Positions 1 through 64,000 of a stretch of DNA of 64,000 nt are shown in pieces. Position 1 is the stretch's first letter; each line of letters opens with the position of its first letter. The notes below the pieces were generated by a model. The model did no database searches. It was not told the DNA's origin and saw only the letters and a list, made by a program, of their open reading frames with translations. The position numbers and the translations under genes were made by a program. Source of the stretch: an uncultured Hoeflea sp. (GTDB taxonomy: Bacteria; Pseudomonadota; Alphaproteobacteria; Rhizobiales; Rhizobiaceae); assembly GCF_947501405.1 (NCBI RefSeq), contig NZ_CANMVK010000001.1, positions 744,001-808,000 of the forward strand, given 5' to 3'.

Positions 1-812
1 TCACTGGTGGTCGAGCCGAGCACGAAGGCGCGGATTCTTGAGTGGCCGTAGGCGCCCATGGCGACAAGGCTTGCGCCGTGGTCTTCGACGCGTTTGCCGA
101 GCACCTCGTCGGGCTGTCCGGAGAGGATGGTGGATTCGACGGTGAGGCCCGCGCCGGTGAGAATGGCGCTGGCGTCCTCGAGTGCCTTTTCGGTGTCGCG
201 GTTGCGTTGCCCGACCGTGACCAGATCGATCTTCAGGCCGGAAAACAGCGGATTGCGGGCGATGTGGTCGACCACGCGCTGGCTCGAGGCGCCGCCATCA
301 TAGGCGACGATCACGGTGTCGATCGGCTTGAAGGCGCGGGAGGCGACGAAGACCGGCTTGTGGCTCGCGCGGATGAAGCGTTCGAGATGCGCGCCAAGCC
401 TGAGACTTGCGAAATCGGCTTCCTCGCCGCGCTTTCCCACCATGATCATGCTGGCGGGGGTTTCCCGTTCGATCACCGTTTCGACGATCTCACCCTGACG
501 CAGATGCGTGGCCGAGACGTTTCCGCCTGCCGCCTCGATGATCGCCCTGGCATCATCAAGAATGGCGCGGCCCTTTTGCTGCAGGAGTTTGGCGCGCTGC
601 TCGTCCAGCGACGACAGCTCCTCAAGCAGTGCGGTGCGGGCGCCGAGCGCGATCGAGCCCGAGAGGTCGGATTTACCCGCGCCCGGATTGCGGTCGAGCA
701 CATGCAAGAGCTCGATTTCGGCCTGCATCCGGGCGGCAGCCCAGGCGGCGTGATCGCAGACGCTTTTCGAATAGGTGGACCCGTCAACAAGGGCCAGGAG
801 AATGTTGGTCAT
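1..812 (-). CDS. Universal stress protein (UspA family), C-terminus truncated by window edge
   Basis: Minus-strand translation from ATG at 812: MTNILLALVDGSTYSKSVCDHAAWAARMQAEIELLHVLDRN..., ending in the G-A-Y-G-H-S-R-(I)-R ATP-binding motif of USPs; not in the ORF track because it runs off the window. Confidence 0.85.
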   Translation of the reverse strand, partial: MTNILLALVDGSTYSKSVCDHAAWAAARMQAEIELLHVLDRNPGAGKSDLSGSIALGARTALLEELSSLDEQRAKLLQQKGRAILDDARAIIEAAGGNVSATHLRQGEIVETVIERETPASMIMVGKRGEEADFASLRLGAHLERFIRASHKPVFVASRAFKPIDTVIVAYDGGASSQRVVDHIARNPLFSGLKIDLVTVGQRNRDTEKALEDASAILTGAGLTVESTILSGQPDEVLGKRVEDHGASLVAMGAYGHSRIRAFVLGSTTS

Positions 813-883
813 GATCGGGTCCTTCCTTCGAGCGCGCGTCACGTCCAGCCGGACGCACCAAGGTCGCTCTCTACCTTATGAAT

Positions 884-2368
884 CTAGTGCGACATCAGCT
901 TGTCCATCGCGCCGGGCTTGTCGTGGATGGCAAGCCGGTCGACGATGGTTTCGGACGCTTCATTCATGCCGATGATCTCCACTTCCGCGCCGTCGCGGCG
1001 GAATTTGAGCACCGCCATATCGAGTGCGGCGACACTTGAAATATCCCAGATGTGGGCGCGCGAGACATCGATGACGACCTTTTCGAGCACTTCCCGGAAA
1101 TCGAAGGATCGCATGAAATCATCGGCGGAGGCGAAAAACAACTGACCCTCGACGATGTAGGTGCGGGTGCGGCCATCGTCCGAAAGGGTCGAGCGGACAC
1201 CGAACAATTGCGCGATCTTCCAGGCGAAGAACAGGCCCGAGAGCAGCACGCCGACCAGCACGCCGATTGCCAGATTGTGCGTAAAGACCACGAAGGCGAC
1301 CGTGGCCAGCATCACCACCGATGAAGAGCGCGGATGGGTCCTGAGGCTCTTGATCGAGGACCAGGAGAAGGTGCCGATCGAGACCATGATCATGATCGCC
1401 ACCAGTGCGGCCATCGGGATCTTGGCAACCCAGTCGCCGACAACAACGATGAAGAACAAGAGCATGGCGCCCGCCACAAAGGTCGACAGACGGCCGCGGC
1501 CGCCGGATTTCACGTTGATGATCGACTGGCCGATCATTGCGCAACCGGCCATGCCGCCGATAAAGCCGGTGGCGGTGTTGGCGATGCCCTGGCCGACGCA
1601 TTCCATGTTGCGGTTCGACGAGGTGTCGGTCAAATCATCGACGATGGTCTGGGTCATCAGCGATTCCAGCAGTCCCACCGCGGCGACGGCCACCGAATAG
1701 GGCAGGATGATCATCAGCGTTTCCAGCGTGAGCGGGATTTGCGGGATCAGGAACACCGGCAGCGTGTCGGGCAGCGCCCCCATGTCGCCCACGGTTCGCA
1801 GATCGAACCCGAAAATCAGGGTGACCGCGGTGAGCACGATGATGGTGACGAGCGGCGAGGGGATGGCGGTGGTGATCAGCGGGAACAGGTAGATGATCGC
1901 AAGGCCGGCGGCGACCATCACATAGGTGAGCCAGGGCACGCCGATCAGTTCGGGCAATTGCGCCATGAAGATCAGGATCGCAAGCGCATTGACGAAACCG
2001 GTCATCACCGATTTGGAAACAAACCGCATGACGTAGCCGAGCCGGGCGACGCCTGCCAGGATCTGGATCAGTCCGGCGAGCACAGTGGCGGCGAGCAGAT
2101 ATTGAAGCCCGTGCTCCTTGACCAGCGTCACCATCAGCACTGCGGTGGCCGCCGTTGCCGCCGAAATCATGCCCGGCCTGCCGCCGACAATCGCGGTGAT
2201 GACGGCGATCGAGAACGAGGCGTAGAGGCCGACCTTGGGGTCGACGCCGGCAATGATCGAAAAGGCGATCGCTTCCGGGATCAGGGCCAGCGCCACAACC
2301 AGGCCCGACAGGATATCGCCGCGGATATTGCCGGTCCATTGGGTGAGATAATGATTGAGCGAGATCAT
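884..2368 (-). CDS. SulP family inorganic anion transporter with STAS domain
   Basis: 494 aa; multiple TM helices, '[40 protein letters not shown]' SulP signature, C-terminal STAS-like segment. Confidence 0.9.
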
Positions 2369-2590
2369 GAGACTTGGTCATCCTGTCCGGTGGAAGGAGG
2401 GATCGGGGCTGCCATTGGCGGTTAGTGCGCCGGAACTGCACGATGGCGCGCCGCAAGATCGCGTCGGCGGCATGGCGCGGGATTGGACCCGATCACGGGC
2501 GGTGAGAATGCCGCCTCGTTACAGGCATTGGGCGGCGATGCCAAGCAAAGCCTGTTCGCAAGTGCAAAAAATCCCGCAGGAGACCGGTTT

Positions 2591-5500
2591 CTATGCAGCG
2601 AGTTCGTGGATCCGGACCTCTGGACTGACCGATCGGGCAATGTCGCAGAGATGGCGATGGTGGGTGAGGTAGATCACCTGTCCGACCCCGGACATGCCGG
2701 AAAACAGCCTGAATGTTTCCTCGGCGCGGAAATCATCGAAGCTTTCCATGATGTCGTCGGCGATGAAGGGAACCGTCCTCCGGGCCTTGGCGAATTCGTG
2801 ATAGCCGGCGATGCGCAGCGCCAGATAAAGCTGGAACTCGGTGCCCTGCGACATCTCCGAGACCTGGATCGAGGGGCCGTCACGCTGCAGCGCGATCAGC
2901 AATTCGCGGCCCTTGTCGGGCTGGGAGGCAAGGCCTGTGTAACGGCCGCGGCTGATGGTGCGGACCGCCTCGGACGCCCGCGCCATCATGGTCGAGCGAT
3001 GGCGCTCGCGGTAGAGCGTGAGCGCCTGTTCCATGGCGATGACACCGGCGGACAATCTCAAATACCGTTCCGCCTGTTCGCCGATGGTCAGAAGCAGGGT
3101 GCGGCTTTGCTGCTCGATACGTGCAACCGCATCGTCGCCGCCCACGGCATCGCGCGCCTCGCCGGCCCGCGCCATGGCCGCGTAAAGCTGCTGCAGCTCG
3201 GCGTCGCGGAGGTCCAGATCGGCTTCGAGGTCGCGCTTCTGCGCGTCCAAAACCGCCGGATCGGCCTCATGCAGCCGGTTTCTTGCCTCCTCGATGGAGC
3301 TCGCGTTCAAGGTGGTGCAGATCTGCGCGGTGAGCTTGGCAACCTGGTCCGACAACTGATTGCGGCGCAGCCCGCGCTCGACCTGCAAGGCCGCCTCGCT
3401 GAGGGTGTCCGCACCCAGCGCTTCGAGGATCTGCGTGCGTTTGCCTGCATGGGCGGCGCGGGCCTGAAGATGCTCGCGCTGACGGGCGCGGGCCTGGTCG
3501 CGCTGCGCGGACAGGGCTTGCCAGCGGGCTTCGGCGTGTTCGGCCATCGCCAGTCTTTCGCTCAGTTTCCGCGCCAGATCAGCGGGCGATGAGGCGTCGC
3601 CGCAGACGCCAATCTCAGTGGCGAGCCCGGTCAGAGCCGTGATGTAGCTTGTCTGGTCGCGCTCCATCTTGGCAATGCGATCGGTCAGTCCGGCGCGCTC
3701 CTTGACCTCCGGCGCCAGTTGCGCAAGCAGCGCAAGGATGTCGCGGGCCTGGCGGGGCGTGGGTACCCGGTCGCGGGCGCCGAGCCAGGATTGGGCGCAG
3801 ATCGACTTGAAGGCCAGGAGCCAGGCTTTGGCGCTGTCTTCCGTTCGCTGCAAATCGGCCTCACGGCGTTTGAACTCGGCACTGGCTGCGGCGGCCGAGC
3901 GGCGTAGACCGGCGAGAACGGTCTGATGCGCGACCAGTTGGTCGGCCTCTGTCAGCAGGTGATCGAGATCCGGTTGCGCAGCTTGCTCATCAGAGCCGAA
4001 CCCGAAGGGCGCGAGCGCCCGGACGAGCCGGTCAATGGAAGCCTGGCGGTCCTGTTGCGCGGTGGTGATCTGGTGTTCGAGGTCGCGGACGGACTGCGCC
4101 AGATCGAGCGCCGTGGCGCGCTGGCGCAGCCAGTCCTCAAGCACGTCCGGTGTCATGGCGCGGTCGAGCGTGTCCGACAGGCTGGCAATGGCGCTGGCGA
4201 TGTTGGCTTGATGCGTGACGGTCCGGGTCTCAAGGACGGCGCGGGACGCCCGGACGCTGTCGAGATCGGCGTTTGCCGCGGCAACCTGCAGGGCGTTCTG
4301 CCGCAGTTTGGCGGCATCGGCCTGGTTGGCGAGCCGGTGGTCGGCGGCCTGATCATGTGCGCTCATGGCGCTTTCAAACCGCTCCGCCGTGTCGCGGTAA
4401 AGTGCGGCCTTGTGGGTCGCCCAAGCCTGATCGCGGACCGAACGCAAATCCCGCACGGCCTCGTCGGAGAGTAGGTCGGCCGACTGAACCATGGCCTCAT
4501 GCTCGGCCTCAAGCCGCCGCAGCGTCTGTTCCAGCCGGTCTGTTTCATCGTCGAGCCGTGCCGCTTTGCGCGCGATGCTCTCGCTTTCGGCTTTCCAGGC
4601 GCTGAGAGACGAGGGAGGCGGCGCATTCATCGCCTGCAGCTCGTTAGCGGAACCGCGCCAGGGCGCCAGGGCCGCGAGACCGGCTTGAAGCCGTTGGCGT
4701 GCCGGTTCGATGGCGCGTTCCGCCGTTAGAAGCCGAAGCCCGTGATCCTGCCGCCTGATTTCGGCAAGGGTCCGGGTGAGCGCGGTGAGGACGTCTTGAT
4801 GCGGGCCGGAAGCGATCTCCTCATCATCGATGGCCACGGGCCCGGCCGCAGGAGCTTCCACAGACCGCAGTGCCGCCCGGGTTTCGGCAAGGGTCGCGGC
4901 CGCTGTTTCCAATTCGGCCTTGGCGTTCATCAATCGCGCGTCGAGCGCCGTGCGCTGGTCGAGCAGATCGGCAAGATCGGCCTGGGTGCGGGCGTCTAGC
5001 AGAAGCGATGCCGGGTCAGCGGTGTCCGGCTCGCCAAGCGCGGTCAGGATCTGGCTGATGTTGCCCTCGATGCGGCTGAGTTGCAGGCGACGGTCGGGCA
5101 GATCTTCCTCGGCACTGTCATGGCGGGTGCGCAACGGCACCAGGTCGGCGATACGGCCGCGCATCGACAGGATTTCCTGGTCGACATCGATGGCGTCGAT
5201 TTCAGTCCCCAGCCGATGGATGTCCTTTTCGATCTCCTCGCCGCCGGCTTCGAGCCGGGCGTGTTCATCAAGCAGAGCGGCAATCTCGTCGCGCCATCCC
5301 GGAACCACCTCCGGCAGGCTTCGAAGGGGATCGAGTTCCTTTTCGAGCTGGTCCAGCTCGCCACTCCAGGGCAGGGCAGCCAGCAGGGCCGAGACGCCCG
5401 AAAGCTCCGCGCGCAACCCCCGGCGGTCTTCCGCAGCGGTCTCGTAACGGGCTTTGGCCTCGTCATATTCCCGGCCGAGCCGCGCGTAATCACTGACCTG

Positions 5501-6109
5501 GGTGTCGATTTCCTCGCGCTCGGCCTTGAGAGCGGCAAGCTGCGATTTCAATTCAGCCAGTTCACCGGAGCGGGCGCGGTATTTGTAGAAGCCGTCGGTT
5601 TCAGCGCGGATCTGCGCCAGATTTTGCGACATCTCGCCCAGCCCGGCGCTTGCGGAAAACAGCAACTCGCCGAGATCGCCGTGACTTGCTAGGATGCTTT
5701 CCCCGCCCTGTTTCAGCGAGGTGCTGTCGAGCGAAAACATGGTCCGGTAGCTGTCGCGATCGAGCCCGCCGAGGGCTGCCAGCAAGGTGGTTCCTGACAC
5801 GGGCTGATCGCGGCCGTCATGGAGGCTGTTCTGCTGGCGTTTGAGGCGGGTGAATTCGTGCGCTTCGCCTTCGATCTCAACCGTCGCGCCGATGCGCATG
5901 GTGGGATAGGCGTGAAGGAAATTGTAGCTGCTTTGCGCAGGAATGCCGAACAGCAGATCGAGCCAGGCGTTGAACAGGGTGGATTTGCCAGCCTCGTTGG
6001 GCCCGTAGATCACGTGCAGATCCGGGCCTTCATCGGGATGCGCACCGAAATCGATGACGCGGTCGGTGAACTTGCCGTAGCGGGCGAGATCGAGACGACG
6101 AAGACGCAT
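2591..6109 (-). CDS. AAA family ATPase, YhaN/SbcC-like (SMC-type coiled coil)
   Basis: 1172 aa; N-terminal Walker A 'YGPNEAGKST', long coiled coil, C-terminal 'FIADDIMESFDD' Walker B-like; ATGA overlap with upstream nuclease gene. Confidence 0.88.
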   Translation of the reverse strand: MRLRRLDLARYGKFTDRVIDFGAHPDEGPDLHVIYGPNEAGKSTLFNAWLDLLFGIPAQSSYNFLHAYPTMRIGATVEIEGEAHEFTRLKRQQNSLHDGRDQPVSGTTLLAALGGLDRDSYRTMFSLDSTSLKQGGESILASHGDLGELLFSASAGLGEMSQNLAQIRAETDGFYKYRARSGELAELKSQLAALKAEREEIDTQVSDYARLGREYDEAKARYETAAEDRRGLRAELSGVSALLAALPWSGELDQLEKELDPLRSLPEVVPGWRDEIAALLDEHARLEAGGEEIEKDIHRLGTEIDAIDVDQEILSMRGRIADLVPLRTRHDSAEEDLPDRRLQLSRIEGNISQILTALGEPDTADPASLLLDARTQADLADLLDQRTALDARLMNAKAELETAAATLAETRAALRSVEAPAAGPVAIDDEEIASGPHQDVLTALTRTLAEIRRQDHGLRLLTAERAIEPARQRLQAGLAALAPWRGSANELQAMNAPPPSSLSAWKAESESIARKAARLDDETDRLEQTLRRLEAEHEAMVQSADLLSDEAVRDLRSVRDQAWATHKAALYRDTAERFESAMSAHDQAADHRLANQADAAKLRQNALQVAAANADLDSVRASRAVLETRTVTHQANIASAIASLSDTLDRAMTPDVLEDWLRQRATALDLAQSVRDLEHQITTAQQDRQASIDRLVRALAPFGFGSDEQAAQPDLDHLLTEADQLVAHQTVLAGLRRSAAAASAEFKRREADLQRTEDSAKAWLLAFKSICAQSWLGARDRVPTPRQARDILALLAQLAPEVKERAGLTDRIAKMERDQTSYITALTGLATEIGVCGDASSPADLARKLSERLAMAEHAEARWQALSAQRDQARARQREHLQARAAHAGKRTQILEALGADTLSEAALQVERGLRRNQLSDQVAKLTAQICTTLNASSIEEARNRLHEADPAVLDAQKRDLEADLDLRDAELQQLYAAMARAGEARDAVGGDDAVARIEQQSRTLLLTIGEQAERYLRLSAGVIAMEQALTLYRERHRSTMMARASEAVRTISRGRYTGLASQPDKGRELLIALQRDGPSIQVSEMSQGTEFQLYLALRIAGYHEFAKARRTVPFIADDIMESFDDFRAEETFRLFSGMSGVGQVIYLTHHRHLCDIARSVSPEVRIHELAA

Positions 6110-7404
6110 CAGCGGGTCTCGTCCTGTGCACCGGGGCCTGCATGAAAGCGTGACAGAACGTCATCGACGCCTTCGCGGGCCAGTTTTGCAAGCCGAGCCC
6201 TGGCGTCGGTCTCGTCCGTGCCGAAGCGATTGCGCAGTGTTTCGTCATTGGGGAGCTGAGCCAAGAGATTGCCGGCGATGGCGGACAGTCTGGTCTGGAA
6301 GGCGTCGGAGCCGAGGATGTCGTCATCGATCAGCCGGCGGATTTCCTGAAGCGGCGCGATGTTTGCCGTGTCGCTGACAACCAGTTTCTGACGGTCGCAG
6401 TCAATTTCGATCTTTTCGATCCAGACCGAGCCGATGCGCGCACCCCGCTCGCGCGCCTCCGTTAGCAGCACATCGGCATCGCGGCGCATGCGCCAGGCAA
6501 GCTCGGTGGCGCCGGTGATTGTGAGCCGGACCACCAGTTCGCGCGCCGTGGCCGCTTGATGTGCTTGCTTCAGCACTGTCGTCAGGCTTTCGGCGAGATC
6601 GCGCCACTCTTCCAAACCGCTGGCGTCGACGGTCACCCTTGCAAACTCGGCAAGCGCGGTCGGGCGTTCTTCAACGCTGACTTCGCCCGTATCGGTAATC
6701 GACACGAGGCTTACGGATTTTGGCCCGGCCTCGTTGATGTCGCGACCCTGCGGCATTCCCGGCATCACGATGGTGCTGCGGCCGGTGATGACTTGACGGC
6801 TGTGGATATGTCCCAAGGCCCAGTAATCATAACCCAGGGCTTCAAGATCGGCCGGGCTGCAGGGTGCGTAGGCGTCATGGCCCGGCGCGCCGCCAAGGCT
6901 GGTGTGCAGGATTCCGATGTTGATCGCATCGGCGATGGCCGGTTTGTATCGCGGAACCAGGCTTTCGGGTGCGGTGGGGTTGGCGAAGCTCAAACCGTGC
7001 ATGGCCACCGGCTTGGCGCCCGCGCCGCGCTCGATCAGGTGGGTTTCAGCGCGCGCGCCGAACAATTTGACGGAACCGGGCAAGACCAGCTCCTTGGTCA
7101 CCTTCGACATGGCGTCATGATTGCCGCGGATAATGAAGGCGGGGATGCCTGCGCTTGAGAGCCGGTCGAGTTCGCCTGCCAGAAACCGCGCGGTTTTCAT
7201 CGAGGTCTGGGCGCCATCATAGAGATCGCCGGCGATGATCAGGGCGTCGACCTGCTCGTCTAGGCACAGGTCGATGATTGCGCTGAAAGCCGCGCGGGTG
7301 GCGGAGCCTATCAGATCGGCAAGATCCGGATCCCGCAACGCCAGGGATTTGAGCGGCGAATCGAGATGGATATCGGCTGTGTGGATGAAGCGAAAAGCCG
7401 CGAT
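6109..7404 (-). CDS. DNA repair exonuclease, SbcD/YhaO-like metallophosphoesterase (apparent non-canonical ATC start)
   Basis: Reading frame upstream of the track ORF encodes 'IAAFRFIHTADIHLDSPLKSLALRDPDL...' containing the D-x-H metal motif; 'GDLYDG', 'GNHDAMSK' and 'LGHIHSRQV' follow. In-frame stop at 7432-7434; no ATG/GTG/TTG between it and the motif. Confidence 0.82.
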   Translation of the reverse strand: MAAFRFIHTADIHLDSPLKSLALRDPDLADLIGSATRAAFSAIIDLCLDEQVDALIIAGDLYDGAQTSMKTARFLAGELDRLSSAGIPAFIIRGNHDAMSKVTKELVLPGSVKLFGARAETHLIERGAGAKPVAMHGLSFANPTAPESLVPRYKPAIADAINIGILHTSLGGAPGHDAYAPCSPADLEALGYDYWALGHIHSRQVITGRSTIVMPGMPQGRDINEAGPKSVSLVSITDTGEVSVEERPTALAEFARVTVDASGLEEWRDLAESLTTVLKQAHQAATARELVVRLTITGATELAWRMRRDADVLLTEARERGARIGSVWIEKIEIDCDRQKLVVSDTANIAPLQEIRRLIDDDILGSDAFQTRLSAIAGNLLAQLPNDETLRNRFGTDETDARARLAKLAREGVDDVLSRFHAGPGAQDETR

Positions 7405-7667
7405 CGAACGGTCCTCCAGGCTCGTGTCCGTTCAAAGATGGGCGTTTATCCGCAAGGGCCGACCTTGAACACACTGGAGCCATAGCACACCGGGTTGCGA
7501 TCGCCACGGTTCCTCCCGCCAGTCTGCCCATTGAGCTGTGCATATTCACAGGCTGCGCTGAACGGGATCGCTTGGAAGCCTCGGTCAGTTGGGTGCCGTC
7601 CGGGATTCGATGCTCACCGGCCGGCGGAGGTCGGAAGCGCTGAACAGTGGGTTAGGGCGCGGGGCGC

Positions 7668-8237
7668 TCAGGGTTGCTTGCTGGTCTTGCCGGTGATCTT
7701 GAGCCAGCGGCCGCCATGTTCGGGTGCCTGTATCTTGCGGAAGCTCATGCGCGCCGAACGCACCGGTTTGACGTCGTCATAAAGGTTGTCGAGCACGAAG
7801 TCGCCGTCGCGGGTCCGCACCACCAGCACAGTGTGCGCCTCGCGGCCATTGTGGCCCATCGTCAAAAGCAGTTGCGAGGATTTGAAGCCCCGGCTCATCA
7901 GCTTGGCGCGTTTGGCAAGCGCATAATCCTCGCAATCGCCCATGCGCGTGCGGCCGGTCCAGTATTCCTTGCGCCCGAAGGCTTTCTTGTCGGCCACCGG
8001 CTTGATCGCACGGTTGACCGAAACATTGACCTTGGACAGCAGGGCCAGCCGAGCCGGCGGCAGCGCTGACGCGGCAGACCGGCTGCGGCAATCGGATGCG
8101 TGTCGGGCGCAATAGTCCACATGTCCGTAAGGCCGTGAGGTTTCCTTGCCGGTCTTGAGCCAATTGGATGCGAGCGAAGGAGAGACGAAGGTAAAGAGAC
8201 CGGCCAGCAAGGCCAGAAGGAATAGAGGCGCGCTCAT
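7668..8237 (-). CDS. Transglutaminase-like cysteine peptidase (BTLCP family), secreted
   Basis: Start MSAPLFLLALLAGLFTFVSPSLAS signal peptide; 'RMGDCEDYALAKRAKL' Cys-Glu-Asp motif and 'GREAHTVLVVRTRDGDFVLDNL' His/Asp motif. Confidence 0.85.
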   Translation of the reverse strand: MSAPLFLLALLAGLFTFVSPSLASNWLKTGKETSRPYGHVDYCARHASDCRSRSAASALPPARLALLSKVNVSVNRAIKPVADKKAFGRKEYWTGRTRMGDCEDYALAKRAKLMSRGFKSSQLLLTMGHNGREAHTVLVVRTRDGDFVLDNLYDDVKPVRSARMSFRKIQAPEHGGRWLKITGKTSKQP

Positions 8238-8435
8238 ATAGGTCACGGAGCTCCTTGGATTGCCCGGTCGAAAGTCCAGAGGGTCTGTTTCGCGGCCATG
8301 AAACGATAAAACGCCAACAAGCGCAAGCGAACGGCCAAAACCCATCGCGAAAGTCTCAATAATACGTGTTTCAGGCAGTATCTCTCAGGTGAGAGGCTGT
8401 GGCAGTCTCTGGTGCGGCGATATCTTGCGATGCGT

Positions 8436-8452
8436 TGCACAAAATTATTGCG
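8436..8452 (+). promoter_or_regulatory. Possible NtrC-type enhancer site upstream of urtA
   Basis: TGCACAAAATTATTGCG, imperfect match to TGCACC-N5-GGTGCA, about 150 bp upstream of the -24/-12 element. Confidence 0.35.
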
Positions 8453-8567
8453 CTGCATCAAAATTAGGCAAGAATCAGGGGACGTTGCGGCGCTCCGGTG
8501 CGAAGGCACTCCCGGTTTTCGAACGAAAACGCCTGTATTCAGGGCTTTACGGCGGGCATTTTCCAAC

Positions 8568-8583
8568 TGGCAAGCGGCTTGCT
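8568..8583 (+). promoter_or_regulatory. Sigma-54 (-24/-12) promoter of urt operon
   Basis: TGGCAAGCGGCTTGCT: GG-N10-GC spacing exact, 39 bp before the urtA ATG. Confidence 0.75.
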
Positions 8584-8621
8584 TGACCGGTCTTCGTGAA
8601 CAGAACAGCACGGAGGCTGAC

Positions 8622-9914
8622 ATGAAGACCACCAAAACACTGCGGATCGCTGCGGCAGCGGCACTGATGACGACGACACTCCTGACTCACTCCGCTTATG
8701 CAGAGGACGACACCATCAAGATCGGCGTGCTGCACTCGCTGTCGGGGACGATGGCGATTTCCGAAACCACACTCAAAGACACGATGCTGATGCTGATCGA
8801 GCAGCAAAACGCCAAAGGCGGGGTCCTGGGCAAAAAGCTGGAGGCGGTTGTCGTTGATCCGGCATCGGACTGGCCGCTGTTTGCCGAGAAGGCGCGTGAG
8901 CTGATGACCGTGCAGAATGTCGATGTGATGTTCGGCTGCTGGACCTCGGTGAGCCGCAAATCGGTGCTGCCGGTTATCGAGGAACTCAACGGGCTGCTGT
9001 TTTATCCGGTGCAGTATGAAGGGGAGGAATCCTCCAAGAACGTGTTCTATACGGGCGCTGCGCCGAACCAGCAGGCGATTCCCGCCACCGACTACTTCCT
9101 AGAGGAGCTGGGTGTCGAGAAGTTCGCGTTGCTGGGCACCGACTATGTCTATCCGCGCACCACCAACAAGATCCTCGAGCAATATCTCAAGGACAAGGGC
9201 ATTGCGGCGGAGGACATCTTCGTCAACTACACCCCGTTCGGCCATTCCGACTGGTCCAAGATCGTCGCCGATGTGGTGGCGCTCGGCGCTGACGGCAAGA
9301 AGGTCGGGGTGATTTCGACCATCAATGGCGACGCCAATATCGGCTTTTACAAGGAGCTGGCGGCGGCCGGCATTTCCGCTGACGATATTCCGGTGGTGGC
9401 CTTCTCGGTCGGTGAAGAAGAGCTGTCGGGCCTCGACACCACCAATCTGGTGGGCCACCTGGCGGCATGGAACTACTTCCAGTCCGCTGAATCGCCGGCC
9501 AATGCCGAGTTCATCGAACAGTGGAAGGCCTTTGCCGGTGAGGAACGGGTCACCAACGATCCGATGGAAGCCCATTACGTCGGCTTCAACATGTGGGTGA
9601 ACGCGGTCGAAGCCGCCGGCACCACCGATGTCGATGCGGTGCGCACAGCCATGTATGGTCAGAAATTCCCCAACCTGACCGGTAGCGAAGCCGAGATGCT
9701 GCCCAATCACCACCTGACCAAACCGGTGCTGATCGGCGAAATCCAGTCGGATGGCCAGTTCGATATCGTCAGCCAGACCGAGCCGGTGCCGGGCGATGCC
9801 TGGACCGATTTCCTGCCCGAATCGAAGGTTCTGGAAGCCGATTGGAAAGAGCTTGGCTGCGGCATGTACAACACCGAGACCAAGACCTGTGTGCAGTTGG
9901 GCTCCAACTACTGA
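8622..9914 (+). CDS. urtA: Urea ABC transporter substrate-binding protein
   Basis: 430 aa from MKTTKTLRIAAAAALM; 'IKIGVLHSLSGTMAISETTLKD', 'YPVQYEGEESSKNVFYTGAAPNQQAIP' are UrtA hallmarks; followed by urtBCDE. Confidence 0.95.
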   Translation: MKTTKTLRIAAAAALMTTTLLTHSAYAEDDTIKIGVLHSLSGTMAISETTLKDTMLMLIEQQNAKGGVLGKKLEAVVVDPASDWPLFAEKARELMTVQNVDVMFGCWTSVSRKSVLPVIEELNGLLFYPVQYEGEESSKNVFYTGAAPNQQAIPATDYFLEELGVEKFALLGTDYVYPRTTNKILEQYLKDKGIAAEDIFVNYTPFGHSDWSKIVADVVALGADGKKVGVISTINGDANIGFYKELAAAGISADDIPVVAFSVGEEELSGLDTTNLVGHLAAWNYFQSAESPANAEFIEQWKAFAGEERVTNDPMEAHYVGFNMWVNAVEAAGTTDVDAVRTAMYGQKFPNLTGSEAEMLPNHHLTKPVLIGEIQSDGQFDIVSQTEPVPGDAWTDFLPESKVLEADWKELGCGMYNTETKTCVQLGSNY

Positions 9915-9938
9915 TCGATCCCACTTTTCAAACCTTGG

Positions 9939-9960
9939 GGAGGGGGCTTCGGCCCCCTCC
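9939..9960 (+). other. Intercistronic stem-loop between urtA and urtB
   Basis: GGAGGGGGC-TTCG-GCCCCCTCC, 9 bp perfect stem with TTCG tetraloop, no following U tract. Confidence 0.7.
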
Positions 9961-9987
9961 AGCCCTCACATAGAATTCTGGTTCTCC

Positions 9988-11937
9988 ATGCTCCGCACAG
10001 TCTATCTGATCCTCGCCCTGTCGCTGCTGCTGGTGCCCGCCCGGGCGCAGGACAGCGATTTGAACGCCCTCATCGAAACCCACCGATCCGACATTGAAAA
10101 ACCCTCACGGCGGACGATTGGGCCAGTGCTCGACGAGCTGGTTGCCAGCGGGCTTCCCGGTGTGGCGGTGTTTTTGGAGCATTGGCGCGAGAAGAAGCTT
10201 TGGCAGCGTAAGAGCGACGGGCGGTTCTTCTTCATTGAGGAGCGGGATGACGGCTCCATTGGTCTCGTTGATGTCGACAGCGGTGCGGAGATGGGGGCGG
10301 CTGCCAAGGACGGGATTACCAATCTCAAACCCAACAGCGGTGTGCGCTCGATGATCGCCTCGGCGCTGGTCCAGTTTCAGCTTTCCGATCCGGACCCCCA
10401 GCGTCGCGCGCAGGCGCTGACCGCGCTTGAACGTGACCCCGACGCCTCGCATCTGGGCGTCTTGCGGGCGGCAATCGACAATGAAACCGATCCGGGCCTC
10501 AGGGCTCGCAAGGAACGTTTGCAGCGCTCGCTGACCATCCAGTTCGGCAGCGATCCGGCGACCCGGGTTGCCGCGATCGAAAGCTTCGCAGGCGACGCCG
10601 GAGTGGATGCGCGCGCCGCGATCAATCCGCTGCTTGCAACCCGCGTTGAGGTGTTCGACGTGATCCCGGACGATCTCAATATTGCACGGGTGCTGGAACC
10701 CGGCGACGACATTGCGGCCGAAGCGGCCTATCAGTTGCTGGTCGAGGCCGGCAAGGCGCGGCCCATTGTGGCCCTTGATGCACGCAAGCAGGCGCTGATC
10801 GCCAATCTCGATGATGGCGCGGTCGGCGGGGTTCCGGTCGCTGAACTCGACACTCAAGCGGCGCGCGACCGCGCCTATCAGGCGCTCGCCGGGGCCGGCG
10901 CGGTTCCGCCGCTGGTCACTGAGGCAGAGCAGCGCGCAGCCCTTGAGGGGCATGTGTTCGCGGAGGTCTATCTCGAGCCGGATGCCACCCTGACCGCAGC
11001 GGCGCGGGCGACCCTGTCGGACATCTCTTCGACGGTCGGATTTTACAGGTTCATCGATCTGGTGCTCGACGGGCTGTCGCTTGCCTCGATCTATTTTCTG
11101 GCGGCGATCGGGCTAGCCATCACCTTTGGCGTGATGGGGGTTATCAACATGGCCCATGGCGAGTTCATCATGATCGGCGCCTATACCGGCTATGTGGTCC
11201 AGCAGGTCATTCCCGATTACACCACCTCTATTCTGGTGGCCCTGCCGCTGGCCTTCGCGGTGGCGTTCATGGCCGGGGTGGCGCTTGAACGGCTGGTGAT
11301 CCGCCATCTGGCCCACCGGCCGCTCGAAACTCTGCTCGCCACTTTCGGCATTTCCATCGCCCTGCAGCAGATCGCCAAGAACATCTTCGGCACCCAGGCG
11401 CGGCCGCTGACAGCGCCGTCCTGGCTCGACGGCGCCTGGGTGATCAATGATGTGGTGTCGATCAGCCATATCCGCATCGCCATCTTCGTGCTGGCTTTGA
11501 TCTTTCTGGGGCTGCTTCTGTTCATCCTCAACCGCACCCGGCTCGGGCTCGAAGTGCGGGCGGTGACGCAGAACCCGCGCATGGCGTCATCGATGGGCAT
11601 CAATCCGGACCGGATCAACATGCTCACCTTCGGTCTTGGCTCCGGGATCGCCGGGATCGCCGGTGTGGCCATCGGGCTGTTTGCCAAGGTCACCTCGGAG
11701 CTCGGCTCGGGCTACATCGTGCAAAGCTTCATGACCGTGGTGGTCGGCGGTGTCGGCAACATCTGGGGAACGCTTGCGGGTGCGGGGATGATCGGATCGT
11801 TGCAAAAGCTGATCGAGTTCTTCAACCCGTCCAACACGCTTGCGGCGCAGACCTACATGATCATCTTCATCATCATTTTCATCCAGTTCAGACCCAAGGG
11901 CATTATCGCGCTCAAGGGCCGTGCGGCGGGGGACTGA
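9988..11937 (+). CDS. urtB: Urea ABC transporter permease UrtB (long N-terminal periplasmic region)
   Basis: Signal peptide MLRTVYLILALSLLLVPARAQ, about 300 aa extension, then LivH-like permease 'GLAITFGVMGVINMAHGEFIMIGAYTGY'. Confidence 0.93.
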   Translation: MLRTVYLILALSLLLVPARAQDSDLNALIETHRSDIEKPSRRTIGPVLDELVASGLPGVAVFLEHWREKKLWQRKSDGRFFFIEERDDGSIGLVDVDSGAEMGAAAKDGITNLKPNSGVRSMIASALVQFQLSDPDPQRRAQALTALERDPDASHLGVLRAAIDNETDPGLRARKERLQRSLTIQFGSDPATRVAAIESFAGDAGVDARAAINPLLATRVEVFDVIPDDLNIARVLEPGDDIAAEAAYQLLVEAGKARPIVALDARKQALIANLDDGAVGGVPVAELDTQAARDRAYQALAGAGAVPPLVTEAEQRAALEGHVFAEVYLEPDATLTAAARATLSDISSTVGFYRFIDLVLDGLSLASIYFLAAIGLAITFGVMGVINMAHGEFIMIGAYTGYVVQQVIPDYTTSILVALPLAFAVAFMAGVALERLVIRHLAHRPLETLLATFGISIALQQIAKNIFGTQARPLTAPSWLDGAWVINDVVSISHIRIAIFVLALIFLGLLLFILNRTRLGLEVRAVTQNPRMASSMGINPDRINMLTFGLGSGIAGIAGVAIGLFAKVTSELGSGYIVQSFMTVVVGGVGNIWGTLAGAGMIGSLQKLIEFFNPSNTLAAQTYMIIFIIIFIQFRPKGIIALKGRAAGD

Positions 11938-11940
11938 GCG

Positions 11941-13110
11941 ATGCGGAAGCCGTTGCTGCTGCGCGAACCTTCGGTGATGATTTTCATCTCCCTGCTCGCC
12001 GCCTTCACCTTGATCGTCACCGTGCTGTCGGAAGGCTTTGGCCTCGGTCTGGTCTCGACCAGCATGATCAAGATCCTGGGCAAGACGCTGTGTCTGTGCC
12101 TGATCGCCATCGCCATGGATCTGGTCTGGGGATATTGCGGAATCCTGTCGCTCGGGCATTTCGCCTTTTTCGGGCTCGGCGGTTACATGATCGGCATGTG
12201 GCTGATGTATGAGCGGACCAAGGACATTGTGCTTGGTTCGCTTGCGGGCGGCGCGTTGCCGGCAACGCCTCAGGAAATCGAGGATGCCATAGGCACCCAG
12301 ATCTTCGGTGTGGTCGGCGGTTCGGAGATTCCCGCAATCTGGTATTTCGCCGACAGCCTGGCTGCGCAGCTGGCTCTGGTGGTGCTGGTGCCCGGGCTTC
12401 TGGCGCTGGTGTTCGGCTGGCTGGCGTTCCGCAGTCGCGTCACCGGCGTCTATCTGTCGATCCTTACCCAGGCAATGACGCTGGCGCTGTCGCTCTATCT
12501 GTTCCAGAACGATTCCGGTCTGAGGGGCAACAACGGGCTTTCGGGGCTTCAGAACCTGCCGGGGCTTACGGATGTGCCGCAATCGATCGTCTCGGTCTGG
12601 TTCTTCCTGGCCTCGGCGCTGGCGCTGGGCGCGGGCTATCTGATTGCCGCCTATGTGGTGTCAGGCAAATTCGGCAATGTGATCCGCGCCATCCGCGATG
12701 ACGAGGCCCGGATCCGTTTCATGGGCTATCCGGTGGAGGCCTACAAGCTGGTGGTGTTTACGCTGACTGCGGTGATCGCGGCGATTGCCGGCGCGCTCTA
12801 TTACCCGCAGGCGGGCATCGTCAACCCGGCCGAGATCGCCCCGATTGCCTCAATCTATCTGGCCGTTTGGGTGGCGATTGGCGGCCGCGGACGGCTTTAT
12901 GGCGCGGTAATTGGCGCAGCGCTGGTCTCCCTGCTGTCGTCCTGGTTTACCGGCGGGCAGGCGCCGAGCATTCCGCTCGGGATTTACACAATCGACTGGG
13001 TCGACTGGTGGCAGGTGCTCCTGGGCCTTGGCTTCGTGCTGGTGACGCTTTACGCGCCCAATGGCATCGGCGGTCTGGTCGACCGCCTGGTCAGGAAGGA
13101 CGCCTCATGA
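11941..13110 (+). CDS. urtC: Urea ABC transporter permease UrtC
   Basis: LivM-like permease 'DLVWGYCGILSLGHFAFFGLGGYMIGMWLMY'; position in urt operon. Confidence 0.94.
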   Translation: MRKPLLLREPSVMIFISLLAAFTLIVTVLSEGFGLGLVSTSMIKILGKTLCLCLIAIAMDLVWGYCGILSLGHFAFFGLGGYMIGMWLMYERTKDIVLGSLAGGALPATPQEIEDAIGTQIFGVVGGSEIPAIWYFADSLAAQLALVVLVPGLLALVFGWLAFRSRVTGVYLSILTQAMTLALSLYLFQNDSGLRGNNGLSGLQNLPGLTDVPQSIVSVWFFLASALALGAGYLIAAYVVSGKFGNVIRAIRDDEARIRFMGYPVEAYKLVVFTLTAVIAAIAGALYYPQAGIVNPAEIAPIASIYLAVWVAIGGRGRLYGAVIGAALVSLLSSWFTGGQAPSIPLGIYTIDWVDWWQVLLGLGFVLVTLYAPNGIGGLVDRLVRKDAS

Positions 13111-13847
13111 GCGCTCTTCTGGAAGTGAATTCTGTGTCGGTCGCCTTTGACGGGTTCAAGGCGATCAACGATCTTTCCTTCGAGATCGGCGGGCAGGAAC
13201 TGCGCGCCGTCATCGGCCCCAACGGGGCGGGGAAGACCACCTTCATGGACATCGTCACTGGCAAGACCCGGCCCGATGATGGCAGGATCCTGTTCGGCGA
13301 ACCGATGATGGATCTGTTGCGCCTCTCGGAGAGCCAGATCGCGCGCGCGGGCATTGGCCGGAAATTCCAGCGGCCGACGGTGTTCGAGACCCAAAGCGTG
13401 CGCGACAATCTGATGATGGCGCTGGCAGGTGACCGGTCGCCACTGGCGGTGCTTCGCTACCGGCCCTCCGGCGGGGACGGCGAGCGGATTGCCGCCCTTG
13501 CTGAGGAAATCGGGTTGTCGGATCAACTTGGCCGGGTGGCGGGCGAGCTCTCGCACGGTCAGAAACAGTGGCTTGAGATCGGCATGCTGTTGGCGCAGGA
13601 CCCCAAGCTGCTGCTGGTCGACGAACCGGCTGCCGGGATGACGCTGGGCGAACGCGAGCACACCACGGATTTGCTTCGTGCGGCGGCACAGACGCGGGCG
13701 GTGATCGTCGTCGAGCATGACATGGAATTCGTCCGGCGGCTCGATTGCAAGGTCACGGTGTTGCATGAGGGGTCGGTGCTGGCGGAGGGCACGCTCGACC
13801 ATGTGACCGCCAATTCCGATGTCATTGATGTCTATCTGGGGCGCTGA
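13107..13847 (+). CDS. urtD: Urea ABC transporter ATP-binding protein UrtD
   Basis: ATGA overlap with urtC; Walker A 'GPNGAGKTT', 'LSHGQKQWLEIGMLL' signature. Confidence 0.94.
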   Translation: MSALLEVNSVSVAFDGFKAINDLSFEIGGQELRAVIGPNGAGKTTFMDIVTGKTRPDDGRILFGEPMMDLLRLSESQIARAGIGRKFQRPTVFETQSVRDNLMMALAGDRSPLAVLRYRPSGGDGERIAALAEEIGLSDQLGRVAGELSHGQKQWLEIGMLLAQDPKLLLVDEPAAGMTLGEREHTTDLLRAAAQTRAVIVVEHDMEFVRRLDCKVTVLHEGSVLAEGTLDHVTANSDVIDVYLGR

Positions 13848-13850
13848 ACC

Positions 13851-14546
13851 ATGCTGCGCATTGAAAATCTCACATTGCACTACGGCCAGACCCCGATCCT
13901 CAAAGGCATTTCGCTGAGCGCCGATGTCGGTCAGGTGACGTGTGTGATGGGCACCAACGGGGTGGGCAAGACCAGCCTATTGAAGGCGATCTCCGGGGTG
14001 CATCCGCGCTCGGGGGGCGAGTATCGCCTTGATGGCGAGCCGATCTCGGGCGCGCCGGCCTATCAGCTCGCGGCCAAGGGCGTGGGCTATGTGCCGCAGG
14101 GCCGGGACATATTTCCGCTGCTCACTGTGACCGAGAACCTGGAATCCGGATTTGCCTGCCTGCCGCGCTCCGAGCACCGGATCCCCGATCACATCTATGA
14201 GCTTTTCCCGGTGTTGAAGGATATGCGCAACCGCCGCGGCGGTGATTTGTCCGGCGGCCAGCAACAGCAGCTTTCGATTGCCCGCGCGCTGATCACCCGG
14301 CCCAAACTGTTGCTGCTGGATGAGCCCACGGAAGGCATTCAGCCCAACATCATTCAGCAGATCGGCCAGGTGATCGGCTATTTGAGGGACGAGGGCAAAA
14401 TGGCGATCGTGCTGGTCGAACAGTATTTCGAATTCGCCTATGGGCTGGCCGACCGTTTCTGCGTGCTGGAGCGGGGCGAGGTGAAGATGGCGGGCGACCG
14501 GCAGAGCGTCAGCAAGGACAGCTTGCGCGCCGCGGTCTCGGTCTGA
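13851..14546 (+). CDS. urtE: Urea ABC transporter ATP-binding protein UrtE
   Basis: 'GTNGVGKTSLLKAISG', 'LSGGQQQQLSIARAL', 'LLLDEPTEGIQPNII'. Confidence 0.94.
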   Translation: MLRIENLTLHYGQTPILKGISLSADVGQVTCVMGTNGVGKTSLLKAISGVHPRSGGEYRLDGEPISGAPAYQLAAKGVGYVPQGRDIFPLLTVTENLESGFACLPRSEHRIPDHIYELFPVLKDMRNRRGGDLSGGQQQQLSIARALITRPKLLLLDEPTEGIQPNIIQQIGQVIGYLRDEGKMAIVLVEQYFEFAYGLADRFCVLERGEVKMAGDRQSVSKDSLRAAVSV

Positions 14547-14685
14547 TCGCGCCGCTGATGCGGTGTGCGTGAAGCCTGCCCTGCTGTTGGGCGATTGCCG
14601 CCCGGTTTGGCAGTGGATGCCGCAATCCTGTGCAGCAGGCGATGCCCGCATCGTGGAAACCACCGGCGTCACGGCGTTTTCCAAC

Positions 14686-14701
14686 TGGCACGCAATGTGC
14701 A
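14686..14701 (+). promoter_or_regulatory. Orphan sigma-54 (-24/-12) promoter downstream of urtE
   Basis: TGGCACGCAATGTGCA, exact GG-N10-GC; preceded by TTTTCCAAC as at the urtA promoter (TTTTCCAACTGGCA shared). Confidence 0.65.
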
Positions 14702-14732
14702 TTGGAAAGTTCGGATCCAGAGGGGATCTCAA

Positions 14733-14804
14733 ATGACGCCCGCAAAGGGCGCGAGACATGCCGTCAGGCGGGTATCCTCCCAAGACGTCCCGCCGCGCAC
14801 CTAA
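14733..14804 (+). CDS. Candidate small ORF (23 codons) downstream of orphan sigma-54 promoter
   Basis: ATG ACG CCC GCA AAG ... ACC TAA (MTPAKGARHAVRRVSSQDVPPRT), preceded by AGAGGGGA. Confidence 0.3.
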   Translation: MTPAKGARHAVRRVSSQDVPPRT

Positions 14805-14839
14805 TCCCGCATTGACGGGACGCGGCCCGCCTGACGGCA
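14759..14839 (+). ncRNA. Candidate structured RNA or terminator element: 14-bp perfect inverted repeat with nested 7-bp stem
   Basis: TGCCGTCAGGCGGG (14759-14772) / CCCGCCTGACGGCA (14826-14839), nested CGTCCCG (14786-14792) / CGGGACG (14816-14822). Confidence 0.45.
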
Positions 14840-14841
14840 GC

Positions 14842-15984
14842 TTACTCTCCTGGCCGCAGCGCTGCTTCGCCTTGCCGGGTGTGGCCTCCTGCACTGATCG
14901 CATCGCTGATGGCGCGTGCCTGGGCCCTGCGTTCAGGCAATTTGCGGTCGACCACCCAATCGGTGGCCGCGGCGGCGATCCAGATCGAAAACAGCGTGAC
15001 CCAGGCCGTCAGCGCGAAGATGCTGGCGCCGGTGACGCCTGCGCCCACCGCGCAGCCGCCGGCCAGCATGCCGCCAAAGCCCATCAGTGCTGCGCCGGCC
15101 AGATAGCGGCGCATGGCGTCGCCGCCCTCGAAGCCCTGAAGTTCCAGTTCCCCGGTCAGCCAGGCGGCGAAGAAGGCGCCAATGAAGACCCCCGGCACCA
15201 GGCCAACATCGAAATCGATCATCGAACCGGGCGCTGACAGGAACAGCATCAGCGTGTCGGCCGAGGGGCCGGTGAAGCTTAGCGATTCGAGCTGTACCGG
15301 CTCGAATGCCACACCGGCCATGGCGTTGGTGAACCACCAGGCGAGCGGAATGCAGGCGCCGACGCCAAGCGCGGTGAGCGTCTTCCACACGCCGATCCGG
15401 CGCCACAGGGCCAGGCCGAGGCTCGCGACAAGGGCGAGCCCCACCAGCGGGCCGGCGATCGCGGTGTCGATCCCCGAGAGCGTCAGCAAATCATTGGAGC
15501 CGATGGTGATGGTGGTCAGCGGACTGGCCAGCGCCTCGCGCACCGGAGAGAGAAATCCGTGCAGGCTCGCCTGGGCGACGACTGCGAACACCAGCCCGGA
15601 GAGCAAGGCGCGGAGATTGCCGGTGGCGGACAGCACCAGGAGCCGCGACGAGCAGCCGCGCGCCAGAACCATCCCGATGCCGAACAGCAGCCCGCCGATG
15701 GCGGCGCCAGAGAGGCTTTGCGGGGAGGCGAGCTGGCGCGCTTCACGGGCCATGAACAGGCCTTCACCAGTAAGCAGCATGGTGCCGGCTACGGCCGTGG
15801 AAAAGACAATCAGCCAGATTGCCACCTTGGAGCCGATCTGACCGCGGGAGAATTCGATCGCCGCGGCGCGCAGACAAAACCGGCTCTGCTGCGCAAATGC
15901 GCCAAACAGCGCGCCGATCACCGCGCCGCCCAGAAGCAGGGCCCAGTTGTCGCCGAACCGGTCGGCCAGGAGTTCGAGGTCCAT
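14842..15984 (-). CDS. YeeE/YedE family transporter (thiosulfate/sulfur transport, TsuA/SoxT-like)
   Basis: Start MDLELLADRFGDNWALLLGGAVIGALFGAFAQQSRFCLRAAAIEFSRG; conserved Cys motifs 'RFCLR', 'ARGCSSRLL', 'AGGCAVGAGVTG'. Confidence 0.85.
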   Translation of the reverse strand: MDLELLADRFGDNWALLLGGAVIGALFGAFAQQSRFCLRAAAIEFSRGQIGSKVAIWLIVFSTAVAGTMLLTGEGLFMAREARQLASPQSLSGAAIGGLLFGIGMVLARGCSSRLLVLSATGNLRALLSGLVFAVVAQASLHGFLSPVREALASPLTTITIGSNDLLTLSGIDTAIAGPLVGLALVASLGLALWRRIGVWKTLTALGVGACIPLAWWFTNAMAGVAFEPVQLESLSFTGPSADTLMLFLSAPGSMIDFDVGLVPGVFIGAFFAAWLTGELELQGFEGGDAMRRYLAGAALMGFGGMLAGGCAVGAGVTGASIFALTAWVTLFSIWIAAAATDWVVDRKLPERRAQARAISDAISAGGHTRQGEAALRPGE

Positions 15985-16221
15985 GGTTCCCCCTTGGTCT
16001 GCCAGTTTGCCGGACTGGATCCACTGCGCGCTGGGGCAACGGTGAACGAGATAGGCCAATGGCAAGGCTGGCGGCCGGTCCCCTCCCGCTCCCAGGATTT
16101 GGACACCTTGGGGCCTGGCCGCATTCAGTGTTGCGGATAATCCCGGATTTTTCGGTTGCCGACATTGACCTCAGTCAAGACAAAAGCAAATATTCAAATT
16201 AATCTATGTGGGAGGAAAGAC

Positions 16222-17163
16222 ATGGCTTTGCATCACCCGACGCGCCGCGGCGTTCTCAAGACCGGTCTTGCCGGAGCCGCTGCGGCGACGCTTCCGGCGG
16301 GGTTCGCGACGCTCGGGCCAGCCGCCGCACTGGCGTTCGAGATCGGTGATGGCGCTTTGATGACCGTCAGCGACGGCAATCTGGTGCTGCCGCTCGACTT
16401 TTCCTACCCTGACGCGCCGCGGGACGATCTGGTTGCGCTGCTTGCCGACAACGGCCTGCCCACGGATGGGTTCGAACCGCCGCTCAATGTGCCGCTTCTG
16501 AGGTCGGGTGAACGGGTGATCCTGTTCGATGTCGGATCGGGGCCGAATTTCATGCCCTCGGCAGGCAGGCTCGGGGACAATCTGGCGGCGGCCGGAATCG
16601 ATCCGGCTGAGGTGACCGACGTGGTGTTCACCCATGCACATCCGGACCATCTTTGGGGTCTGATCGATGATTTCGACGAGCTGGTGTTCGCCAATGCTGC
16701 CTACCATATGGGCCGGGCGGAATGGGACTACTGGCGCGATCCCGGCACGGTCGACGCCATGCCGGAGGCGCGCAAGAGTTTCGCCGTGGGCGCGCAGAAC
16801 CGGCTCGGTTATCTCGAAGACATGATCACGCTTTTCGAGCCGGGGGCGGAAGTTTTGCCCGGCGTGGAAGCGGTCGACACCTCCGGCCACACGCCCGGGC
16901 ACATGTCGTTTGTGCTGCATGGCGGCGGTGATCCGGTGCTGATCGCAGGCGATGCGCTGTTGCATCACCTGATTTCATTTGAGCATCCGAAATGGCCCAG
17001 CGGCTCGGATCAGAACCCCGAGCAGGGCATCGCTACACGGCTTCAACTGCTTGACCGGCTGGTCGCCGACAAGGTCCGCGTCACCGCCTATCATCTGCCC
17101 GAACCCGGCAAGGGACGGGTGGAACGGGATGGCGACGCATTCAGGTATGTGGCCTCAACCTGA
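16222..17163 (+). CDS. MBL-fold metallo-hydrolase with Tat-like signal, sox-associated
   Basis: 'TRRGVLKTG' Tat-like leader; 'THAHPDHLWGLIDD' (HxHxDH), 'SGHTPGHMSFVL'. Confidence 0.85.
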   Translation: MALHHPTRRGVLKTGLAGAAAATLPAGFATLGPAAALAFEIGDGALMTVSDGNLVLPLDFSYPDAPRDDLVALLADNGLPTDGFEPPLNVPLLRSGERVILFDVGSGPNFMPSAGRLGDNLAAAGIDPAEVTDVVFTHAHPDHLWGLIDDFDELVFANAAYHMGRAEWDYWRDPGTVDAMPEARKSFAVGAQNRLGYLEDMITLFEPGAEVLPGVEAVDTSGHTPGHMSFVLHGGGDPVLIAGDALLHHLISFEHPKWPSGSDQNPEQGIATRLQLLDRLVADKVRVTAYHLPEPGKGRVERDGDAFRYVAST

Positions 17164-18246
17164 AGACTTCGGCGCCCGCCAGTCGGCGATGAAGCCGAAG
17201 GGTGTGCCTTCGACCAGCATGCCCAGGCCCATGCGGGCGCCGAGCGCAATCGAGATCATGACGATCGGTGCGGAAATGGCCATCACCGAGAAGGCGCTGA
17301 CGCCCTGGCCGATGGTGCAGCCGAGTGCGAACACACCGCCGGTGCCCATCAGAAAAGCGCCGAGCAGATGGCGGCCGAGTTCGCGGGCGTCGTCACAGGC
17401 TTCCCAGCGCATGTCGTCGGAGCGGAGGGCCGAGACCGCGGCTCCCAGAAACACGCCGATGACAAGACCGACGCCATAGTCGGGCAGTTCGCCGGTGACG
17501 GCGATGATATGCAGGATGGTGTCGCCCACGGGCATGACGAAGGACCCGGCCTCGACCTGCACCGGGTCGAGCGACCGGGCGGCATGGCCGCTGGTGATCG
17601 CCCAGCCCGCAGCGATGCACAGGCCGATGACAAGCCCCGCGATCATGCGGCCGCGTTCGGCCCGGAAGCTTGCGGATTTGAACACCCACCACAGTCCCGC
17701 GGTGCCGATCGCAAGCGCCAGCGGTAAAGCGATATCAACGCCAAACATTGTCGACAAAAGCGCGCCGAGCGATTGACCGCCATAACTGTTGAGATCGACC
17801 GACAGCGGGTCAAGAAGCGCAACCCGCAAATGCGCGGTGACCCCGCGCTGGGCCGCAAGGGCTGCCAAGCCGAGGCCGGTGAGCACCACCAGCGCACGCA
17901 GGTTTCCACCGCCCAGCCGCACCAGGGCGCCAAATCCGCAGGTGCCGACCAGCGCCATGCCGAAGCCGAACATCAATCCGCCGACAATCGCTCCGGCGAG
18001 CGGCAGCGGTTCGGTGAGATAGAAGGACTGTGTGACATCGACGGCGCCAGTAGCGGCCAGCACCTGGGTGGCGATCAATGCGGTCAGGGCGGCCAGCGCC
18101 CAGGCCCGCAACTGTCCGTCGTCACTTGCGTACCAGTGCCGCTCCAGTGCTGCCATGGTGCAAAAATGGCTGCGCCTGGCTGCGAACCCGATGACCCCGC
18201 CGACCGCGCAGCCCGACAGGGCGAGCACCCATCCCGATTCCAACAT
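17155..18246 (-). CDS. YeeE/YedE family transporter (second paralogue, SoxT-like)
   Basis: 'GFAARRSHFCTMAALERHWYASD', 'GTCGFGALVRLGGGNLRALVVL', 'LGCTIGQGVSAFS'. Confidence 0.83.
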   Translation of the reverse strand: MLESGWVLALSGCAVGGVIGFAARRSHFCTMAALERHWYASDDGQLRAWALAALTALIATQVLAATGAVDVTQSFYLTEPLPLAGAIVGGLMFGFGMALVGTCGFGALVRLGGGNLRALVVLTGLGLAALAAQRGVTAHLRVALLDPLSVDLNSYGGQSLGALLSTMFGVDIALPLALAIGTAGLWWVFKSASFRAERGRMIAGLVIGLCIAAGWAITSGHAARSLDPVQVEAGSFVMPVGDTILHIIAVTGELPDYGVGLVIGVFLGAAVSALRSDDMRWEACDDARELGRHLLGAFLMGTGGVFALGCTIGQGVSAFSVMAISAPIVMISIALGARMGLGMLVEGTPFGFIADWRAPKSSG

Positions 18247-18416
18247 GTCGCGTCCCCTCCCATCCGCCGGGCTGCGCCCGGTTCCTCATATGCCGGGTAG
18301 GCCCCGGTCTTGTCCCGGCTCAACAGTAAGAGCCGTCCGTGTCGTGCGCAAGCTGCCCGGCAGCGAGCCTGCGGAACAGGCATTTTTCGGGCTGTTGGCG
18401 CCCTCACGCAGCCCGT

Positions 18417-18785
18417 TTACCGGCCACCTTGCCAATTGCCGGAGTCTTCGCCGGTGGCGCACAGCAATTCATACATATTGGCGACCAGTGCAGATATTTC
18501 GGTGTTGGAAATCGAATAGTGGATCGTCCGGCCGGTACGCCGGGCGGTCACAAGGCGGTCGAACCGCAGCCGCGCCAGTTGCTGCGACACGGCGGCCTGC
18601 GGAAGGGACAGCAATTCCTCGAGTTCGGAGACTGAGCGTTCTTCCTGTGAAAGCAGCCACAGGATCATCAGTCGGGTTTCATGCGACAGAGCTTTCAGAA
18701 TGTCGCTTGCCTTACGGGCCTGACCGGCCAGCGCCGCGATGTCCTGTCCGGACAAATCGGGATGACTGATGGTGGTTTGCGCCAT
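18417..18785 (-). CDS. soxR: ArsR/SmtB-family regulator of the sox cluster (SoxR/BigR-like)
   Basis: 'ILKALSHETRLMILWLLSQEERSVSELEELLSLPQAAVSQQLARLR' winged HTH; located next to soxS. Confidence 0.8.
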   Translation of the reverse strand: MAQTTISHPDLSGQDIAALAGQARKASDILKALSHETRLMILWLLSQEERSVSELEELLSLPQAAVSQQLARLRFDRLVTARRTGRTIHYSISNTEISALVANMYELLCATGEDSGNWQGGR

Positions 18786-18920
18786 TGTCTGACCCCTTGA
18801 GGCCGCCCGCACTTTAGGGAGGGCGACCATTCCGCCTGTGCTCGAAGCCGGTGTCCGACGCCTGCTTTCGCCAAGGCCCCGAATATCTGTGTCAGACCAT
18901 CAGGGCCCGCGCGCGGCGGG

Positions 18921-19271
18921 CTACGGCTCGAGCTTGCCGAGCATCTCGTCGATGAGGTGCCAGAAGAACTCGTCGCCCGGATAGCCGCGCAGACGGCCGA
19001 TCTCCTTGCCCTCGTCCACCAGCACGAATGTCGGCGTAAACCGCTCCACCACGATGCCTGCCAGGTCCTCGGGGGCGGGCTGGTGAATATCGACCCGGCG
19101 CAGCGGCGCGCGTTTGCCCTGTTCGGTGTTGGGCCAGGCGGGTGCAATCTCTTCGTTGAAGCGCTTGCACCAGGCGCAGCCGGCCTGTTCATACATGATC
19201 AGTTCGGCCGCCATGGCCTGAAGGCCCAATCCGAAAAACAATACGAGCGCTGCTGCAAATCGTGCCGTCAT
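18921..19271 (-). CDS. soxS: Periplasmic thioredoxin-like protein SoxS
   Basis: Signal peptide MTARFAAALVLFFGLGLQAMAA; 'YEQAGCAWCKRFNEEI' CxxC; 'TPTFVLVDEGKEIGRLRGYPGDEFFW'. Confidence 0.82.
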   Translation of the reverse strand: MTARFAAALVLFFGLGLQAMAAELIMYEQAGCAWCKRFNEEIAPAWPNTEQGKRAPLRRVDIHQPAPEDLAGIVVERFTPTFVLVDEGKEIGRLRGYPGDEFFWHLIDEMLGKLEP

Positions 19272-19353
19272 GACGCCCGTAAACCCTTCTCGCCGACGCC
19301 CGCTGAGCGGCGCATCCCGATCTTCGCCCGGGACCCGGGCCACATTTAGTGAT

Positions 19354-19376
19354 TGCAATATATAGTAGATATTGCA
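19354..19376. promoter_or_regulatory. Inverted repeat in soxS-soxV divergent promoter (candidate SoxR operator)
   Basis: TGCAATAT-ATAGTAG-ATATTGCA (8-7-8 perfect), overlapped by TTGCA-TATCT-TGCAA at 19372-19386. Confidence 0.55.
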
Positions 19377-19453
19377 TATCTTGCAAACGCATTCTGGCCG
19401 GGCGGCGCCTGGCCCCGGATGCGGGGGGTGATGGAAACGGGAGGACGGCGCGG

Positions 19454-20188
19454 GTGTTGGATGTCGGATATAGTGCCGCGTTCCTGGCGGGGCTGCTGTC
19501 GTTTTTTTCGCCCTGCGTGCTGCCGATCGTGCCGCCCTATCTCGCCTATCTGGCGGGCATGACGTTCAACGAGGTGCAGAACGCCGAGGCAGATGCCGCA
19601 GCTTCCCGGCGCATTGCGTTGGCTTCGGTCGCTTTCGTGCTCGGGTTTACCACGGTGTTCGTCGCGCTTGGCGCCACAGCCAGCATCATCGGTCAATCAT
19701 TGGCGCGCTATTTCGACATACTGTCGGTGATTGCCGGCGTGCTGATCCTGCTGATGGGGCTGCATTTTCTAGGCGTTTTCCGGTTTGCGCTGCTTTACCG
19801 CGAGGCGCGGGTGACTGTGGAGCGCAAGCCCGCGGGCATGGTTGGGGCCTATGTCATGGGCCTGGCGTTTGCGTTTGGCTGGACACCCTGCGTCGGCCCG
19901 ATTCTTGCGGCGATCCTGTTCATTGCCGCCGCCAAGGAAACGGCCGGACAGGGCGCCGTGCTGCTCGGGGTCTACGCGCTGGGCATCGGCATCCCCTTTG
20001 TCGTGGCCGGATTTTTCGCCAGCCGCTTCATTGCCGTTTCGAACCGATTCAAGAAACACATGGCGTTCATCGAAAAAGCCATGGGCGCATTGCTGGTCGT
20101 CACCGGGATCCTGTTCATGACCGGTCAGATGTCGCGCATTGCGCAGTGGTTGCTTGAAATGTTCCCGGCTTTCGCCACCATCGGATAG
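19454..20188 (+). CDS. soxV: CcdA-like thiol-disulfide transporter SoxV (GTG start)
   Basis: 'AAFLAGLLSFFSPCVLPIVPPYLAYLAGMTF' CcdA motif and 'AFGWTPCVGPILAAIL'. Confidence 0.88.
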   Translation: MLDVGYSAAFLAGLLSFFSPCVLPIVPPYLAYLAGMTFNEVQNAEADAAASRRIALASVAFVLGFTTVFVALGATASIIGQSLARYFDILSVIAGVLILLMGLHFLGVFRFALLYREARVTVERKPAGMVGAYVMGLAFAFGWTPCVGPILAAILFIAAAKETAGQGAVLLGVYALGIGIPFVVAGFFASRFIAVSNRFKKHMAFIEKAMGALLVVTGILFMTGQMSRIAQWLLEMFPAFATIG

Positions 20189-20192
20189 GAGA

Positions 20193-20786
20193 ATGATCAT
20201 GATCAGACGGGTGTTGCTGGCTCTTGGATTGTTTGCGGGTCTCTTGTTTCCCGCCCTGTCGGCCGAAATCGGCGAAGACGGCCTGCACAAGCAGGACTGG
20301 TTTGCGCTCACCTTCCGGGATATCGCCGAAGACATCGAAACCGCTCGCGACGAGGGCAAGCGGCTGGTGATGATTTTCGAGCAGCGCGGTTGCATCTATT
20401 GCGCGCAGATGCACGAGAAGCTGCTGTCGGACCCGGAAGTGGCCGACTTCATCAAAGCCAATTTCAAGGTTGTTCAGTACAATATGTTCGGCGACGAGGA
20501 GGTCACCGACCTTGATGGCGACTTGCTGTCGGAAAAGACCGCAGCGCGCAAATGGGGCTATGTCTTCACACCGACACTGGTGTTCCTGCCCGAACAGGCG
20601 CCAGACGGCGTGAGTGCCGCAGAGGCCGCGGTGGCGACCATGCCGGGCGCGTTCGGAAAGTGGACATTTCTCAACATGTTCAAATGGGTGGCTGAAAAAG
20701 GCTACGAAGGGGACGAGCATTTCCAGAAATATCATGCCCGCATCATCAATGAGTTGCGGGCCGAGGGCCGGTTGGAGGCCGAATAG
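20193..20786 (+). CDS. soxW: Thioredoxin SoxW
   Basis: Signal peptide, 'MIFEQRGCIYCAQMHEKLLSDPEV' CxxC, located in sox operon. Confidence 0.88.
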   Translation: MIMIRRVLLALGLFAGLLFPALSAEIGEDGLHKQDWFALTFRDIAEDIETARDEGKRLVMIFEQRGCIYCAQMHEKLLSDPEVADFIKANFKVVQYNMFGDEEVTDLDGDLLSEKTAARKWGYVFTPTLVFLPEQAPDGVSAAEAAVATMPGAFGKWTFLNMFKWVAEKGYEGDEHFQKYHARIINELRAEGRLEAE

Positions 20787-20800
20787 CATTAGACGAAATA

Positions 20801-20835
20801 CACATTCAAGAAATCATATTTTTGCATTGAATGTG
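20801..20835. promoter_or_regulatory. Inverted repeat upstream of soxX (candidate SoxR operator)
   Basis: CACATTCAA-N17-TTGAATGTG, 9 bp perfect arms in the soxW-soxX gap. Confidence 0.55.
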
Positions 20836-20911
20836 CGCGGACATACGATTATCGTTTGAATCGGAGGAACCGGACCAAACGTGTCCGGACAATCGGAGGA
20901 GGGTGCGCCCA

Positions 20912-21376
20912 ATGGACAGGCGAAACAAGTTTGTAATGACGATGGCGGGGGCGATGATGCTGTCGGGCGCGGCGTTCGCCAGCGAAGTTACGCCGGATGC
21001 GGTGGAGTTCACCGATGACGGCGTGACGATGTCGCTGACGGGTGTTGCGGGAGATCCCGCGGCAGGCGCGGAAGTGTTCAAGAGCCGCAAGCTCGGCAAT
21101 TGCCTGGCCTGTCACGCCAATGCGGACATGGCCAATGAGCTGTTCCACGGGGATGTCGGGCCTGAACTCGACGGCGCAGCGTCGCGCTGGGAAGAGCCGA
21201 TGCTGCGGGCGATTCTGGTGAATTCCAAACAGATTTTCACCGATGAGACCATCATGCCCGGCTTCTACTCGCTCGATGTGGGCAAGAACGTGCGGGAAAG
21301 TTCGATCGGCAAGACCATCCTGACAGCACAGCAGGTCGAGGATGTTCTGGCCTATCTCGGTACGCTCAAAGAGTAG
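20912..21376 (+). CDS. soxX: Sulfur oxidation c-type cytochrome SoxX
   Basis: Signal peptide; 'SRKLGNCLACHANADM' CxxCH; 'GDVGPELDG'; 'FTDETIMPGFYS'. Confidence 0.93.
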   Translation: MDRRNKFVMTMAGAMMLSGAAFASEVTPDAVEFTDDGVTMSLTGVAGDPAAGAEVFKSRKLGNCLACHANADMANELFHGDVGPELDGAASRWEEPMLRAILVNSKQIFTDETIMPGFYSLDVGKNVRESSIGKTILTAQQVEDVLAYLGTLKE

Positions 21377-21415
21377 ACCGGAACCAAATGTGGTGAGCAG
21401 AGGAGCTCGAATATC

Positions 21416-21871
21416 ATGAAACTGACAAGACGAAACGTCCTGGGCCTGTCGGTGGGTGCTGCGGCATTTACCATCGCCGGCATTCAGGCAAGGCCTGCTT
21501 CGGCTGCAACCGAAGCCACGCAGAAGTCGATCATGGACTTCACCGGCGGTGCAGAACCGGCTGCAGGCAAGGTCTCGCTGACCGCACCGGAAATCGCAGA
21601 GAACGGCAACACCGTACCGGTCACCGTCAGCGTCGACAGCGCCATGGAGGGCGACGACCTGGTGGCATCGATCGTCGTGTTCGCCGACGGCAACCCGAAC
21701 CCGGCAGTCGCCACCTTTCATTTCTCTGAAATGAGCGGCGCGGCGCTGGCCACGACCCGCATCCGTCTTGCCAAGACGCAGGACGTGATCGCGGTGGCCA
21801 AGATGAAGGACGGGTCGGTCTTCATGGACAAGAAACAAGTCAAGGTGACCATCGGCGGCTGCGGCGGCTGA
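21416..21871 (+). CDS. soxY: Thiosulfate oxidation carrier protein SoxY
   Basis: Tat-like leader; C-terminal 'QVKVTIGGCGG' carrier cysteine motif. Confidence 0.97.
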   Translation: MKLTRRNVLGLSVGAAAFTIAGIQARPASAATEATQKSIMDFTGGAEPAAGKVSLTAPEIAENGNTVPVTVSVDSAMEGDDLVASIVVFADGNPNPAVATFHFSEMSGAALATTRIRLAKTQDVIAVAKMKDGSVFMDKKQVKVTIGGCGG

Positions 21872-21891
21872 GCAGGACAGGGATTAGAACA

Positions 21892-22215
21892 ATGGCATCA
21901 AAACCACGCATCAAAGTCCCCAAATCGGCTTCCGCCGGTGAGGTGATCACCATCAAAACCCTGATCAGCCACGAGATGGAATCTGGTCAGCGCAAGGACA
22001 AGGAAGGCAATCCGATCCCGCGCAGGATCATCAACAAGTTCACTTGCGCGTTTGAAGGGGCGACCGTGTTCGAGTGCGATCTCGATCCGGCGATTTCGGC
22101 CAATCCGTATTTCGAGTTCAACGCCAAAGTGGCCCAGAGCGGAACTTTCAAGTTCACCTGGGTGGACGATGACGGTTCGGTCTACGAAGCCGAGGCTCCG
22201 ATCGAAGTCAAATAA
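21892..22215 (+). CDS. soxZ: Thiosulfate oxidation carrier complex protein SoxZ
   Basis: 107 aa 'KPRIKVPKSASAGEVITIKTLISHEMESGQRKD'. Confidence 0.97.
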   Translation: MASKPRIKVPKSASAGEVITIKTLISHEMESGQRKDKEGNPIPRRIINKFTCAFEGATVFECDLDPAISANPYFEFNAKVAQSGTFKFTWVDDDGSVYEAEAPIEVK

Positions 22216-22280
22216 CAAAGAGAAGGATCCTGCGTGCGCGGGAGGCGCGCGCGGGAAAATCCTGGAGGGTGGAGACTGTT

Positions 22281-23129
22281 ATGAAAAGACTTTTGATTGC
22301 CGGTGTGGCGCTCGCGACAGGCCTGGCCGCAACTGCCGGAGCGATTGCCGATCCGGTCGACGATACACTTGAGATCGACGGAACGCCGATCGTCACGCGC
22401 ACCGCGGCACCTGAGGGCCATCCGTTCGACGAGGTGCTGTCGGGCTGGCTGTTCCGTGAAGCCGAGACACGCGATGTGTCGCGGGATTCGTTTGAAAACC
22501 CGGGCATGATCGCTGTCGAAGACGGCGAAACCCTGTGGAACACGGTGATGGGTTCGGAGGGCAAATCCTGCGCGACCTGCCACGACGACGCAGCGGTCAG
22601 CATGAAGGGCGTGGGCGCATCCTTTCCGAAATGGGACGCCGATTCGCAAAAGCCGATCAATGTCGAGCTGCAGATCAACAAGTGCCTGACCGAGCAGATG
22701 GGCGCCGAGGCGATTGGCTTCAACAAAAAGGGCCAGCGCGAGTTGACGGCCTACATCAAGCATCAGTCGCTCGGAATGCCGGTCAAGCTCGATCTGAGCG
22801 AAGGCGAGATGCAGTCCTGGTGGGACAAGGGCAAGGATGTCTATTATGCGCGCACCGGACAGCTGAACCTCGCCTGCGCAAGCTGCCATGAGGTGGCGAT
22901 GGGCAAGATGATCCGTGCGGACCATTTGAGCCAGGGGCAGGTCAACGGCTTTCCCACCTACAGGCTCAAGAGCGGTCTGACCTCGCTGCACCAGCGGTTC
23001 CGCGGCTGTATTCGCGACACTCGCGCCGAGCAGCCGAAAGCGTTCTCCGACGATTTGATGGCGCTTGAAACCTATGTGACCTGGCGCGGCACCGGGCTTT
23101 CGGTGGAAACCCCGGCGGTTCGCCAGTAG
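22281..23129 (+). CDS. soxA: L-cysteine S-thiosulfotransferase cytochrome SoxA (two CxxCH)
   Basis: 'GKSCATCHDDAAVSMKGV' and 'NLACASCHEVAMGKMIRADHLSQGQVNGFPTYRL'. Confidence 0.95.
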   Translation: MKRLLIAGVALATGLAATAGAIADPVDDTLEIDGTPIVTRTAAPEGHPFDEVLSGWLFREAETRDVSRDSFENPGMIAVEDGETLWNTVMGSEGKSCATCHDDAAVSMKGVGASFPKWDADSQKPINVELQINKCLTEQMGAEAIGFNKKGQRELTAYIKHQSLGMPVKLDLSEGEMQSWWDKGKDVYYARTGQLNLACASCHEVAMGKMIRADHLSQGQVNGFPTYRLKSGLTSLHQRFRGCIRDTRAEQPKAFSDDLMALETYVTWRGTGLSVETPAVRQ

Positions 23130-23139
23130 TCAACGCTTT

Positions 23140-23163
23140 CCGGGGGCGTTTCGGCGCCCCCGG
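23140..23163 (+). other. Intercistronic stem-loop between soxA and soxB
   Basis: CCGGGGGCG-TTTCGG-CGCCCCCGG, 9 bp perfect stem, no U tract. Confidence 0.65.
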
Positions 23164-23365
23164 CATCAACAGCAAGAGTTCGCGGCAGCACGCCGCGCCT
23201 GTGGCTCCAACCGGAGCTGTCTTGCGAGATTAACAGTGGGTCTGCGTTCAGTCGCTCGTCAGAGGCGGTGCCCCAACGCAGCAGTGAGTGGAAAAACAGG
23301 GTGTTGCGGCATCTGGCCATCGCCGGACCGGTTTCGTGCGCCGTTTTTTTCGAATGGAGAATGGG

Positions 23366-25066
23366 ATGCACACCCGACGCGACTTTATGCAATATGCGCT
23401 CAACGCCGGTTTCGCGCTCGGGGCCGCCGGCCTCGGCGCCAATGTGACGCGTGCGCTGGCGCAGCAGAAATTGACGCAAGACGATCTGCTTAATTTCGAC
23501 GCCAAGGGGCAGGTGACGCTGCTGCATTTCACCGATGTGCATGCCCAACTCAAGCCGGTCTTTTTCCGGCCGCCTGACACCAATATCGGCGTCGGCGACT
23601 ATGCCGGTGTGCCGCCGCATCTGGTCGGCGAAGCGTTTCTCGATTATTTCGGCATCGAGAAGGGCGGCCCCCTGGCTTATGCCCACACCATGGTCGATTA
23701 CGTGGATCTGGCCCGCAGCTATGGCAGGCTTGGCGGCCTTGACCGCACCGCGACGCTGGTCAAGGCGATCCGCGCCGAACGCGGTGACGACAAGGTGCTG
23801 TTTCTCGATGGCGGCGACACCTGGCAGGGATCCTATACGTCGCTGAAAACCAACGGCATGGACATGGTCGAGTGCATGAAGCTGCTCAAGCCCGATGCCA
23901 TGACCGGCCACTGGGAGTTTACCTTCGGCGAGGACAGGTTTCTCGAACTGGTCGAGGCCATGGGCTATCCGTTCCTGGCGTCCAACATTTTTGACGCCGA
24001 GTGGGACGAACCGGCTTTTGAACACACCAGCTATTTCGAGCGTGGCGGTGTCAAGGTGGCGGTGATCGGGCAGGCCATGCCTTACACGCCGATCGCCAAT
24101 CCGCGCTGGATGTTCCCGCAATGGTCGTTCGGCATCCGCCCCGATGTGCTGCAAGCCAACGTCGATGCGGCGCGCGGAGAAGGCGCGGAGGTCGTGGTCC
24201 TGCTGTCGCATAACGGCTTTGACGTCGACCGCAAGCTTGCCTCGGTGGTGAGCGGGCTCGACGTGATCGTGACCGGCCACACCCATGACGCCACACCGGT
24301 GGCGCTGGAAGTCGACGGTACGCTTTTGATGTCATCGGGATCGCACGGCAAGTTTCTCGGCCGCATCGATCTTGAGGTGAAGGACGGCAAGGTGTCGGGC
24401 TTCAGCTCGAACCTGATCCCGGTGTTTTCTGACGTGATCGCGCCCGATCCGGAGATGGCTGCGAAGATCGACGAGGTTCGCGCGCCTTACGAGGACGAGT
24501 GCAACCGGGTTATCGGCCGCACCGACGCGCTGCTTTACCGGCGCGGCAATTTCAACGGCACCTGGGACGATCTGATCTGCCAGGGCATTATGGAAGAGCG
24601 CGACACACAGATCGCGCTGTCGCCGGGCTTCCGCTGGGGCACGACGCTGCTGCCGGGCGCCGACATCACCATTGATGATCTCTACACGGAAACCTCGATG
24701 AGCTACCCGGCGGTCTACCGGCTGGAGTTCACCGGCGCCCAGCTCAAGGAGATCATGGAAGATGTCTGCGACAATCTTTTCAACAAGGACCCGTTCCTGC
24801 AGCAGGGCGGTGACATGGTGCGGGTTGGCGGCTTTACCTATGCCTGCACGCCGGAAGCCGGCATGGGCGACCGGATCACGGACATGCGCCTGACTGCGAC
24901 CGGCGAACCGATCGAGGCTGGCAAGAGCTACACGGTCGGCGGTTGGGCTTCGGTCAATGAGGGGGTCGAGGGCCCCGCGATCTACGATCTGATGGAAGAC
25001 TACATCTCCCGCAAGGAGGTGGTGTCGCTCGATCCGGATGCGGCAGCGGTCAAGGTCATCCGCTGA
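23366..25066 (+). CDS. soxB: Thiosulfohydrolase SoxB
   Basis: 'VTLLHFTDVHAQLKPVFFRPPDTNIGVGDY', 'DGGDTWQGSYTSLKTNG', 'MTGHWEFTFGEDRF' SoxB motifs. Confidence 0.97.
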   Translation: MHTRRDFMQYALNAGFALGAAGLGANVTRALAQQKLTQDDLLNFDAKGQVTLLHFTDVHAQLKPVFFRPPDTNIGVGDYAGVPPHLVGEAFLDYFGIEKGGPLAYAHTMVDYVDLARSYGRLGGLDRTATLVKAIRAERGDDKVLFLDGGDTWQGSYTSLKTNGMDMVECMKLLKPDAMTGHWEFTFGEDRFLELVEAMGYPFLASNIFDAEWDEPAFEHTSYFERGGVKVAVIGQAMPYTPIANPRWMFPQWSFGIRPDVLQANVDAARGEGAEVVVLLSHNGFDVDRKLASVVSGLDVIVTGHTHDATPVALEVDGTLLMSSGSHGKFLGRIDLEVKDGKVSGFSSNLIPVFSDVIAPDPEMAAKIDEVRAPYEDECNRVIGRTDALLYRRGNFNGTWDDLICQGIMEERDTQIALSPGFRWGTTLLPGADITIDDLYTETSMSYPAVYRLEFTGAQLKEIMEDVCDNLFNKDPFLQQGGDMVRVGGFTYACTPEAGMGDRITDMRLTATGEPIEAGKSYTVGGWASVNEGVEGPAIYDLMEDYISRKEVVSLDPDAAAVKVIR

Positions 25067-25159
25067 GGCGGAATTGAATGAATGGCCCGGACCGGATGGT
25101 CCGGCGGTGAGCACGGAGTAGAAGATGCAGGTACTGGACAGGCTCGATGGGAGGTTCTC

Positions 25160-26443
25160 ATGGTAAGCAAACCCGACCCGAAAGGGACCCCACGCGCGGC
25201 CTCGCGGCGCGACTTTCTCAAGACCGGCCTGATGGGCGGCGCGGCGATTGCCGCGGGCGCGGGCGCCGCAAAGGCGGGGGGCGATCCGCTGATCACCGAA
25301 ATCCAGGACTGGAACCGCTATCTGGGCGAGGGCGTGGATGCCGCCCCCTACGGCACGCCTTCGGAATTTGAAGCCCATGTGGTGCGGCGCAATGTGCCCT
25401 GGCTGACGGCCGATCCGGTTTCCTCGATCAACTTTACGCCGCTGCATGAACTGGATGGCATCATCACGCCCAACGGGCTGTGCTTCGAGCGTCACCATGG
25501 CGGCACGGCGATCATCAATCCCGCCGATCACCGGCTGATGATCAACGGGCTGGTGGACACGCCTCTGGTTTTCACCATGGAAGACCTCAAGCGGTTTCCG
25601 CGCGAAAACCGGGCTTATTTCCTCGAATGCGCGGCCAATGGCGGCATGGAGTGGAAGGGCGCGCAGCTCAATGGCTGCCAGTTCACCCACGGCATGATCC
25701 ACTGCGTGGTCTATACCGGCGTACCGCTGCGCTATCTTCTGGAAGAAGCCGGGGTCAAAACCAATGGCAAATGGCTGCTTGCCGAAGGTGCCGATGCTTC
25801 CGCGATGACCCGGTCCATTCCGATGGAAAAGGCGCTCGACGATTGCCTTGTGGCCTTCAAGATGAACGGCGAGGCGTTGCGCGCCGAACAGGGCTATCCG
25901 CTCAGGCTGTGCGTGCCGGGCTGGGAAGGCAATATGTGGGTCAAATGGCTGCGTCGGCTCGAAGTAGGCGATCAGCCCTGGCACCAGCGCGAGGAGACCT
26001 CGAAATACACCGACCTTCTGGCTGAGGGAAAGGCGCGTCGCCACACCTGGGTGATGGACGTCAAATCGGTGATCACCAATCCCAGCCCGCAGGCGCCAGT
26101 GACGCATGGCAAGGGTCCGCTGGTCATCTCCGGCCTGGCATGGTCCGGCGGCGGCACGATCAAACGGGTCGATGTGTCAATCGACGGCGGCCGTAACTGG
26201 CGCGAGGCGCGGATCGACGGGCCAAGCCTGCCAAAGGCGCTGCACCGGTTCTATCTCGACATCAACTGGGACGGATCGGATTTGCTGCTGCAGTCCCGTG
26301 CGATTGATGATCAGGGCCTGGTGCAACCGAGCAAGGACCAGCTTCGCGCGGCGCGCGGCGGCAACTCGATCTATCACAACAATGGCATCCAGACATGGCA
26401 CGTCAACACGGACGGGGTGGTTGAAAATGTTGAAGTTTCCTAA
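25160..26443 (+). CDS. soxC: Sulfane dehydrogenase molybdoprotein subunit SoxC
   Basis: Tat leader 'ASRRDFLKTGLMGG'; 'ECAANGGMEWKGAQLNGCQFTHGMIHCVVYTGVPLRYLL' sulfite oxidase-type Moco domain. Confidence 0.96.
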   Translation: MVSKPDPKGTPRAASRRDFLKTGLMGGAAIAAGAGAAKAGGDPLITEIQDWNRYLGEGVDAAPYGTPSEFEAHVVRRNVPWLTADPVSSINFTPLHELDGIITPNGLCFERHHGGTAIINPADHRLMINGLVDTPLVFTMEDLKRFPRENRAYFLECAANGGMEWKGAQLNGCQFTHGMIHCVVYTGVPLRYLLEEAGVKTNGKWLLAEGADASAMTRSIPMEKALDDCLVAFKMNGEALRAEQGYPLRLCVPGWEGNMWVKWLRRLEVGDQPWHQREETSKYTDLLAEGKARRHTWVMDVKSVITNPSPQAPVTHGKGPLVISGLAWSGGGTIKRVDVSIDGGRNWREARIDGPSLPKALHRFYLDINWDGSDLLLQSRAIDDQGLVQPSKDQLRAARGGNSIYHNNGIQTWHVNTDGVVENVEVS

Positions 26444-27554
26444 GTCAGCGGCGATCGCCGCACTGGCGCTGGCGGTGTGTGCCAGTCCCGCCCTTGCCGA
26501 GGGGGACGCCGATGCCGGCAAGAAAGTGTTTAACAAATGCAAGGCCTGTCATACGGTCGGCGATGGCGCCAAGCACCGCGTCGGCCCGCATCTCAATGAT
26601 GTGTTCGGACGAACCGCGGGCACCGCCGAGGGCTACAAATACTCCAAGGCGATGATTGCTGCCGGCGAAGGCGGTCTGGTGTGGGATGATGCCACGATGG
26701 CCGAGTATCTGGCCAATCCGAAAGCCATGATCAAAGGCACCAAGATGGCCTTTGCGGGGCTCAAGGAAGACGCAGATGTTGCCAATGTGAGCGCCTATCT
26801 CAAGAGCTTCGCTGCAGAACCGGCCGAGGAACCCGCTGCGGCGGAGGATGCGGCTGTCGAAACTGAAGACGCTGAGGTGGAAACCGCTGCGGCAACCACG
26901 GAAGACACCGCCGAACCGGGTGCGGCCGAAATGACCTTCGAGGCCAGCAAGGGCGCGTTCGGGCTGGGCCGGGTGGCAACGGTCGAAGAAATAACGGCCT
27001 GGGATATCGACATCCGTCCCGATGGCGCAGGACTTCCTGTCGGCAAGGGGACGGTGGCCGATGGCGAGCCGATCTTCACCGATTACTGCGCCGTATGCCA
27101 CGGTGATTTCGGCGAAGGTGCAGGGCGCTGGCCGGTGCTGGCTGGTGGTCACGACACGCTGACCAAGGAGCGGCCGGAGAAGACCATCGGCTCCTACTGG
27201 CCCTATCTGTCGACCGTGTTCGACTATGTCCGCCGCACGATGCCGTTTGGTGATGCAAGGTCGCTGTCGGATGACGATGTCTATGCGCTGACGGCGTATC
27301 TGCTCTATCTCAATGACGTCGTGGAAGACGAGGATTTTGAGCTGTCCAACGAGAATTTCACCTCGATCCGGCTGCCGAATGAGGAAAACTTCTTTGATGA
27401 CAACCGGATGAGTGAACCGCATTATGCTCAGGGTGTTGAGCCCTGCATGAGCGACTGCAAACCCGGACCGGTGGAAATCACCGCCCGCGCTCAGGTGCTC
27501 GACGTGACGCCGGAGGGTGAGGGAGACGAGAACGCCGGAGGCGGCATCGACTGA
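26427..27554 (+). CDS. soxD: Diheme cytochrome c SoxD
   Basis: Overlaps soxC by 17 bp; 'CKACHTVGDGAKHRVGPHLNDVFGRTAG' and 'YCAVCHGDFGEGAGRWPVLAGG', acidic/Ala linker between domains. Confidence 0.94.
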   Translation: MLKFPKSAAIAALALAVCASPALAEGDADAGKKVFNKCKACHTVGDGAKHRVGPHLNDVFGRTAGTAEGYKYSKAMIAAGEGGLVWDDATMAEYLANPKAMIKGTKMAFAGLKEDADVANVSAYLKSFAAEPAEEPAAAEDAAVETEDAEVETAAATTEDTAEPGAAEMTFEASKGAFGLGRVATVEEITAWDIDIRPDGAGLPVGKGTVADGEPIFTDYCAVCHGDFGEGAGRWPVLAGGHDTLTKERPEKTIGSYWPYLSTVFDYVRRTMPFGDARSLSDDDVYALTAYLLYLNDVVEDEDFELSNENFTSIRLPNEENFFDDNRMSEPHYAQGVEPCMSDCKPGPVEITARAQVLDVTPEGEGDENAGGGID

Positions 27555-27594
27555 TCAACGGGCGCTGGAGGGCGCTATCGGGGAGGAGGCAGCG

Positions 27595-28344
27595 ATGACA
27601 ATCAGCGGCAAACGCCTTGACGATGGACCGTGCGCCTGGCGGCTGGCATTTGCCTGTCTTGCTGGCCTCGCCCTGATGATTTGGGCCTCCGTCGGTGCCG
27701 CGATTGCCGAAGACGATGTGAAGCTGTTCAAGCCCTGCGCGGTCTGTCATGAAATCGGCGAGGGGGCCAAGCACAAGGTTGGCCCGCACCTTGACGGGCT
27801 GTTCGGCCGGCAGGCGGGCAGCCTGACCGATTTCAAGTATTCAGATGGTATGCGCAAGGCCGGAGACGAGGGTCTGGCCTGGACCCCGGAGACGCTTGCC
27901 ACCTTCCTGGAAAAACCGCGTACATTCGTCAAGGGCAACCGGATGTCATATCGGGGCATGCCGGATCCCGAACACCGGACACGGCTGATCTCGTGGCTCG
28001 AGACCGCCACCCAGCAGCAGCCTGCCGACAATCCGGTGCACGCAAATGTCGCACCGGCGGATGGTGAAGTGCGCAGTTTCACCGACATCGTGCTGCAGAT
28101 TGAAGGCGATCCCGAATATGGAGAATATCTCGCCGGAGAGTGTGTCACCTGCCACCAGGCCACGGGGCACGCCGACGGTATCCCCTCAATCGTCGGCCTG
28201 CCCAAGGATTATTTCATCCGTTCGCTGTTTGAATATCGCACCAATGTGCGCTCCAATGAAGTGATGAAGCTTCGCGTCGCCAATCTCGCCAATGACGAGA
28301 TTGCGGCGCTGGCGGCATATTTCAGTTCGCTCGACCCGCAATGA
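27595..28344 (+). CDS. Diheme c-type cytochrome, SoxE-like
   Basis: CAVCH and CVTCH motifs, located between soxD and soxF. Confidence 0.8.
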   Translation: MTISGKRLDDGPCAWRLAFACLAGLALMIWASVGAAIAEDDVKLFKPCAVCHEIGEGAKHKVGPHLDGLFGRQAGSLTDFKYSDGMRKAGDEGLAWTPETLATFLEKPRTFVKGNRMSYRGMPDPEHRTRLISWLETATQQQPADNPVHANVAPADGEVRSFTDIVLQIEGDPEYGEYLAGECVTCHQATGHADGIPSIVGLPKDYFIRSLFEYRTNVRSNEVMKLRVANLANDEIAALAAYFSSLDPQ

Positions 28345-28372
28345 AACCTGAAACGCCACCCGGGAGGATACC

Positions 28373-29647
28373 ATGACACGCCTGACCAGACGCCAATTCG
28401 CCACCATCGCCGGTGTCGGTGCAGCCACGCTTGCACTGCCCACCTATCTGCGCGCCCAAGGCAAGCCACGCGTTGTGGTGATCGGCGGAGGGGCCGGCGG
28501 GGCCACCGCCGCGCGCTATATCGCCAAGGATTCAGAGGGCGCGATCGATGTGACGCTGATCGAAAACTCCGAGACCTTCACCACCTGCTTCTTCTCCAAC
28601 CTTTATGTGGGCGGATTCCGCAGCTTCGAATCGATCACCCACAGCTATGACGGGTTGCAGTCGAACTACGGCATCACCAAAGTCACCGGCATGGCCACCG
28701 GCGTCGACCGCGCAAACAAGGTCGTCACCATGGCCGACGGGGCCTCGGTTCCCTATGACCGTCTGGTGGTTTCGCCAGGCATCGATCTGATCTGGGATTC
28801 GGTGGAAGGCTATTCCGAAGAGGCTGCGGAGATCGCCCCGCACGCCTGGAAAGCCGGACCGCAGACGCAACTGCTCAAAGCCAAGCTCGATGCGCTGGAA
28901 AACGGCCAGAACATCGTGATGGTGACGCCGCCCAACCCTTATCGCTGTCCGCCCGGCCCCTATGAACGGGCTTCGATGATGGCGCATGTGCTCAAGGAGA
29001 AGGGACACACGGATTCCAAGGTCTTCATCATCGATCCGAAGCCGAAGTTCTCCAAGCAGGGCGTGTTTATGGAAGGCTGGGAAAAACACTATCCCGGCAT
29101 GATCGAATGGTACGGCCCCGATGTTCATGGCGGGATTGTCAGCGTCGACGTCAATGCCGGTTCGGTGGAGACTGATCTCGACACATTCGAGGGCGCGCTG
29201 CTCAACGTCATCCCGGCGCAAAAGGCCGGCGCCATCGCCGCAACGGCAGGGCTGACCAATGACAGCGGATTCTGCCCCATCCAGCCCGAGAGCATGCGCT
29301 CGGCGGTGGACGAGTCGATCTTTGTGATCGGTGATGCCTGCATTGCCGGGGACATGCCGAAATCCGGCTTCTCGGCCAACAGCCAGGCCAAGGTGGCGGC
29401 GATGAATGTGCGCGGCGATCTGATCGATTCGAAGGTGTTCCCGGCGAAATTCGCCAACACCTGCTGGAGTCTGATCGAGACCGACGACAACATCAAGGTC
29501 GGCGCACAATATGCGCCGGGCGACGGCAAGATCGCCTCCACCGGGGGATTTGTCAGCCAGACCGATGAGGAGGCCGCACTGCGCAAGACCAACTACGAGG
29601 AATCGCTGGGTTGGTACGCGGGCATTACCGCTGACATGTTCGGCTAG
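28373..29647 (+). CDS. soxF: FAD-dependent sulfide dehydrogenase flavoprotein SoxF (FCSD-like)
   Basis: Tat leader; 'KPRVVVIGGGAGGATAARYIAKDSEGAIDVTLIENSETFTTCFFSNLYVGG'; 'MVTPPNPYRCPPGPYERASMM'. Confidence 0.9.
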   Translation: MTRLTRRQFATIAGVGAATLALPTYLRAQGKPRVVVIGGGAGGATAARYIAKDSEGAIDVTLIENSETFTTCFFSNLYVGGFRSFESITHSYDGLQSNYGITKVTGMATGVDRANKVVTMADGASVPYDRLVVSPGIDLIWDSVEGYSEEAAEIAPHAWKAGPQTQLLKAKLDALENGQNIVMVTPPNPYRCPPGPYERASMMAHVLKEKGHTDSKVFIIDPKPKFSKQGVFMEGWEKHYPGMIEWYGPDVHGGIVSVDVNAGSVETDLDTFEGALLNVIPAQKAGAIAATAGLTNDSGFCPIQPESMRSAVDESIFVIGDACIAGDMPKSGFSANSQAKVAAMNVRGDLIDSKVFPAKFANTCWSLIETDDNIKVGAQYAPGDGKIASTGGFVSQTDEEAALRKTNYEESLGWYAGITADMFG

Positions 29648-29823
29648 GCGAAGTTCCAGGCTGAGCAAGGCGGACCGTGAAAGGCCGGGAGCGGGCAAAC
29701 CTGCTTCCGGCCTTGTTCGCGACCGGTGCGGCCGATGGGAAGCGGAGCCGGTCTCAACCTGCTTGCCAGCCAGCGGGTCGCGCTGATACTCCGGGAGCGG
29801 TGTCAACAGCAGGAGTGCGCCGG

Positions 29824-30627
29824 ATGTCAGCCCGTTTGATCAGCCGATTGGCCGGTGTGATGGCGGCTGCAGGTCTGGTGCTTGCCTCACCCCTGGGCCC
29901 GGCGTTGGCGGAGAGCGAGAAGGTGGTGGTGTTTGCCGCCGCCAGCCTGAAAACCGCACTGGATCCGATCGCTTCGGATTTTGAGGCGCGCAGTGGCGCG
30001 CGGGTGGCGATCTCCTATGCCGGGAGCGCGCAACTCGCACGTCAGATCGAATTGGGAGCTCCGGCCGACATCTTCATTTCAGCATCCCGCGCATGGATGG
30101 ATTATCTGCAGTCGGCGGAACTCGTCGTCGGGGACAGCCGCACCAATCTGCTTGGCAACCGCTTGGTTCTCATTGGTCACGACGTGCCGGCGACAGATGC
30201 CGAGATCAGCCGCGACACCAGGTTCGCCGAGATGCTGGGCGATGGACGGCTGGCGATTGCGATGGTCGAGGCGGTGCCGGCGGGGATCTACGGCAAGCAG
30301 GCGCTGACATCGCTGGGGCTGTGGGATCAGGTCGCATCACGGTTGGCGCAGACCGACAATGTCCGCGCCGCGCTGGCGCTGGTTGCGGCGGGCGAAGCGC
30401 CCTATGGCGTGGTCTACGCCACCGACGCCAGGGCCGAGCCCAGGGTGGGCGTCGTTGGGGTGTTTCCCGGCGCCAGCCATGACGCCATTGTCTATCCGGC
30501 GGCGATGGTCACCGGCAGCCGGTCGGGGACGGCGCGGGATCTGCTGAGCGAACTCAAGGGCGCTGCGGCCCGCGAGATCTTCGAGACCCACGGTTTTATG
30601 GTGATTGAAGGAGCGGGCGATGGCTGA
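29824..30627 (+). CDS. modA: Molybdate ABC transporter substrate-binding protein
   Basis: 'KVVVFAAASLKTALDPIASDFEARSGARVAISYAGSAQLARQIELGAPADIFISAS'. Confidence 0.93.
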   Translation: MSARLISRLAGVMAAAGLVLASPLGPALAESEKVVVFAAASLKTALDPIASDFEARSGARVAISYAGSAQLARQIELGAPADIFISASRAWMDYLQSAELVVGDSRTNLLGNRLVLIGHDVPATDAEISRDTRFAEMLGDGRLAIAMVEAVPAGIYGKQALTSLGLWDQVASRLAQTDNVRAALALVAAGEAPYGVVYATDARAEPRVGVVGVFPGASHDAIVYPAAMVTGSRSGTARDLLSELKGAAAREIFETHGFMVIEGAGDG

Positions 30628-31318
30628 TTGGCTTACGCCCGCGCAATGGGATGCGGTGGCATTGTCGCTCAAGGTCTCGTTCTGGGCGACCGTATTGAGC
30701 CTGCCATTGGGCGTGGCGATTGCCTATGTGCTGGCGCGCTATGAATTCTGGGGCAAGCAGGCGCTCAACGGGCTGGTTCATCTGCCCTTGATCTTGCCGC
30801 CGGTGGTCACCGGCTATCTCTTGTTGATCGGTTTTGGCCGTCGCGGTCCGATCGGCGGTTTTCTGGAGCAGACATTCGGTCTGGTGCTGGCGTTTCGCTG
30901 GACCGGCGCGGCACTTGCGGCCGCGGTGATGGCGTTTCCCCTGATGGTGCGGGCCATTCGATTGGCGATTGAGGCGGTTGATCCGAAGCTTGAGCAGGCG
31001 GCGGCGACCCTGGGGGCGTCGCGCATCCGCGTGTTTGTAAGCGTCACGCTGCCGCTGATCCTTCCTGGCGTCATTGCGGGGACCATCCTGGCCTTTGCCA
31101 AGGCAATGGGCGAGTTCGGCGCGACCATTACGTTTGTGTCCAACATTCCCGGCGAAACCCAGACTTTGCCCTCGGCGATTTACAGTTTCCTGCAGGTGCC
31201 GGGTGGCGAGAGCCAGGCTGCGCAACTGGTGCTGATTGCGGTTGCCATCGCGCTGGCGGCCTTGGTGCTGTCCGAGTGGATCGGCCGCAGGGTGGCTCAA
31301 CGGATCGCGGGCGCATGA
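30620..31318 (+). CDS. modB: Molybdate ABC transporter permease
   Basis: 'HLPLILPPVVTGYLLLIGFGRRGPIG', 'FAKAMGEFGATITFVSNIPGETQTLPSAIYSF'. Confidence 0.95.
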   Translation: MADWLTPAQWDAVALSLKVSFWATVLSLPLGVAIAYVLARYEFWGKQALNGLVHLPLILPPVVTGYLLLIGFGRRGPIGGFLEQTFGLVLAFRWTGAALAAAVMAFPLMVRAIRLAIEAVDPKLEQAAATLGASRIRVFVSVTLPLILPGVIAGTILAFAKAMGEFGATITFVSNIPGETQTLPSAIYSFLQVPGGESQAAQLVLIAVAIALAALVLSEWIGRRVAQRIAGA

Positions 31319-32418
31319 AACTGTCGGTCCGCATTACCCATGATTTCGGCGGCTTCAGGCTCGATGCCGCTTTTGAAGCGCCAGCCGGGGTGACGGCGCT
31401 GTTTGGCCGGTCGGGCTCGGGCAAAACCTCGGTGATCAACGCGGTTGCCGGTTTGCTCAAACCCGACAGCGGCTTCATCCGGGTCGGCGACCGGGTGCTG
31501 CTGGATACCGAACGCGGTGTGTCGGTGCCGGTTTACCGCCGGCGGCTTGGCTATGTGTTTCAGGAGGGCCGGCTGTTTCCGCATTTGAGCGTCCGCCAGA
31601 ATCTCGATTATGGCCGCAGTCTGTTGCGATCACCGCCTCCCGGGCAGTTCGAACAGGTGGTGGAAACGCTGGGGATCGAGGCGCTGCTGGAGCGGCGACC
31701 CGGTGCGTTGTCAGGCGGCGAGAAACAGCGGGTGGCGATTGGCCGGGCGCTTCTGTGCGACCCGCAGTTGCTTTTGATGGATGAGCCGCTGGCAGCCCTT
31801 GACGAGGATCGCAAGGCGGAAATCCTGCCCTATCTCGAACGTTTGGGCGCCGGGACCGATATCCCCATGCTCTATGTCAGCCATTCGATGGCGGAAGTGG
31901 CGCGGCTGGCCAACACGCTGGTGCTGATCGAGGATGGCCGGGTGCTGCGCGCCGGCCCGGCTCAGGAGGTGCTGTCCGACCCCGACAGTGTGCCGGTGTT
32001 GGGCGTGCGCACCGCTGGTGCGACACTGCATGCGGTTGTGGCGGCCCAGGATGAGGACGGATTGACCCGGCTGGACGCGTCCGGCGGGCCGCTGTGGCTG
32101 CCGCGCATCGCGGCCCATCCTGGCAACCGGCTTACCGTGCGGATCCTGGCGCAGGATGTGATCCTGTCCCGCACCAGGCCCGAGGGGCTGTCGGCGCTCA
32201 ACATTTTGCCGGTGACGGTGACGGCACTCAGGCTGGGCGATGGTCCGGGCGCGATTGTGCAGGTGCAGGCAGGCGACGACGTGCTGTTGGCGCGGATCAC
32301 CAAGCGCTCGGCCAAAACGCTGGAGCTTGAGCCCGGAGTGGCTTGTTTTGCGATCCTCAAATCGGTGGCGGTGGCGCAGGCTGAGGTCGGCGGGGCAGGG
32401 GATTTGCCGGCTGTCTGA
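31315..32418 (+). CDS. modC: Molybdate ABC transporter ATP-binding protein
   Basis: ATGA overlap with modB; 'FGRSGSGKTSVINAVAGLL', 'LSGGEKQRVAIGRALL', C-terminal TOBE/MOP domain. Confidence 0.94.
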   Translation: MKLSVRITHDFGGFRLDAAFEAPAGVTALFGRSGSGKTSVINAVAGLLKPDSGFIRVGDRVLLDTERGVSVPVYRRRLGYVFQEGRLFPHLSVRQNLDYGRSLLRSPPPGQFEQVVETLGIEALLERRPGALSGGEKQRVAIGRALLCDPQLLLMDEPLAALDEDRKAEILPYLERLGAGTDIPMLYVSHSMAEVARLANTLVLIEDGRVLRAGPAQEVLSDPDSVPVLGVRTAGATLHAVVAAQDEDGLTRLDASGGPLWLPRIAAHPGNRLTVRILAQDVILSRTRPEGLSALNILPVTVTALRLGDGPGAIVQVQAGDDVLLARITKRSAKTLELEPGVACFAILKSVAVAQAEVGGAGDLPAV

Positions 32419-32452
32419 GCGTCATTGGATGTTGCGCGCGCGCCGCTGGCGT

Positions 32453-33307
32453 CTATGGCTGGCACAATTGCGCGACAAGCTCTGACCATTGACGCTCGGA
32501 CATCACATCCGGATCGGCCCGCATCCAGTATCCGGCATCGGGCTTGAGGGTCGCTGTACTCGCGCAGCACAGCGTCCCATCGGCCAGATCGGGTCCCGCC
32601 AGCGGCTTGGAGCCCAACAGCACGCCCAGACCCGCCTTGGCTGCGGCGTGGGCGAGCACATAATTGTCAAACCGGTAGGCGGGCGCGGCGGGCGCAGGGT
32701 CGCCAGAAAGCAGCGCCCAATCCTGCCACCCGGGCCTCGGACCGGAGAGCGCGATGCGCGGCAGGTCCCGCCAATCGGCTGCGCCCGCCAGCAGCGCAGG
32801 CGAAGCCATGGGGGATAGCGCTTCGCTGTAAAGCCGCGCCGCCCGGCCGGATGCTGTGGCTTCGCGCAGATAGCGGATCTCAACAGCGGCATTGGCCCTG
32901 GCGAAATCTGGCTCGATGGTCATCGTCGTCAGGGCGATCTGGGTGCCGGGCCGCTGCGGGGCGCATGCCAAGCGGGGGATGATCCACATCTGGGTAACCG
33001 ACGCGCTGGCCGAGATCACAATGCGCCGGGGAGCTTTTCCGAACAATTCCTGGGCGCTGCGGTTCAGATCTTGCAGCGACCGGGTGACGTGTGGAAGCCA
33101 GGCCTCGCCATCGACCGTGAGCGCCACGCCGCGCGCCTGCCGGGAAAACAGGCTGACGCCGAGTGACTGTTCGAGATGCTTGATGCGCTGGCTGACAGCG
33201 GCCTGGGTCAGGCCGATCTCATGCGCTGCGGCGGTGAAACTGCCGTTGCGCCCCGCCGCTTCGAAAACCCGGATCCATTCGAGTGGCAGAAGATCAAGCT
33301 TAGACAT
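32453..33307 (-). CDS. LysR family regulator, divergent from tmpA-like gene
   Basis: 'LEWIRVFEAAGRNGSFTAAAHEIGLTQAAVSQRIKHLEQSLGVSLFSRQARGVALT'. Confidence 0.9.
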   Translation of the reverse strand: MSKLDLLPLEWIRVFEAAGRNGSFTAAAHEIGLTQAAVSQRIKHLEQSLGVSLFSRQARGVALTVDGEAWLPHVTRSLQDLNRSAQELFGKAPRRIVISASASVTQMWIIPRLACAPQRPGTQIALTTMTIEPDFARANAAVEIRYLREATASGRAARLYSEALSPMASPALLAGAADWRDLPRIALSGPRPGWQDWALLSGDPAPAAPAYRFDNYVLAHAAAKAGLGVLLGSKPLAGPDLADGTLCCASTATLKPDAGYWMRADPDVMSERQWSELVAQLCQP

Positions 33308-33331
33308 AAGAAAAACGGCCTCTGAGATTGA

Positions 33332-35154
<1,823 letters not shown>

Positions 35155-35184
35155 GGCCGGTTCAAGGGCCGCACCGCATCCGTG

Positions 35185-35838
35185 TCACGGCAGGCGTATC
35201 TGCCCGATGCGGGCGTAATCGCGGTAGATGGGGTGGAACTCCAGCGCGGCACCGCGGTCATCGCTCAGCCCTTGCAAGGCGTCGCCGAGCCGTTCGCGCG
35301 GGGTGACGTGAAATCGCCTGAGCCAGGATTTCAAAATCCTGGCCGACCAGCCGGGCAGGCGGGTTTGTTGGCCGAAGTCGACCACATGCAGTTCTCCGCC
35401 CGGCGCGACGACCCGGCATGCCTGATGCAAGGCCGCTTCCCAGCCCGGGATCATCGATAGCGTGTAGGAGAAAAACACCCGGTCGAAATGCGGCTGGCCG
35501 AACAACGCTTCGGCATCAAAGCGCGCGGCGTCGCCTTGCGCCAGTCTCACCCGGTCGCTCAGGCCGTTACCGCGGATGGTGGCGTCGGCGGATTTGAGCA
35601 TCTCGGACGAGATGTCGAGGCCAAACAACCGCGCGTCGGAATAGGCTTGCGCGGTCAGCACCAGATTGCGGGCAGTGCCGCATCCGATCTCCAGCACGCT
35701 GCCGCCAGCGGGCGGCTTGAGCGCGGCGATCAGATCGTTGCGGCCGAGCAGATAGTAGCGCCGGGTGAGATCATAGATGTGGCGCTGACGGCGGTAGATG
35801 CCGTCCATCATCCGGGCGCTCGCGGCTGCCTCAGCCAT
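35185..35838 (-). CDS. btaB: SAM-dependent methyltransferase, BtaB-like (DGTS N-methyltransferase)
   Basis: 'GGSVLEIGCGTARNLVLTAQAY' MTase motif I; ATGA overlap with btaA. Confidence 0.85.
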   Translation of the reverse strand: MAEAAASARMMDGIYRRQRHIYDLTRRYYLLGRNDLIAALKPPAGGSVLEIGCGTARNLVLTAQAYSDARLFGLDISSEMLKSADATIRGNGLSDRVRLAQGDAARFDAEALFGQPHFDRVFFSYTLSMIPGWEAALHQACRVVAPGGELHVVDFGQQTRLPGWSARILKSWLRRFHVTPRERLGDALQGLSDDRGAALEFHPIYRDYARIGQIRLP

Positions 35839-37079
35839 CACGCGCCGTCTCGCTTGATGTGCAGGTGAAAGCCGCCATAGATCGCCGACCGATCGCGGGC
35901 GCCCAGCGCGCGGCTTTCCTCGGCGCGATAGTCCCATTTGCCGAGAATGCCGTCCGGGACGTGGCCGGGCAATGGTGAGGGCGCGGCCGCCGTGCGATAG
36001 ATCACCCGCGCGCCGGGCCGGGCGGTGCGGGTGATTTCTCCCCACAATTCGGACAATTGCCGGTCGGTCATCCAGTCCTGAGCGTCGAGCAGCACAAAGG
36101 CGTCAACGGACCCTGCCGGGCGCCGGGCAAGCATCGCGGTGATGCTCTCGTTGAGGATTTCGACCCGTGCTGTGTTGCGGCGGACAGCCTCGAAATTCCT
36201 GGGCTCGAGATAGGGCGGCAGGCTCGCAGTCTCGCCGGACTGGTAGCCGCTTCCGAAGGCCTGCCAGGCGAAGTAGTTGTCCTTGAGCGGGAAGCCGCAG
36301 GCAAGGCGTTCGGTGCGGGCGCGCAATGCGCCGATCATGCCATCCTCGGCGTCGCCTGCCAGCGCCTCGTATTGCGCCGGCGGGATGCCGAGGCCGAACA
36401 GCGAGGCGCGCAGCGAGACCAGGTTCCTGAAGCTGCGGCTTTCAAACACCGGTGCGATACGGCGCTCGAAAAACGCCCGTTGCTGATCGACGCTGTTCGT
36501 TTTCAACAGCTCATGCAGATCGACCCGGTAGACCCGGCTTAACAGATGCGCGGTGGATATGAACCGCCCAAGCAGGCCCGTCGAGTAGAAGCCGCGGGTA
36601 AACCTGGCGATGCGGCGGCGGCCGCTCAGGTCGCGCCCATCCCAATAGGCACGGGTCGGTGCGTCGAGATGCGGCCGGATGTGCCGTTGATACAGTGCGA
36701 GATTGGATTTGAGATTGGCGTAGCGAAACATGTTGGCGAAAGCGGTGTGGCCGGAAAGCCGCTCAGCCGCGGTGAGCTTGAGCCTGCCCAGCGCCACATG
36801 GGCAGGTGAGAGATCAACGGCGATCACCTTTGCCGGATTGGCGGTGAGATAGGACAGCACGTTGCAGGAGCCCGAAGCGATTGTTACCAGCGTGTCGGTG
36901 GGCTTGAGGTCGAGCGCCTGCATGTCGACCAGCGGATCCTCCCAGATCTGCGGATAGACCAGACCGCGAAAGGCGCTGGAAAACAGCCGCTCAAGCAGCC
37001 CGGTTCTGGTCAGCGCCTTGTTGCGCACAACGGCGTTTGAGATGCGGTCGCCGATCGCGGGCGTATCAATCATGGTCAT
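35838..37079 (-). CDS. btaA: S-adenosylmethionine:diacylglycerol 3-amino-3-carboxypropyltransferase BtaA
   Basis: DUF3419 signature 'LVYPQIWEDPLVDMQALDLKPTDTLVTIASGSCNVLSYLTANPAKVIAVDLSPAHVALGRLKL'. Confidence 0.9.
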   Translation of the reverse strand: MTMIDTPAIGDRISNAVVRNKALTRTGLLERLFSSAFRGLVYPQIWEDPLVDMQALDLKPTDTLVTIASGSCNVLSYLTANPAKVIAVDLSPAHVALGRLKLTAAERLSGHTAFANMFRYANLKSNLALYQRHIRPHLDAPTRAYWDGRDLSGRRRIARFTRGFYSTGLLGRFISTAHLLSRVYRVDLHELLKTNSVDQQRAFFERRIAPVFESRSFRNLVSLRASLFGLGIPPAQYEALAGDAEDGMIGALRARTERLACGFPLKDNYFAWQAFGSGYQSGETASLPPYLEPRNFEAVRRNTARVEILNESITAMLARRPAGSVDAFVLLDAQDWMTDRQLSELWGEITRTARPGARVIYRTAAAPSPLPGHVPDGILGKWDYRAEESRALGARDRSAIYGGFHLHIKRDGA

Positions 37080-37122
37080 GGAATTGCTCCTGGGCGCGGG
37101 TTGATCGCGGTGTTGCGGGCTT

Positions 37123-37968
37123 TCAGGCGGCTTCGCCCTGGGGCGCGATTGCGTTTTGGACATCACCGGACCGGGCTGGATTTCCGGGGTCTGCGGCGGC
37201 GGCAATGCGGCGCGACCAGTCGATCAGTTCCAGGCGTCCGTCATGGTGCTCGACAATGGCCGTGCAGCTTTCCACCCAGTCGCCGGTGTTGATGTAGCGG
37301 ATGCCGCCCCGTATCTCGTTGGCGGCGTGGTGGATATGGCCGCAGATCACCCCGTCAGCGCCATGTTTGCGGGCTTCTTCGGCCAGCACTTCCTCGAAAT
37401 CGGAAATGAAACTGACGGCGCTCTTAACCTTGAGCTTGGCCCAGCGCGAGAACGACCAGTAACGCAGGCCCATGAGCTTGCGGCTGCGGTTGTGCCACTT
37501 GTTGGCCCACATCGCCAGGCCGTAGGCGATGTCGCCGAGATGGGCGAGCCAGCGGTGGTTCATCACCACCATGTCGAATTCGTCGCCATGGATGACCAGC
37601 AGGCGGTTGCCGTCGGCGGTTTCGAACAGATCGCGTTCACGCACCTCGATGCCGCCGAAATGAATACCCTGATAGTCGCGCAGCAATTCATCATGATTTC
37701 CGGGCACATAGACGATGCGGGTGCCTTTGCGCGCCTTGCGCAACAGCTTCTGCACCACATCATTGTGGGACTGCGGCCAGTAGAAGCCCTTTCGCTTCAT
37801 CCGCCAGCAATCGATGATATCGCCCACCAGATAGATGGTTGCGGCATCATGCTCGCGTAAAAAGTCGATCAGCAACTCGGCCTGGCAGTCGGGCGTGCCG
37901 AGATGAACATCGGAGAGAAAGATGGTGCGGTAGGATTGGGTCACCGGATCAGCCTGAACCTTGTGCAA
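37123..37968 (-). CDS. PlcP-like phospholipase C / UDP-2,3-diacylglucosamine diphosphatase-family metallophosphoesterase
   Basis: 'IFLSDVHLGTPDCQAELLIDFLREHDAATIYLVGDIIDCWRMKRKGFYWPQSHNDVVQKLLRKARKGTRIVYVPGNHDE', 'ICGHIHHA'; operon-like with btaAB. Confidence 0.78.
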   Translation of the reverse strand: MHKVQADPVTQSYRTIFLSDVHLGTPDCQAELLIDFLREHDAATIYLVGDIIDCWRMKRKGFYWPQSHNDVVQKLLRKARKGTRIVYVPGNHDELLRDYQGIHFGGIEVRERDLFETADGNRLLVIHGDEFDMVVMNHRWLAHLGDIAYGLAMWANKWHNRSRKLMGLRYWSFSRWAKLKVKSAVSFISDFEEVLAEEARKHGADGVICGHIHHAANEIRGGIRYINTGDWVESCTAIVEHHDGRLELIDWSRRIAAAADPGNPARSGDVQNAIAPQGEAA

Positions 37969-38000
37969 TCGTCTTGCTGGCAGGCTTAGACACGATTCCG

Positions 38001-38018
38001 TTTTCAGTTTTGTGACGG
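38001..38018 (-). promoter_or_regulatory. Pho-box-like repeat upstream of plcP-btaAB
   Basis: Minus strand CCGTCAC-AAAA-CTGAAAA (7-4-7), 33 bp before the start codon; imperfect second half. Confidence 0.4.
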
Positions 38019-38065
38019 TGCGGGAAAGGTGGGCCCCGCGAAGACCCGGCGCCGGGAGCGGAACG

Positions 38066-38797
38066 TCAGGGATCGCCGCCGATCATCAGTTCCACCCGGT
38101 CGGCGGCGAAACGGGATTGGCCGTAGCTTAATGGCCGGGCCTGCTCATCGACATCCACCGAGCGGGTCACCAGCACGATGGCGCCGGGCGACAGGCCGAG
38201 CAGATCGAGATCCTCCGGGCTGGCGTGCCGCGCTTCCACCGCCGTGGACTGACGGGTGTAGTCGTCCACACCGTAGCGGGCAAGTGCTGCGGTGATCGAA
38301 CCGGTCCCGGCGTAGATGGCGCCGATCCCTTCAAACCGCCCGGCGTCGAGCCAGGAGGTTGCCGCTGACACCGCTACGCCATCGGCTGAGGATAGTGTCG
38401 CCAGGCGGATGACCATCGACCCCGGCGGGAGCGCCAGAGCATCGCTGACTTCCTTCGGGGCGTGTATGATTTGCTCGGAAAGCAATCGTCCCGAACGGCT
38501 GCGGATCTGGCCCGCGAGACCGGAGGAAAAGCGGGTCCGCGAGCCGATCGGATAGCGCAGGCGTTTGCGGTCATTGAGAAATGTGCCGCGCCCTTGCTCG
38601 GCGCGAAGGATGCCTTCCTTCTCCAGTGCCGAAATCGCCGCGCGCACTGTGTGGCGGTTGACGCCGAATCGGCTCGCCAGCTCGGCCTCGGCGGGCAGGC
38701 GGTCATTGGCGGCAAGGTCGGTCAGTACCGATTGCCGGATCTGGTCGGCGACCTGACGCCACAGCGCTATTCCGGTTCGGCGTTGCAGCGTTTTCAC
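38066..38797 (-). CDS. phnF: GntR/HutC-family phosphonate regulator PhnF
   Basis: 'ALWRQVADQIRQSVLTDLAANDRLPAEAELASRFGVNRHTVRAAISALEKEGILRAEQGRGTFL'; divergent to phnG. Confidence 0.92.
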   Translation of the reverse strand: MKTLQRRTGIALWRQVADQIRQSVLTDLAANDRLPAEAELASRFGVNRHTVRAAISALEKEGILRAEQGRGTFLNDRKRLRYPIGSRTRFSSGLAGQIRSRSGRLLSEQIIHAPKEVSDALALPPGSMVIRLATLSSADGVAVSAATSWLDAGRFEGIGAIYAGTGSITAALARYGVDDYTRQSTAVEARHASPEDLDLLGLSPGAIVLVTRSVDVDEQARPLSYGQSRFAADRVELMIGGDP

Positions 38798-38864
38798 CGG
38801 TTTTGCTCCCTTCGTGTCACAGCCTCGTCATATCGGCGGTTTAGGTGTATCGTAAATCATTTGG

Positions 38865-38884
38865 TTGTCTAGATAAATAGACAA
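38865..38884. promoter_or_regulatory. Candidate PhnF operator
   Basis: TTGTCTA-GATAAA-TAGACAA, 7 bp perfect inverted repeat between phnF and phnG. Confidence 0.65.
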
Positions 38885-38898
38885 ATAAGGAGACAGTT

Positions 38899-39381
38899 AT
38901 GAACTCTTCCGCATCCAGACAGAACGGAGCGGACGGCGCGCAAGATCCCGACCGGCAGCGGCGGTTGTCTGTGCTTGCCAAGGCGCCGGCGGAAACACTC
39001 CTGTCGCGCTGGGCGGTGTTGCGGCTTGATCCGCCGGTCGATGTGTTGCGCGGGCCCGAGTCCGGTCTGGTCGCTCTTCAGGGCCGGATGGGCGGCGGCG
39101 GGCAGCCATTCCATGTGGGCGAGATGTCGGCCACCCGGGTGACGGTCCGGCTTGGCTCGGGCCATGTCGGCCACGCGTTGATTGCCGGGCGCGATGCCCG
39201 CAAGGCGAAGCTGGTGGCGGTGATCGACGCCCTGGCGCTCGATCCGGTGCATGCCGAAGCAATCGAACGCAAAATCGTCGCGCCGCTTGAGGCCGAAGCG
39301 CAGCAGGCCGACGCCGCGCTGCGCGCCGAGACAGCCGCGACCAAGGTCAATTTCTTCACCATGGTCAGGGGAGAGGACTGA
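38899..39381 (+). CDS. phnG: Phosphonate C-P lyase system protein PhnG
   Basis: 'PFHVGEMSATRVTVRLGSGHVGHALIAGRDARKAKLVAVIDAL'; operon order GHIJKL. Confidence 0.94.
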   Translation: MNSSASRQNGADGAQDPDRQRRLSVLAKAPAETLLSRWAVLRLDPPVDVLRGPESGLVALQGRMGGGGQPFHVGEMSATRVTVRLGSGHVGHALIAGRDARKAKLVAVIDALALDPVHAEAIERKIVAPLEAEAQQADAALRAETAATKVNFFTMVRGED

Positions 39382-40001
39382 TGCAGGCTGCAACATCTCA
39401 CTCGATTGCCTATCAGGGTGAGTTTTCCGATCCGGTGCGCGGCGCCCAGAGCGTGTTTCGCGCCGTGATGGACGCCACGGCGCGGCCGGGATCGATCCAT
39501 CAGCTGGCCGATCTGTGCACGCCGCCGGCGCCGCTGACCGCTTCGGCTGCCGCGATTATCGCCACCTTGGCCGATGCTGAAACGCCGGTCTGGCTCGATT
39601 CAGCGCTGGCTCGGTCCGAGGCGGTTCGCGACTGGATCGTGTTCCATACCGGCGCGCCGGTTACCGTGCATCAGGACGAGGCGAGTTTTGCATTGGTGGC
39701 TGCCCCGCAGAGCCTTGCGGCGCTGAACGGGTTTTCGCTGGGCACCCAGGAATATCCCGACCGTTCGACCACGCTGATCCTGCAGGTATCGGATCTGACG
39801 AAAGGCGCGGCGCTGGTGCTCGAAGGGCCGGGCGTCAATGGCACGGCATCGATCGCGCCTTCGCCAATGCCGCTGCATTTTGCCGCGCAGTGGCGCGACA
39901 ACCGGGCCGGATTTCCGCGCGGTGTTGATTTGATCCTGGCCGGACCAGGGTGTGTGGCGGCTTTGCCGCGCACCACCCGCCTTGCTCAACGGGAGGCATA
40001 A
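39381..40001 (+). CDS. phnH: Phosphonate C-P lyase system protein PhnH
   Basis: 'DPVRGAQSVFRAVMDATARPGSIHQL', 'GAALVLEGPGVNGTASI'. Confidence 0.94.
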   Translation: MQAATSHSIAYQGEFSDPVRGAQSVFRAVMDATARPGSIHQLADLCTPPAPLTASAAAIIATLADAETPVWLDSALARSEAVRDWIVFHTGAPVTVHQDEASFALVAAPQSLAALNGFSLGTQEYPDRSTTLILQVSDLTKGAALVLEGPGVNGTASIAPSPMPLHFAAQWRDNRAGFPRGVDLILAGPGCVAALPRTTRLAQREA

Positions 40002-40003
40002 AT

Positions 40004-41122
40004 ATGTATGTCGCTGTCAAGGGTGGCGAAGCCGCCATCGCCAATGCACACAAGCTGCTCGCCGCCCGGCGGCGCGGCGACCGGCAGGTCCCGGCACTGA
40101 CGCTTGAACAGATTGCCGGGCAATTGGCGCTTGCCGTTGACCGGGTGATGGGCGAGGGATCGCTCTACGATCCCGAACTCGCCGCACTCGCGGTCAAGCA
40201 GGCGCGGGGCGACCTGATCGAGGCCGTGTTTTTGTTGCGCGCCTATCGCACGACGCTGCCGCGGTTCGGACACTCGGAGCCGGTCGATACCGGTAAAATG
40301 GTCGTAGAACGGCGGATCTCGGCGGTTTACAAGGACCTGCCGGGCGGGCAGTTGCTGGGCCCGACCTTTGATTACACCCACCGGCTGCTGGACCCGGATC
40401 TGGCCGGCGATCAGCCGTGCGAACCGCCGGCTGCCGAGACAGACAGCGGCGAGCCAATCACCCGGGTGTCGGATATTTTGAGCAGCGAAGGGCTGATCGA
40501 GGACGACCCGGTCAGCGACCCTTCGGCGCCGGTGGCCGACATCACCCGCAACCCCACCGAATATCCGATGGGGCGTGACGGCCGGCTGCAAACGCTGGCG
40601 CGCGGCGATGAGGGATTTCTGCTGGCGCTCGCCTATTCGACCCAGCGCGGCTATGCCCGCAGCCATCCCTTTGTGGGCGAAATCCGCATTGGCGAGGTCG
40701 ATGTCGAGGTGATGATGCCCGAACTGGGGTTTGCCGTGACGATTGGCCGGATCAAGCTGACCGAATGCCAGATGGTCAACCAGTTCAAGGGATCGTCCAA
40801 GGCACCGCCGCAGTTTACCCGTGGCTATGGTCTGGTCTTCGGCCAGGCCGAGCGCAAGGCGATGGCGATGTCGCTGTGTGACCGGGCGCTCAGGGCCACA
40901 GAGCTGGGCGAGGACATCGTTGCGCCTGCGCAGGACGAGGAATTCGTGCTGTCGCATTGCGACAATGTGCAGGCGACCGGCTTTGTCGAACATCTCAAAC
41001 TGCCGCATTACGTGGATTTTCAGGCCGAGCTCGATCTGGTGCGGCGCATGCGTGCCGAGCATGCGGCGCGGGAGGATGCGGATGGGTTTCAGACTGGCGA
41101 CACACGGGAGGCTGCGGAATGA
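40004..41122 (+). CDS. phnI: C-P lyase complex protein PhnI
   Basis: 'MYVAVKGGEAAIANAHKLLAARRRGD', 'ARGDEGFLLALAYSTQRGYARSHPFVGEIRIGEVDVE'. Confidence 0.96.
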   Translation: MYVAVKGGEAAIANAHKLLAARRRGDRQVPALTLEQIAGQLALAVDRVMGEGSLYDPELAALAVKQARGDLIEAVFLLRAYRTTLPRFGHSEPVDTGKMVVERRISAVYKDLPGGQLLGPTFDYTHRLLDPDLAGDQPCEPPAAETDSGEPITRVSDILSSEGLIEDDPVSDPSAPVADITRNPTEYPMGRDGRLQTLARGDEGFLLALAYSTQRGYARSHPFVGEIRIGEVDVEVMMPELGFAVTIGRIKLTECQMVNQFKGSSKAPPQFTRGYGLVFGQAERKAMAMSLCDRALRATELGEDIVAPAQDEEFVLSHCDNVQATGFVEHLKLPHYVDFQAELDLVRRMRAEHAAREDADGFQTGDTREAAE

Positions 41123-42057
41123 CGGCGCTTGCGGATATGACGGATACCGGGAAACTGGCGACTTACAATTTCGCCTATCTCGATGAGCAGACCAAGCGGA
41201 TGATCCGCCGGGCGATCCTCAAGGGCATCGCCATTCCCGGTTACCAGGTGCCCTTTGCCAGCCGCGAGATGCCGATGCCCTATGGCTGGGGCACCGGCGG
41301 CGTGCAGGTGACCGCGGCGATTATCGGGCCCGACGACGTGCTCAAGGTGATCGACCAGGGTGCCGACGACACCACCAACGCTGTGTCGATCCGGGCGTTC
41401 TTTGCCAAGACCGCAGGCGTTGAAACCACCACTGCTACGGCGGAAGCCTCTATCATCCAGACCCGGCACCGGATCCCCGAAATGCCGCTCACCGAAGGCC
41501 AGGTGCTGGTCTATCAGGTGCCGATCCCGGAGCCGCTGAGGTTCCTCGAGCCGCGCGAGACCGAGACCCGCAAGATGCATGCGCTGGAAGAATATGGCCT
41601 GATGCATGTCAAGCTCTATGAGGACATCGCCCGCAACGGCCATATCGCCACCACCTACGCCTATCCGGTCAAGGTCGAGGGCCGTTACGTGATGGACCCG
41701 TCGCCGACGCCGAAATTCGACAATCCGAAAATGCACCGCTCCGAGGCGCTGCAACTGTTTGGCGCCGGCCGCGAAAAGCGGATTTACGCGATCCCGCCGC
41801 ACACCGAGGTGGTCAGTCTGGATTTTGAGGATCATCCCTTCGAGGTGCAGCATTTCGATCAACCCTGCGCCCTGTGCGGCGGTGAGCAGGTCTATCTCGA
41901 CGAGGTGGTGCTCGATGACCGGGGAGGACGCATGTTCGTGTGTTCGGACACCGATCATTGCGAAAACCGCTGCGCGGCGGGCCATCGCGGCGAACTGGCC
42001 GGCGACGATCTGTTTGACGGCAAGGACAAGGGCGTAGAGACGGAGGCTTCGACATGA
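41119..42057 (+). CDS. phnJ: Alpha-D-ribose 1-methylphosphonate 5-phosphate C-P lyase PhnJ
   Basis: 'YNFAYLDEQTKRMIRRAILKGIAIPGYQVPFASREMPMPYGWGTGGVQ'; C-terminal Cys cluster 'CALCGGEQVYLDEVVLDDRGGRMFVCSDTDHCENRC'. Confidence 0.97.
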   Translation: MTALADMTDTGKLATYNFAYLDEQTKRMIRRAILKGIAIPGYQVPFASREMPMPYGWGTGGVQVTAAIIGPDDVLKVIDQGADDTTNAVSIRAFFAKTAGVETTTATAEASIIQTRHRIPEMPLTEGQVLVYQVPIPEPLRFLEPRETETRKMHALEEYGLMHVKLYEDIARNGHIATTYAYPVKVEGRYVMDPSPTPKFDNPKMHRSEALQLFGAGREKRIYAIPPHTEVVSLDFEDHPFEVQHFDQPCALCGGEQVYLDEVVLDDRGGRMFVCSDTDHCENRCAAGHRGELAGDDLFDGKDKGVETEAST

Positions 42058-42878
42058 GTACTGCCGAGCTGATGGAAACGGTACAGCCGGGCGTTGACGA
42101 TCAGGCCGAAGCCGCCCTTTTGAAGGTCGAGGGTCTCACCCGGGTCTATGGCGACCGCATCGGCTGCGCCGATGTGAGTTTTTCGGTCTGGCCCGGCGAG
42201 GTGCTGGCGATTGTGGGCGAATCCGGCTCCGGCAAGACCACGCTGCTCAACTGCATCTCGTCGCGGCTGACGCCCACCTGCGGGACGGTTCACTACAGGA
42301 GCGGTGACGGGGTGAGCTCCGACATCTTCAAGATGAGTGAGGCTAACCGGCGGCGCCTGATGCGCACCGACTGGGGATTTGTGCATCAAAACCCGATTGA
42401 CGGTTTGCGGATGACAGTGTCGGCCGGCGCCAATGTCGGCGAACGGCTGATGGCGGTGGGCGACCGGCACTATGGCAATATCCGCCAGACAGCCATTGAA
42501 TGGCTGGGCCGGGTGGAAATCGACGCCGACCGTATCGATGACCAGCCGCGCGCCTTTTCGGGCGGCATGCGCCAGCGGCTGCAGATCGCTCGCAATCTGG
42601 TCACCGGGCCGCGGCTGGTGTTCATGGACGAGCCCACCGGGGGGCTGGATGTGTCGGTGCAGGCGCGATTGCTTGATCTGCTGCGCGGACTGGTTTCCGA
42701 TCTGGGGCTGGCGGTGATTGTCGTCACCCACGATCTGGCCGTGGCCAGGCTGTTGTCGGACCGGATGATTGTGATGAAGCAGGGAAGGGTGATCGAGGCC
42801 GGGTTGACCGACCGGCTGCTTGATGACCCGCGGGCGCCCTACACCCAGCTTCTGGTTTCCTCGATCCTGCAGGTATGA
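42054..42878 (+). CDS. phnK: C-P lyase system ATP-binding protein PhnK
   Basis: 'GESGSGKTTLLNCISSRLTPTCGTVHYR'; operon context. Confidence 0.95.
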   Translation: MSTAELMETVQPGVDDQAEAALLKVEGLTRVYGDRIGCADVSFSVWPGEVLAIVGESGSGKTTLLNCISSRLTPTCGTVHYRSGDGVSSDIFKMSEANRRRLMRTDWGFVHQNPIDGLRMTVSAGANVGERLMAVGDRHYGNIRQTAIEWLGRVEIDADRIDDQPRAFSGGMRQRLQIARNLVTGPRLVFMDEPTGGLDVSVQARLLDLLRGLVSDLGLAVIVVTHDLAVARLLSDRMIVMKQGRVIEAGLTDRLLDDPRAPYTQLLVSSILQV

Positions 42879-42882
42879 ACCC

Positions 42883-43586
42883 ATGAACACCTTTCTCGTT
42901 GCATCAGACGTGCGCAAAACCTTCGTGATGCATATGCGCGGCGGTGTCGAATTGCCGGTGGTCGCCAATGTCAGCTTTTCACTGGAAGCGGGGCGTTGCG
43001 CGGTGCTTGGCGGCCCGTCGGGCATCGGCAAGAGCTCGATCCTGAAAATGCTCTACGGCAATTATGGCTGCGATGGCGGACAGATCCTGGTTAGCCATCG
43101 TGGCCGCCATGTCGACATTGTCTCGGCGGACCCGCGCAAGGTGCTGGAAATCCGGCGCGACACGATCGGGTATGTCAGCCAGTTCCTGCGCGCCATGCCA
43201 CGGGTGCCGGCGCTTGATGTCGCGGCCGAACCGCTGATGATCCGCGGCGTGGGGCGAGAGACCGCGCATGCAAAGGCGCAAAGCCTGTTTGCCCGGCTCA
43301 ATCTGCCCGAACGGCTGTGGTCACTTCCGCCGGCAACGTTTTCGGGCGGTGAACAGCAGCGCGTCAACATTGCGCGCGGTTTCATCACCGACCATCCGGT
43401 GCTGTTGCTCGATGAGCCGACAGCCTCGCTGGATGCGGCCAACCGCGAGGTGGTGACGGAACTGATCACTGAAAAGAAAGCCGCGGGCGTCGCGCTGCTT
43501 GGCATTTTTCATGATCATGACGTGCGCCGGGCGGTTGCAGACCAGATCATCGATGTCTCGGCTTTCGCTGCCGGCAAATCAGCCGC

Positions 43587-43590
<4 letters not shown>
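42883..43590 (+). CDS. phnL: C-P lyase system ATP-binding protein PhnL
   Basis: 'RKTFVMHMRGGVELPVVANVSFSLEAGRCAVLGGPSGIGKSSILKMLYGNY'. Confidence 0.95.
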
Positions 43591-45100
<1,510 letters not shown>

Positions 45101-45201
45101 GCGAATAGGCGCATGCGCAGCGCCTGATTGCAAGGCCCAAATCTGGTCGGTTCGCCAGGCTTTTGACCGCTTCGGGCGTCCGGCTGTGGATCGTTACATT
45201 C

Positions 45202-45219
45202 CTGACATCAAACCGACAT
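45202..45219 (+). promoter_or_regulatory. Pho-box-like direct repeat upstream of phnC
   Basis: CTGACAT-CAAA-CCGACAT, 7-4-7 direct repeat close to CTGTCAT-N4-CTGTCAT. Confidence 0.6.
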
Positions 45220-45294
45220 CGCAGCTTCATAAGGCTCCGCTAGTGCAATCCTCGAAGATCACGGGAACCGCCGCGATACCAGAGGATTTCAATC

Positions 45295-46176
45295 ATGCTT
45301 GAACTCACCGATGTCACTCGCCGGTTTGGCGCCAACACCGCCGTGGACGCTGTGACGCTGTCCATTCCCGAGGGTCAGATGGTGGGCGTGATCGGCCGCT
45401 CCGGAGCGGGAAAATCGACGCTTTTGAGAATGATCAACCGCTTGACCAGTCCGAGCGGCGGCGAGATCCGCTTCAAGGGCAAAACCGTCTCGGGGCTCAG
45501 CGGCCCGGCCCTGCGCACCTGGCAGCGCGATTGCGCGATGATCTTTCAGCAGTTCAATCTGGTTCCGCGGCTTGATGTGCTGACCAATGTGCTTTTGGGC
45601 CGGCTCAATCACCGTTCCACAGTACTTAACATTCTCAACGTCTTCACGGTCCAGGAGCGCGCCAATGCGATTGCCGCGCTGGAACGGCTGGGAATCGCCC
45701 AGACCGCCCTGCAGATGGCGGGAACGTTGTCGGGCGGGCAGCAGCAGCGGGTGGCGATCGCCCGGGCGCTGATGCAGTCGCCCTCGATGATCCTAGCCGA
45801 CGAACCCATCGCCTCGCTCGATCCGCTCAACGCCCAGATCGTGATGGATGCACTCAAGGACATCAACCGGCGCGAAGGCATCACGGTGCTTACAAATCTG
45901 CACACGCTCGACACCGCGCGCGCCTATTGCGAGCGGGTTATCGGCATGGCCGCGGGCAAGGTGGTGTTTGATGGACCTCCCGATGAACTGACCAGCGAAA
46001 CCGTGCGGATGATCTATGGCGCCTCCGATGACGGCGCGGAGATTTCCGAGAGCATCACCTCGACCTCGATTTCCACGCCGCGCCCGGTTGTGCCGGTGAA
46101 ATCCCAATCCACCGGTCCGCTGCAGCCGGCGCTTCGCGTCCAACCTGCCGCTTCCGGGGTCGCCTTGCCGGCGTGA
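45295..46176 (+). CDS. phnC: Phosphonate ABC transporter ATP-binding protein
   Basis: '[32 protein letters not shown]', '[33 protein letters not shown]'. Confidence 0.94.
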
Positions 46177-46232
46177 CAGGCCAAACCCACGGACAAGCCG
46201 GCATGCCGCCGGTCCGAACCAGGAGCAGATCC

Positions 46233-47144
46233 ATGTTCAAGAAAACCCTTCTCGCAGCGGCGTCGCTTGCCGCAATCATCGCCGTGCAGCCAGCCGCCGC
46301 CGAAGACCTCAAGGACTTCCGCATCGGCATTCTGGGCGGCGAGAACGAAGCCGACCGCCTGCGCAACTTTCAATGCATGACCGAAAAGTTGCCCGGGGTT
46401 CTGGGCGTTGAAAAAGTCTCCCTGTTCCCGGCCGCCGATTATGATGGCGTGATCCAGGGGCTGCTTGGCGGCACGCTGGATTATGCCGAGCTCGGTGCAT
46501 CGGGCTACGCCAAGGTCTATCTCGAAGACGAGACCGCGGTCGAGCCGATCCTGACCACGGTGCAGACCGACGGAGCCACCGGTTATTATTCGGTGATGGT
46601 GGCGCGCAAGGTTTCGGGCATCACCAAGCTCGAAGACTTGAAGGGCAAGAAGCTCGGCTTTGCCGACCCCGACTCGACGTCGGGCTATCTGGTGCCGTCG
46701 GTGACGCTGCCGGCGGCCGTCGGTATGCCGATCTCCGAATTCTTCGGCGAGACCGGCTTCGGCGGCGGCCATGAAAACCTGGTTCTGGAAGTGGTGCGGG
46801 GCAATTTCGACGCCGGCACCACCTGGGCCTCGGGCGTTGGTGATTTCAACGATGGCTACACCTCCGGCAACCTCAAGAAGATGGTCGACAAGGGCATAGT
46901 CGATATGGGCGATCTGACCGAAGTCTGGAAGTCGCCGCTGATCCCGAACGGCCCGGTTGTCGTCCGTTCGTCGATGGACACTGACATGAAAGCCAAATTC
47001 AAGAACTTCATGATGGCGCTGCCCGAGAGCGATCCGGCCTGTTTCTCGGCCATTCAGGGCGGTGATTACAAGAGCTACACTGAAGTCGATCCTTCATTCT
47101 ACCAGGCGATCATCGACGCGCGCCGCGCCAAGATCGGTTCCTGA
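46233..47144 (+). CDS. phnD: Phosphonate ABC transporter substrate-binding protein
   Basis: Signal peptide; 'DFRIGILGGENEADRLRNFQCMTEKLPGVLGVEKVSLFPAADYDGVIQGLLGGTLDYAELGASGYAK'. Confidence 0.95.
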   Translation: MFKKTLLAAASLAAIIAVQPAAAEDLKDFRIGILGGENEADRLRNFQCMTEKLPGVLGVEKVSLFPAADYDGVIQGLLGGTLDYAELGASGYAKVYLEDETAVEPILTTVQTDGATGYYSVMVARKVSGITKLEDLKGKKLGFADPDSTSGYLVPSVTLPAAVGMPISEFFGETGFGGGHENLVLEVVRGNFDAGTTWASGVGDFNDGYTSGNLKKMVDKGIVDMGDLTEVWKSPLIPNGPVVVRSSMDTDMKAKFKNFMMALPESDPACFSAIQGGDYKSYTEVDPSFYQAIIDARRAKIGS

Positions 47145-47163
47145 TTTTACATCCTGCCCAACG

Positions 47164-47193
47164 ACCGCGGTCCTTCGCCTGAAGGGCCGCGGT
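47164..47193 (+). other. Intercistronic stem-loop between phnD and phnE
   Basis: ACCGCGGTCCTTC-GCCT-GAAGGGCCGCGGT, 13 bp stem with one G.U pair. Confidence 0.65.
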
Positions 47194-47218
47194 TGCCTCC
47201 TCATGACAGGTCATCTTC

Positions 47219-48181
47219 ATGGCATCGCCTCATCATTCCGGGCTGGTTCGTGACACCGAACGGCATTGGCAGCAACTCGCCCGCCAGCGCCGGCTCTATA
47301 CCGGGCTTGGGCTCGTGTTGCTAATGGTCGCACTGTTCGGCTCGCTCTGGTTCGCCAACGAAACCAATGCCGGCAAGTTCTTTGACCGGCTGCCGCATTT
47401 CTTCGATTTCTTCGGTGACATGATCCCTCGCGACGGATGGGAGATCTGGCGGGCGATGTTCGATCTTGAAAGCCCCTATGCGGACGGCTCGTTGAAATAC
47501 GACTATCCGGAAGGCCGGGTCTGGCTCACCGACAGCCTCTATATGCCCGAATATGTGTTCAAGATGATCGAGACCATCAACATCGCCATCGTGGCGACGC
47601 TGATCGGCTTCACATTCGGTTTTCTGTTTTGCTTTCTGGCCGCCTCGAACCTGACCACGCGGCGTTGGCTCAGGGGGCTGGTGCGGCGGATCCTGGAGAT
47701 CCTGAGAGCCTTTCCGGAGATTGTGATTGCCGGTTTTTTCGCCGCCATCCTGTCGCTTGGTCCGGTGCCGGCAATCATCGCTGTGGCAATTCACACCATC
47801 GGGGCGCTCGGCAAGATGTTTTTCGAAGTGGTCGAGAACGCCGATATGAAGCCCGATGAGGGCCTGCGCGCCACCGGCGGCAACTGGGTCGAGCGGGTGC
47901 GTTTCGGCATGGTGCCGCAGGTGCTGCCGAATTTCCTGAGCTACACGCTGCTGCGGCTCGAGATCAATGTGCGGGCCTCGACCATCATCGGCGCGGTCGG
48001 CGGCGGCGGTATTGGCGAGGCGCTGCGGTTGTCGATCAGCCGTGGCCATGAGGCCAAGACCATCGCCATCATCCTGCTGCTGCTGACGACAGTGATTGCG
48101 GTCGACCAGCTCTCCGCCTGGCTGCGCAAGCGCGTGTCCGGGGAACAGGCTTTTGCAAATCCGAGGGGAGCTCCGGCATGA
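47219..48181 (+). CDS. phnE: Phosphonate ABC transporter permease PhnE (1)
   Basis: 'FPEIVIAGFFAAILSLGPVPAIIAVAIHTIGALGKMFFEVVENADMKPDEGLRATGG'. Confidence 0.93.
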   Translation: MASPHHSGLVRDTERHWQQLARQRRLYTGLGLVLLMVALFGSLWFANETNAGKFFDRLPHFFDFFGDMIPRDGWEIWRAMFDLESPYADGSLKYDYPEGRVWLTDSLYMPEYVFKMIETINIAIVATLIGFTFGFLFCFLAASNLTTRRWLRGLVRRILEILRAFPEIVIAGFFAAILSLGPVPAIIAVAIHTIGALGKMFFEVVENADMKPDEGLRATGGNWVERVRFGMVPQVLPNFLSYTLLRLEINVRASTIIGAVGGGGIGEALRLSISRGHEAKTIAIILLLLTTVIAVDQLSAWLRKRVSGEQAFANPRGAPA

Positions 48182-49716
48182 GCGCCGCCACCACCGCAGA
48201 TGTGAAAGACATCATCGGCCGCTATCCCGAAGTGTTCAACCGCTCGTTCCGCGTGCGCTACGGCAAGGCGCTGTTTGCCGCGGCAGTCGCGCTTTATCTG
48301 GTGTTTGCCTGGAACCTGTTTGCCGTGGGCAAGGTGTTCGAGCGCGGCAATTGGGACATCGCCGGGAGCTACCTGGCTGACTGGGTTTCGTATGAAGTCC
48401 GGCCCGACATCAACTATCAGGACGGCTATCTGGAGGTCGAGTTTCCGCGGTTTTCGCCGCTGGGCAATGATCCCAAGCCCGAATGGCTGACAACCGAAAC
48501 CGCCGAGGTGATGGTTGTTCCGGATCTGGCGGACGAGCCCGATATCCAGAACCCAGCACCATCCACCGGTTTTATGGTGCCCGACGCAAAGGGAGCCGCC
48601 ACCGGGTTCATGGCTCCGGGTGCTGCCACCGGAGCCGACGCGCTGCCAGATGCCGGCGACGCCGCAGTTGCATCCGGGCCGGAACGCCGCCTCCTGCCGG
48701 TGCGGGCGGAGGTGGACATGGGCTCGGGGAGGGTGGCGATTGCGCCTTACCGGGTGGAGGTAACACGCGGCAGCGAAACGCTTGTGGTCACCATCGGGGC
48801 CGACGAGATCGTCCGGGCCGAGAGTGCGCTTCCCGACTGGGCAGTGCAGCGGCGCGAGGGCGGCAAGATCGTCGCCTATTTCGGTTTTGACGGGCGGATC
48901 GAGATCGAGGAGGACGAGGTCAAGATCCGGCAGCGTTTTCTCGGCTGGGAGAACTTTCTTTTCGATCCTTCCTCTGCATTCTGGGGTCTTGGTGCGGGCG
49001 AGGTGACGGCGCTGGTCTTTTCAGCGGAGCGGATCGAGCCGGAGCAGTCCAATTTCTCGCTGGCGATCGACAATTTTCTCTACAATTCCGAATGGCAGCA
49101 TGCGGATGTGTTCATCAAGCTTGGCCAGACCATCGTGATGGCTTTTGTCGGCACGCTGTTTGCCACGGCGCTGGCGTTCCCGCTGTCCTTTATGGCGGCC
49201 CGCAACATTACGCCGAGCTTTCTCACCAACCAGATCGTCAAGCGGCTGTTTGATTTTCTGCGCTCGGTCGACATGCTGATCTGGGCGTTGTTTTTCACCC
49301 GCGCTTTCGGGCCCGGGCCGCTGGCCGGTATTTCCGCCATCTTTTTCACCGATACCGGAACGCTTGGAAAACTCTATGCGGAGGCGCTGGAAAACATCGA
49401 CGAGAAACAGCGCGAAGGCGTGCGGTCGCTGGGCGCCAATCCGGTGCTCGTGCAACGTTTCGGCGTGGTGCCGCAGGTGCTGCCGGTGTTTGTCAGCCAG
49501 TCGCTGTATTTCTGGGAGTCCAATACCCGCTCCGCAACCATCATCGGCGCTGTTGGCGCCGGCGGCATCGGGCTCAAGCTTTGGGAAGCCATGCGCACCA
49601 ATGCCGATTGGGAGAATGTCGCCTATATGGTGCTGCTCATCCTGGTAGTGGTGTATGTTTTCGACACCATATCCTCGCGCCTGCGCGGATTGCTGATTGG
49701 AAGGGGACAGCATTGA
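48178..49716 (+). CDS. phnE: Phosphonate ABC transporter permease PhnE (2) with large extracytoplasmic insert
   Basis: 512 aa; C-terminal permease 'LRSVDMLIWALFFTRAFGPGPLAGISAIFFTDTGTLGKLYAEALENID'; about 240 aa between TM1 and next TM. Confidence 0.92.
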   Translation: MSAATTADVKDIIGRYPEVFNRSFRVRYGKALFAAAVALYLVFAWNLFAVGKVFERGNWDIAGSYLADWVSYEVRPDINYQDGYLEVEFPRFSPLGNDPKPEWLTTETAEVMVVPDLADEPDIQNPAPSTGFMVPDAKGAATGFMAPGAATGADALPDAGDAAVASGPERRLLPVRAEVDMGSGRVAIAPYRVEVTRGSETLVVTIGADEIVRAESALPDWAVQRREGGKIVAYFGFDGRIEIEEDEVKIRQRFLGWENFLFDPSSAFWGLGAGEVTALVFSAERIEPEQSNFSLAIDNFLYNSEWQHADVFIKLGQTIVMAFVGTLFATALAFPLSFMAARNITPSFLTNQIVKRLFDFLRSVDMLIWALFFTRAFGPGPLAGISAIFFTDTGTLGKLYAEALENIDEKQREGVRSLGANPVLVQRFGVVPQVLPVFVSQSLYFWESNTRSATIIGAVGAGGIGLKLWEAMRTNADWENVAYMVLLILVVVYVFDTISSRLRGLLIGRGQH

Positions 49717-50423
49717 TGCGCTACGCCATTTATTTCGCGCCCGGTCCCGATACCGAGCTTGCGCAATTGGGCGCAGGCTGGCTTGGCCGCGATGCCGGCA
49801 CCGGTCGGACCATCGGGCATTCCGAGATAGAGGGACTTGGCGCCAATGAATTGGCGGTCATCACTGGGCCCGCGCGACGTTACGGCTTTCATGCTACGCT
49901 CAAGGCTCCGTTCCGGCTTGCCAGTGGCGTGAGCCCGGCCGACCTGGCGAGGGCGGTCGACGCCTTCGCGGCGCGCAAGACCGGTTTCGAGATTCCGGCA
50001 TTGCGCGTGGGGATCATCGGCGGCTTCGTGGCGATCGTCCCGGATGGACAGTGTGAAGCGCTCACCGCGTTTGCGGGCGAGGTTGTCGAGGCCTTCGAAC
50101 CTTTACGTGCGGCGCTGAGCGAGGCGGAGATCGAACGTCGTAACCCGGATGCGCTGTCTTCGCCGCAACTGCGCAATCTGATGCGGTGGGGCTATCCTTA
50201 CGTGTTTGACGAGTTCCGGTTTCACATGACGCTGAGCACCCGGCTCGAACCGTCGGAAGCGGAGCGGGTGCGTGAAGCTGCGGCGAAGCATTTCGCACCG
50301 GCGCTGCAAAGGCCGGTTCCGGTCGATCAATTGACCCTTTTTGGCGAAGCTGAACCCGGTGGGCCATTTGAAATTCTCAGGCGGGCGCCGCTTGCCCGCG
50401 CCCAACACAGAAAGACCGGTTGA
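49716..50423 (+). CDS. DUF1045 / phosphonate-operon 2H-phosphoesterase-like protein
   Basis: 'MRYAIYFAPGPDTELAQLGAGWLGRDAGTG', two H-x-T motifs 'GFHATLKAP' and 'RFHMTLST'; position before phnM. Confidence 0.88.
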   Translation: MRYAIYFAPGPDTELAQLGAGWLGRDAGTGRTIGHSEIEGLGANELAVITGPARRYGFHATLKAPFRLASGVSPADLARAVDAFAARKTGFEIPALRVGIIGGFVAIVPDGQCEALTAFAGEVVEAFEPLRAALSEAEIERRNPDALSSPQLRNLMRWGYPYVFDEFRFHMTLSTRLEPSEAERVREAAAKHFAPALQRPVPVDQLTLFGEAEPGGPFEILRRAPLARAQHRKTG

Positions 50424-51563
50424 ATGAACACCGAGATGATTTTGACGAATGCCCGCCTTGTGCTCGAAGACGGGATCATCGACGGCACGCTGGTGGTGCG
50501 CGACGGCAAGATCGCGGAGATTGCCGAGGGCCACACGGACAAGGGGCTGGATCTGGAAGGCGATTATCTGGTTCCGGGCCTGGTGGAGCTGCACACCGAT
50601 CATCTGGAAGCGCATTACTCGCCACGGCCCGGGATACGCTGGAACGCGATATCGGCGATCCAGGCGCATGACGCGCAGATCGCAGCCTCGGGAATCACCA
50701 CGGTGTTTGACTGTCTCCGGCTCGGCTCTGATGCCGATGACGGGTACAAGGTGGGCGAGATGCGCGCCATCGCAGACGCGCTGGCCGAGGCCCGGGCGGA
50801 AAAACGCCTGCGCGCCGATCATCTCATTCATCTGCGCTGCGAAGTCTCGGCGGCCGATGTGCTCGATCATTTTGCCGATTTTCAGACCGATGCGCAGGTG
50901 CGTCTGGCGTCGCTGATGGATCACGCGCCTGGCCAGCGGCAATTCCAGACCATGGAGCAGTATACCTTCTACTACAAAACCAAACGCGGGCTCTCCGACG
51001 AGGCCTTCGCCCATTTTGTGGCCCGTCGGCAGGCGGCCTCGGCGCGCTATTCCGACAGCCACCGCAAGGCGCTTGCCAAAGCCTGCACTGATCGCGGCAT
51101 CACCATCGCCAGCCATGATGACGCCACGCTGGCGCATGTCGAGGAGGCGAGCGGGTTCGGGGTCAGGCTTGCGGAGTTTCCCACCAGCATCGAGGCGGCG
51201 CATGCCTCGCACGACGCCGGCATGAGTGTGCTCATGGGAGCGCCGAACGTGGTCCGCGGCGGATCGCATTCGGGAAACATCGCCGCCACTGATCTGGCGA
51301 TGGCAGGCGTTCTCGATGTGCTGTCGTCGGACTATGTGCCGATCAGCCTGATCCATGCGCCGTTCGTGCTCGCCGACGAGATCGAGGATCTCGATCTGGC
51401 GTCGGCAATCCGGCTGGTGACAGCGACGCCCGCCAGGACCGTCGGTCTTGATGATCGCGGCAGTCTGAGTGTGGGCAAGCGCGCAGACCTGGTGCGGGTG
51501 CGGCGTGAAAGCGGCGTGCCGGTGGTGCGTTCGGTCTGGCGTGAAGGCGAGCGGGTGGCGTGA
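50424..51563 (+). CDS. phnM: Alpha-D-ribose 1-methylphosphonate 5-triphosphate diphosphatase PhnM
   Basis: 'TNARLVLEDGIIDGTLVVRDGKIAEI', 'LVPGLVELHTDHLEAHYSPRPGIRW', 'MGAPNVVRGGSHSGNIAA'. Confidence 0.96.
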   Translation: MNTEMILTNARLVLEDGIIDGTLVVRDGKIAEIAEGHTDKGLDLEGDYLVPGLVELHTDHLEAHYSPRPGIRWNAISAIQAHDAQIAASGITTVFDCLRLGSDADDGYKVGEMRAIADALAEARAEKRLRADHLIHLRCEVSAADVLDHFADFQTDAQVRLASLMDHAPGQRQFQTMEQYTFYYKTKRGLSDEAFAHFVARRQAASARYSDSHRKALAKACTDRGITIASHDDATLAHVEEASGFGVRLAEFPTSIEAAHASHDAGMSVLMGAPNVVRGGSHSGNIAATDLAMAGVLDVLSSDYVPISLIHAPFVLADEIEDLDLASAIRLVTATPARTVGLDDRGSLSVGKRADLVRVRRESGVPVVRSVWREGERVA

Positions 51564-52168
51564 TGATTGCCGTGGCCGAAGGCTCGGAAAGGGCGCGCCT
51601 GGCCGGGCGGCTGATCGTTGTGCTGGGGCCGAGCGGCGCGGGCAAGGATACCTTGATGTCGATCGCCCGCACGGCTTTTGCCGGGCGCGAGGATGTGCTG
51701 TTTGTCCGCCGGGTGATCACGCGGCCGGCTGATCCCGGTTCGGAAGGCCACGAGCCGATGAGCGAAGAGGCCTTTGACGCGGCACTCGATGACGGCCGGT
51801 TTTCGCTGACATGGGCCGCCAATGGCCTTCGCTACGGATTGCCGCGCGAGATCGAAACGCATTTGTCTGCGGGCCATGTGGCGGTGGTCAATGGCTCGCG
51901 CGGGGCCTGGGGCGTCATCCGCGAGGTGTTTCCCGGTTCGGTTTCGGTGGAAATCCGGGTGGATGCCGATACGCTGGCGCGGCGTCTTCAGGCGCGCGGG
52001 CGTGAAAGCCGGCCGGAGATCGAAGCGCGGCTCAAGCGGGCGAGGGCCTTGCAAGAAGGATTTACCGCCGATCACGTGATCGACAATTCCGGGGATGCGC
52101 AGATTGCGGGCGCAGAGCTCGCGGCACTTATCGGCAAGGTGCTGGCCGACAAGTCGCTGGTTGAATAG
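51560..52168 (+). CDS. phnN: Ribose 1,5-bisphosphokinase PhnN
   Basis: 'LIVVLGPSGAGKDTLMSIARTAF', 'VRRVITRPADPGSEGHEPMSEEAF'. Confidence 0.95.
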   Translation: MMIAVAEGSERARLAGRLIVVLGPSGAGKDTLMSIARTAFAGREDVLFVRRVITRPADPGSEGHEPMSEEAFDAALDDGRFSLTWAANGLRYGLPREIETHLSAGHVAVVNGSRGAWGVIREVFPGSVSVEIRVDADTLARRLQARGRESRPEIEARLKRARALQEGFTADHVIDNSGDAQIAGAELAALIGKVLADKSLVE

Positions 52169-52179
52169 CCGCCTCTTGA

Positions 52180-52446
52180 TCAGTCGTCCTCGTCGACGTC
52201 GGGGCCGCCGTCGAGCCGGTGTTTGATCGCCAGCGCATAAATCACATTGAGCACGTTGCGATCCTGTACATTCGGATCGCTGAGCGCCAGCAACGAGGCG
52301 CGCACCAACCGCTTGCTGGTGGCCTTGGGGCATTGCTCGAAGACGTAATCATGAAGTTGCACGTCCGACAGGCCCATATAGGCACCTTCGATCAGCGCAT
52401 CGTAGACTTTGCGGATTTTCTTTTTCTGCGGCACTTGCGCCTCCAC
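52180..52446 (-). CDS. Conserved hypothetical protein, 88 aa
   Basis: Coherent reading frame 'KKKIRKVYDALIEGAYMGLSDVQLHDYVFEQCPKATSKRLVRASLLALSDPNVQDRNVLNVIYALAIKHRLDGG', acidic C-terminus. Confidence 0.72.
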   Translation of the reverse strand: MEAQVPQKKKIRKVYDALIEGAYMGLSDVQLHDYVFEQCPKATSKRLVRASLLALSDPNVQDRNVLNVIYALAIKHRLDGGPDVDEDD

Positions 52447-52845
52447 CGGTTGGCTTTGGGGAGTTGAGTTGCCTGAGCAATAGGCAGGTCCTTTGTCACA
52501 AACAACCGGTGCCGGGCGTCATCTTGCGGTTCTCATGCAGTGCGGGAAGTGGCTGGCCAATCAAAGCGCCGATGCGGCCCTTTGGTCCGTTGACTGCGAC
52601 ACCGGGCGGGCGGTGTGGTGAACCGCTGTGGGCGATTGCGATACAGGTGTCGATGCTTGCGCGGCCAATACACGGTTCCGCGTGTATATGCGAAATCTTG
52701 CACCCCAGTTTTTAATTGAAACTGAAGGGCCAAGGCGGAAGATCAAACATAATGAATGGATGCCTTACGCCCGGAATGATGCCGGGTGGCCTGCAATGAT
52801 TGCATTACGACCGGCGGCGGCGACAGCAATTTGTTGTGGGGGAAA

Positions 52846-54771
52846 ATGGGACGGATATCTTTTCGGAAGCGCTCGGGCGAAACCGAGGCTTCGGCACGCA
52901 GCATCACTCAGAAAATCGCGATCACCGTGATCCTGGTCAATCTTCTTGGCCTGGTGGTGACAAGCTTTGCGATTTCGCGGATGTCTGGTGCCAACCAGAT
53001 GGAAACCGCTGAGCGCAACTGGGTCAAAGATACCGCGCAGATCGGCGGCCAGGCGGCCGGCGGCGTCAAGTGGGGCAAGACAGAGGCAGTGCGCTCTGCT
53101 TACCAACTGTTCCGCGACGAGCCCAAGCTGGCGCTGACCGGTTTTGCGGCCTTCAATCAGGCCGGGGACCGGATCGACCAGTGGACACGGTCGGAGAACC
53201 CGGATGCAAGCCTGAGCGATGTGCTGTCGGCAAATCCTGGCGCGCTCAGCGAGGCCACGATAGTCGAAACTGCCGATTCCGTGGTTATCGCCGCACCGCT
53301 TCCGCCAGGAAAAGACGGCGTCTCGATCGGCCAGATCAAGACCGTGTGGACCACAGCCGCCATCGCCGCCTCGGCACGTGATTTCGCGCTCAAGGCCATG
53401 GCGTCGCAGATTGTCGTGCTGGTTCTTTCCGTAGGCATGCTGCTGTTTGCCATGCGCCGTTTCGTCGGTCGGCCGCTGGCCGAGGTCAACAGCAGGATTG
53501 TGGAACTGCAGGCCGGCGATATCGATTCTGAAATCCCGCACTCGGACAAGGGCGACGAGATCGGTGTTGTCGCCCGCGCGCTCTCAGCCTTTTGCGAAGC
53601 TTCGCGCGCCAAACTTGCGGCCGACGCCGACGCGGCGCGTCAGCGCGAAGCGCTCGACGTTGAACGCCAGGCCAATATGAGCCAGTCCGAAAGCGCGGCG
53701 CAGGCGCAGCGGCAGGTGGTTGAAGAGCTGGGCAAGGCTCTGGAAAAGCTCGCTGCAGGCGATTTGACTGCGCGGGTGCCGGATCTGGATGGTGAGTTCG
53801 CGGCCCTTCAGGACAATTTCAACCGTGCGCTCTCGGCACTTGAGAGCACTGTCACCACCATCAGTGACACCCAGCAATCGGTTCGTGAGGCGTCGGGCAG
53901 CCTCGGCTCGTCTACCGATGAACTGGCCCGGCGCACCGAACAGCAAGCCGCCGCGCTGGAAGAGACCGCCGCAGCGCTTGATGAGATTACGGCGACCGTC
54001 AAGGCTTCGTCCGAACAGGCGTCCGAGGCCGGCGAACTGGTGGACTCCACGCGCGAAACCGCAACATCTTCGGCCGAAGTGGTGCGTTCGGCGATCACTG
54101 CCATGAGCCAGATTGAGGAATCTTCGGCGCGCATCGCCCAGATCCTCAAGGTGATCGACGACATCGCGTTCCAGACCAATCTTCTGGCTCTCAATGCCGG
54201 TGTCGAGGCCGCACGCGCGGGCGAAGCCGGCAAGGGCTTTGCGGTGGTTGCACAGGAAGTGCGCGATCTCGCCGGGCGATCGGCCACGGCCGCAAAGGAA
54301 ATCAAGGAGCTGATCGAGCAAAGCAGTGTCCAGGTTTCAAGCGGTGTCGAGCTTGTCAACAAGAGCGGCGATTCCATGGGCCGGATCGAGGATCAGATCA
54401 CCCAGGTGGCCGCCAAGATCGGCGTGATTTCGACATCGGCGCGCGAGCAGGCGACCGGCCTGTCGCAGATCAACACCGCGATCAACGAGATGGACACCAT
54501 GACGCAACAGAACGCGGCCATGGTCCAGGACAGCAACATGTCGTCGCAGAAGCTTGCCGGCGAATGCGAGCGTCTTGCCGGCGTCGTGCGGTCCTTCACA
54601 CTGACCGGTGGAGCGTCCCACGGCCACCAGGCGTCAGCGCCCCGGCCGCAGGCGCCAGCGCCCCAGCCAAAGGCGCAGCAACAACCGCGAGCCGTTTCCG
54701 GCGGAGCAGTTCATCAATCCCACGGCAATGCGGCGCTCGCCCATGACGAAGCGAGCTGGGAAGAATTCTAG
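52846..54771 (+). CDS. Methyl-accepting chemotaxis protein with C-terminal CheR/CheB-type pentapeptide
   Basis: Two TM segments, HAMP, signalling hairpin '[45 protein letters not shown]', C-terminal 'EASWEEF'. Confidence 0.95.
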
Positions 54772-54850
54772 GCCTGTGCAACCCATCCAGCGCAGCCTGG
54801 TGACCAATCACATCCAAACCCATCACCACCACAACGAGGAGAAGCATGCA

Positions 54851-55435
54851 ATGAACACCAACCGTCTTATGGCCGCCCTGCTGCTTGCAGGAACTGTCAC
54901 TTTCGCCCCCGCGGCCCTTGCCGAAGAGGCCCACGTGGCTCCGGTCAAGGAATTCATCACCGAGAATGTCGAGGCCTGGCTCACCGATCCAGTCGTGGTT
55001 GGGGCGATCAAGAAGCAGAACGCCGAGACTGCGAACTACGCGCAGGCCGACATCGACAAGCTCGATCAGGACTGGCGCGCCCAGGCGACCGCCGCCGACA
55101 AGCCCTTCGTCAACGAGGTGCTGGCGCGTGAACTGTCCAAGTTCCTCAAGCAGAAGAAGGACGGCGCTGAAGGCATGATCACCGAAATGTTCGTCATGGA
55201 TGCCAAGGGCCTCAATGTCGGCCAGAGCGATATCACCTCCGACTACTGGCAGGGCGATGAAGCCAAATGGCAAAAGACCTATGGCGCCGGCGCCGCCGTG
55301 GTGTTTGTCGACGAAGTCGAACAGGACGAATCCACCCAGGCACTGCAGTCGCAGGCCAGCGTGACGATCACAGACCCCGAGAGCGGCGAGCCGATCGGCG
55401 CGATCACCGTCGGTATCAATCTCGACATGCTCTGA
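54851..55435 (+). CDS. Secreted, free-standing Cache/PDC-like sensor domain protein
   Basis: Signal peptide 'MNTNRLMAALLLAGTVTFAPAALAEE'; 'EMFVMDAKGLNVGQSDITSDYWQGDEAKWQKTY', 'VTITDPESGEPIGAITVGINLDML'; no TM or effector domain. Confidence 0.78.
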   Translation: MNTNRLMAALLLAGTVTFAPAALAEEAHVAPVKEFITENVEAWLTDPVVVGAIKKQNAETANYAQADIDKLDQDWRAQATAADKPFVNEVLARELSKFLKQKKDGAEGMITEMFVMDAKGLNVGQSDITSDYWQGDEAKWQKTYGAGAAVVFVDEVEQDESTQALQSQASVTITDPESGEPIGAITVGINLDML

Positions 55436-55686
55436 TCGACTAACGGATTTTCGCCATCGGGCTCCGGGTTGATCCCGGTCCCCGGTGGCGTGTCCTTCAT
55501 CTGCTGCATTTTGCCGCCGCGTATTCATTCCGCTCGGGACGAAAACGCGGCGGTTGCTTTTTATATGGTGACAGCCACCGCGCCCGATTGCGCAGCCCTT
55601 CAGCCGGGGCCATGATGGAATGACCTTAGGGAGTGGCCATGGGCTGCAATCTTGGCCCGGGGCAGATGGATGGTGAGAAGGCTTTC

Positions 55687-56523
55687 ATGAAACTCGTGCA
55701 TATTTCAGACATCCACATTCATTCCAAGCCCATTCACGGGCTCGATCCGGTGGCCAATTTCCGCGCCTGCCTGGCCTATGTGGAAGCCCATGACATGGAT
55801 GCCGACAAGGTGGTGATCACCGGCGATCTGACCCATTGCGGAGACGAGCGCAGTTACCGGGATCTGGCGGAAATCCTGGAAGCCAGTCCGCTCAAGGACA
55901 AGCTCGCGCCGCGGCTGATGATCGGCAATCATGATGATCGCGAGACCTTCGCATCGGTGTTTTCTGCGGTCCCGCGCGACGCCGGCGGCTTCGTGCAGTG
56001 GACCGAGGAGACACCGCAAGGCCTGTTTGTCTATATGGACACGGTCGATCAGGGCCGGCATGGCGGGCTCTATTGCGAGGCGCGGATGGCGTGGCTGTCA
56101 GCGGTTCTGACTGCTGCGAGGGCGAGCGGGCAGCGAGTCTATCTCTTCATGCACCATAATCCGGTGCGCGTGCATGTCGCCAATGCCGACATTATCGGGC
56201 TGTTCAATCTGCGCGAAGTGCAGGCGCTGCTCAAAAGCTTCAATGACGTGATTTCCCATATGTTTTTTGGCCATTGCCACTATTCGCTCAGCGGCTCGCT
56301 GGGCGGGATTTCGTATTCGGCGCCGCGGTCGACCAATCATCCCAGCTGGCCCGATTTCCTGGGCCCCATAAATCGCTCGGGCCATGGCGAACTCGCGCCC
56401 AACTACAATGTGTGCTTTCTTGGCGATGACAGCACGGTGGTGCATTCGATCGATTTTCTCGATGCCGGAAAGGTGCAATGGACGGTCGAGGACGACACGT
56501 TGCTGACGAAGGTGCGGATCTGA
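55687..56523 (+). CDS. Metallophosphoesterase (class III cyclic nucleotide phosphodiesterase-like)
   Basis: 'LVHISDIHIHSKPIHGLDP', 'VVITGDLTHCGDE', 'MIGNHDDRETF', 'MHHNPV', 'FFGHCHYS'. Confidence 0.85.
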   Translation: MKLVHISDIHIHSKPIHGLDPVANFRACLAYVEAHDMDADKVVITGDLTHCGDERSYRDLAEILEASPLKDKLAPRLMIGNHDDRETFASVFSAVPRDAGGFVQWTEETPQGLFVYMDTVDQGRHGGLYCEARMAWLSAVLTAARASGQRVYLFMHHNPVRVHVANADIIGLFNLREVQALLKSFNDVISHMFFGHCHYSLSGSLGGISYSAPRSTNHPSWPDFLGPINRSGHGELAPNYNVCFLGDDSTVVHSIDFLDAGKVQWTVEDDTLLTKVRI

Positions 56524-56549
56524 TCCGGCCGGTTGGTGCCTAGGGCGAT

Positions 56550-56582
56550 TATACAAAAGACAGTGACATTGACATTTGTATA
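56550..56582. promoter_or_regulatory. Inverted repeat/operator candidate upstream of transketolase-RLP operon
   Basis: TATACAAA-N17-TTTGTATA, 8 bp perfect arms, immediately upstream of the ORF; overlaps TTGACA. Confidence 0.55.
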
Positions 56583-56592
56583 GTCTCGGGCG

Positions 56593-57549
56593 ATGGTCAC
56601 CCCGAAAAGGGAGACTGCCGTGCGCAACAAACGTTCGACCGAAGAGGTGGCCTTGGGGATACGCAGGCGGGTGTTCGAGCACTCGATGCGCAACAATGGC
56701 GGATATCTCAGCCAGGCCTGTTCCGCCGCCGAGCAACTGGCTTTCTTGTACAACGAAGCGCTCAATCTTGGCGAGCCGGTGCTGCCCGCCGTGCCCAAGC
56801 CGTTTGCCGGTGTGCCGTCGGCGGACAACTCCGACTACGTAACCGGTGCAGGCTACAACGGACCGTTCGAGCCGCAGTTCGACCGGCTGTTCATCGCGCC
56901 CGCGCACTATGCGCTGGTGGCCTATGCGACGCTGATCGAAACCGGCCGCATGGACCCCGAAGGACTGGAGATGTTCAATCAGGACGGATCATCGGTCGAG
57001 ATGATCGGCGCCGAGCATTCGCCGGGCATGGAAGTGCACAACGGCACGCTCGGCATCGGGCTTTCCACCGGCGCCGGGCTGGCCTTCGGGCGCAAGCGGC
57101 GCGGCGACCGCGGCGAGGTCTGCGTGTTCATGTCCGATGGCGAAGTGCAGGAAGGCCAGACCTGGGAAGCGGTGCAGGCAGCAAGCCATCACGGCATCGA
57201 CAATCTCTGGGCGCTGATGGATGTCAACGATCAGCAATGCGACGGGGCGATGGATTCGGTGATGGAGGTGCGCGATATCGCCGCCAAGTTCCGGGCCTTT
57301 GGCGCGGTTTGCGTGGAAATAGACGCCCATGACCTCGACGCCATGCGGCAAGCCAAGGCTGAACCCCATGAGGGACAGCCGCTGATTGTTCTGGCGCGCT
57401 CGTCGCCGACCAAGGGCATGAGCTTTTTGCAGCGGCGGTTTCCAAGACTGCATTATGTCCGCTTCAAATCCGATGAGGAGCGCGCGGAGATGAATGTGTC
57501 CATCGCCGCTGAACTGGGCGTCGAGCCCGTCGAACTGGAGACGCACTGA
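56593..57549 (+). CDS. Transketolase, N-terminal (thiamine diphosphate) subunit
   Basis: 'EHSPGMEVHNGTLGIGLSTGAGLAFGRKRRGDRGEVCVFMSDGEVQEGQTWEAVQAASHHGIDNLWALMDVNDQQCDG'. Confidence 0.9.
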   Translation: MVTPKRETAVRNKRSTEEVALGIRRRVFEHSMRNNGGYLSQACSAAEQLAFLYNEALNLGEPVLPAVPKPFAGVPSADNSDYVTGAGYNGPFEPQFDRLFIAPAHYALVAYATLIETGRMDPEGLEMFNQDGSSVEMIGAEHSPGMEVHNGTLGIGLSTGAGLAFGRKRRGDRGEVCVFMSDGEVQEGQTWEAVQAASHHGIDNLWALMDVNDQQCDGAMDSVMEVRDIAAKFRAFGAVCVEIDAHDLDAMRQAKAEPHEGQPLIVLARSSPTKGMSFLQRRFPRLHYVRFKSDEERAEMNVSIAAELGVEPVELETH

Positions 57550-57550
57550 C

Positions 57551-58555
57551 ATGGTTGAAATGGTCAATCGCCCCTATGCGTCGGCATTCGAGGCCTATGC
57601 GGTCAAAAATCCGGAAGTGTTGTGCCTGTCGGCGGATCTCACTTCGTCCTGCGAGATCGACGGTTTCCGCGACCGGCATCCCGATCAGTTTCTCTCGCTC
57701 GGGATGGCCGAGCAAAACATGATGAGCTTTGCCGGCGGGCTGGGATTGGCCGGCTACCGGCCGTTCCTGCACTCCTTCGGTGTGTTCTTGTACCGCCGTC
57801 CTTACGATCAACTGATCGCCTCGGTCGCCTATCCGCGCCGCAAGGTGCGGCTGATGGGCTTCCTGCCCGGCATCACCACGCCCGGCGGCATGACCCATCA
57901 GGCAATCGAGGATGTGGCGATCATGCGCTCGATCCCGAACATGTCGATCCTGGAAACCGGCGACGCCACCGAGGTGGAGAGTATCTGCGAGGCCGCTGAT
58001 TCCATCGACGGCCCGGTCTATTGCCGGGTGCTGCGCGGCTCGATCCCCCGGCTGTTCGACACGCCGATCAAGGTCGGCGAGATGCGGGAGCTGGCCACGG
58101 GCGCGGATGTGCTGGTGGTAACCTCCGGCATCGCCACTGAAGAGGCGTTGCGTGCCCGCGATGCCCTTTCCGATGCCGGCGTGTCGATCAGGCATCTGCA
58201 CATTCACACCATCAAGCCGTTTAATGAACAGGCGCTGCTTGATCATATCGGATCGGTGGGCAAGGGCGTGGTGGTGCTCGAAAACCATGTGATCGCCGGC
58301 GGTGTCGGGTCGCTGGTGGCCGAGATCATGGCCGAAAACGGTGTCGGCAAGCCGCTGGTGCGGCTCGGGCTCAACGACACTTTTGCGCATGGCGGCTCGC
58401 GCGGCTATCTGATGAAGCATTACGGTCTTGATGCCGGTGCTCTGGTGCGTGGCATTGAGCGTGTGATGGGGATTGAGACCGGCATCGATGAGGCGGCGTT
58501 GTTGAGCGCGCGGGTCGAGGCGGTGCATTCCGCCGTCAAGGCCGAGGCGCTTTGA
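57551..58555 (+). CDS. Transketolase, C-terminal (pyrimidine-binding) subunit
   Basis: 'RHPDQFLSLGMAEQNMMSFAGGLGLAGYRPFLHSFGVFLYRRPYDQLIASVAYPRRKVRLMGFLPGITTPGGMTHQAIEDVAIMRSIPNM'. Confidence 0.9.
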   Translation: MVEMVNRPYASAFEAYAVKNPEVLCLSADLTSSCEIDGFRDRHPDQFLSLGMAEQNMMSFAGGLGLAGYRPFLHSFGVFLYRRPYDQLIASVAYPRRKVRLMGFLPGITTPGGMTHQAIEDVAIMRSIPNMSILETGDATEVESICEAADSIDGPVYCRVLRGSIPRLFDTPIKVGEMRELATGADVLVVTSGIATEEALRARDALSDAGVSIRHLHIHTIKPFNEQALLDHIGSVGKGVVVLENHVIAGGVGSLVAEIMAENGVGKPLVRLGLNDTFAHGGSRGYLMKHYGLDAGALVRGIERVMGIETGIDEAALLSARVEAVHSAVKAEAL

Positions 58556-58557
58556 CA

Positions 58558-59688
58558 ATGGCTGAAGATGACCGGTTCCGGGTTCGCTACAGGCTCAAGG
58601 CAGCGGATTCCGGTGACGCCAAGGCCCGCGCGGTCGGCGTCGCGCTGGAGCAGACGGTGGAGATCCCCGGCGATATCGTGCCGGCGGGCTATATCAGCGA
58701 TGAAATCGTCGGCCGGATCGAAGAGGTCACCGCGCTTGGCGGAGATCTGTTTGAAACCACCATTTCCTACAGCCCCGACAGCGCCGGGACGGAGGTAGTC
58801 CAGCTTCTCAACGTGATCTTCGGCAATTCCTCGATCCAGCAAAATATCCGCGTAGTCGGTTTTGACCCCGGTCCCGCCATACGGACCCGGTTCGCCGGCC
58901 CGCGTTTCGGGATCGAAGGCGTGCGGGCGCGCACCGGGCGCAGCCGCGGCGGGCTGATCTCGCCGGTGATCAAGCCGCAGGGCTCGAGCGTTCGCGAACT
59001 CGCCGGGATCGCCTATCGCTGTGTGCTGGGCGGGGCCGACATCATCAAGGACGATCACGGACTTGCCAACCAGGCCATGGCGCCGTTCCGCGAGCGCGCG
59101 GTGGCGGTCAGCGAGGCGGTGGCCGAGGCCAACGCCAAAACCGGCGGATCGGCCCGTTACTTCGTCAATGTGACAGGCCATAGCGGCTATGCGGTGGATG
59201 AGGCGTTCCAGGCCAAGGAAGCCGGTGCGGGCGGTGTCTTGCTGATGCCCGGCCTGATGGGATTTGGCGTGGTTCAGGCGCTGGCGCGCGATGCCTCTTT
59301 CGATCTGCCGATCATGACCCACCCGAGTTTCACCGGGCCTTTTGTGCTCACACCCGAGACTGGGGTCGATCATGCGTTGATGTATGGTGTCTTCCAGCGG
59401 TTGGCCGGCTCCGATATTTCGGTGTTCCCGAATGTCGGCGGCCGCTTCGGCTTCAGTGCCGAGGAATGCCTGTCGATTGCCGGCGCCTGCCGCGATCCCG
59501 ACGGGCTGGGGCAGCCGATGATGCCGAGCCCCGGCGGCGGCATGAGCGTCGAGCGCGCCGGCGACATGGTGTCGATGTATGGCGAGGATGTGGTCTATCT
59601 GCTCGGCGGCAGCCTGCTGCGGGCGGGCGACAAGATTGCCGACGCGGTGCGCGCCATGCGCGATGCGGTCGACCTGGCCAGCGGATAG
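58558..59688 (+). CDS. RuBisCO-like protein (form IV)
   Basis: 'FAGPRFGIEGVRARTGRSRGGLISPVIKPQGSSVRELAGIAYRCVLGGADIIKDDHGLANQ', 'VNVTGHSGYAVDEAFQAKEAGAGGVLLMPGLMGFG', 'MTHPSFTGPF', 'MPSPGGGMS'. Confidence 0.9.
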   Translation: MAEDDRFRVRYRLKAADSGDAKARAVGVALEQTVEIPGDIVPAGYISDEIVGRIEEVTALGGDLFETTISYSPDSAGTEVVQLLNVIFGNSSIQQNIRVVGFDPGPAIRTRFAGPRFGIEGVRARTGRSRGGLISPVIKPQGSSVRELAGIAYRCVLGGADIIKDDHGLANQAMAPFRERAVAVSEAVAEANAKTGGSARYFVNVTGHSGYAVDEAFQAKEAGAGGVLLMPGLMGFGVVQALARDASFDLPIMTHPSFTGPFVLTPETGVDHALMYGVFQRLAGSDISVFPNVGGRFGFSAEECLSIAGACRDPDGLGQPMMPSPGGGMSVERAGDMVSMYGEDVVYLLGGSLLRAGDKIADAVRAMRDAVDLASG

Positions 59689-59872
59689 ACACAGATCTGC
59701 AAGTGCTTCTGTTTCAACCTGCGGCTCCGGAAGGAACCGGTGCAAGGTTCAGATTTCGCTTGAGCAGCGCATTGCCGCGGCTCGCTTTGCGATGGTGAAA
59801 ATCCTGTTTCGACACCAATCTTGATCTGTTCGGGAAAGTGCCCGGCCTGACACTGACACCTTCGTCTGCCAA

Positions 59873-59904
59873 CAAAAAAGGCCGCATCCGAAGATGCGAC
59901 CTTT
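59873..59904 (-). terminator. Rho-independent terminator of the sugar ABC transporter operon
   Basis: Minus strand AAAGGTCGCATC-TTCG-GATGCGGCCTTTTTTG: 12 bp stem (one T.G), U tract, 35 nt after the SBP stop. Confidence 0.85.
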
Positions 59905-59938
59905 CCATCCTTGGGAGGATGTTGTGTCTGGGTCAGAC

Positions 59939-60994
59939 CTAGCGCGGAGGCAGCGGCATCCACTCCGTCATCGCGACATCGGCATGGGCGAACTGCGGCA
60001 TGTTGGCCGACAGATCGTCCATGTTCTTGATGTCCTTTTCATTGAGGAAGTCCTGCGTGATCAGCGTCGGCGGCACCACCACCTGAGCGCCGGGATCGCC
60101 ACCGGTCAGCATGATGGCAAGTGAGCGCACCGAGACTTCGCCGACCACGGCGGGGTTGGTGGCAACCGTTGCCGCCCAGGCGCTGTCAGGCTCGCGCATG
60201 GCCGAGATGTCGGCGGTCGAAACATCGGCCGAGTAGATCTTGACGTCCTGGGTGAGGCCGGCCTCGTCGACGGCGATCTTGACGCCCTTGGCGAACTCGT
60301 CATAGGGCGCGAAGAACACCGTGATGTCGGGATTGGCCTGAAGCACCGAGCGTGCCTGGTTGGCGTTGGAGTTGGCGATCGGGTTGTCGAGCGTTCCCAT
60401 CTGGGCGGCTTCGACGATTCCCGGATTGGCGGCCTTGACCTCTTCCCAGGCCTTGTGACGGCGGTCGAGCGGCGCAATACCGGGCACATAGACGTAACCG
60501 GCTTTCCACTCTGTGCCGTTGTCCTTGATCGCCTGCTCAAGCGCCAGCTTGCCCAGCAGATAGTCCGACTGCTCGATCTGCGGGATGGCTTCATTTTCGA
60601 CGTTGACGTCGAAGGCCACGACCTTGATGCCAGCCTCAACGGCGCGCTGCGCCGCTTCCTTCATGGATTCGGTCAGGCCATGCTGGATGATGATGCCATC
60701 AACACCGAGTGCAATCGCCTGGTCGACCATATCGGCCTGAAGGGCGGCGTCCTGACGGCTGTCAAACACCCGCAGATCGACGCCCAGCGCCTTGGCCTGG
60801 GATTCGACGCCCGACAGATAGGCCTGGAAGAAGTCGCCGGTGGAGAGATAGCGCACCAGCGCGATCTTGACCTCGCCGGGATTGTCGAGCGGGGCGGGCA
60901 TGTCGGCGGCTTGCGCCATGCCGCCAAATGGCAGGGCTGCGGCGGCCGCGAGACCTGCAAACAGCGCCAGGGCTTTTCTGCGTATGAGTTTCAT
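59939..60994 (-). CDS. Sugar ABC transporter substrate-binding protein (RbsB-like)
   Basis: Signal peptide; 'YLSGVESQAKALGVDLRVFDSRQDAALQADMVDQAIALGVDGIIIQHGLTESM'. Confidence 0.9.
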   Translation of the reverse strand: MKLIRRKALALFAGLAAAAALPFGGMAQAADMPAPLDNPGEVKIALVRYLSTGDFFQAYLSGVESQAKALGVDLRVFDSRQDAALQADMVDQAIALGVDGIIIQHGLTESMKEAAQRAVEAGIKVVAFDVNVENEAIPQIEQSDYLLGKLALEQAIKDNGTEWKAGYVYVPGIAPLDRRHKAWEEVKAANPGIVEAAQMGTLDNPIANSNANQARSVLQANPDITVFFAPYDEFAKGVKIAVDEAGLTQDVKIYSADVSTADISAMREPDSAWAATVATNPAVVGEVSVRSLAIMLTGGDPGAQVVVPPTLITQDFLNEKDIKNMDDLSANMPQFAHADVAMTEWMPLPPR

Positions 60995-61026
60995 GAGTGT
61001 TTCCTCCGTTGCATGTAAGTTTTGGT

Positions 61027-62094
61027 CTAGTGGCTGCCGTTCTTGCGAGCGGACAGCGAGAAGGTGAAGACCAGCGCCAAAACCAGCACCAGGCCCTTGA
61101 TGAAATCCTGGGTGTAGTAGGGCGCGTTCATCATGGTGAGGCCCTGAAGCAGGATGCCCACGAACAGCGCGCCCATGGCGGTGCCGAAGGCGTTGGGTTT
61201 TGCCGCACCGAGCACCGCAAAGCCGATCAACGAGGCAGCGACCGCGTCAAGCAGCAAATTGGTGCCCGAAGCGATGTCGCCGCGGCCGAGCCGGGCAGCA
61301 AGCAGCATGCCGCCGACAGACGCCAATACGCCCGAGATCATGTAGGCCATGATCTTGTAGTTGTTGACATTGGTGCCGGTCAGGCTGGCGGCGCGCTCGT
61401 TCGAGCCGATGGCGTACATCAGCCGGCCATGGCGTGTGAGCTCGAGAAAACCCCAGACCAGAATGCCGATGATGATCAGAAAGATCACCGGCGCGGGGAC
61501 CAGGTTTTCCAAAACGAAATCAAACCGGTGACGGCCGAGCTGCAAAAACAGCGGCGAGAAGATGCCTTCGGCGGTCGAGCCATCGGGCAGGGTCATGCCC
61601 TGGGCGATGGAGCGGCCCTCGGTGGGGATACGCTGCAGCCCGACCAGGAGAAACATCATGCCAAGCGTTGCGAGAAGATCCGGGACCTTGGTCTTGACGA
61701 TCAGCAACCCGTTGACCAGCCCGATAAAGGCACCCATCGCCAGGCAGGCGAGAATGGCGACGAAAGCGGACTGCTCAAGCACCACCATCATATAGGCCGA
61801 CAGCATCATTGAAGAGGTGGCGACCGAGCCGATCGACAAGTCAAAACCACCCACCACCAGGGTGCAGGTCACGCCCAATGCCAGGATCCCGGTGATCGCC
61901 ACCGACTGGAAGATGAAGACGGCGCTGCGCGGGCCGGCGAAGCCATTGGCGAAGACCGAAAAGAAAATCACCAGCCCTACCAGAAGGGCCAGAAACCCGT
62001 AGCGGATGGCAAGATCAATGGTGCTCGCGGACCGGGCTTGCGGACGCGGCGCGACGGGCGCGGAGGTTTCGGACGGGTCGAGATTGATGCTCAT
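61027..62094 (-). CDS. Sugar ABC transporter permease (RbsC-like)
   Basis: 'GVTCTLVVGGFDLSIGSVATSSMMLSAYMMV', 'IGSNERAASLTGTNVNNYKIMAYMISGVLASVGGMLLAARLG'. Confidence 0.92.
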   Translation of the reverse strand: MSINLDPSETSAPVAPRPQARSASTIDLAIRYGFLALLVGLVIFFSVFANGFAGPRSAVFIFQSVAITGILALGVTCTLVVGGFDLSIGSVATSSMMLSAYMMVVLEQSAFVAILACLAMGAFIGLVNGLLIVKTKVPDLLATLGMMFLLVGLQRIPTEGRSIAQGMTLPDGSTAEGIFSPLFLQLGRHRFDFVLENLVPAPVIFLIIIGILVWGFLELTRHGRLMYAIGSNERAASLTGTNVNNYKIMAYMISGVLASVGGMLLAARLGRGDIASGTNLLLDAVAASLIGFAVLGAAKPNAFGTAMGALFVGILLQGLTMMNAPYYTQDFIKGLVLVLALVFTFSLSARKNGSH

Positions 62095-63623
62095 GCGTAG
62101 GCTGCCTTTGCGGGTTGCCCGGATTGATCCGGCGCGGACCCAGTTACCGCGGTGAGGACCTCGTTGAGATCCACGTTCTGATTTCTGAACTCCGCCGAGA
62201 CGGAGTGTTCGTTCATGACGATGATCCGGTCGGCGACTTCGAGCGCTTCGTCGAGTTCGGATACGAAGACCAGCGTTCCGCGCTCCTTCGAGGTCTCGCG
62301 AATCTTGCGGCCAATGTCGCGGCGGGCGCGAATGTCGACGCCCTGGAAGGGCTCGTCGAGCAGCAACAGCCGGCAGTTCTCCGCAAGCCATCGCGCCAGC
62401 ATGACCTTTTGCTGATTGCCGCCCGACAGCGTGTTGATGCCATCGGTCTCGCCCTGGCACACCACCGATAGTGACTCGATCATTCGTGTGGCAGTTGCCC
62501 GCTCCTTGCTCCGGTTGAGGAAGGACAGCCGAGAATAGCGCTGAAGGAAAGGCACGGTGATGTTGCGGGCGAGGTTGAAATCGGCGACCACGGCATTGTT
62601 GGCCCGGTCCTTGGGCGACATGAACACGCCCCGGGAGATGGCGGCTTGCGGGCTTTTGGGTGCGTAGGCTTGCCCATCGACCAGTATCTGTCCGGCGGCG
62701 GGTTTCTGCAGGCCGAACAGGCACTGGGCGAAAGCGGTCTTGCCACTGCCGAGCAAGCCGGTGATGGCGACCACCTCGTTCTCCGACAAATCGAAATCGA
62801 AAGGCCGGCTGCCCGGCAGGAGCTGCATCTGCTTGATGTTGAGCACCTGCTTGCCGCGCGAGCGGATTTCGATGTCGACATCGGTCATCCGGTGGCCGAG
62901 CATGGCGTTGACGGCGCCCTCATAATCGAGCGTTTCACCCTCAAAGACTCCTGAGATCTCGCCATCGCGCATGGATACGATGCGATCTGCGATGCGGCGG
63001 ATGTCTGACATGCGGTGGGAGATGTAGAGCACCGCAACCCCGCGCTCGGACAGCCGCTCGATGAGTTCGAACAGACGCTCGGCTTCGGACGCCGAGAGCG
63101 AGGAGGTGGGTTCGTCAAGGATCAGCAATTGCGGATCGTGCGCCATGGCCCGGGCAATGGCGATCAGCTGGCGATCGGCGACGCCAAGTTCCGAGACCGG
63201 CTGGCGGACATTGAGCGACAGCCCCATGCGGCTGGCGATGCGTTCGGCGTCGGCATAGTTTTTTCTGCGCTTGAGCAAAAAGCCGTAGCCTGGTTCGGCC
63301 AGGCGGTCGATCAGCAGGTTGGAGGCGACATCGAGATCGGGGATCACCCCGTCATTGATACTCTGGTGGACGGTGACGACGCCGGCGCGGATAGCCTCCG
63401 CAGGGGTGGTCGGGTTGAACGGTTTGCCATGCAGGGTGACTGCGCCCCCATCCAGCCGGTGAACGCCGCAAAGAATCTTGACCAGGGTGGACTTGCCCGC
63501 GCCATTGGCGCCCATCAACACCGTGACGGTGCCTGCCGGAAGGGCAAGGTTCAGGCCCTTGAGCACGCGGTTGTCGCCAAAGGATTTTTCGACGCCGCGC
63601 AGGTCGCAAAGAGTTTCGTTCAT
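62091..63623 (-). CDS. Sugar ABC transporter ATP-binding protein (RbsA-like, two NBDs)
   Basis: 'MGANGAGKSTLVKILCGVHRLDGGAVTLHGKP', second NBD 'LLGSGKTAFAQCLFGLQKP', 'LSGGNQQKVMLARWL'. Confidence 0.93.
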   Translation of the reverse strand: MNETLCDLRGVEKSFGDNRVLKGLNLALPAGTVTVLMGANGAGKSTLVKILCGVHRLDGGAVTLHGKPFNPTTPAEAIRAGVVTVHQSINDGVIPDLDVASNLLIDRLAEPGYGFLLKRRKNYADAERIASRMGLSLNVRQPVSELGVADRQLIAIARAMAHDPQLLILDEPTSSLSASEAERLFELIERLSERGVAVLYISHRMSDIRRIADRIVSMRDGEISGVFEGETLDYEGAVNAMLGHRMTDVDIEIRSRGKQVLNIKQMQLLPGSRPFDFDLSENEVVAITGLLGSGKTAFAQCLFGLQKPAAGQILVDGQAYAPKSPQAAISRGVFMSPKDRANNAVVADFNLARNITVPFLQRYSRLSFLNRSKERATATRMIESLSVVCQGETDGINTLSGGNQQKVMLARWLAENCRLLLLDEPFQGVDIRARRDIGRKIRETSKERGTLVFVSELDEALEVADRIIVMNEHSVSAEFRNQNVDLNEVLTAVTGSAPDQSGQPAKAAYA

Positions 63624-63656
63624 CGGGTCCTCCGGGTAGGATGAAAACAGCAGTGG

Positions 63657-63680
63657 TGACAAAAGTCAACACATATTGAC
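63657..63680. promoter_or_regulatory. Composite inverted repeats in ABC transporter / kinase divergent promoter
   Basis: TGAC-AAAA-GTCA (63657-63668) and GTCAA-CACATA-TTGAC (63665-63680). Confidence 0.5.
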
Positions 63681-63746
63681 AAATGAGTGAAATGGGCACT
63701 AGGCTAAGCCTGAAGATAGCCTTGAATGCCCGTCGGGAGGTTGGAA

Positions 63747-64000
63747 TTGGAAAACGATTACAAAGCTTTATCGCCTGAAACCCTGGCTTCGCGACTGAGT
63801 GACCTGGAGGTGATGAAATGGAGCGTCGGCGCCGATCCGGCAGGCTGGAGCGTCCGCGAGGTCGGCGACGGCAATCTCAATCTGGTGTTCATCGTCGAAG
63901 GCAAGGCCGGCAGCGTTATCGTCAAGCAGGCACTTCCCTATGTGCGGCTGGTGGGCGACAGCTGGCCGTTGCCGCTCAAGCGGGCGTTCTTCGAATATCA
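63747..64000 (+). CDS. S-methyl-5-thioribose kinase-like protein (MtnK family), N-terminus only; TTG start likely
   Basis: '(M)[83 protein letters not shown]': '[11 protein letters not shown]', 'VKQALPYVR' and 'GDSWPL' are MtnK signatures; GGGAGG 6 nt upstream of TTG. Confidence 0.82.

Follow-up and report, generated by a model that had tools for sequence, protein, structure and literature searches.

A conserved sigma-54-type small RNA gene of Rhizobiaceae carries a hairpin complementary to the aSD2 region of AbcR and may act as an AbcR sponge

The window, by which we mean the whole 64 kb stretch of DNA that was analysed, comes from the genome of a marine bacterium of the Rhizobiaceae, and the genomes of the same genus matched in our scans are those of Hoeflea species. 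Between urtE (13851-14546, + strand) and a convergent gene for a YeeE/YedE-type membrane protein (14842-16065, - strand) it contains a predicted small RNA (sRNA) gene on the + strand, at 14712-14845, whose definition draws on the predicted fold, on orthologues, on a consensus structure and on covariation. The predicted start of transcription, at ca. 14712, lies twelve bases past the C of the -12 GC of a sigma-54-type promoter, and the 3' end is placed from the terminal stem and is uncertain, because a T-run does not follow this stem in the window copy. A sequence-only reading of the locus had described an orphan promoter, a 23-codon open reading frame (ORF) and an inverted repeat, and had proposed a nitrogen-regulated small RNA, a micropeptide or a structured 3' element.

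The promoter, TGGCACG-CAATG-TGCA (TGGCACGCAATGTGCA; 14686-14701, + strand), has the exact -24/-12 spacing (GG-N10-GC) reported in that reading; compared with TGGCACG-N4-TTGCW, one fixed position deviates and all others agree. It is the sole exact match of its pattern in the 64 kb. Taken by itself the site proves little, because matches with up to two mismatches are no more frequent in the window than chance predicts (24 seen, 35 expected); its conservation in relatives, where both the promoter and the 5' hairpin were retained in 13 of 18 genomes of the genus, takes it well beyond chance. The sequence TTTTCCAACTGGCA had also been said to be common to this promoter and to that of urtA. The identity is real (14677-14690 and 8559-8572), but relatives have only AACTGGCACG in common, so that the additional identity is probably due to chance, and duplication of the urtA promoter was ruled out as an origin on the same grounds.

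Two sites of the type TGC-N11-GCA, which is the NtrC motif (PMC10746234), lie further upstream on the + strand, at 14596-14612 (position -116) and at 14618-14634 (TGCCGCAATCCTGTGCA; position -94), with an equivalent at -95 to -106 in 11 of the 12 other Hoeflea copies. Across the family, 63 of 130 copies have a perfect TGC-N11-GCA between -190 and -45, where shuffles predict 4.3; the spacings N9, N10, N12 and N13 gave 9-17 upstream of the same 130 copies. The NifA motif TGT-N10-ACA was enriched far more weakly (8 of 130 copies, 3.9 expected) and was set aside. The sRNA gene is, to judge from these motifs, probably under nitrogen/NtrC control. A sigma-54 site of its own (TGGCAAGCGGCTTGCT, 8568-8583) also precedes urtA, with sequences of the type TGC-N11-GCG upstream that nearly match the NtrC motif, so that the sRNA is probably induced together with urea transport.

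The RNA from 14712 to 14850 has a predicted fold of -65.8 kcal/mol, against -49.1 ± 4.1 in shuffles (z = -4.1), none of 200 shuffles being as good. It starts with a 5' hairpin, GGATCC-AGAGG-GGATCT (14713-14729, + strand), that presents an 11-nt core, UCCAGAGGGGA (14716-14726, + strand), and continues with a second hairpin, CGCCC-GCAAA-GGGCG (14737-14751, + strand), and with a terminator-like stem (14759-14839, + strand). The latter comprises the perfect 14-bp inverted repeat of the sequence-only reading (arms at 14759-14772 and 14826-14839), with its internal 7-bp stem (14786-14792 and 14816-14822), and finishes, as was indicated there, 2 nt short of the convergent YeeE stop (ORF end at 14842). 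The proposal of a structured 3' element was thus right in part, in that the repeat forms the sRNA's terminator-like stem; as a terminator, however, the window copy lacks the T-rich run that usually follows the stem in relatives and that was found in 65 of 100 family copies. Among 12 aligned copies, 94.7% of the structure cells are paired, whereas sliding the partners lowers this to 39-48%, and two-sided changes are seen in 10 pairs (3.6 in shuffles). Six compensatory changes fall on a single pair of the second hairpin in the aligned group. The outer pair of the 5' hairpin also varies by compensation (GC in 92 and AT in 6 of 100 copies), and its three inner pairs are constant, save for U-A to U-G.

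A DNA search of 61 related genomes retrieved matches in same-genus genomes, nearly all of them in the urtE-YeeE interval and one elsewhere in the genome (G009). In these relatives the same promoter stands 13 nt ahead of GATCCAGAGGGGATC, followed by the second hairpin and by a stem that usually leads into a T-rich stretch. When promoter and hairpin were combined in a pattern that permitted 8-18 nt between the two, each of 13 of the 18 genus genomes had a single copy, always with a spacing of 13 nt, and the reversed control had no match in the 18 genomes. A covariance model built on the sRNA, promoter included, matched 203 of 398 Rhizobiaceae genomes and 57 of 108 genera. The combination of promoter and core was found in 139 of the 398 genomes, whereas the reversed control gave about a dozen matches; of the 139, three have the look of chance hits within coding sequence, which leaves 136. 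In all, the promoter and the hairpin next to the transcription start are conserved in about 31 genera and at unrelated loci, for instance upstream of mrp. In Sinorhizobium, Rhizobium and Ciceribacter the sRNA is located upstream of mrp/apbC (L206, L218, L205, L231, L311 and others), with a LuxR-type regulator gene adjoining several of these copies, so that the linkage to urtE is specific to Hoeflea. Some genomes (G266, G427 and G391) contain two core-type copies.

Outside the Rhizobiaceae, matches among 298 genomes across the order look like chance, except for one convincing copy of promoter and core in another family of the order (G510:C56:79942-79984), which might have arrived by horizontal transfer. 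A search of a plasmid collection yielded no match. Because an Rfam search of the window gave just a chance match, the sRNA belongs to no curated family; likewise, the ar15 (AbcR) covariance model, RF02345, had no match up to E = 5 at 14500-15000. The comparisons bear out the suggestion of a nitrogen-regulated small RNA, with a conserved sigma-54 promoter, upstream NtrC-type sites, a covarying structure and usually a terminator, and we regard it as close to certain, from sequence conservation, that the locus carries a stand-alone sRNA gene of nitrogen type that is conserved in the Rhizobiaceae.

Searches of related genomes with the hairpin core, TCCAGAGGGGA, led to another conserved element, in many cases repeated two to four times in tandem, which reads TCCCCTCTGGA on its strand and was identified with Rfam as ar15 (AbcR; RF02345, 74-102 bits). 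The tandem copies are ca. 207-320 bp apart in Hoeflea-group genomes (L024, L025, L029, L046, L047, L056 and L383). The window genome has its own ar15 (L051; G000 C1, ca. 208.6 kb, 97.5 bits). The 11-nt core of the sRNA is the exact complement of UCCCCUCUGGA of AbcR, in the aSD2 region; over 18 Hoeflea-group genomes the 11-mer occurs 45 times, 43 of which are, by inspection, the sRNA or ar15, and two are unrelated. The second targeting motif of AbcR, aSD2, is UUCCCCUC in Sinorhizobium meliloti (PMC8844928), and the corresponding Brucella motif, M2, is GUUCCC (PMC5461406). In ar15, the complement of the 11-mer covers aSD2, the motif that pairs with ribosome-binding sites in the mRNAs of ABC transporters. 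In the AbcR of the window genome, UUCCCCUCU is predicted to be unpaired (probability 0.97-1.0), and the loop AGAGG of the sRNA is predicted to be open; given this and the complementarity to aSD2, the sRNA hairpin resembles, in its sequence and modelled structure, a target site of AbcR. The sequence-only reading had overlooked this 5' hairpin (14713-14729), which, from its complementarity to AbcR, is the putative functional part of the RNA.

Dinucleotide shuffles of the window sRNA reached 11-nt exact complementarity anywhere in AbcR in 4 of 1500 cases, which for a single genome is only suggestive of a match above chance, and the comparative data are stronger. Comparison of 130 model hits with the core gave 107 with 0-2 mismatches (89, 16 and 2, respectively), 23 with 4-6, and none with three. 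Only two kinds of base substitution, TCCGGAGGGGA and TCCAGAGGGGG, were encountered in the core, across at least nine genera; each puts a G in place of an A opposite U, so that pairing with AbcR (G-U) is kept. Likewise, copies with insertions (L065, L087 and L311) still have 9-10 contiguous nt. The firmly independent constraint amounts to some 8 nt, AGAGGGGA, because the constancy of the inner stem may follow in part from pairing with GGGGA; moreover, since the core is SD-like, that it should complement an anti-SD motif over 8 nt is less remarkable than a match of 11 random nucleotides would be. For full-length sRNA and AbcR, the duplex energy was no better than in shuffles, but the calculation ignores intramolecular structure and is therefore uninformative, and exact complementarity was used in its place. 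Every one of the 136 core genomes has ar15, and the core is absent from all 91 genomes that lack ar15, a co-occurrence (Fisher 5e-20) that is confounded by shared ancestry, as close relatives among the genomes are not independent. The AbcR sequence GUUCCCCUCUGGAGG is nearly invariant in the copies examined; this motif hardly varies, and so there is no room for covariation between the two partners. The notion that the core tracks an AbcR subtype, because it was seen with strong-scoring ar15, was dropped, as weak ar15 copies have the same aSD2 stretch.

Besides the core-type copies, the family includes 23 related sigma-54 sRNA copies, here class B (L091-L095, L097, L099, L103, L104, L106, L108, L110, L111, L114, L120, L122, L127, L130, L356, L360, L364, L365 and L367), with the same promoter, hairpin 2 (GCGTCCAAYGAHGGGCGC) and style of terminator, and with a 5' hairpin without the core. 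The aSD2 stretch of AbcR is nevertheless present in nearly all of the class B-group genomes whose weak ar15 matches were examined, a point that counts against the sponge reading. Since both kinds are found together in some genomes (G159, G354 and G393), class B gives the impression of a sigma-54 sRNA in its own right and not of a decayed sponge. The apical loop of the terminator stem, ATCCCGGATGTACGGA, shows strong sequence conservation in many copies of both sRNA types (L067-L081 and Hoeflea copies) and has been lost from the window copy; judging from this conservation, the tip of that hairpin might be a second pairing site.

We propose that, under nitrogen shortage, phosphorylated NtrC bound at 14596-14634 would activate the sigma-54 polymerase at 14686-14701, giving rise to an RNA of ca. 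115-135 nt with a short hairpin at its start. The loop AGAGG and the adjoining GGGGA would imitate the ribosome-binding site of an AbcR target, the loop contacting the single-stranded CCUCU of the AbcR aSD2 and the pairing being able to spread to 11 bp. AbcR would then be occupied, titrated or degraded, and the mRNAs controlled through aSD2, mostly for binding proteins of ABC transporters, would be freed for translation, raising nitrogen uptake alongside the neighbouring urea-transport operon. That the RNA is an NtrC/sigma-54-induced sponge, which would relieve AbcR repression of ABC transporters in nitrogen limitation, is in our judgement the probable reading of the sequence data, if by a modest measure. 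We put at roughly even the chances of the more specific claim that the AbcR family has here its first sponge, in the form of a nitrogen-stress sRNA of about 31 Rhizobiaceae genera that would disable only aSD2, out of two targeting motifs, and so reshape the ABC-transporter regulon selectively with AbcR not switched off.

The alternative that best withstands these data is that of an ordinary trans-acting sRNA, whose G-rich loop would pair with C-rich stretches of mRNAs, the match to AbcR being a by-product of the likeness between SD and anti-SD sequences. The loop is indeed SD-like, mRNAs are the usual targets of sRNAs, and the class B relatives work without the core; yet the complementarity extends three to four nt beyond the SD-like part, the exact 11-mer occurs elsewhere just twice in 18 genomes, and the C-rich motifs of NfeR1 (CCUCCUCCC) and alphaR8 (UUUCCUCCCU) match the loop over only ca. 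4 nt, all of which makes us consider it unlikely, at about one-third of the weight given to a sponge. Pairing being symmetrical, the direction might also be the reverse, with AbcR regulating this RNA, which would itself use hairpin 2 or the loop of the terminator to act on other targets. The retention of hairpin 2 and of the ATCCCGGATGTACGGA loop in class B, without the core, would agree with this, but among core copies these two elements differ greatly from genus to genus, leaving the core hairpin as the sole part of the RNA kept universally, and we find this option improbable.

A remnant or inactive orphan promoter next to a convergent urtE/yeeE terminator, with no regulatory RNA, would explain a stem between convergent genes and the missing T-run of the window copy, but it is very hard to reconcile with a promoter and a start-proximal hairpin kept at unrelated loci in ca. 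31 genera and with the finding that half of the copies have NtrC-type sites. Finally, a sigma-54-controlled micropeptide gene is scarcely credible and was rejected: the 23-codon ORF does lie at 14733-14804 (+ strand), as had been noted, with AGAGGGGA 6 nt ahead of its ATG, but this start codon arose in the window copy (AACGACG in relatives, AATGACG here) and is missing from the 12 other Hoeflea copies (1 of 13 with the window's own), and just 14 of 96 family core copies have a start codon of any kind at this distance that opens 15 or more codons, so that we judge the ORF to be fortuitous.

AbcR sRNAs govern scores of nutrient transporters in alphaproteobacterial plant symbionts and pathogens, and a conserved sponge candidate with its own putatively nitrogen-responsive promoter would be a direct link from nitrogen status to the choice of transporters. 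The most detailed study of AbcR left control by sponges as plausible and still to be looked for (PMC8844928), and we did not find a later report of an AbcR sponge in the open-access literature. Likewise, our search of that literature found no report of pairing between this sRNA and AbcR.

A trans-encoded sRNA that has been detected in S. meliloti, SmelC165, is probably this same RNA. It is ca. 116 nt long (910182-910297, + strand), present in one copy, with a predicted RpoN promoter and conserved through Sinorhizobium and Rhizobium with complete microsynteny, and the papers found report no function, NtrC control or AbcR pairing for it (PMC7143759, PMC3927594). Its size, predicted promoter and distribution agree with those of the family described here, all seven Sinorhizobium-type copies checked are upstream of mrp, and one of them is at 0.897 Mb on the + strand, a position like that of SmelC165; the identification rests on promoter, size, distribution and position. 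One difference is that Agrobacterium tumefaciens is stated to lack relatives of SmelC165 (PMC3927594), whereas we found a core copy in A. tumefaciens B6 (L217). If the sponge proposal is true, it would give a role to an RpoN-type sRNA that has so far gone uncharacterised, and the idea is testable at once in S. meliloti.

Among characterised systems, NfeR1 of S. meliloti (alphar14, NtrBC; PMC10746234) also unites the nitrogen stress response with the control of ABC transporters, but it has anti-SD motifs (CCUCCUCCC) and represses mRNAs, whereas the window sRNA has the opposite, SD-like motif. The GcvB sponge that originates from the mRNA of an ABC transporter (cited in PMC8844928) resembles our proposal in that ABC-transporter mRNAs are freed by titrating a repressor sRNA, although that sponge is an mRNA fragment and the window sRNA has a gene and a promoter to itself. 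The nearest precedent for a sponge is CrfA, a carbon-starvation sRNA of Caulobacter crescentus whose G/A-rich stem-loop inactivates the four sibling alphaR8 sRNAs SisA-D (PMC12559287). In both cases a G/A-rich stem-loop is complementary to a C-rich core that is conserved within a family of multicopy sRNAs; unlike CrfA, which targets alphaR8 in carbon starvation, the window sRNA matches alphaR15 (AbcR) and is associated with sigma-54 and NtrC signals.
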